A stretch of DNA of 24,459 nucleotides from a virus, in IMG/VR virus record IMGVR_UViG_3300009124_000101, positions 1-24,459 of that record; one strand, given 5' to 3'. The notes beneath the pieces were generated by a model. The model did no database searches and was not told where the DNA came from. It worked only from the letters and a program-made list of their open reading frames with translations. A program made the translations under genes and the position numbers. Positions 1-24,459 of the stretch are shown here, piece after piece; positions within the stretch are counted from its first letter, which is position 1; each line of letters begins with the position of its first letter.

Positions 1-2339
1 AACGTAGGTGCCGTTCCACCAGCAAACTTATACTTCGTGCCCGCATAAGCAAGAGTCCTGCTTCCCGTTCCATCCTGTGTCACAACAATCACCCCAGATT
101 GACCAGCAGTCACGTTGCTTGGATCGCCAAGTGTCCTGTTGCCTGCAAGCGTCACGCTGAAGTTATTGCCCAAGCTCAGATCAACAGCAATCGTTGCCCC
201 ATCGGTCAAGGCAACAGGCGTTCCACTCTGCGCTTTCGTAAAGCTTTGAGCAACCGCAAGGCCAGCAAGCGTTGTTGTTGCTGCTGGAATTGTCACCGTA
301 ACGTCAGCTCCAGGATCCTCAGCACTTAATGTCAATTCGTTCGCGTCAGGCGTTGCACCCTCAAAAATGACGCTAGCGTCAGTTGTAATATTGCCAACAA
401 CTTTTAAAGTTGAATCCAGTGTGGCTGCCCCAGTTACGTCCAGCGTTCCGGGAATGTCAACATTACTTGTAAATTCAGTGGCAGATCCACCGGCGTTCGT
501 CTGCAGTAATTGACGTGCAGTGCCGTTTGCAAGTTTGCTTACTGCAATCGCCGCAGATGCACTCACGTCAGCATTAACAATCGTAGCGTCAGCGATCATT
601 GCGCTGGTAACTGTGCCGGTATCACCTGTTGTGACAACAGTTCCCGTTGCATTTGGGAACGTGATCGTGCGATCCGCTGTTGGGTTGACGCAAGTAATTG
701 TTAATTCGTATTCATCATTAGCAGAACCTTCAAATGCCAAGACAGCGTTTTGCCCCAACAGCACCGTTCCAGTAAACGTTGGGCTAGCGGTGCCGGGTTT
801 TTCAGTATCAAGCTCTTGTAATGCAGCCTGAACATCAGTCGCTGAAATGTTTCCTGCAGGTGTTACTGCAATATTGCTGGCGGTCTGGCCAGCAATAGCA
901 TTAGAAACATCGATCAGGGTGAAGTCAGCGCCAGCGCCAGTGCTCAAAAGCATGTCCGGGGGCGCCAATGCAACGGAAGGCGCTGCGCCTGATCCCGTTC
1001 CAGACGTTGAGACAACGACGTAATAATTTTGGTTGGTTGACGCTGGGGCAGGTAGTGCTTGACCGTTTGTAAAACCTGCTGCACTGCCTGCGCTGGTGAC
1101 ACTATCTAATAAGTTCGTATTCGCGTCATACGTTCCAGCAAGAATTAGGTTCCCGCTGATAATCGTGATTGGCAGGTATGAAGTGCCTGTGTAGATGTAA
1201 AGGTCTTCGTTCTTCTCGTCGTAAAAGAATTGCCCCTTGAAATCACCATCAGGGAACGTGACAACGTTATCCGTTGCACCCGCACCACCAAATTTAGTAA
1301 TCGAAGCATCGGCTAGCTTTGTTGCCGTAATCGCTGCGTTAGGAATGACGCTTGCAGGAATTGTTCCGGTCGTAATCTTTGTTCCTGGCAGGTCTGGGAT
1401 GTCTGCTTCAATCAAGTCAGAGCCAGCAGTTACATGGCCTTCCGTGTCAACAGTTACCTTTGCAAAAGTTCCAGCCGTAAGCGAATTGCTGTGATTTAAA
1501 TTGCCATCAACATCAACCGTTAATCCTGTTCCAGGAATAACAGCGCCTTTTGCAATGCTTGTGGCTGCTGGCAAATCTGCTGATGCAATCGCACGACCGC
1601 CCGTTATTAAACCTTTGTCGCTATACGTCACCACAAAATGCGTGCCGCTAGCGGTTACATCATTATCAATTTCAATTGTTTCCGAGTCCACTCGGAGTCC
1701 TTCGCCATTAACGATGACACCGCCCTTATCACTTGTTGTCGCAACTGGTAAGTCGCTACCGTCAATGACTCTGTACGCAAGAGTGCCGCCAGCACTTGTT
1801 GGACCAGCTAAAAATTGATTGGCCGCATTCGTGTCATCTTGCTCAGCCGCAATAGTGACTGTTGAGCCAGACGTTGTAACAGTAATGTTGACAAGCCCAA
1901 CCGTGCTGCCATCAACCGTATTGATAGAACCGGCTGCTTTAAGGCTGACCCATGCAGACCCGTTCCAGCAATAAAGAAAATTATCGTCGGTATCCAAGGC
2001 AAGCTGACCTGTAAATGCTCCAGAAGCAGGCAGCGTTGTAACAAGGTCAACGGTCGATTCATTGGCGAGCTTGGCCGCCGTTACACTCCCAGGGCCAAGT
2101 TTTGCCTCTGTAATTGCAGAGTCAGCCAGATCGGCAGTCGCAATCGCTCCAGCAGCAAACAAGATCTTTGCGCCTGGAATCGTATCATCTGCAATCAAGG
2201 TGACGCCATTGGCGATCAAGTCGCCAACTGTTAGCTTCTTGGTTTCGCTGGCGCTAGTGTCAACAGTGACCAGCAGGTCATTTGAAAGCAAGTCAGCGCC
2301 AACAAGAGCTGGCAACTCAGAAATTTTTAAGTCAGCCAT
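1..2339 (-). CDS. Tail fibre / receptor-binding-type protein, truncated by the window edge
   Basis: An open frame starts at ATG 2339 and continues without a stop to base 1, giving at least 779 residues; the C-terminus is outside the window. A GGGAG ribosome site lies just upstream and the gene begins 11 bases after the preceding tail gene. The protein is rich in Ala, Thr, Gly, Asp and Ser with almost no Cys, as in trimeric fibre shafts. Two internal repeat types are visible. One (about 1950-2070 and 1165-1275) reads roughly as a short strand, G-x-F-x-G-Q, then a Tyr/Trp-rich turn ending NGSAWV or TGTSYL. The other (about 622-740 and 262-374) shares FEG-(S/A)-x3-(D/E)-x-EL-T and P-x-AD-x-T-(I/V)-T. 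SxAKLA-type repeats are also present. Position downstream of the tip protein fits a side or central fibre that contacts the host. The fibre role is inferred; no receptor-binding domain was recognised. Confidence 0.85.
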   Translation of the reverse strand, partial: MADLKISELPALVGADLLSNDLLVTVDTSASETKKLTVGDLIANGVTLIADDTIPGAKILFAAGAIATADLADSAITEAKLGPGSVTAAKLANESTVDLVTTLPASGAFTGQLALDTDDNFLYCWNGSAWVSLKAAGSINTVDGSTVGLVNITVTTSGSTVTIAAEQDDTNAANQFLAGPTSAGGTLAYRVIDGSDLPVATTSDKGGVIVNGEGLRVDSETIEIDNDVTASGTHFVVTYSDKGLITGGRAIASADLPAATSIAKGAVIPGTGLTVDVDGNLNHSNSLTAGTFAKVTVDTEGHVTAGSDLIEADIPDLPGTKITTGTIPASVIPNAAITATKLADASITKFGGAGATDNVVTFPDGDFKGQFFYDEKNEDLYIYTGTSYLPITIISGNLILAGTYDANTNLLDSVTSAGSAAGFTNGQALPAPASTNQNYYVVVSTSGTGSGAAPSVALAPPDMLLSTGAGADFTLIDVSNAIAGQTASNIAVTPAGNISATDVQAALQELDTEKPGTASPTFTGTVLLGQNAVLAFEGSANDEYELTITCVNPTADRTITFPNATGTVVTTGDTGTVTSAMIADATIVNADVSASAAIAVSKLANGTARQLLQTNAGGSATEFTSNVDIPGTLDVTGAATLDSTLKVVGNITTDASVIFEGATPDANELTLSAEDPGADVTVTIPAATTTLAGLAVAQSFTKAQSGTPVALTDGATIAVDLSLGNNFSVTLAGNRTLGDPSNVTAGQSGVIVVTQDGTGSRTLAYAGTKYKFAGGTAPT

Positions 2340-2350
2340 GGGCTCCCGCG

Positions 2351-3220
2351 TTAAGTGTCACTGCTCTTGCCCAGCTTAGCTGTTGCATCCTGATCCAAGT
2401 TAATGTCGGCGCCGCTCTCCTGCTTAATCTTGTCAGGCACTTCGATCTTCATTTTTAACTCGACCTTTCCGGTGGTAATAAAATCTGCCGTAATTTGCAC
2501 CGTATTATCTGGAGCGAACTGAACGGCACAAGCCGTAATAACAGCATCAAAGTCGTACCAAACCTCATCACTATCTCTTGCCGAAACGCCTCCAGGGTTG
2601 TAGCCAGGGGTTTTAAGATAAAACTGTGCGTGAAAATTTGAGCCAATCTTTGTGCGTAGCGCAAGCTCGACCAAATAATTTGGCAGCTCATTACTTGTAT
2701 CGCCTGTGTATTCCCAGAAGCATGACATCCGGCCAGATCCAGACATCAAAGTATTTATTCGACTTCTAAACTCGTCAGAAAGCGTGGTTGTGTCTACAGT
2801 TTCGCGTTCAGTATTTAACTCGAAACTGCTGACCTGAGCAAGAAGCCTTGGTACGGTGCTTCTAATATCAACTCTAATGTCAATAGAGTCGGCGGGATTA
2901 GATAAAGCGATTGCATCAGCTTTTAAGCCATTAACGGCTTGGGAAAATGTATTGAATAGCCTTACGCCGTCTGCTTCGTCAACGTAAATAAATTTTGTAA
3001 TGGTTGCTTCTGAAAAGTTGTCAATAAAATCAAGCGCACTCCCGTCTATGCTTTTTATTCTGATTTTGTCGCCAGTTATCAATTGACCGTGATCAAAATC
3101 AAAACTAAATCGTTTTGCGTCAGCGTTGACGTCGGATATTTTAATTTGCGAGCGCAAACCCTTGGCGTCAGCCTGGCGCTTTAGCTCAACCTTTCCAAAC
3201 GTGCCAAGGTAAACGCTCAT
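2351..3220 (-). CDS. Tail protein with tail-tube-like fold and an inserted domain
   Basis: This 289-residue protein starts with MSVYLGTFGKVEL, the same opening pattern as the tube-like proteins at 3220-3699 and 18687-19109. A region with no counterpart follows (about residues 14-125). The tube-like pattern then returns: VSSFELN near 130, SGSG at 160-163 and AVITACAVQF...ADFITTG at 226-251, which matches the TS-x6-TVGE...NFITSG end of the likely major tail protein. The last 35 residues are charged and probably flexible. Its ATG overlaps the stop of the upstream gene (TAATG), so translation is probably coupled. I read it as a tube-fold protein with an inserted domain that forms part of the distal tail or links tube and fibre. 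Fold and role are inferred from motif similarity only. Confidence 0.7.
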   Translation of the reverse strand: MSVYLGTFGKVELKRQADAKGLRSQIKISDVNADAKRFSFDFDHGQLITGDKIRIKSIDGSALDFIDNFSEATITKFIYVDEADGVRLFNTFSQAVNGLKADAIALSNPADSIDIRVDIRSTVPRLLAQVSSFELNTERETVDTTTLSDEFRSRINTLMSGSGRMSCFWEYTGDTSNELPNYLVELALRTKIGSNFHAQFYLKTPGYNPGGVSARDSDEVWYDFDAVITACAVQFAPDNTVQITADFITTGKVELKMKIEVPDKIKQESGADINLDQDATAKLGKSSDT

Positions 3221-3699
3221 TACAGGTCTATCCCCGCGATTACGCCGTTGGCTTGAAACTGAATGTCAGCGGCAAAAATTTCACCTACGGTCATTGCCAT
3301 CGTTAAACTTGTAATTAAAATTCTCATATAAATTTCGCGTCCGGTACTAGACCCATCATCAACCTTTAACCTTAAATCCGAAAAGTTTTCATCAGCGGAG
3401 TCGTTGCCCTGCGTTAATCGTCTGTTAGTCGCGTCCCCAGACCCTCTAGCTTTTGCTATTTTATTTATAAAAGCACTAGCGGAATCTTCTTTGCTTTTTT
3501 TCGTGGGCACTCCTTGATAATAAAAAATTCGACAGCTTCCGGTTGTTGTTCTTTTGATTGGAACTATTGTTGTATCTGTGGTGCCTAAAGTTGAAGTGTC
3601 TGCCGCTTGCACATTGACAGTAAAGCTCCAATTTTGGACGTTAGCGATCTTTACGCCTTCAAGCTCTAACGACCCATGCGCTCCAGAGAAAAGTGCCAT
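3220..3699 (-). CDS. Tail-tube-like distal tail protein
   Basis: This 159-residue protein begins MALFSGAHGSLELEG and ends with ITSLTMAMTVGEIF followed by QFQANG. The likely major tail protein at 18687-19109 has the same plan: MAILRGEQGAVQF at the start and ITSMDIASTVGELV near the end. Both also have a central NWSFT/SWTLS strand and a TGSC or GSGT strand. The resemblance spans the whole length, so the two look like paralogues with the same beta-sandwich tube fold. The gene overlaps its neighbours by one base on each side in a TAATG arrangement. Placed next to the tip protein, it may form a distal ring or tube extension, or be a minor tube variant. I have no direct evidence for its position in the virion. 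Confidence 0.75.
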   Translation of the reverse strand: MALFSGAHGSLELEGVKIANVQNWSFTVNVQAADTSTLGTTDTTIVPIKRTTTGSCRIFYYQGVPTKKSKEDSASAFINKIAKARGSGDATNRRLTQGNDSADENFSDLRLKVDDGSSTGREIYMRILITSLTMAMTVGEIFAADIQFQANGVIAGIDL

Positions 3700-4088
3700 C
3701 AGATCACCCCTATAAGTTCCACTGTAACAGTGCTGATCCCTTCGGCCACTTGAGTGATCACCGGAGCGCTTTCGTATCGATACTTAGCCGTTTCGCTTGG
3801 GTTTTTCTTAAGGGTTGAGCCTGAGCCTTCCCATCCGGCAATAACTCCGCTCCCCAGGTTGGAAGCGCTAAACGTCTTAAACGTACCTTGCCTGTCGTCA
3901 TAATGCGTCACAAACAACTCGGCGGAAGCATCTGGGATATTGGCGTAAGTCAATGACAGCTTCATGTCTGTGCGACTTGTGCCATACAGAATGCGAACCT
4001 CGCTGCCGTTTTGCGCCTTATACGACTTGACTGGATAACCCCCAGGGTTAAACGTTCTCGCTGTTGGCGCAAGAGAAGGAAAGTCCAT
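3699..4088 (-). CDS. Minor tail protein of unknown function
   Basis: This 129-residue protein opens MDFPSLAPTARTFNPGGYPV and continues with YKAQNGSEVRILYG, a pattern I recall from small tail proteins encoded beside the tip attachment gene in marine siphoviruses. It has no signal peptide, membrane segment or catalytic motif. A central DIP/NIPDASAELFV segment is followed by several predicted beta strands. Its start codon shares one base with the stop of the tip protein and its stop overlaps the next start, so it belongs to a tightly coupled four-gene unit (tip protein, this gene, two tube-like genes). A structural role at the tail tip is inferred from position. No Pfam family was assigned with confidence. 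Confidence 0.7.
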   Translation of the reverse strand: MDFPSLAPTARTFNPGGYPVKSYKAQNGSEVRILYGTSRTDMKLSLTYANIPDASAELFVTHYDDRQGTFKTFSASNLGSGVIAGWEGSGSTLKKNPSETAKYRYESAPVITQVAEGISTVTVELIGVI

Positions 4089-7000
4089 TAGCTGGATTGA
4101 ACGTTGAAGTTTCCGAACAGCATAAGCCTGGCCAACTCGCTTCTGTCTCCATCGTCACAAGGATGCTGTGAGGCGACAATATCAACAGTACCTTCCTGGG
4201 AAAAGGTTAACTGCTCAACAATGTAAATATCAGCGGAAACGCTTGTATCAACAATACTAAAAATAGAGCTGTGGAACTTACTGTTTGAAATTTTGTTGTC
4301 AGAGACTGTCACTTTGCCATCTTGAACCTCTTCTGAGTTTTCTTTAAAGTAAGAAATTTTGTACTGTCCATCTTCGATGGCTTTGACGCTTGTTATGTTG
4401 CCTTGACTGTCTATCGTGCCATTGTTGGCGCTGCTGTAAGGGCTTGTTTCTGTGACGACCTTAATATACGAACCAGCTTGAATGTTAAGACCGTCAAGCG
4501 TTGTTGAAAAGCTGATCGTATGAGTAACGAGCCTTCTTAGACCTAAGAAATACTTAGCGACCTTTACGGCATGTGCTTTTGACGTACAAAATTGCGTGAG
4601 ATCAAAAGCTTCGTTTGGCAAATTTTCTAAATTGTTTTCTTCTAAATCATCACCCAGTTTCACCTCAACAACCTTCTCTTGTGGAAACTGATTTCTGCTT
4701 TCTTGCCGATAACGAACAACAGCCTTGAACGGTCTCCTTTCCTCAGATGACAAGTATTCGACCTTAAACGTATCTTCTAAAATATTTCCTCCTGTGAACA
4801 ACTGGCTGATTGCGACTGGACCCCTGTTGATGTCGCCGCTTTCAGGGTTATGTGGAATCGCTGGCTTAAGTGAAAATTTACCATCTGTAATTACAAAATT
4901 ACAAAGGAAATAGGGGGCAACGTCTGTTATAAATTGACGCAGGTTTGATCTGTCCGTTATCGCTCCATTGAAAAACAATTTTTGTTTATATAAAAATTTA
5001 GATGTTTCCTTTAAGTCATTTATGTCAACAAGGCGGTCTTTGTCTTCTGACATGTTTAGCAGAGCGCCCGCTCCAGCCATTTGATCGGTCAGCAGATAGT
5101 AGACAAGATCCGTAAATAAGTTGCTTGGACCTTCTTTCTTTCGGTAAGTAAGACTGCTTGAATCCCCGTAAGGGTTTTCTGTGTCTGCAGTTGCATCTGG
5201 GTGGAGTCGCCGCACAAAAAGACCATTAGGCAGCCAGCAACGCATCTGATCAAGCCTTGTAAAATTACGAGTAGCTCTTAACGACAGTCCCGCTATTGTC
5301 AAATTGTTATATTCGGGCAGCTCCTTGTTTGCGACAATTTCGTTGACGTAAACAATTTGATGTTCTGGGCTACTAGCGTTTGACTTGTCTACGAAATCCC
5401 TATAAAAACTTATGTCAGCAATTTGGCTTTGTCCTTCATATACCTTTTTTGCAGAAATTTTGCCCGGTCTTGTTTCAGTCTTGAGGTTTTTAACCTCGTA
5501 CACAAAACCAGTTTGTGGATAAATACTGCGAAAAGGGTTTTCCTGAGAAATTGACTGCTTATGCGTAAAAATGTCTCCTTTTTCCCAGTTTTGATTTGTA
5601 TTGATGTCATCGACGACAGTTATGCTTGGTGCGCTCCAACCCTTGCTTTGACCGCTTCTATTGTCTTCAATTCTGATAACTTTAGACTTAAGGCTTAATT
5701 TTATTTTTCTGTTGCGTGACTCCGTAAGTTGCAGTTCTGTAACTTTTCCTCTGCCTAAGTCGAAAGAAGAAGCATCGCCAAATATTTCATAATAGTAACT
5801 TTGAGCGCGGCCAGTTGCTTGGCCTCTTTCCACGCTTTTTACTTTAAATTTTTGCCCTGACCATTTCAAGTTGCCATTTGGATGATTTTTATGAAAAGGG
5901 TTGCTGTTGTTATAAGCATTAGTATTGCCTCCTGGAACATCTGTCCCTCCTAGTCCGCGTTTAATCGTAAAAGTATAATCTTTGTCGAAGTTGCCAGAGC
6001 TTGCAATTACTACAGCACTGATGGGCTGAAGTACCACGTTTTGACCATTCCTTTCTTTTGCATAATGCCCATCAGCAAGAAAATTTTTCCTTAAAGTCCA
6101 ACGAACCTTGATCCATTTGCTTGCAGTCAAATATTCTGTTGTTTCCTTTGTGAACAGTGCCCCTTGCCCTCCACGATATTTGTCAGTGTTCCCAGCAATT
6201 GCCCATGTCATTGCTCCGTTTCTTCCTGCAGTTGCGTTAGACAGATTGGATCTGTTTTCAATAAACTCTATGTCGTCTATGTATGTTCCTTGCGCCGAGT
6301 TTGGCACCTCCCTATCCCTAACCACTCTGTCTGGGATGGTTTGGACTTTTTCGGGCTTTGTCTGAGATGGAGCGCGAGTAAACTCTTTATTTAAAATTAT
6401 TTCGCTTTTTTCAACTTCTGACCCTGCAACTTGCACCTTAAATGTACCCATTGCACCTACTTGTGTTTCTACCGTAAGCAGATCGTCAGTCGCCGCTAGG
6501 CGTATTAGCTTGAACTTGTTTGGCCTATCTCTCAGCTCAGAGGCAGGCACAGGAACAATTTTATATTCAAGTTCCGTTTTTGCTAGCTTTTCTGGGGAAA
6601 AAATGCGAATAAAATTAAATTGCGCTGTTGGCTTGTAACCCGTAACAACAAAGTGAATAGATATTTTTTCAAATTCAAAAGGCGTTGCGCTTTCATCCCG
6701 TCCGGCTTGTCTTACAAAAACTATAAAGACAGATGATCTAGCGATCGTGCTCGTAATAGTGCCAGAAGTGACGTTAATTCCCCTTTTGTCCAGATCCAGC
6801 TGGTTACTGTCAGACGGCAAACTGTTAAACGCACAGAGACCGTTTAATCGCTGATAAACAGTGCTTTTAATGCCAATCTCAGTTACAGATGTTGGTCGAT
6901 TATGACGGAAAGAAGCAACAGCAACCTTTGTGATCGGGAAGAATCCAGCGCCCACACCTCCTCTGTCATCAATGTAACCCTTGACCTCAACTACTCTTTT

Positions 7001-8500
7001 TTTGCTAACTAAGCCAATCAAACCAAAGCTTGACTCTGATTCGTCGATGCACTTCAGTGTGATCTCTTGCTGCCTGCTTGGGCTGGCGTCTATGTCAAAC
7101 CTTGCAAGCTTTCTGTTTACGACGACCCAGTAAGTATTAGCAATTGCAAATATTTCTCCAACCTGCATTGCTTCATCCGCTGCAAGTTGAGCTGATTGAA
7201 CGCTTGAATTGATGTCATCTACGCTTTCACCCAGTGATCCCTCGAGTTCGTAAAAATCCTCCTCAATCTTAGTGTCGCTAATTATAAACTCAATCTTGTC
7301 ATCCTTGTTGACCCCGACGACTGTGCTTAAAGCTGTTGAAGATTCATCATCAACCGTAACTTTATTTCCGTTACGCTTAATCAATTTAACAATGCCCATG
7401 CGAGGGCTGTACTGGCGGCCGCTGCCTACTGGCCCTTTATCCCTGACACTTTCCAGATATTCGCCACCATCTCTAATGTGCCCTTTGTAGCCACTCTCTT
7501 TTGTTTTATTGTCATCACCAATAATTTTAATTCTGGCGACTGTAGCGGCGTCTCTTTGGTCTGAACTTGCTTCGTCTCTAAGATCAATTGAGACAACGCG
7601 ATAATTTAATCTATAACCATTGCCGTTTGCAATAGGCGCATAAACCCCAAATTCAGTATTGTTTCCCGGACTGTATGCGTGCGAAAAACCTGTATCATTA
7701 TCCGATTGATCCGTTGGGCACAAAAACGCATCTTCCGAGTCTGAAGTCAAAAGAGTAGGATCTCCAGTCTCTAAACCGCCTCTTGAACCAAACTGCATGT
7801 CATTGGCTCTAATCCGAAAACGTCCTGAATAAAACGAGCCTTCTTTCCAGTAAAAAGCAAAAGAATTTTCGTAAATAACATCTAAAGCGTTATTTCCTAG
7901 AAAGACTCCTTCGAGTACAGGAGGTTCAACACCTTCTGGCTTGTTAGAGTCTCGCCCAAATAGCTTGGTTCTGCCCTGCTCACCGACAACGAACATCAAC
8001 CTTGCAGACTGCTGACTCCCATAACTAAACATCCGCGACCAGACCAGTCTAGGGGTTACAAATATGCCACCATCATTAGTCCTTGAATCATAACGACCAA
8101 AGATAATTGGCACTGGAGCGCCATAATTGGCCAACTCATTAAGAGTTTCAAATCCTCGCGTTGGCGTAAAACGCTGCTGTCCAGCAACGTCGCTCAGTCG
8201 CAGGTCTCCCCCATCAGCATTTCCTTCCTGCTTTGGGGCAGCAGGCATCTTTGGTTTAGGCGTCAGCAGATACGAAACGCCAGTAAGGACCAAGCTGACC
8301 GCAATGCTGATAAGTGCTGCCGTTACAGGCTCATTAACAATGTCAGGAATGTGCTCATATTCCGCAGGACGCAATCGCCCTTTGTGTCTAACTTCAGCCG
8401 CAAAAAGCCTATACTCGTCCTCCGTAATTCCAATCGTTTTAATTAGCTGCTTTTCATACGGAAGCAGTGGTACGTCGTAAACAGACGGGCCGAAGACCAT
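4088..8500 (-). CDS. Tip attachment protein J-like (host specificity) protein
   Basis: A protein of about 1470 residues is encoded, by far the largest here. In long-tailed phages the J-type tip protein caps the tube and contacts the host receptor. I prefer the ATG at 8500 because AAAGG lies five bases upstream; an in-frame ATG at 8548 would add 16 residues. The N-terminus (VYDVPLLPYEKQLIKTIG, then EYRLFAAEVR and PAEYEHIPDI) is followed by one hydrophobic segment at about residues 61-79 and a KPK-rich turn. This mixes features of lambda gpI (hydrophobic span) and gpJ (tip). The motif ELANYGAPVPIIFGRYDSR is typical of J-type N-terminal domains. The C-terminal third contains DLVYYLLTDQMAG and FITDVAPYFLCNFVITDGKF, which match the conserved J core. 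Its start lies 58 bases inside the NlpC/P60-like gene. Assignment is good; receptor specificity cannot be read. Confidence 0.88.
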   Translation of the reverse strand: MVFGPSVYDVPLLPYEKQLIKTIGITEDEYRLFAAEVRHKGRLRPAEYEHIPDIVNEPVTAALISIAVSLVLTGVSYLLTPKPKMPAAPKQEGNADGGDLRLSDVAGQQRFTPTRGFETLNELANYGAPVPIIFGRYDSRTNDGGIFVTPRLVWSRMFSYGSQQSARLMFVVGEQGRTKLFGRDSNKPEGVEPPVLEGVFLGNNALDVIYENSFAFYWKEGSFYSGRFRIRANDMQFGSRGGLETGDPTLLTSDSEDAFLCPTDQSDNDTGFSHAYSPGNNTEFGVYAPIANGNGYRLNYRVVSIDLRDEASSDQRDAATVARIKIIGDDNKTKESGYKGHIRDGGEYLESVRDKGPVGSGRQYSPRMGIVKLIKRNGNKVTVDDESSTALSTVVGVNKDDKIEFIISDTKIEEDFYELEGSLGESVDDINSSVQSAQLAADEAMQVGEIFAIANTYWVVVNRKLARFDIDASPSRQQEITLKCIDESESSFGLIGLVSKKRVVEVKGYIDDRGGVGAGFFPITKVAVASFRHNRPTSVTEIGIKSTVYQRLNGLCAFNSLPSDSNQLDLDKRGINVTSGTITSTIARSSVFIVFVRQAGRDESATPFEFEKISIHFVVTGYKPTAQFNFIRIFSPEKLAKTELEYKIVPVPASELRDRPNKFKLIRLAATDDLLTVETQVGAMGTFKVQVAGSEVEKSEIILNKEFTRAPSQTKPEKVQTIPDRVVRDREVPNSAQGTYIDDIEFIENRSNLSNATAGRNGAMTWAIAGNTDKYRGGQGALFTKETTEYLTASKWIKVRWTLRKNFLADGHYAKERNGQNVVLQPISAVVIASSGNFDKDYTFTIKRGLGGTDVPGGNTNAYNNSNPFHKNHPNGNLKWSGQKFKVKSVERGQATGRAQSYYYEIFGDASSFDLGRGKVTELQLTESRNRKIKLSLKSKVIRIEDNRSGQSKGWSAPSITVVDDINTNQNWEKGDIFTHKQSISQENPFRSIYPQTGFVYEVKNLKTETRPGKISAKKVYEGQSQIADISFYRDFVDKSNASSPEHQIVYVNEIVANKELPEYNNLTIAGLSLRATRNFTRLDQMRCWLPNGLFVRRLHPDATADTENPYGDSSSLTYRKKEGPSNLFTDLVYYLLTDQMAGAGALLNMSEDKDRLVDINDLKETSKFLYKQKLFFNGAITDRSNLRQFITDVAPYFLCNFVITDGKFSLKPAIPHNPESGDINRGPVAISQLFTGGNILEDTFKVEYLSSEERRPFKAVVRYRQESRNQFPQEKVVEVKLGDDLEENNLENLPNEAFDLTQFCTSKAHAVKVAKYFLGLRRLVTHTISFSTTLDGLNIQAGSYIKVVTETSPYSSANNGTIDSQGNITSVKAIEDGQYKISYFKENSEEVQDGKVTVSDNKISNSKFHSSIFSIVDTSVSADIYIVEQLTFSQEGTVDIVASQHPCDDGDRSELARLMLFGNFNVQSS

Positions 8501-8811
8501 TGCACCCTTTCCATTCCCCTGTTGACGTACAAGATTCCCGTCTGCCATGTGACTGCAAATGCCCAGGATTGCTGCGGTAGCAGCAGAATGTCACCATCAT
8601 ACTCAGGCTTCTTAACCCGCAAACCCCACTTCATTAAGTCTCGACATACGCTCCACTTGCTAGCTTCATACCAAGACTGCTTAAACGGCGGCGCTTTGAT
8701 GTCCATACGTTCCAATGCTCGATAGCAAAGGTGAATGCAGTCGATGCTTCCATCACTGCCATCAGCTCCCAGCCTGTACGGCATTCCAATTAAATCACTG
8801 CAGTCGTACAT
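8443..8811 (-). CDS. NlpC/P60-like tail tip protein, possibly catalytically altered
   Basis: This protein of about 122 residues has the layout of the NlpC/P60 peptidase (lambda gpK-like) encoded just before the J protein in many siphoviruses; such enzymes cut cell-wall peptides during DNA entry. ATG 8811 is chosen over an in-frame TTG at 8835. The N-terminus has LIGMPYRLGADG and then SIDCIHLCYRAL, where Cys 25 sits at the position of the nucleophile. The family normally has a His just before the Gly-Ile strand; here that stretch reads WQTGILYVN, with Gln in place of His. The only late His is in YHCFR near residue 115. The protein may be inactive, use another His, or be purely structural. It overlaps the upstream gene by 17 bases and the downstream J start by 58. 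Confidence 0.72.
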   Translation of the reverse strand: MYDCSDLIGMPYRLGADGSDGSIDCIHLCYRALERMDIKAPPFKQSWYEASKWSVCRDLMKWGLRVKKPEYDGDILLLPQQSWAFAVTWQTGILYVNRGMERVQWSSARLFTTYHCFRMKSS

Positions 8812-9277
8812 TGTTCGAGACAGGCAAGTTGCCAATCATTCTTTGAGACAGCGAACGCCTAGGGATGTCCGTCCCAACAGCATCCAGAACTGAGCCTAGC
8901 TCCATGCTTACTGAAACGTTGTCCCAGTTGCCTCCAGTGACTTGGCCTGTGTAAGTATGAGCGATTGTATGTGTTGCAGTTAAACCTGTTTCAACGTCTG
9001 TATCTTCAATAATTAAAACATCTACCTCCATGACCCAATTTTTTTCAATTGCTTCAATTGCCCACTTGCGAGTTATGTTGTTATTTGGAAAAACAAGTGT
9101 TGCCTCTAGGCCATCGCCCGTACGATTAACAGTAACGCCAGAAAAGCCAAACGGAGCAAACTCATATTTTCTCCCAGAATGAGTTATCTGCTTGCCGACA
9201 AAGAAATTTTGGAAGCGATACAAGATTGAACCGTCTGGTCTCATTCGGACGGCATGACCAAAGGCAAACTGTGTCAT
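8795..9277 (-). CDS. Minor tail protein (gpL / DUF1833-like)
   Basis: This 160-residue protein starts at an ATG that overlaps the TGA of the tape measure gene (ATGA), which implies coupled translation. The order tape measure, this protein, NlpC/P60, J matches lambda H-M-L-K-I-J in simplified form, so it takes the place of the gpM/gpL distal tail proteins. The body is beta-rich, with VTVNRTGDGLEATLVFPNN and a TYTGQVTGG strand. It ends with IPRRSLSQRMIGNLPVSNNV, resembling the R-x-L-S-x2-CN/IG-x-LP ending of gpL- and DUF1833-type tail proteins. No cysteine cluster for an iron-sulphur centre, as in lambda gpL, is present. It probably joins the tube to the tip complex. The family name is from recall and not verified. 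Confidence 0.72.
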   Translation of the reverse strand: MTQFAFGHAVRMRPDGSILYRFQNFFVGKQITHSGRKYEFAPFGFSGVTVNRTGDGLEATLVFPNNNITRKWAIEAIEKNWVMEVDVLIIEDTDVETGLTATHTIAHTYTGQVTGGNWDNVSVSMELGSVLDAVGTDIPRRSLSQRMIGNLPVSNNVRLQ

Positions 9278-12200
9278 AGACCCAATCTCTTACGAGTGCT
9301 TCCGCTCATCTGTAATCGCTTCAGTGTATTCTGCTCACCGCGTTTTGCGCCTTGTGCTGCTGCACTTTGCATTCCAGACTGGAACTGATCTGCCGTCACG
9401 TAATCAACGCTGTTAATGCGCTCCACGGTGTACCGAACATCGATTGGAGCGGCAACTGCAGTACCGCCACCGCCGCTTTCCGTTCCACCATCGCCACTGG
9501 CTGGGATGACGCTATTGCCGCGTGAGCCGCGCGAATAACGCGACATGCTTTCACGCATCTTGCTTTCAGGGATGACATACTCAGGCTCACCACCTTCACC
9601 GATTAATGCGTTGGTTGGCCTATTAACGTAGCCGCCTTCTGCCATAGGCAAAGACGTAGCCGCACCAAACGAGCTGGTATTACCAAAGGGGTTGGTCATG
9701 CCACCACCACCAATGCCTGCAACACCGGCAGAGCCCCCAGGGCTAGCGGCAGGGCTCATAAACCCACCAGCTGCCGATCCAATTATGCTCGTAATAATTT
9801 GGATAGCCTGCATCTTGATTGCAGCAGCAATAATCTGAGCCGTCATATCTAAGAAGTGGTCTGCTGTTCGTTGGAATAGATTTGCCAACGCTTCTTGAGC
9901 AGTCATGCTGCCGCTAATAATGCCTTTGAATGATTCGCTAAACGCATCTCCTATCGCTCCAGCCGCTTGAACGACTTGAAAACCTTTGTCAGTCAGTAAG
10001 TCCAATTCATCTTGAAGCCTGCCAGTTTCTTCATCTATTAGTTCCTGCCCTCGCTTGGGGCTTTTAAGAACCTCTAGCTTTTTGCGTATATCTGTAGTGT
10101 CACGGTCAGGATCATCTTTTTTAATTTTTGCAATCTCTCTATCGATCTCTAGCTGCATTCTGGCCTCTTCTGTTGTAGCGGCTCGCAACAAAAGCTCATG
10201 ATCTAGTTGTTCAATTAAGTCTTTATAGTTCTCGTCGCGTCCGGCCTCTAAAAGTTTTAATTCGTTTGCGCTACGGTTGGTTTGAAGAGCTATTTCAGCT
10301 GAAGTTTTCTGCAGAATTGCTATCCTTTCTTGCTCGGTTTTTGCACCCTCAAGCTGTTTCTTCATCCTTTCGGTTAAAGAAAGAATTTTTTGTTCGTTTT
10401 TCAGACGAATTACTGTTTCATCGTCTTGGTTAATTTTTGCTTGAGTAATTTTATCTTCGATTTCGACTCTTTGTCGCAAAGCCTCAGACTCTATGTTTAA
10501 ACGGGTTATGCGTTTTTCAATTCTTTCTTGTTCCGTGTCAGAGCGTTTACCCCCGCCCTTATACGTCTTTTCGTTTTTTTCAATTAGAGCTTTACGCTTG
10601 CTTAGCAATTTATTTAATTCTATTTGCCTCTTGTTTTGAACGTTAAGCTCTATAGATCCTTCTTTCTCAAGCTCTAAACGAGCCTTTTGAAAAATAATTT
10701 CTCTGTTTAATTTATAAACTTTATCGTTCGTTAAATCACCATCTATTTCAGATATTTGCAGCTGTTTTCGCAAGATAACAGATTCTGCTGAGTGAAAGTC
10801 AAGCTTTTCTTTTGTTTTTAAAGCGGCCTTCCCGGCATTCATTGAGACTTTAAAACTCTCTTCATTTATTTGTCGCATAAGATTTCGCGTTGCTTCTGTC
10901 GGCCTGTCAAATTTTGTAGTTGGCTCGCGTCCAGCACTTTTTTCAGCCAATGTTGGAGCGCGTTTCGTAAAGGTTGCTCGTAGTTTTTCTGCTTGAGGCC
11001 CGCCATCAAGAATTGTTCTTCTTATTTGAGCGTCAAGTACATTGTTTTCAACTGCGCCAATAATCCCTTTAAGGACATTAGAGGAATTTATTAATCCAGC
11101 GACTCCTGCCATCATTATGGTCATAGCTCGACTAAAATCGTTAGACAGCTCGGTGACATCTGCGCCAAATTCTTTTAAAGCATCTACACCATCTTGGCCA
11201 ACTAATCTTGTCAACTCGCTAGTCGCTAAAGCAAGAGCTGCGCTACTGTTTTCTGCTTCCTCAAGCTCGCCAATCAATGTAGAAAACTCGGTATTTGCTG
11301 TTCCTGTTGCAGCAATAATTGCGTCAAGGTTTGCAGTTGCTGGCTGCAAAGCGTTGCCTAAATCAGCTGATTGAGAAATGAGTTGATCGACCATCGCGCC
11401 AATCTGCGTTCCAATCAGCGATAGCCCGAATCCAAATTCACCACCAATCATTCCTCCGCCAAAACCACCTGCAGCACCACCAATAGATGCGCCTGCTCCT
11501 TGCCCAAATAGCAGCGGGAAAGCGCCACCAATTAATGCGCTGCTTTGAGCACTCCTTAACCTCTTGCTACGTTCTGCTGCTGCTAAAGCCGCAGGACTGC
11601 CTGGGATGCCTTCCGCCCCGCCAACCGGACTTGTTTGGCCGGTAAGCATTAAACTTTCACGAGCAATTCTTCTTCGCTCCTTGTCAATTTTTTTTATTGC
11701 TGCCATCTCTTGATCAGTTTTAATACCAAGAGCTTTTGCGTTTTCATCTAATTCTTTTTTACTTAGCGCTATCATTTTTTCAAACGTTGCCTTTTGAAAA
11801 GCCTCTTCAGTCTTAAATTCTTGCAAAAGCATATCAACCTTCATGTCATGCGTTTTTCTGTCAAGTCTTTCGTTAATTCTTCCCATTTCTACGGCAAACT
11901 TTTTCTGAGCATCAAAAGCTTCCACCTGACTCGCTGTCTGGCGCATTAATTGAAGACGACTTTCCCTTTCTAAGTCACGCTGAGGACCAATTGGAGATGC
12001 GTGGGCATTAGGATCTCCTTGTCGGCGAAGCGCCGCCCGAGACTCTCTTCGCATTCTTCCAGCAGATATAGTTCTTGAAATATGTTCCTCTAAATCGGCC
12101 TGTTTTCTTAAAGATTTTATCCTGGAATTATCATTAGCCAGCAACTGCCGCTGCATTCGCTCCATCGAGGTATAAATATCAGCTCTGCGGTCTAATTCTT

Positions 12201-12378
12201 CATTTATTTGTTTTTCTCTTTTTCTTTGATCAAATGATTTTAACTTTGACTCATAGTTAGAAAAAGCCCTGTCCGCAGCTTCCAACCCCTCTGTAATTTT
12301 TTTAATCTGAGCAGCAAGCTTTTTAATATTTTCTTGGCCTTGGACGCTGGCCTTAATATTTACGCCGTAGTCAGCCAC
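9274..12378 (-). CDS. Tail length tape measure protein
   Basis: The 1034-residue product is the tail ruler: it sets tail length during assembly and is released ahead of DNA during infection. Translation starts at GTG 12378 (ADYGVNIKASVQGQENIKKL); the next in-frame ATG is about 70 residues further in. Residues 15-245 are mostly charged and predicted coiled coil. A Gly-rich hydrophobic block spans about 281-330, a possible membrane-interacting segment. A long Lys/Glu coiled coil follows at about 500-760. Near the C-terminus are AAGAIGDAFSESFKGIISGS and a hydrophobic helix with AAAIKMQAIQIITSIIG, typical of lambda gpH-like tape measures. The last 150 residues are Gly/Ser-rich and include EGGYVNRPTNALIGEGG and PEYVIPE, also typical of the family. 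It follows the chaperone gene, as expected. Confidence 0.93.
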   Translation of the reverse strand: MADYGVNIKASVQGQENIKKLAAQIKKITEGLEAADRAFSNYESKLKSFDQRKREKQINEELDRRADIYTSMERMQRQLLANDNSRIKSLRKQADLEEHISRTISAGRMRRESRAALRRQGDPNAHASPIGPQRDLERESRLQLMRQTASQVEAFDAQKKFAVEMGRINERLDRKTHDMKVDMLLQEFKTEEAFQKATFEKMIALSKKELDENAKALGIKTDQEMAAIKKIDKERRRIARESLMLTGQTSPVGGAEGIPGSPAALAAAERSKRLRSAQSSALIGGAFPLLFGQGAGASIGGAAGGFGGGMIGGEFGFGLSLIGTQIGAMVDQLISQSADLGNALQPATANLDAIIAATGTANTEFSTLIGELEEAENSSAALALATSELTRLVGQDGVDALKEFGADVTELSNDFSRAMTIMMAGVAGLINSSNVLKGIIGAVENNVLDAQIRRTILDGGPQAEKLRATFTKRAPTLAEKSAGREPTTKFDRPTEATRNLMRQINEESFKVSMNAGKAALKTKEKLDFHSAESVILRKQLQISEIDGDLTNDKVYKLNREIIFQKARLELEKEGSIELNVQNKRQIELNKLLSKRKALIEKNEKTYKGGGKRSDTEQERIEKRITRLNIESEALRQRVEIEDKITQAKINQDDETVIRLKNEQKILSLTERMKKQLEGAKTEQERIAILQKTSAEIALQTNRSANELKLLEAGRDENYKDLIEQLDHELLLRAATTEEARMQLEIDREIAKIKKDDPDRDTTDIRKKLEVLKSPKRGQELIDEETGRLQDELDLLTDKGFQVVQAAGAIGDAFSESFKGIISGSMTAQEALANLFQRTADHFLDMTAQIIAAAIKMQAIQIITSIIGSAAGGFMSPAASPGGSAGVAGIGGGGMTNPFGNTSSFGAATSLPMAEGGYVNRPTNALIGEGGEPEYVIPESKMRESMSRYSRGSRGNSVIPASGDGGTESGGGGTAVAAPIDVRYTVERINSVDYVTADQFQSGMQSAAAQGAKRGEQNTLKRLQMSGSTRKRLGL

Positions 12379-12426
12379 AAGCTTAAACCAAACGCCTATT
12401 GCCCCAGTTTACCGCTTACTGGCTTC

Positions 12427-12949
12427 TTACGCTCTTCTGCGTATTTGAGTTTGATCTCTCGCTTTCTCCTCTTGCTCACGCTTTAGCTCATAAAAAGCCG
12501 CCCATCCAATCATTTCTTCTCGCGTCAACGTCCGAACAAGCTGAGCTACCGTCAAATGCAGCTCTGACGCAAGGAAATAGATAAAAAACCAATCGTTGTT
12601 AGCTTTTCAAGTCAGCCTTCGCTTCCTCCACCTTGTTTTCCGCTCCAGAGGTCAGCATGGCAAGCTGAATTTCTTGCAGCACCGAAGCGTCTACAGCGTT
12701 CTTGAGTTGTGACTTCTCTCCGTCCTGAAAGAGACGTTTGCCATCGGCATCAAGCGCCTTTTCAATCATCATGCCTAAAGCAAAATCTCCAGAGTCATCT
12801 TTATCAGATTTTTTCTGGATCGATTCACGCTCGGCAATGGTCAAAGGATGCCAATAAACCTCCAGCACTACTTCGCCTTCGTCCTTCACCTCATGCTTGT
12901 AAAGCTGGCTGATGCCAAACTTGTTCCGAAGCAACTCGGTAGCACGCAT
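12427..12949 (-). CDS. Tail assembly chaperone, frameshifted long form (predicted +1)
   Basis: The short product (next entry) ends at TAA 12599-12601. A second frame opens at 12606 after a TGA (12607-12609) and continues to TAA 12427-12429. It encodes NNDWFFIYFLASELHLTVAQ, then a stretch containing LTREEMIGWAAF and YELKREQEEK. This is the composition and W-x2-F/Y pattern of the T extension in gpG-gpGT chaperones. The extension has no ATG near its start, so a shift is the simplest way to express it. The shift must occur between 12609 and 12599, and going forward it is +1 (equivalent to -2). The Lys codon AAA at 12607-12605 lies in an AAAA run, so its tRNA could re-pair one base forward. The fusion would be about 173 residues. 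Such chaperones load the tape measure, whose gene follows 48 bases later. Confidence 0.68.
12599..12949 (-). CDS. Tail assembly chaperone, short form (gpG-like)
   Basis: This 116-residue product starts at ATG 12949 and contains EVKDEGEVVLEVYWHPLTIA and an acidic C-terminal half (DKDDSGDFALGMMIEKALDA). The mix of a small beta N-terminus with a helical acidic remainder fits the gpG-type chaperone that coats the tape measure before tube polymerisation. It lies directly between the tail terminator and tape measure genes. In lambda-like phages the tube gene would sit between terminator and chaperone, and it is absent here. Because the second frame follows at once, most ribosomes would make this short form and a minority the long form. 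No recognisable domain was matched beyond the position and the frameshift extension. Confidence 0.8.
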   Translation of the reverse strand: MRATELLRNKFGISQLYKHEVKDEGEVVLEVYWHPLTIAERESIQKKSDKDDSGDFALGMMIEKALDADGKRLFQDGEKSQLKNAVDASVLQEIQLAMLTSGAENKVEEAKADLKS

Positions 12950-12975
12950 GAAATAATCTCGTTTCGATTAATATA

Positions 12976-13404
12976 CTATACGACTGCTGTAAATTGGCAA
13001 GAAATAATTCCAAGAAAGTGAGCACGATCTTCTAGCTCTAAAGGGTTCGGTCCAGTAACGTCAAGCACCCGTGGTGCAACATTAAATACGTCCGTATAGC
13101 CATTGGCGTTTACCGATGTCAAGCCGTCAATTACTGATTCGCTAACAGCTGCAAGTGCTGCCGTGCCAGCAGATTTTGGTACATACACGTTGCACTGAAT
13201 TATTCCGCGATAGTAATCAGAAGCAGCTCCTTGGTTTTGGAGCGTGGATTGATTAAAGCTTATTCGCATGGAAACATACTTTTTAGTCTTACCAGGGGTT
13301 GTGTACTTGATATTGTCGTAAACCATTTCAACAGTGTTATCCGCCGCTACGACTGCATCGGTAACAGCTTTTTCAAAAGCAGCACGGGCGTTTACAAGAG
13401 TCAT
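12976..13404 (-). CDS. Tail terminator protein
   Basis: This 142-residue protein has an alternating helix-strand pattern: an N-terminal helix (NARAAFEKAVTDAV), a strand with KKYVSMRISFNQS, then IIQCNVYVPKSAG, a helix, and a C-terminal strand ending FLGIISCQFTAVV. This is the gpU/gp17-type tail terminator plan, in which a hexamer caps the tube and joins it to the head. The position after the gp10-like neck protein, and before the chaperone, supports this. The start is ATG 13404, three bases after the previous stop. Sequence identity to named terminators cannot be seen directly, so the assignment rests on size, strand pattern and order. Confidence 0.7.
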   Translation of the reverse strand: MTLVNARAAFEKAVTDAVVAADNTVEMVYDNIKYTTPGKTKKYVSMRISFNQSTLQNQGAASDYYRGIIQCNVYVPKSAGTAALAAVSESVIDGLTSVNANGYTDVFNVAPRVLDVTGPNPLELEDRAHFLGIISCQFTAVV

Positions 13405-13406
13405 GG

Positions 13407-13973
13407 CTAGAAAATACTGATGTTTTGAGCTTGGGTAGACTTGCCAGCCGCATTTCTTCGGCCAGCCTTCCCTGCAACCTTGATTTGACCTAACCTCTGG
13501 CTTTCTGTAAATGCTTTATTTACCTGATCCTTTACGTCGCCAAGAAAAGCAAGCGTCTTGCCGTCCTCTAATGCGTAAGGGGCGTAATGCACGGTATTTG
13601 AAATGTAAACAGTTGGGTACTGCTTGAAATTAAAGTCAAACGGGCCTGGGTAACGTCTTTCAATCGTTCCCATGTTTTTTTTCACGCCCCAAGGGGTAAG
13701 AGTGTCACCAGTGCCTCTTGCTAGCTTGTGATACACAGTTGACCATGGCGTTTTCGTCCGCCTATTTCTGTCACTTTGTTCTCTGCTTTCTCTTTTTATC
13801 CTGTAAGAAGTTGCCTTCCAGCTTGAAGCAAAATACCCCGTATAAACTGGGCTATTCTCAGGTGTAGAAAGGTCTTCGACTAAGCTATTAATTAATTTAT
13901 TAAAACCTTGGTCAAAATAAGCCTCGAAGTCGTTTTCAAAATCAAACAGGTTGGTGCTCGCAAATTTAGCCAT
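13407..13973 (-). CDS. Neck / tail completion protein, HK97 gp10-like
   Basis: This 188-residue protein has an N-terminal amphipathic helix with FEAYFDQGFNKLINSLVEDL, the segment SPVYTGYFASSWKAT, and the motif YISNTVHYAPYALEDGK. The last matches the I-x-N-x2-YA-x2-LE-x-G signature of HK97 gp10-type neck proteins, which bridge head and tail. A basic region (residues 55-70) and a Gly/Lys/Arg-rich C-terminal tail suggest contact with DNA or disorder. The start ATG overlaps the stop of the upstream gene (TAATG). The order adaptor, head closure, gp10-like, terminator is the standard neck order, and this gene fills the third place. Longer than lambda gpZ-type relatives' core, with extra length mostly in the basic segments. 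Confidence 0.78.
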   Translation of the reverse strand: MAKFASTNLFDFENDFEAYFDQGFNKLINSLVEDLSTPENSPVYTGYFASSWKATSYRIKRESREQSDRNRRTKTPWSTVYHKLARGTGDTLTPWGVKKNMGTIERRYPGPFDFNFKQYPTVYISNTVHYAPYALEDGKTLAFLGDVKDQVNKAFTESQRLGQIKVAGKAGRRNAAGKSTQAQNISIF

Positions 13974-14356
13974 TAGAACACCACCTGCAAAATAAACAAA
14001 TACTCTTGCCCACCCTTGTAGGTGCGAATGTCAGTGATTTGAGCGACCCTGTTAGACCCTGCATATTTAACACTTACGCTGTCTTCAAAAGTTGGTTGAT
14101 TGTCGCCAATCAGGCCTGGAGTGATATAAAGCTTTGCTGTTCGCTTCTCAGCTTCAGCCTCTTCTTCTGATCGTACAAATTCGATTGGTGCGTCAAAAGC
14201 GTAGGACGTGTCGGTCGTCGTCAACGCACCAGTGCTGGTGTTATACGTTGGCGATGCCTTACGAGTGTAGATGACTGTCGTGTCAAGGGATTTGCCCAGA
14301 TCAGCTACAACTGATTTGGCAACGTTCTTGAATAAACTGTCTAGTGCTCCTGGCAT
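13973..14356 (-). CDS. Head closure (stopper) protein
   Basis: This 127-residue protein lies between the head-tail adaptor and the gp10-like neck protein, where the head closure protein is encoded in HK97- and SPP1-like phages. It has an N-terminal helix, then TTVIYTRKASPTYNTSTGAL, a strand-rich region with ITPGLIGDNQPTFEDSVSV, and a final strand EYLFILQVVF. This Y-T-R-K...TYN-x-S-TG-x-L style resembles the small SH3-like closure proteins of the gp16/FII group. It begins one base after the stop of the adaptor gene and its stop overlaps the next start. No catalytic residue is expected. The function is mainly from gene order and size. Confidence 0.65.
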   Translation of the reverse strand: MPGALDSLFKNVAKSVVADLGKSLDTTVIYTRKASPTYNTSTGALTTTDTSYAFDAPIEFVRSEEEAEAEKRTAKLYITPGLIGDNQPTFEDSVSVKYAGSNRVAQITDIRTYKGGQEYLFILQVVF

Positions 14357-14357
14357 C

Positions 14358-14888
14358 TCAACCTCTCACAGTACGAACTTGATAAGAGCCAGAGCCTCCA
14401 AGGCAATAAGCACCAAGATAAGACTGCAGCCAAGGGTAAACGTCGAATACGTTATTGACAGTTCCAGTAGCTTGGCTAGAAGTGTTGTACTTGACTTCAA
14501 GTTCTCCGAGCTTGACTTGCTCGTATAACCCCGTATCGCCGGTAGTCCCTGTAATCGAGTCCGTGTCATTTGCTAATGCACGTGCCAGTTCATAAGCAGC
14601 GTACTTAATGTCTGCTGGAATAACACTGCAAGTTAACTCAACGCGATCAACGTGATAATTATTGCGTGGCCAGCTCAAAGCTTGGCTTGTATCGCAACGA
14701 TCACCGTAAAAATTCAACGAATCAATCCAGCGTGTTGCTGAAATTAATGCACGGTTCTTTTGATCGTCAGTCTTGTTGTCCCAAGTGCTGCTATCTGGAA
14801 CGGTTTCAAAATACGTGTTGGCTTCTGCCAACGTCACATAGCTGTTGGCTGTCTCACTCTTGAGTGTGGCGTTGATCGTGGCAGCCAT
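14358..14888 (-). CDS. Head-tail adaptor (gp6-like, often annotated DnaT-like)
   Basis: The preferred start is ATG 14888; an upstream in-frame GTG at 14912 would lie inside the hairpin that follows the capsid gene. The 176-residue product opens with VTLAEANTYFE and continues with ALISATRWIDSLNFYGDRCD and LSWPRN, a pattern seen in proteins often annotated as DnaT-like ssDNA-binding and that I take as connector adaptors. The mostly helical first half (to about residue 105, DIKYAAYELARAL) matches the gp6/gp15 adaptor plan that docks on the portal. The second half has short strands with GELEVKYN. It is the first gene after the major capsid protein. The DNA-replication name for this family is probably misleading here. 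Confidence 0.75.
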   Translation of the reverse strand: MAATINATLKSETANSYVTLAEANTYFETVPDSSTWDNKTDDQKNRALISATRWIDSLNFYGDRCDTSQALSWPRNNYHVDRVELTCSVIPADIKYAAYELARALANDTDSITGTTGDTGLYEQVKLGELEVKYNTSSQATGTVNNVFDVYPWLQSYLGAYCLGGSGSYQVRTVRG

Positions 14889-14904
14889 AGCGCAATAATA
14901 AGGT

Positions 14905-14926
14905 GGCCCCACCTAATGGTAGGGCC
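14905..14926 (-). terminator. Hairpin after the capsid gene, possible attenuator
   Basis: On the minus strand GGCCCUACC pairs with GGUGGGGCC around a four-base AUUA loop, giving a nine-pair stem with one G-U wobble. The tail is CUUAUUAUU, not a clean U run, so full termination is doubtful. It could lower read-through into the neck genes or protect the 3' end of the abundant capsid message. Confidence 0.55.
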
Positions 14927-14942
14927 TTTGCTCTGATCAAGA

Positions 14943-16022
14943 TCAGATGGTTGTGGTATCCAGCGGAGAGTTGACGGTCAACTGAACCATAGGGATCAGG
15001 TCAACGTCATAAGTGGCGGCCCACTTGTTAGCAGTAGCCAGGTTGGCGTTGGTGGGGTTGTCACCAGCGTCAGACCACTTAGTACCCATCACGTGATAGG
15101 TGCTGTGATAATCCACAGAAAGCACGTCTTGCTTCGAGAGGACGTTGCGATCAGCTTCAATGCGAAGCTCTTGCTGCACACCTTCAAGAATGGTTCCACT
15201 CTTGGTCAGGTAGCAATAGAACTCACGCTGATGACCACCAGTGCCAGGGGCAACGGTGTTCACTGCACTGTCGGTAACGACTCGCATTCCTGCGAACTCA
15301 CCAACTTCGCGAGCGCCAATGCCAACGCCACCACCACCCCAGGTCACTGCGCCAGAAGCGGCAAGTGCTGAAGTAGAGAAGGTCAGCATTCCTACCTGAT
15401 ACAGGTAGTAAGCAACAGAAGGATGAACAATCAGAGTGTCCAACTCTTCGCCGCGCTCTCCAAGCTTGGAGCGTGCTTCAGCAACTGTGGCTGCACTGAG
15501 GAAGTTAGCCTCAGCACCACCAGATGCTGCTGCAACAGCTTTATCCAAAGCGTTGGCAGAAAGTGCCGTACCAAACAATCCAGCAAGCTGTGAGAACAGA
15601 CGTGCGCTGTTCAGCTTGTTGATTGCGTCAGCCAGCTGGTTACGGATGTGAAGCATGGGGTCTTCGCCCGCAGCCAAAACTGCAATGTCATCTACGGCAT
15701 ACGCGAAACCGCGATGGCAGATGGTTGCAATCTGAGTGCCAGTTCCGATCTTTTGTGGCGTTAAATAGCCTTCGGTGCTGGTTCCCCACGTAGCAGTTCC
15801 GTCCATAATCTCCTCCGTTGGAGATACAGGATTGAACTCGGGAACTTGGATGCGAGTACCGCCTGAGCGGGAATCAAGCAATGAATTACGAACAACAGCA
15901 CCGCTCTTGATGAACAGACTGCGCTCTTTGATGGCCTCAGACACATAAGTGCTGAGATTATTCCTCTTGACGATGTCCGCTAGTAGGACACCGCCGGAAT
16001 AATTCTGAAATGGAGCGGCCAT
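14943..16022 (-). CDS. Major capsid protein (HK97 fold)
   Basis: The 359-residue product forms the icosahedral shell. The start MAAPFQNYSGGVLLADIV at ATG 16022 fits, since the scaffold is a separate gene and no N-terminal delta domain is needed. Recognisable elements in order are a spine-helix-like region with LLDSRSGGTRIQVPEFNPVS, GTQIATICHRGFAYAVDDIA, a long helix with HIRNQLADAINKLNSARLFS, the A-domain stretch ELDTLIVHPSVAYYLYQVGM, a Gly-rich turn, and MRVVTDSAVN before the final strands. This A-domain core (L-x2-LIVHP-x2-Y-x-L, then G-x-RV-V-x-D) is the signature of a large coat protein group with HK97 fold. It follows the scaffold gene after 65 bases containing two small hairpins and precedes the hairpin at 14905-14926, both consistent with special control of a highly made protein. 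Confidence 0.92.
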   Translation of the reverse strand: MAAPFQNYSGGVLLADIVKRNNLSTYVSEAIKERSLFIKSGAVVRNSLLDSRSGGTRIQVPEFNPVSPTEEIMDGTATWGTSTEGYLTPQKIGTGTQIATICHRGFAYAVDDIAVLAAGEDPMLHIRNQLADAINKLNSARLFSQLAGLFGTALSANALDKAVAAASGGAEANFLSAATVAEARSKLGERGEELDTLIVHPSVAYYLYQVGMLTFSTSALAASGAVTWGGGGVGIGAREVGEFAGMRVVTDSAVNTVAPGTGGHQREFYCYLTKSGTILEGVQQELRIEADRNVLSKQDVLSVDYHSTYHVMGTKWSDAGDNPTNANLATANKWAATYDVDLIPMVQLTVNSPLDTTTI

Positions 16023-16052
16023 TTCTTATTCAGGGATAATGTTTGCGGAGGA

Positions 16053-16088
16053 TCAAGTCACGGACTTGAAATGGTGTCCCACGGGGAC
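16053..16088 (-). repeat. Two adjacent hairpins before the capsid gene
   Basis: In the scaffold-capsid gap the sequence TCAAGTC-acg-GACTTGA (16053-16069) forms a seven-pair stem, and GTCCC-acg-GGGAC (16076-16088) forms a five-pair stem. Both have the same three-base loop, read CGT on the minus strand. No U-run follows, so they are unlikely to terminate. RNA processing or message stability is a possible role, by inference only. Confidence 0.5.
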
Positions 16089-16798
16089 TACTTTCCGGCC
16101 TCTCTCCTGAGCACGGCTGCAAGATCAGGGTCAGTAGCATCCAAAGCCATTTGCTTTGTTAAGTTAATACTACCCTCTAGCCAAGGATTTGCGATGCCTG
16201 CGGCACCTGCAGTTCCTGTAGATGGCTTAGCTCCCATCCCAGCTTGAGTGCTTGGCTTGAAGTGATGTTCAAAGCCAGAACCAGGATTTTTCAACTTGGC
16301 TAAATAAACACCTAAGTCTTGTTCAACGCCACCATCGAGAACTTTGACGCTGCCATCTTCAGACTTTTTAAGCCCGTTCTGCACTAATTGCAGCATCTGC
16401 TGAGCATTGATAGCTCCAGCCTGACTAATTGCAGACAACGCAGACGTTTGCATCGCTGCAGTTTCGTTTGAAACCCGAAGCTCTTGCAATTGACGCTCTA
16501 GATCAGCAATTTGTTGTTGCTTGTCTTGAGCAGTTTTGTTGGCCTCTTCCCAAAGGTCTTTCCATTGACCCTGGTCTTCAAGCGTTTTTCTGCGTTGATC
16601 GTCTTGTTTCTTGTAGACGTCATCAAGCTTGCCTTTAACGCCTTGAAATTTTTCCTCGGCTTCACTGGCGCGTAACTTTAACGCTTGAATTTGTTGCTCA
16701 TACGCTGAAACGTCTACAGCAGGAGTTGAAGTCGTAGTCTCAGCCACGGGCTGGTCAGAAGACGCCACGGGCGTCTCCTGGATGACTTGTTCTTCCAT
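16088..16798 (-). CDS. Capsid scaffold protein
   Basis: The 236-residue product has no globular-domain motif. An acidic, Thr/Pro-rich N-terminus (residues 1-30) is followed by a long predicted coiled coil at about 35-115 (YEQQIQALKLRASEAEEKF, then QQQIADLERQLQELRVS), a helical segment, a Gly/Ala/Pro-rich linker, and a C-terminal helix ALDATDPDLAAVLRREAGK. This coil plus charged C-terminal helix is the usual plan of scaffolds that bind the inside of the procapsid and leave before packaging. Position between portal and capsid supports this. No Ser-protease triad is visible, so there is no sign of a fused maturation protease. The start is ATG 16798. Confidence 0.82.
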   Translation of the reverse strand: MEEQVIQETPVASSDQPVAETTTSTPAVDVSAYEQQIQALKLRASEAEEKFQGVKGKLDDVYKKQDDQRRKTLEDQGQWKDLWEEANKTAQDKQQQIADLERQLQELRVSNETAAMQTSALSAISQAGAINAQQMLQLVQNGLKKSEDGSVKVLDGGVEQDLGVYLAKLKNPGSGFEHHFKPSTQAGMGAKPSTGTAGAAGIANPWLEGSINLTKQMALDATDPDLAAVLRREAGK

Positions 16799-16812
16799 TG
16801 TGAAAAGTAGAT

Positions 16813-16920
16813 TTACTCTTCTACTTTACTGCTTTTAGCTTTTTTAGTTTCCTTCTTTGCAGCAGGAGCTGAAGATCCCTCTTTTTTGGGAGGGTTGATC
16901 TCTTCAAAACGAAGTCCCAT
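16813..16920 (-). CDS. Tiny Lys/Glu-rich protein between portal and scaffold
   Basis: An ATG at 16920 opens a 35-codon frame beginning MGLRFEEINPPKK and ending in a Lys/Ala/Ser/Glu-rich tail (SSKVEE). It fits the 144-base gap between portal stop and scaffold start, which otherwise has no gene. A longer reading of the same frame would start at 17106 inside the portal gene, but that part looks like an out-of-frame shadow with Cys/Arg/Ser-rich composition. The protein could be a small virion or assembly factor. There is no recognised family and no clear ribosome site, so this is a tentative gene. Confidence 0.4.
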   Translation of the reverse strand: MGLRFEEINPPKKEGSSAPAAKKETKKAKSSKVEE

Positions 16921-16942
16921 GAGAATAAGAGCTGTTATACCC

Positions 16943-18394
16943 CTACTGTACCTCTGCCGACTGATTCTGCGACTCAGCTGATGTAGGCAGGATTTCACCC
17001 TGTACCAACATGTCGCGGAACTCTTCGCGATCAATAATGCTGTCTTGAAACAGTTGAGCCATTGCCGTAATGTCTTGACCGATAAGACGCTGAAGATCGA
17101 AGTCACGGCTGATCTTCACTTCAGGTGGCTCAATACCTAGATAATTAGCAGCCAGGTTGTAAGACTTTTGCAAACCTGACTCCAAGTCCATTGAGACCAT
17201 CGACAACATTGAATTTGTGTCGATACGGTCCAGGCGTCGTGCGTCAGCCGATTCAGCTACGAATTTTTGTTGGCTAAGCGTGCTGATGCCCAACGTCGCC
17301 ATTTGTTGCTGTAATTCTTGGATCTCCGCAGATTGCGCTTCAAAAGCACTAGCGGCAGGCTCCACGTAATAGACCTTGTTTCCCGGCTGCGTCGCCATCG
17401 CATAGTTCACACTAATCGCCATATCCTTAGTCTGATCATCCCAACCCTCAAGCACCAACATCGGTTGTGATGCGATATGCAGGCTATGAATTAAGTCGGC
17501 TTGGCGCTGGAAGTGAGCAAGATTTAGATGAGCAATGTCCAGCAATGGTGGACGACTTGTCATCGTGTCCGTCTTGTTCGCGTATATGGTGACCAGCGGG
17601 ACTTGATCAAGTGAATACGGCCCAGATTCAATAAGCTCAAACTCCGACGTAGCGTCTGATTGGTCAAACGAAGAGGGATATGGGAAGTTCCCTTGCATCG
17701 CTTTCTTTTGCTCTTCTTGCCGATAGACGCGATAACGACCCGGCTCAATGACACGAATCTGGTCATAGACCTTTTCTCCAAACTCACCGTCAGCTACAAC
17801 AGCTTTTTCGCCAATTCGCACTTGCGTCAGGTTGCCGTAATTCGATTCACGATCCAAACGCCAGCCATACACTTTGGTTGGATCAACCTCAATCCAATAT
17901 GGACGACGGTTTAGTGCGCGTTCTTCTGCAAGGCTTCGGGCTTCTGTTGGAGCGGGAAAGTCAACCAACGTATGGCAATGGCCATAGGTCAACGCACAGA
18001 TCACCAAGCGACGTGCATATTCGTCTAGATCTGAACCGCAGCCGTCAACGTCTTTGTTGAAAACATCTGTCCAATATGGATCGCCAACAATATTGATTGG
18101 TTTACGCAGAATCAAGCCTGCTGCCGCTCGAATCAAACGTTGGGTGTAAGGCGTGAAGACAGCACGATTTACACGCGCTAGATACGCGGAATAGTCTTCG
18201 CGAGGCTCTAATGGAAGGAATGCTTCGCTGTTGTCACGTAAATACTCAGTACCGGACACCACGGCTTTCATGATTTCCCAGCCCTTCATTTGATCGATCA
18301 CCGCTCGGGTGCGAACAAATGGACTGTCAACTGATCCTAAATAGGAAGAGCTAACTAGATGGGTTCTGACTGAGCCGGGAACGGAGTAGGTCAT
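16943..18394 (-). CDS. Portal protein (DUF4055 type)
   Basis: This 483-residue protein forms the dodecameric DNA entry ring. Features in order include WEIMKAVVSGTEYLRDNSEA and FLPLEPREDYSAYLARVNRA near the N-terminus, FTPYTQRLIRAAAGLILRKP, an acidic stretch GCGSDLDEYARRLVICALTY, RRPYWIEVDPTKVYGWRLD, and a helical region with SLHIASQPMLVLEGWDDQT. The combination RAVFTPYTQRLI, GHCHTLVDFP and ADLIHSLHIASQP matches the DUF4055 portal family as I know it from siphoviruses and cyanophages. The C-terminus is acidic and Gln-rich, as in many portals. The start is ATG 18394. It lies between the micro-protein cluster and the scaffold in the standard head order. Confidence 0.9.
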   Translation of the reverse strand: MTYSVPGSVRTHLVSSSYLGSVDSPFVRTRAVIDQMKGWEIMKAVVSGTEYLRDNSEAFLPLEPREDYSAYLARVNRAVFTPYTQRLIRAAAGLILRKPINIVGDPYWTDVFNKDVDGCGSDLDEYARRLVICALTYGHCHTLVDFPAPTEARSLAEERALNRRPYWIEVDPTKVYGWRLDRESNYGNLTQVRIGEKAVVADGEFGEKVYDQIRVIEPGRYRVYRQEEQKKAMQGNFPYPSSFDQSDATSEFELIESGPYSLDQVPLVTIYANKTDTMTSRPPLLDIAHLNLAHFQRQADLIHSLHIASQPMLVLEGWDDQTKDMAISVNYAMATQPGNKVYYVEPAASAFEAQSAEIQELQQQMATLGISTLSQQKFVAESADARRLDRIDTNSMLSMVSMDLESGLQKSYNLAANYLGIEPPEVKISRDFDLQRLIGQDITAMAQLFQDSIIDREEFRDMLVQGEILPTSAESQNQSAEVQ

Positions 18395-18414
18395 GGCACT
18401 TTATGCACGATTGA

Positions 18415-18675
18415 TTAGCAACCCCAACGACGACGAGCTGCTTTACCCCGTTCACCAGTCCAACTACGACTTCGGGCGCAGAAAGAACGCTTACGGGCAG
18501 CTTCTTCCTTTGTTTTTGGCTTACCTGTGACTGGTGCCTTCAACTTAGAACCGGTTTCCCGGTTGTATTTGGCACGGCCTTTAGCAGTTAAGCCTGCACC
18601 TTTACTAGCAGGCAGTTTTTCGCCACGCCCAACACTAAGGTTGGGGCCACGTTTACGCTTTTTGCGCTCTGCCAT
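18415..18675 (-). CDS. Small basic phage protein with GLTAKGRAKYNRETG motif
   Basis: This 86-residue protein is Lys/Arg-rich throughout. It opens MAERKKRKRGPNLSVGRG and contains GAGLTAKGRAKYNRETGSKL, a motif I recall from a short phage family (possibly DUF6321; name not verified). Then comes KRSFCARSRSWTG, and the last residues are RRRWGC. The family's SFCARM...RINKSLRKWNC ending seems kept in altered form, so both Cys residues are in expected places. The net charge suggests nucleic-acid binding or packing within the head, but this is inference. The neighbours are the tube-like gene and the portal. Function is unknown. Confidence 0.78.
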   Translation of the reverse strand: MAERKKRKRGPNLSVGRGEKLPASKGAGLTAKGRAKYNRETGSKLKAPVTGKPKTKEEAARKRSFCARSRSWTGERGKAARRRWGC

Positions 18676-18686
18676 TGTCCTAACCC

Positions 18687-19109
18687 TTATGCAAGGTTGG
18701 AAGTAATGGCACCGCTGGTGATGAAGTTGCAGGTGACAACTACGAGTTCACCAACTGTGGATGCAATATCCATACTGGTGATGATTCCGGCAAAACTGAC
18801 TGAATCAGTACCGCTGGTAGTGCCAGTGGTGAACAGCTCGAACGTAGCGTCTGCAGGGTCTGCAGCCGTAATTGCGTCTTCAATAAATGCTGCTTGACCT
18901 GTTGCGTCTGGGTCGTACACCAGTTCAACAGTGCCGGAGCCACTAACTAGGCTGCCAATAAATGCACGAGAAGTGTCACCCTGATCGGTAACGTCTAACG
19001 TGTCTTTGGTGATGCTTAGTGTCCAGCTGCGGGTTCCAACGACGGTGGCGTTGGTAGATCCAGCAGCGTCAAACTGAACAGCACCTTGTTCACCACGAAG
19101 GATGGCCAT
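18687..19109 (-). CDS. Probable major tail tube protein
   Basis: This 140-residue protein has the beta-rich, Thr/Ser/Gly/Ala-rich composition of tube proteins. Features in order are MAILRGEQGAVQF, a strand with TRSWTLSITKDTLDVTDQG, SGSGTVELVYDPDATGQ, then DATFELFTTGTTSGTDSVSF and the end segment IITSMDIASTVGELVVV followed by CNFITSG. Tube proteins carry this kind of W-x-L-x(I/V)-x-KDTLDVTD strand and a late T-x-GE strand pair. The usual slot for it, between terminator and chaperone, is empty, and no other gene there has this composition, so this is the best candidate for the major tube. Its position before the portal is unusual. Capsid decoration by the same fold is an alternative. Confidence 0.72.
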   Translation of the reverse strand: MAILRGEQGAVQFDAAGSTNATVVGTRSWTLSITKDTLDVTDQGDTSRAFIGSLVSGSGTVELVYDPDATGQAAFIEDAITAADPADATFELFTTGTTSGTDSVSFAGIITSMDIASTVGELVVVTCNFITSGAITSNLA

Positions 19110-19149
19110 GGCTGGGCGTAAAAGGTCTATAACGTAATTCTACTCTGTC

Positions 19150-19500
19150 TTAACCGTGGTAAGCAACGACGACATGTGGTGTAAAGGAAACCGTGCCAGA
19201 CGCAATGGACGCAATCCGCATCCGGATTAACGTGGCAGCTTTACCGGTATAAAAATAAACGTACTGTCCAGCCTCATTGATGGTTTTACTAACATCAACC
19301 GTAAACCAGTTGCCGTTGCCGTTAAAGTTTGCTTCTAATGCAAGTTGAAAGTTGCCAGAACTGGTAACATTCGCAGCGAAAGAGTATTCACTCGAATGTG
19401 CATGGACTTGAAACCAGTCATCAACTGAAGTCATAACGTTGCCGGTGTGCTCGACCGTGTTTGTAAAACGGTCAATTTCGCTGAGGCCAACATCAGCCAT
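19150..19500 (-). CDS. Beta-rich structural protein, function unknown
   Basis: This 116-residue protein has alternating hydrophobic strands (YSFAANVTSSGNFQLALEAN, then WFTVDVSKTI, YVYFYTG, TLIRMRIASI, VSFTPHVVVAYHG). This is a jelly-roll or Ig-like composition without Cys. No enzyme motif or signal peptide is present. Its ATG shares one base with the stop of the upstream basic gene (TAATG), and 40 bases separate it from the tube-like gene. A capsid decoration protein or small fibre head would fit. The family was not recognised. Confidence 0.68.
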   Translation of the reverse strand: MADVGLSEIDRFTNTVEHTGNVMTSVDDWFQVHAHSSEYSFAANVTSSGNFQLALEANFNGNGNWFTVDVSKTINEAGQYVYFYTGKAATLIRMRIASIASGTVSFTPHVVVAYHG

Positions 19501-19796
19501 TAGCTTTTACCTTTGGGTTTACGGCGTTTATGCTGATAGCTTATCTTCTTTGAACCGGTTTTTTCACGCTTAAACCGAGCTTTTTCTGCGGCTGTCATCT
19601 CTCCTGTTGTTTTAGGCGTCTTAGATGACACGCGCTTTGATGGTCGGCACGCTGGATATGCTCTGTCTTCCTCTTTGGAGCGGCCACAAGGCTTTCCGGT
19701 CTTTACATCGACCCATTTCTCGTCAAACCAACGACTGAGCCCACCCTTAGCCTTACTGGCCTTACTTGGTTTTTTTGGCTTTTTTCGTTCCGCCAT
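19500..19796 (-). CDS. Small basic protein with WFDEKWVDVKTGKPCGRS motif
   Basis: The product is 98 residues from ATG 19796; a GTG one codon upstream is less likely. It is strongly basic. The core GGLSRWFDEKWVDVKTGKP, continuing CGRSKEEDRAYPACRP, then SKRVSSKTPKTTGEMTAAEK, is a highly conserved pattern I recall from phages and giant viruses (possibly DUF5872; name not verified). Two Cys residues (CGRS and ACRP) are spaced for metal binding or a disulphide. The Lys-rich ends suggest nucleic-acid contact. It overlaps the upstream 62-residue gene by 35 bases and the next gene by one base. Function is unknown; a virion DNA-associated role is one possibility. Confidence 0.75.
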   Translation of the reverse strand: MAERKKPKKPSKASKAKGGLSRWFDEKWVDVKTGKPCGRSKEEDRAYPACRPSKRVSSKTPKTTGEMTAAEKARFKREKTGSKKISYQHKRRKPKGKS

Positions 19797-19950
19797 CACT
19801 CACTTTTTGATAGGTGCCGCCACGCTTCTTATATTCCCGCACCAGCCAAGCATTGGCATAGGCACTGGGATATACAGCGAATTTACGCTTGGCAGCCGCT
19901 TTCACACGGCTATAAAGCGCCTTATTTGTGGGCTCATTTCTAGTCGCCAC
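19762..19950 (-). CDS. Small basic protein with YPSAYANAWLVREYKKRGG motif
   Basis: A 62-residue product is read from GTG 19950; no nearby ATG is in frame. It consists of a helical segment (NKALYSRVKAAAKRKFAVY) and the motif YPSAYANAWLVREYKKRGG, followed by a Lys-rich tail. Variants of K-x-F-x-(V/S)-YPSAYAN-x-W-(L/I)-V-x-EYKKRGG occur in many phage and algal-virus proteins as I recall; function is not known to me. It overlaps the upstream 35-codon gene by 11 bases and the downstream basic gene by 35 bases. The tight packing suggests all are made from one message. The combination of a helical core and poly-Lys tail suits a nucleic-acid-binding peptide, by inference. Confidence 0.72.
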   Translation of the reverse strand: MATRNEPTNKALYSRVKAAAKRKFAVYPSAYANAWLVREYKKRGGTYQKVSDGGTKKAKKTK

Positions 19951-20047
19951 AGGTGCAACGCATTTTTTTAGAGCCCTTCTTCATCCCCTTTTTCTTCTTG
20001 GGGGGACGGCCTTTCTGAGTGCCGTATGTTCCTGGACCCTTGGGCAT
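19940..20047 (-). CDS. 35-residue Lys-rich, Cys-containing protein
   Basis: ATG 20047 opens a 35-codon frame: MPKGPGTYGTQKGRPPKKKK, then GMKKGSKKMRCTCGD. Starts of the type MP-x-G-x-GTYG-x-KxGRPPKKKK recur in small proteins of marine phages as I recall. Lys makes up about a third of the residues and the end carries a C-x-C pair. It lies between the 32-residue gene upstream and the 62-residue gene it overlaps by 11 bases. Too short for homology detection by eye; the pattern and strict packing support a real gene. Confidence 0.6.
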   Translation of the reverse strand: MPKGPGTYGTQKGRPPKKKKGMKKGSKKMRCTCGD

Positions 20048-20082
20048 GACAGATGGACGATAGGGTCGCTCCAGTCTAACGC

Positions 20083-20181
20083 TTACTTTTTCTTCTTACT
20101 AGCAGTCTTCTTCTTGCTCTTACGAACAGCCTTCATATAGCCCTCGCATCGCTTCATCCCGGCGCTTTTCTTGTCAGCCAT
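20083..20181 (-). CDS. 32-residue Lys-rich protein
   Basis: ATG 20181 opens MADKKSAGMKRCEGYMKAVR, followed by KSKKKTASKKKK and a TAA. Its single Cys lies in MKRCEGYMK, an arrangement I recall from small basic proteins of marine phages. It is the first minus-strand gene after the gap that holds the plus-strand zinc-ribbon gene. The frame is short, but it resembles its neighbours in composition and lies in line with them. No function is known to me. Confidence 0.5.
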   Translation of the reverse strand: MADKKSAGMKRCEGYMKAVRKSKKKTASKKKK

Positions 20182-20202
20182 CTCGATAAGTAATAACTAA
20201 TG

Positions 20203-20215
20203 GCCTAGTCTAGGC
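20203..20215. promoter_or_regulatory. 13-bp palindrome, possible operator
   Basis: GCCTAG-T-CTAGGC is a perfect six-base inverted repeat with one central base. It lies 23 bases before the TTG start of the zinc-ribbon gene and 21 bases before the start of the 32-residue minus-strand gene. A weak -35/-10 pair (TTGTCA at 20171, TAACTA at 20194, spacing 17) precedes it on the plus strand. An operator role is inferred. Confidence 0.4.
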
Positions 20216-20238
20216 TCTCGTGCCAACAAACAACAACA

Positions 20239-20433
20239 TTGAAGTGTCCAAAGTGCGGATCGTTCAGAGTGCGTGTCGTCACAACAAAAACGACTGTTGA
20301 AGGGCCTTACGAGAAAGTGCGTCGTCGGGTTTGCACTAGCTGCGATCACAGGTGGTACACCGCTCAGGAGCCAGAAGTAAACATTGGCCCCTACCTGCAT
20401 TGGGTTGGTGATCAAGTCAGAGTGCCAACTTGA
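20239..20433 (+). CDS. Small zinc-ribbon protein, NrdR-like N-terminal domain
   Basis: The start is TTG 20239, the only usable start between an upstream TAG (20206) and the first Cys pair. The 64-residue product carries CPKCG at residues 3-7 and CTSC at 32-35, with EGPYEKVRRRVCTSCDHRW between and after. This Cx2C-x25-Cx2C ribbon with an R-R-R-x-C-x2-C-x2-RW/F-x-T end resembles the zinc ribbon of NrdR and Ogr/Delta-like regulators. The ATP-cone domain of NrdR is absent. It probably binds DNA or RNA. It runs against the late operon in the gap between TerL and the small basic genes, ending 15 bases before the TerL stop. This placement and the palindrome upstream suggest an independently expressed accessory (moron-like) gene. 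Confidence 0.72.
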   Translation: MKCPKCGSFRVRVVTTKTTVEGPYEKVRRRVCTSCDHRWYTAQEPEVNIGPYLHWVGDQVRVPT

Positions 20434-20448
20434 TGCCAAAACACCTTC

Positions 20449-21702
20449 TCAATACAGCCGATAAGACGTTTTCCCCATCGTCTCCGGCTTTGCTAAATTA
20501 AACTGTTGTAAAACTAAATAACCGAATGCGTCAAAGGCGTGGTCCACCCCCAAATTCTTATTTGGGAGCCCTGTTCCAGGTGCATACGTCAATGTTCGCA
20601 ATGACTTGATTAAGTTTTTGCACCTCGGATGCACTACCGTCCTTCGCGCTCCAGATGCATCCATTAATGCGGTGTTGACCGCTGTGATCTTGTCGCGGAT
20701 TTTCCATGCTGCCCTTGGTGATTGGACCGTAAATCCACTGCGTCGCAAAATTGCATGGTCTGTTACGCCTACTCCGCTTGTTTTTCGTGCTCCGCCCGTT
20801 GGGTCTGGACACGCAATAATCCTTCGATCCACACCGTATCTACGTGTAACTTCTTCCGCAAAATCCCAGGTTGTTGCACCGCCAGTCAACATAATCTCGT
20901 CGAACACATATAACGTCTCCCCATCCTTGACCGCGCAAATGCCGCTCATTGGGTCAACGTTAAAATCAACCCCAAGCAACAATGGCTGGATACTGATGTC
21001 TCGCGCTTCTTGAGAGATGTTCTCATCACTAAAGCTGACGGCAACAAGGCCCGTAAGATTCTCGAAGCTCGCCTCAAATTCTTGACGGAATGTTCTCGTG
21101 TCAAGTTGGGCGCGGGCTGCCTCAACCTCATGCTTACTAACATTCCCTCCATCAATCGTCGTATAACTCCAGCGTTCCCATAATCCTGTTTCGTCCTCTG
21201 GCACATAACACCACAAGTCATAAAACCAACTAGCGGTGCCGTCTGGCGTTGAAATAAATAATGCCCACCCCTCCTTATCCGCTAACGCAGGTCGAATCAC
21301 CTCAAACCATACGTCCGAACTCATAAAGGCAGCCTCGTCCAATACCACCCCAGATAAACTGCGGCCCCTCAAGGCCATTGCGTTCTCTGTTCCCTTTAAT
21401 TCGATCGTTGATCCATTGATCAACTCAAGCCGTAAGTCGGTTTCGTTCTTACTCTTGATCCAAACTTGTGGCACAAGCTTCTTTAAGGCTCGCCATGCAA
21501 TATCCTTTGCCATCCGATACGTCGGGGCACAATAAAAAAATGTCTCCCCAGGTCGATTGATCGCTCCACGTACCAATTCAACGCAAGATAAGTAGGACTT
21601 GCCGAAGCGACGGCCTGCCACTAAAACTCTGAAGCGTTTTTCGCACGAAAATACTTGGCCTTGAGCCCATCGAAGCTCAATTGGTGCGGTTTTTTGACTC
21701 AT
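20449..21702 (-). CDS. terL: Terminase large subunit (TerL)
   Basis: This is the packaging motor ATPase and nuclease. I prefer ATG 21702 (MSQKTAPIELRWAQGQVF, 417 residues). A longer frame begins at 21801, but its extra 33 residues look non-conserved and cover the divergent promoter region. The ATPase part has a Walker A variant GRRFGKS at about residues 30-36, Walker B VVLDEA at 119-124 and the coupling motif STPDG at 151-155. The RNase H-like nuclease part has GVDFNVDP near 245-252, CPDPTG near 298-303 and GVDHAFDAFGYL near 386-397, which supply the acidic residues. The size and motifs are normal for a siphovirus TerL, so it looks complete. TerS is divergent across a 97-bp gap instead of upstream on the same strand. 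Confidence 0.95.
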   Translation of the reverse strand: MSQKTAPIELRWAQGQVFSCEKRFRVLVAGRRFGKSYLSCVELVRGAINRPGETFFYCAPTYRMAKDIAWRALKKLVPQVWIKSKNETDLRLELINGSTIELKGTENAMALRGRSLSGVVLDEAAFMSSDVWFEVIRPALADKEGWALFISTPDGTASWFYDLWCYVPEDETGLWERWSYTTIDGGNVSKHEVEAARAQLDTRTFRQEFEASFENLTGLVAVSFSDENISQEARDISIQPLLLGVDFNVDPMSGICAVKDGETLYVFDEIMLTGGATTWDFAEEVTRRYGVDRRIIACPDPTGGARKTSGVGVTDHAILRRSGFTVQSPRAAWKIRDKITAVNTALMDASGARRTVVHPRCKNLIKSLRTLTYAPGTGLPNKNLGVDHAFDAFGYLVLQQFNLAKPETMGKTSYRLY

Positions 21703-21768
21703 AAATGCCACATTACACAGATTCTTGACCCCTGCCCCCCTTAATCGAAGGCTAGAAGCCTTTCTACC

Positions 21769-21797
21769 AGTTAAGATCTTGGAAAAGGTCGTATCAA
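21769..21797 (-). promoter_or_regulatory. Candidate promoter for the TerL / late operon
   Basis: On the minus strand TTGATA (21797-21792) and TTAACT (21774-21769) are separated by 17 bases. The -35 box matches the sigma-70 consensus in five of six bases, the -10 box in three. Transcription would begin near 21762, giving about 60 bases of leader before ATG 21702. A hairpin AAGGCT-aga-AGCCTT (21748-21762) falls at the predicted start. Prediction by eye only. Confidence 0.35.
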
Positions 21798-21799
21798 GC

Positions 21800-22183
21800 A
21801 TGACTCAAGACGAACGCCGCTCCACAAATGCAAAAGAAGATCGTGTGCGGCGTTTATACCGTCGGCAACTTGAGGGTTTGTCGGCTAGGGCGCTTGTTTA
21901 TGAGCATGTTGAGCGGGAACAGGTCAGCATCAATACCGCTTGGCGTGATTGGGCAGAAGTAAAGCTTCTCGTTGATGAAGACTGGAAGTCTGACCGCGAA
22001 AATATGTTGGCGCGGCTTCAGCACATGCGTACCAAACTGTTTAATCAGGCGATTAAGAAGGGGCAGTTGCAGACTGCAAGTCAGGTGCTGGATTCCATTG
22101 GACGTGTTATTGGGGAGTCCACTGAAACTGTCAATATTCAAGCGCCTGATCTGACTATCAAAATTCAGGGCAAGGACGACTGA
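21800..22183 (+). CDS. terS: Terminase small subunit (TerS)
   Basis: The likely start is ATG 21800 (MTQDERRSTNAKEDRVRRLY), giving 127 residues; an in-frame TTG at 21725 would add 25 residues that look non-coding. AAGG lies about ten bases before the ATG. Residues 15-60 form a predicted helix-turn-helix (RVRRLYRRQLEGLSARALVY, then EHVEREQVSINTAWRDW), as in TerS DNA-recognition domains. A helical oligomerisation region follows (MLARLQHMRTKLFNQAIKKG), and the C-terminus ends in a strand with DLTIKIQGKDD, similar to the beta-barrel end of other small subunits. Such proteins bind the pac or cos site and stimulate TerL. The gene is on the opposite strand to TerL and is followed by a strong terminator, so it seems to be its own unit. 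Confidence 0.78.
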   Translation: MTQDERRSTNAKEDRVRRLYRRQLEGLSARALVYEHVEREQVSINTAWRDWAEVKLLVDEDWKSDRENMLARLQHMRTKLFNQAIKKGQLQTASQVLDSIGRVIGESTETVNIQAPDLTIKIQGKDD

Positions 22184-22216
22184 TACGACCTCAAAACTCA
22201 ACCCCCACCCCCCCCC

Positions 22217-22245
22217 GGCTCCCATTAATCATGGGGGCCTTTTTT
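22217..22245 (+). terminator. Intrinsic terminator after TerS
   Basis: GGCTCCCAT pairs with ATGGGGGCC (one G-U wobble) around a TAATC loop, and six T residues follow at once. This is a strong rho-independent terminator on the plus strand, 33 bases after the TerS stop, just after a nine-C run. Confidence 0.85.
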
Positions 22246-22672
22246 AGCACAATAGAACTGTTCAGCGGATATATGTTTGGGGTACCCGCGAAAGCCCAGC
22301 CAATTGCAAAATTGCCACACTGCCCCCCCCACACTGCGAACGGTTTGCATTAGTAGCAGAACTTAATCCATTAGTATTCTAAATACAATTAGATGTTATC
22401 GATGCAGACGAATTGATCGCCTCGCGTGAATGGCTTCTCGCGTGAATGGCAACATTAAGTTTTCATAATCTGGGCAGACTTTGCCTCGCAAGTCTTCTTG
22501 TCCATTGCTAGGATACTTATATGGGAGCGATAAAGAGGTATCGCTAGCTAGTCCGGGTTCTTCATTCCGCACCAGCACAAACCGATCAGCAGTCTTACGA
22601 CTCGCCAAGCCGCTCCCAGACAATGCAAGAGAACCGCTCCACAAGAGCACTCAAACCACCTAAACCAACCCG
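22246..22672. other. Non-coding gap with repeat and hairpin
   Basis: This 427-base gap has no convincing gene. Two overlapping frames (plus from TTG 22481, minus ending at 22396) mirror each other and have no clear ribosome site, so I do not call them. It holds the 14-bp direct repeat listed next and an inverted repeat AGCGATA-(6)-TATCGCT at 22526-22545. An eight-C run lies near 22323. No tRNA could be folded. A control region or a small RNA for the plus-strand block is possible. Confidence 0.6.
22421..22450. repeat. 14-bp tandem direct repeat
   Basis: CTCGCGTGAATGGC occurs at 22421-22434 and again at 22437-22450, separated by TT, a period of 16 bases. It sits in the gap between the TerS terminator and the next gene. 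Protein binding sites, short iterons or a local slippage duplication would all give this pattern. Confidence 0.75.
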
Positions 22673-22861
22673 ATGACAGACTCCAGAATCGAACAGTCAA
22701 CTCTCGACTGTTGGCGTATCGGCGGACTATGTTCTGCCTTCCTACTGTGTCTCACCTTTGGCTCGCTGGTGTTTTCCTACGAAAGCAGCGAAGCCGTTCG
22801 CCGCTGCCTCGCCAACTCATCCGACCCAGCATCCTGTCATCTCATCGTCTACGGTCGCTGA
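22673..22861 (+). CDS. Small single-pass membrane protein
   Basis: ATG 22673 opens a 62-residue frame. An N-terminal polar stretch (MTDSRIEQSTLDCWRI) leads into a hydrophobic segment at about residues 18-36 (GLCSAFLLCLTFGSLVFSY), followed by a polar tail with two Cys residues (CLANSSDPASC) that could form a disulphide outside the cytoplasm. It may be an inner-membrane protein; a holin or exclusion protein would be possible but nothing in the sequence shows it. The next gene starts two bases after its stop. No family recognised. Confidence 0.55.
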   Translation: MTDSRIEQSTLDCWRIGGLCSAFLLCLTFGSLVFSYESSEAVRRCLANSSDPASCHLIVYGR

Positions 22862-22863
22862 TC

Positions 22864-23049
22864 ATGTCTTTTCAACCCAACGAAACTTACGAGTCCGAGG
22901 GGTTAACGCCCCAACAAATCCGGAACGACTTTGCCCAATTGGTAGAGGAATCCTGCGATCCGGATCGTATTCTGCGATCGCTTGCCGGTCATCTATCCGC
23001 CAGCAATCTCGCGGACTTCATGGACGATTACCTTATGGGTCGGGTCTAA
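22864..23049 (+). CDS. Small acidic protein, function unknown
   Basis: ATG 22864 starts 61 residues; the same frame is open further upstream but that part overlaps the membrane protein gene and reads as shadow. The product is acidic and helical: ESEGLTPQQIRNDFAQLVEE, then SCDPDRILRSLAGHLSASNL and DFMDDYLMGRV. No known motif is present. A GCGATCGC octamer, common in cyanobacterial genomes, falls within the gene at 22974-22981. It follows the membrane gene closely and precedes the Cys-rich gene by 33 bases, so the three could form one operon ending at the terminator at 23796. Confidence 0.6.
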   Translation: MSFQPNETYESEGLTPQQIRNDFAQLVEESCDPDRILRSLAGHLSASNLADFMDDYLMGRV

Positions 23050-23082
23050 CTCTCCCGCACCAATTAACCACACTTAACCACA

Positions 23083-23790
23083 ATGAAAAAACCCAAGGGT
23101 TTTATTCTTCAAGAAGGGTTATCGCCTATCGATGGCGACCCCTTTGTTGCTGTCTTAACGCTCGACAGCACTAATAGAAAGACCGGGAACATGTCTCAGG
23201 TCTGGATTCTCAGGGCTGACATTGACCCAGTTACAGCCATTGCGACAGGACAGGACTTGTCAATCTGCGGAAACTGCAGACACAGGAAACAGGCTGACGG
23301 GTCTAGGACTTGCTATGTCAACGCAGGACAAGCACCGTTAGCAGTTTGGAGAACTTACAAAAAGGGAGGCTATAAAAGGGACTTAACGGTGGCCGATGGC
23401 GAGCGTTACTTGAGCCACAAGCGCTTACGCTGGGGAGCTTATGGCGATCCTGCCATCATCGACCCAGTGGTCTTTCACGCTGTTAATGGCGCTGCAGCAG
23501 GTCACACAGGCTATACGCACCAATGGCGGGAACCATTTGCCCAATGGTCTAAGGGTAGTTTGCAAGCCTCATGTGATGGCTTGAGAGACTACCTGGAAGC
23601 GTCAAGCCATGGCTGGAAGACTTTTGCAGTCGTTCCAAAGGGCAGTAAAGGGTTCTCAGGTCGTCAGTGCCCTGCAACTGTTGAGGCATCCCAAGCACAA
23701 TGTCAAACCTGTTCCCTGTGTGATGGAGACAAAGCGGACATCTTTGTTGAGGTTCATGGGACAGGATCGAAACACTTCAAGCCACAATGA
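23083..23790 (+). CDS. Conserved Cys-rich phage/mobile-element protein, function unknown
   Basis: This 235-residue protein matches a family I recall from phages and plasmids (possibly DUF7227; name not verified). Shared landmarks are NRKTGNMSQVWILRADIDP near residues 31-49, SICGNCRHRK with Cys 62 and 65, TCYVN with Cys 77, LRWGAYGDPAIIDP at about 115-128, HTGYTHQW near 141-148, AS near 162 with Cys 164, and a late CPA...C-x2-C-x2-CDG cluster (Cys 196, 207, 210, 213). The two Cys groups look like metal sites, either zinc or an iron-sulphur centre. No catalytic residues are known to me. It is followed five bases later by an intrinsic terminator, so it closes a transcription unit. Confidence 0.72.
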   Translation: MKKPKGFILQEGLSPIDGDPFVAVLTLDSTNRKTGNMSQVWILRADIDPVTAIATGQDLSICGNCRHRKQADGSRTCYVNAGQAPLAVWRTYKKGGYKRDLTVADGERYLSHKRLRWGAYGDPAIIDPVVFHAVNGAAAGHTGYTHQWREPFAQWSKGSLQASCDGLRDYLEASSHGWKTFAVVPKGSKGFSGRQCPATVEASQAQCQTCSLCDGDKADIFVEVHGTGSKHFKPQ

Positions 23791-23795
23791 ACAGG

Positions 23796-23819
23796 AGACC
23801 CGCGAGGGTCTTTTTTTTT
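23796..23819 (+). terminator. Intrinsic terminator after the Cys-rich gene
   Basis: AGACCC pairs with GGGTCT around a GCGA tetraloop of the GNRA type, and a run of nine T residues follows (23811-23819). A strong rho-independent terminator on the plus strand, starting six bases after the stop codon at 23790. Confidence 0.92.
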
Positions 23820-23824
23820 GCCTG

Positions 23825-23853
23825 TTGATTTCTTCCATCATTCATGCAATACT
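23825..23853 (+). promoter_or_regulatory. Weak candidate promoter for the three edge genes
   Basis: TTGATT (23825-23830) and AATACT (23848-23853) lie 17 bases apart just after the terminator and 25 bases before ATG 23878. Each box matches the sigma-70 consensus in four of six bases. A promoter is expected here because the preceding terminator would isolate the downstream genes. Confidence 0.35.
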
Positions 23854-23877
23854 AAAGGAGTGGAAACACAAACCAAA

Positions 23878-24084
23878 ATGAACCAACACACTCAAGCCTT
23901 TCATCTTTGTCAGTACACGGAACGACACGGCCACCAAGTTATTTATCAACTGATCACGACTCAGCGGGATGCTGATTACCTGGCTGATCAATACAATCAA
24001 TCGCTGGCTAATCGCGGGATCCCTGGCTCCGTTTGTTCCTGGTACATCACTGGCCCGCACCAAAACACTTCAAGATTTGACTGA
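23878..24084 (+). CDS. Small protein, function unknown
   Basis: ATG 23878 gives 68 residues (MNQHTQAFHLCQYTERHGHQ, then VIYQLITTQRDADYLADQYN). An AAAGGAG sequence lies about 17 bases upstream, too far for an ideal site, and an in-frame GTG at 23860 is a weaker option because it overlaps that sequence. The protein is His/Gln-rich and ends WYITGPHQNTSRFD. No known family. Its TGA overlaps the ATG of the next gene (ATGA), which points to coupled translation. It is the first of three tiny genes at the right edge. Confidence 0.6.
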   Translation: MNQHTQAFHLCQYTERHGHQVIYQLITTQRDADYLADQYNQSLANRGIPGSVCSWYITGPHQNTSRFD

Positions 24085-24248
24085 TGACTCCAGTAGAACT
24101 ACATCTCAGGTATCCAGAAAACCGGATACGTTACTGCCTGAAATGGATTGAACAGTATCCGAACGACTGCCAAGAATGGCAGCAGGCAACAAAAAAACGA
24201 CTTTATGAGTGCATCTCAGAAGCCGATCAACTCACACACTACGACTAA
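24084..24248 (+). CDS. 54-residue protein, function unknown
   Basis: ATG 24084 overlaps the stop of the gene before it, and the TAA at 24246 overlaps the next ATG (TAATG). The product, MTPVELHLRYPENRIRYCLK followed by WIEQYPNDCQEWQQATKKRL, is probably helical with three Cys residues (18, 29, 43). The double overlap is the main evidence that it is translated. No family recognised. Confidence 0.6.
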   Translation: MTPVELHLRYPENRIRYCLKWIEQYPNDCQEWQQATKKRLYECISEADQLTHYD

Positions 24249-24454
24249 TGAACAACTTCGACGACTTCATGCTTCCTAGTGAGCTTGAGCCAGCTTGGCC
24301 CCCATCTTTTGAAGATATCGAAGCCATGTTTGAAGCTGGCGAAATCGACAGCTACGACAGGCAAAAATTAGACGATCTCATAGCCGAAGAACTTTGGCGC
24401 GAAGAAATGGCAAGCATTCCAAGCACAGCAGAACTCAACCCAAACCTCAAATAA
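24248..24454 (+). CDS. Small acidic protein, function unknown
   Basis: ATG 24248 begins 68 residues; an upstream ATG at 24209 in the same frame lies within the previous gene and is less likely. The protein is very acidic, with FDDFMLPSELEPAWPPSFED, then AMFEAGEIDSYDRQKLDDLI and AEELWREEMASIP. Helical EDIEAMFEAGEID and LDDLIAEELWREEM segments could suit a decoy or binding partner, but nothing shows a function. The stop is five bases from the window edge, so the gene is complete. Confidence 0.62.
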   Translation: MNNFDDFMLPSELEPAWPPSFEDIEAMFEAGEIDSYDRQKLDDLIAEELWREEMASIPSTAELNPNLK

Positions 24455-24459
24455 TCAAC

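Follow-up and report, generated by a model that had tools for sequence, protein, structure and literature searches.

Exchangeable genes for small basic proteins between the terminase and portal genes of a siphovirus-like genome: candidate internal head proteins

The closest described counterparts of the proteins considered here are the internal proteins of phage T4. These proteins are basic, at low salt they bind DNA (PMC9026906 section 7), and their lysines touch the DNA phosphate inside the head (PMC3012670). The injected T4 proteins Ip1–Ip3 inhibit different restriction enzymes (GmrSD) (PMC12373910). T-even internal proteins are reported to be diverse and to have only the targeting peptide in common (PMC3012670), and residues 4, 7, 8 and 10 of this peptide are said to matter (PMC9026906). 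In the Chlorella virus PBCV-1, basic virus-coded proteins were found with the packaged DNA (PMC3281028). A further group is the T4-like cyanophage cluster T4-GC119, for which the relevant part of Sullivan et al. 2010 (PMC3037559) gives no more than a hypothetical gene carried by a mobile cassette.

We analyzed a window of marine virus DNA with a siphovirus-like genome (IMG/VR record IMGVR_UViG_3300009124_000101, positions 1–24,459, the whole stretch), which contains five Lys/Arg-rich ORFs between the genes for the terminase large subunit (TerL) and the portal protein. T4 IPI, IPII and IPIII are likewise small and basic, as are the window proteins (K+R 27–44%, computed pI 10.4–11.7), and are carried in the head with the DNA and polymorphic between related phages; in contrast, the window proteins lack a T4-type targeting peptide, and their genes are packed in the TerL–portal interval of a siphovirus-like genome. 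The likeness to the DNA-associated virion proteins of PBCV-1 is that both are basic and virus-coded, whereas PBCV-1 is a membrane-containing giant virus, and the five window proteins gave no match to the PBCV basic adaptor family in Pfam at E <= 1. With moderate confidence, we consider that the five basic ORFs constitute a modular cassette of small virion-internal head proteins that accompany the packed DNA.

Gene order and protein composition

The features of the interval are listed in Table 1. An earlier note on this DNA had described five packed genes encoding 32, 35, 62, 98 and 86 residues. All five ORFs exist with these lengths on the minus strand (p98 has 99 residues if an upstream GTG is used), but they do not form one packed run, because the acidic p116 and p140 (computed pI of p140, 4.1) separate p98 from p86. 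The overlaps that it reported were confirmed, at 11 bases for p35/p62, 35–38 bases for p62/p98 and 1 base for p98/p116. Among the 60 of 80 portal loci that contain both TerL and portal, p35 was found in 58 and p116 in 8. The position of p140 alternates with a site ~5.8 kb further downstream, counted from the portal start.

Table 1. Features of the TerL–portal interval and its borders in the window
Feature	Position	Strand	Evidence or property
Terminase large subunit (TerL), upstream border	20449..21801	-	Pfam Terminase_6N E=1.5e-15; phrog_2 E=3.4e-43
p32, 32-aa Lys-rich peptide	20083..20181	-	44% K+R, 1 Cys; no Pfam/PHROG family
p35, 35-aa peptide GTYGTQKGRPPKKKK...	19940..20047	-	34% K+R, 2 Cys
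p62, starts with GTG, first half of swap slot A	19762..19950	-	Pfam PF19197 (DUF5872), N-terminal part
p98, second half of swap slot A	19500..19796	-	Pfam PF19197 (DUF5872), C-terminal part
p116, acidic 116-aa protein, optional insert outside the basic set	19150..19500	-	pI 5.3
p140, tail-tube-like protein, optional here	18687..19109	-	phrog_10528 major tail protein E=9.3e-22
p86, 2 Cys, swap slot B, adjoins portal	18415..18675	-	Pfam PF19846 (DUF6321)
Portal protein, downstream border	16943..18394	-	phrog_145 E=1.2e-103; Pfam DUF4055 E=1.6e-28

The proteins are Lys/Arg-rich, as had been claimed (K+R 44, 34, 27, 34 and 33% for p32, p35, p62, p98 and p86, respectively), and most contain one or two Cys residues (1, 2, 0, 2 and 2 in the same order). 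Such Lys-richness is unusual for the window, because K reaches at least 15% in just 8 of its 216 ORFs of 30–110 aa, and all five basic ORFs are among these 8. The motif given as GGL-x-KGRAKYNRETG was wrong: the window sequence is GAGLTAKGRAKYNRETG, and GGL belongs to p98. Taken as a whole, the observation was partly confirmed. The segment KGRPPKKKK of p35 bears what we take to be a resemblance to an AT-hook; p35 matched no Pfam family at E <= 1, so that no AT-hook family was matched, and GRP was retained in 35 of 47 distinct p35 homologues. An untargeted DNA pattern search found nothing.

Family assignment and the p62/p98 overlap

We compared the five proteins with the Pfam and PHROG families, and neither p32 nor p35 matched any of them. 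In Pfam, p62 matched DUF5872 (PF19197) at model positions 1–50 with 38.6 bits (stretch YPSAYANAWLVREYKKRGG), p98 matched the same model at positions 38–113 with 58.4 bits (stretch GGLSRWFDEKWVDVKTGKPCGR), and p86 matched DUF6321 (PF19846) with 63.2 bits, above the curated cut-off (cut-offs: 27.5 bits for DUF5872 and 28.5 bits for DUF6321). By these profile matches, p62 and p98 are two parts of DUF5872 and p86 is a DUF6321 member; what is one model in Pfam is thus split in the window into two overlapping genes that jointly cover it. Neither p98 and p86 nor p62 and p98 showed homology when compared with each other. Both family names carry no function, and the statement that no function is described held for the two families in the literature searched, in which we found no paper on DUF6321, a single one on DUF5872, where the gene table of an algal virus names the family, and nothing on this gene set.

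The AlphaFold2 models had a mean pLDDT of 61.0 and a pTM of 0.32 for p98 (28-sequence alignment), and 61.3 and 0.42 for p86 (13-sequence alignment). Foldseek returned two matches of the p86 model in the PDB at E <= 10 and none at E <= 0.001; a PDB search by sequence gave nothing for p98 and one match for p86 (E=0.9). In BFVD, the matches of the p86 model were weak and mostly to the same family, and the p98 model gave six matches, three with E <= 0.001, all unnamed; three of the accessions matched by p98 are presumably chlorovirus entries. No DNA-binding fold was shown, because both models are poor, and the predicted structures were rejected as a source of mechanism (pLDDT ~61).

We further considered the possibility that a programmed +1 frameshift in the A-rich overlap joins p62 and p98 into one DUF5872 protein. 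In its favor, p98 lies in the +1 frame relative to p62 in 90 of 94 distinct pairs, the overlap measures 1–53 bases in all 93 pairs that have a p98 start codon, and the two products align to one Pfam model as given above. However, in 93 of the 94 pairs the p98 frame has its own ATG or GTG ahead of the conserved GGL, followed by a codon for Ala or Ser in 92 of these, and some groups lack the A runs of the overlap. Frameshifting appears very improbable; independent, coupled initiation of p62 and p98 explains the data.

Selection, synteny and exchange of modules

We computed dN/dS from near-full-length ORFs that were at least 70% identical, with up to 60 ORFs per gene and pairs with pS 0.02–0.6. 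The values, which ignore relatedness among the ORFs, were 0.10 for p32 (12 distinct ORFs), 0.085 for p35, 0.096 for p62, 0.097 for p98 and 0.030 for p86, compared with 0.041 for portal. Short length, low complexity and the absence of a family match for p32 and p35 are what one would see in spurious or decaying ORFs from which no protein is made; the earlier note had itself named a dN/dS near 1 as refuting its proposal. However, the range of 0.03–0.10 for all five genes excludes such a value, the gene order is conserved and three of the five proteins exceed a Pfam cut-off, which leaves this explanation a negligible chance. The five basic ORFs are real genes under selection, and the set exceeds chance because the same order recurs in relatives and selection is purifying.

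We surveyed TerL–portal intervals of relatives and kept 84 distinct intervals out of 97. Cassette members were found in 80 of the 84; in the other 4, the TerL–portal gap is 52–99 bp and p62 and p98 stand after portal, accompanied there by p32 and p35 in one locus (L119). Two positions were occupied by mutually exclusive genes among the 84 intervals: slot A holds p62 and p98 in 60, a "YANI" peptide in 19 and both in none, and slot B holds DUF6321 in 64, an SFKARH protein in 16 and both in none. All four combinations of slots A and B occur, and swaps were observed even at portal identities of at least 97% (three types, with 17, 8 and 6 distinct intervals). The slot alternatives appear to substitute for one another as if equivalent. 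Homology between DUF6321 and SFKARH is not claimed; (K/R)xSFxxR is common to both by eye, and the hhalign probability was 28.7%.

Such swaps at high portal identity would also be expected in an arms race, in which the products are injected counter-defence or host-takeover peptides that hit targets in the host once ejected, and the head serves for delivery only. The injected restriction inhibitors Ip1–Ip3 of T4 (PMC12373910) provide a precedent, and the diversity of T-even internal proteins (PMC3012670) resembles the swap slots. However, purifying selection on every module is strong (dN/dS 0.03–0.10), and the families are found alike in phages that infect Synechococcus, Prochlorococcus, Pelagibacter, Roseobacter and Methylophilales, with DUF5872 also listed for an algal virus. 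A host-specific inhibitor role fits poorly because the families span phages of so many hosts, and we consider this explanation unlikely.

Relatives in virions and the candidate role in the head

The p86 protein matched 97 of 50,697 phage records. In the T4-like phage S-BM3, the 337-aa SBM3_00185, which is annotated as T4-GC119 and adjoins TerS, contains DUF6321 at residues 265–335 and a p62-like stretch scoring 75 bits (10,000 shuffles gave 12.1 at most); the matches show DUF6321 and the p62 part to be fused in this predicted protein, which matched 497 records, mostly of cyanophages. The likeness of SBM3_00185 and of S-CREM2 gp137 and gp160 to the cassette resides in DUF6321 and/or the p62 part; these are one or two large proteins, whereas the window has separate small genes.

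Purified S-CREM2 virions contained gp137 (4 unique peptides, 4.1% coverage) and gp160 (7 peptides, 13.1% coverage) (PMC10665884, Table 3), although the authors of the proteome caution that carry-over is possible for some detected proteins. The gp137 protein matched DUF6321 with 40.8 bits, and its peptides may derive from the non-DUF6321 N-terminus; gp160 matched DUF5872 weakly (15.4 bits, below the cut-off of 27.5), scored 16.5 bits in the comparison in which shuffles reached 12.1 at best, and did not match the p98 model. In S-SZBM1, the DUF6321 protein SSZBM1_192 was not among the 30 proteins detected in the virion, and P-SS2, another phage with a proteome, had no DUF6321 match. Absence from virions, which had been proposed as a refutation, thus received a divided answer in relatives, and the literature searched yielded no experiment on the window phage or on any protein encoded in the layout of separate small genes. 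Trypsin would give few usable peptides from such proteins: one for p32 (19% coverage), one for p35 (26%), four for p86 (34%) and four for p98 (33%).

The missing SSZBM1_192 would suit assembly or packaging helpers, such as terminase or portal regulators or partners of the scaffold, which would work while the head fills and not remain in the finished virion. The genes lie between TerL and portal, elsewhere between portal and the scaffold gene or between the scaffold and capsid genes, and the fused or long forms adjoin TerS (S-BM3) or lie between TerS and TerL (gp137 of S-CREM2, and S-CRM01 and S-SZBM1). However, the S-CREM2 virion list contains gp137 and gp160 yet neither TerS (106821–107282) nor TerL (109660–111345), and we regard the helper role as rather improbable.

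The small basic proteins probably ride with the packed DNA, because relatives were detected in purified virus particles. As internal head proteins, the cassette products would be made together with the packaging and head genes and would enter the head, in the window proteins without a T4-type signal; their Lys/Arg-rich surfaces would place them against the packed DNA, and they would probably leave the head with it at infection. We infer that the window's own products are inside its own virion and that they touch DNA. The earlier proposal of a DNA-binding or DNA-condensing set expressed with the head genes was partly supported: expression with the head genes and location in the head gained support from the TerL–portal synteny (80/84), the S-BM3 fusion, virion gp137 and gp160 of S-CREM2 and the targeting-like N-terminus of SSZBM1_192.

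This N-terminus, MKTFKQYITEA, compares with MKTYQEFIAEA in T4 IPIII, with F, Y, I and E against Y, F, I and E at residues 4, 7, 8 and 10; the alignment shows a putative T4-type capsid-targeting N-terminus in this one DUF6321 protein. The motif, defined after viewing the sequences as aromatic residues at both position 4 and position 7 with Glu at position 10, turned up in just 4 of 79 DUF6321 ORFs when 80 loci were scanned, a set that is biased because the loci were partly found with the seed MKTFKQYI. In phage genomes, the motif was scanned over 150 kb of S-SZBM1 (177.8 kb in all), 32 kb of S-CREM2 (174.9 kb in all) and shorter stretches of S-CRM01, S-BM3 and T4; IPIII itself was uncounted there, its gene being cut by the edge of the scanned stretch. 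None of the five window N-termini (MADKKSAGMK, MPKGPGTYGT, MATRNEPTNK, MAERKKPKKP and MAERKKRKRG) has the motif.

If these are internal head proteins, DUF5872 and DUF6321 gain a testable role, one exchangeable part list links siphovirus-like, T7-like and T4-like marine phages, and a second system besides T4 becomes available for the long-standing question on the role of small basic proteins in packed DNA. More tentatively, as a possibility that we hold to be less than likely in its entirety, the interchangeable modules (DUF5872 parts, DUF6321, SFKARH, YANI and GTYG/GRP) might form a protamine-like DNA-coating or compacting kit of aquatic tailed phages, shared by siphovirus-like, T7-like and T4-like phages and partly by algal giant viruses, encoded as separate mini-genes or fused virion proteins, with slots swapping among near-identical phages.

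Among more distant DUF6321 loci, a limited query set placed head or packaging genes next to just 18 of 73 and 37 of 80, which speaks against the head-protein reading. The Prochlorococcus phage P-SCSP2 carries p62-, p98- and DUF6321-like genes between its scaffold and capsid genes, and adjacent SFKARH, p62 and p98 matches were found in the Roseobacter phages CRP-2 and CRP-207 and in phage C72C1. As a separate observation, a p98-like stretch can be read by eye in the S-BM3 protein and in S-CREM2 gp160.

Gene content and constraint of the TerL–portal interval

The interval between the genes for the terminase large subunit (TerL) and the portal carries seven ORFs on the minus strand, named by residue length, in the order p32, p35, p62, p98, p116, p140 and p86. 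An earlier note had described five packed Lys-rich genes here, and its lengths, coordinates and overlaps agree with the five basic ORFs that we found (p32, p35, p62, p98 and p86; K+R 27–44%). Its observation is nevertheless only partly confirmed, because the acidic p116 and p140 (pI 5.3 and 4.1) intervene before p86. In the window, a virus record of 24,459 bases, 8 of 216 ORFs of 30–110 aa contain at least 15% lysine, and these include all five.

Among related contigs, with kinship between sequences left in, median dN/dS values were 0.10 for p32 (12 distinct ORFs), 0.085 for p35 (39 distinct ORFs), 0.096 for p62 and 0.097 for p98 (60 ORFs each) and 0.030 for p86 (58 ORFs), compared with 0.041 for the portal (60 ORFs); a value near 1 had been named in the earlier note as refuting. 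The five basic ORFs are real genes, and p86 is constrained as strongly as the portal. Three of the proteins score above the curated Pfam cut-offs: p62 and p98 with positions 1–50 and 38–113, respectively, of one family, DUF5872, and p86 with DUF6321. A gene table of an algal virus includes DUF5872 (PMC12085832). Pfam and PHROG searches gave no family match for p32 or p35. DUF5872 and DUF6321 are named families, uncharacterised and without function. Relative to p62, p98 is shifted to the +1 frame in 90 of the 94 distinct pairs. Because an ATG or GTG for p98 is kept in 93 of the 94 (with Ala or Ser as the next residue in 92), separate coupled translation appears likelier than a frameshift fusion.

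The tail-tube-like p140 alternates between two sites among related loci. Among 19 loci of sufficient length, 8 carry it in the interval; in 8 others (L005, L013, L014, L020, L021, L029, L041 and L048) a form 28–31% identical lies downstream, approximately 5.8 kb from the portal start. No locus combines the two, and neither is present in 3 distant loci. The best-ranked isolate match of the window portal was cyanophage S-2L (37.9%), a diaminopurine-DNA phage.

Coordinates of features in the window and in related loci (L numbers) and phages
Feature	Sequence	Positions	Strand	Remark
Portal	window	16943–18394	-	border of interval
p140	window	18687–19109	-	
NrdR-like zinc-ribbon ORF	window	20239–20433	+	between TerL and p32, opposite strand; Pfam Zn_ribbon_NrdR, 1.9e-8
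TerL	window	20449–21801	-	border of interval
Zinc-ribbon-like ORF, CPKC...CxxC	L047	5221–5475		same strand as TerL
SFKARH protein, PHROG 220 match	L156	1832–2116		5.5e-4
SFKARH protein, PHROG 220 match	L158	3711–3989		4.6e-6
41-aa ORF of P-SCSP2	L159	4740–4865		best EF-hand E=9.4e-6
gp137	S-CREM2	108049–109521		between TerS and TerL
gp160	S-CREM2	128342–129235		L186:4343–5236
SSZBM1_195	OL473597	125377–125640		adjoins TerS

Virion proteomes and a capsid-targeting-like N-terminus

The C-terminal end of phage S-CREM2 gp137 is a DUF6321 domain (40.8 bits). S-CREM2 gp160 is DUF5872-like (Pfam 15.4 bits, under the cut-off; p62 model 16.5 bits, best shuffle 12.1) and matches phrog_727 (9.1e-49), as does a 337-aa protein of phage S-BM3. 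CsCl-purified S-CREM2 virions yielded ORF137 (4 unique peptides, 4.1%), ORF160 (7 peptides, 13.1%) and the basic neighbour ORF136 (8 peptides, 24.1%), although the authors caution that carry-over may explain some detected proteins (PMC10665884, Table 3). SSZBM1_192, the DUF6321 protein of S-SZBM1, is absent from the 30 proteins in Table 1 of PMC9146016; this negative weighs less because Lys-rich proteins yield few tryptic peptides. DUF6321 proteins were thus detected in one of two readable virion proteomes, and on absence from virions, which the earlier note had counted against its reading, the relatives are divided.

Residues 17–70 of gp160 are similar to the N-terminal region of PHROG 696 (major head protein; 4.8e-10), which may reflect a shared propeptide. 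By emPAI (2.66), SSZBM1_195 ranks third among the 30 S-SZBM1 virion proteins; it is a hypothetical protein of 87 aa and is not basic.

The N-terminus of SSZBM1_192 (MKTFKQYITEA) resembles that of the T4 internal head protein IPIII (MKTYQEFIAEA). In T4, the first ten residues are enough for targeting, residues 4 and 7 serving targeting and 8 and 10 processing (PMC9026906). The motif fits 2 of 4,265 start codons in 150 kb of S-SZBM1 (SSZBM1_191 and SSZBM1_192, both within the TerS–TerL interval), gp136 in S-CREM2 (1 of 840 starts, 32 kb), SCRM01_033 in S-CRM01 (1 of 94 starts) and none of 215 starts in S-BM3. Across 80 related loci, a set partly seeded with the motif, it occurs at 17 of 13,113 starts, all on the DUF6321 strand; 4 of these 17 belong to DUF6321 ORFs, of which the set has 79.

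We lean towards the interpretation that the basic cassette proteins are internal head proteins, which would be carried in the head and move together with the DNA. They share their basic character with the T4 internal proteins, for which DNA binding at low salt (PMC9026906) and contact with phosphate through lysine (PMC3012670) are described; DNA contact is suggested by this analogy and by charge. Unlike the T4 proteins, none of the window's proteins has the T4-type targeting motif. The proposal that the set comprises internal DNA-binding or DNA-condensing peptides expressed with the head genes is, as a whole, partly supported.

Slot swapping and occurrence in other phages

Searching IMG/VR with the portal and p62 gave 97 TerL–portal intervals, 84 of them distinct. 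Slot A contains p62+p98 (60) or a YANI peptide (19), never both, and neither in 5; slot B, adjoining the portal, contains DUF6321 (64) or an SFKARH protein (phrog_7595; 16), never both, and neither in 4. The combinations are p62p98/DUF6321 (54), YANI/DUF6321 (10), YANI/SFKARH (9), p62p98/SFKARH (6), none/SFKARH (1) and none/none (4); the phages are kin, so these counts are not independent events. Three combinations (17, 8 and 6) occur among intervals with portal identity of at least 97%, and the swapping is therefore recent. In the 4 empty intervals, the TerL–portal gap is 52–99 bp and p62+p98 are found after the portal instead, in one case (L119) together with p32 and p35. The SFKARH proteins of L156 and L158 additionally align with a portion of PHROG 220 ('minor head protein and DNA pilot').

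The Prochlorococcus autographivirus P-SCSP2 carries p62-like (phrog_27331, 1.1e-20), p98-like (DUF5872, 5e-14) and DUF6321 (3.9e-24) genes between its scaffold and capsid genes; a 41-aa ORF in this cassette resembles a single EF-hand/dockerin-type loop, just below the EF-hand cut-off. CRP-2, C72C1 and CRP-207 have adjacent SFKARH, p62 and p98 matches upstream of the portal. In T4-like S-BM3, the 337-aa protein adjoins TerS and combines DUF6321 (residues 265–335) with a p62-like stretch (75 bits versus 12.1 for the best of 10,000 shuffles) and a p98-like stretch read by eye.

Slot swapping favours the main alternative, that these are injected counter-defence peptides, as demonstrated for T4 Ip1–Ip3 (PMC12373910), whereas the wide range of hosts and the strength of purifying selection speak for a role in structure or with DNA. 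The present analysis adds the swap slots, the fusion in S-BM3, the connection to a published list of virion proteins and the match to the targeting peptide; the literature searched yielded no description of them.

A p98 pattern scan of an 84,980-genome collection gave four loci; TerL is present in three of them and an SFKARH match in the fourth. One of the four, a contig from a Prochlorococcus single cell, carries TerL, p62, p98, p140, p86, portal and scaffold and hints at the window phage's host. p62+p98 also occur in L169, L170 and L171, contigs assigned to SAR202, Planctomycetota and Verrucomicrobiales MAGs. These contigs are probably viral and were placed in bacterial bins; L169 also carries TerL, portal and scaffold, and L170 TerL.
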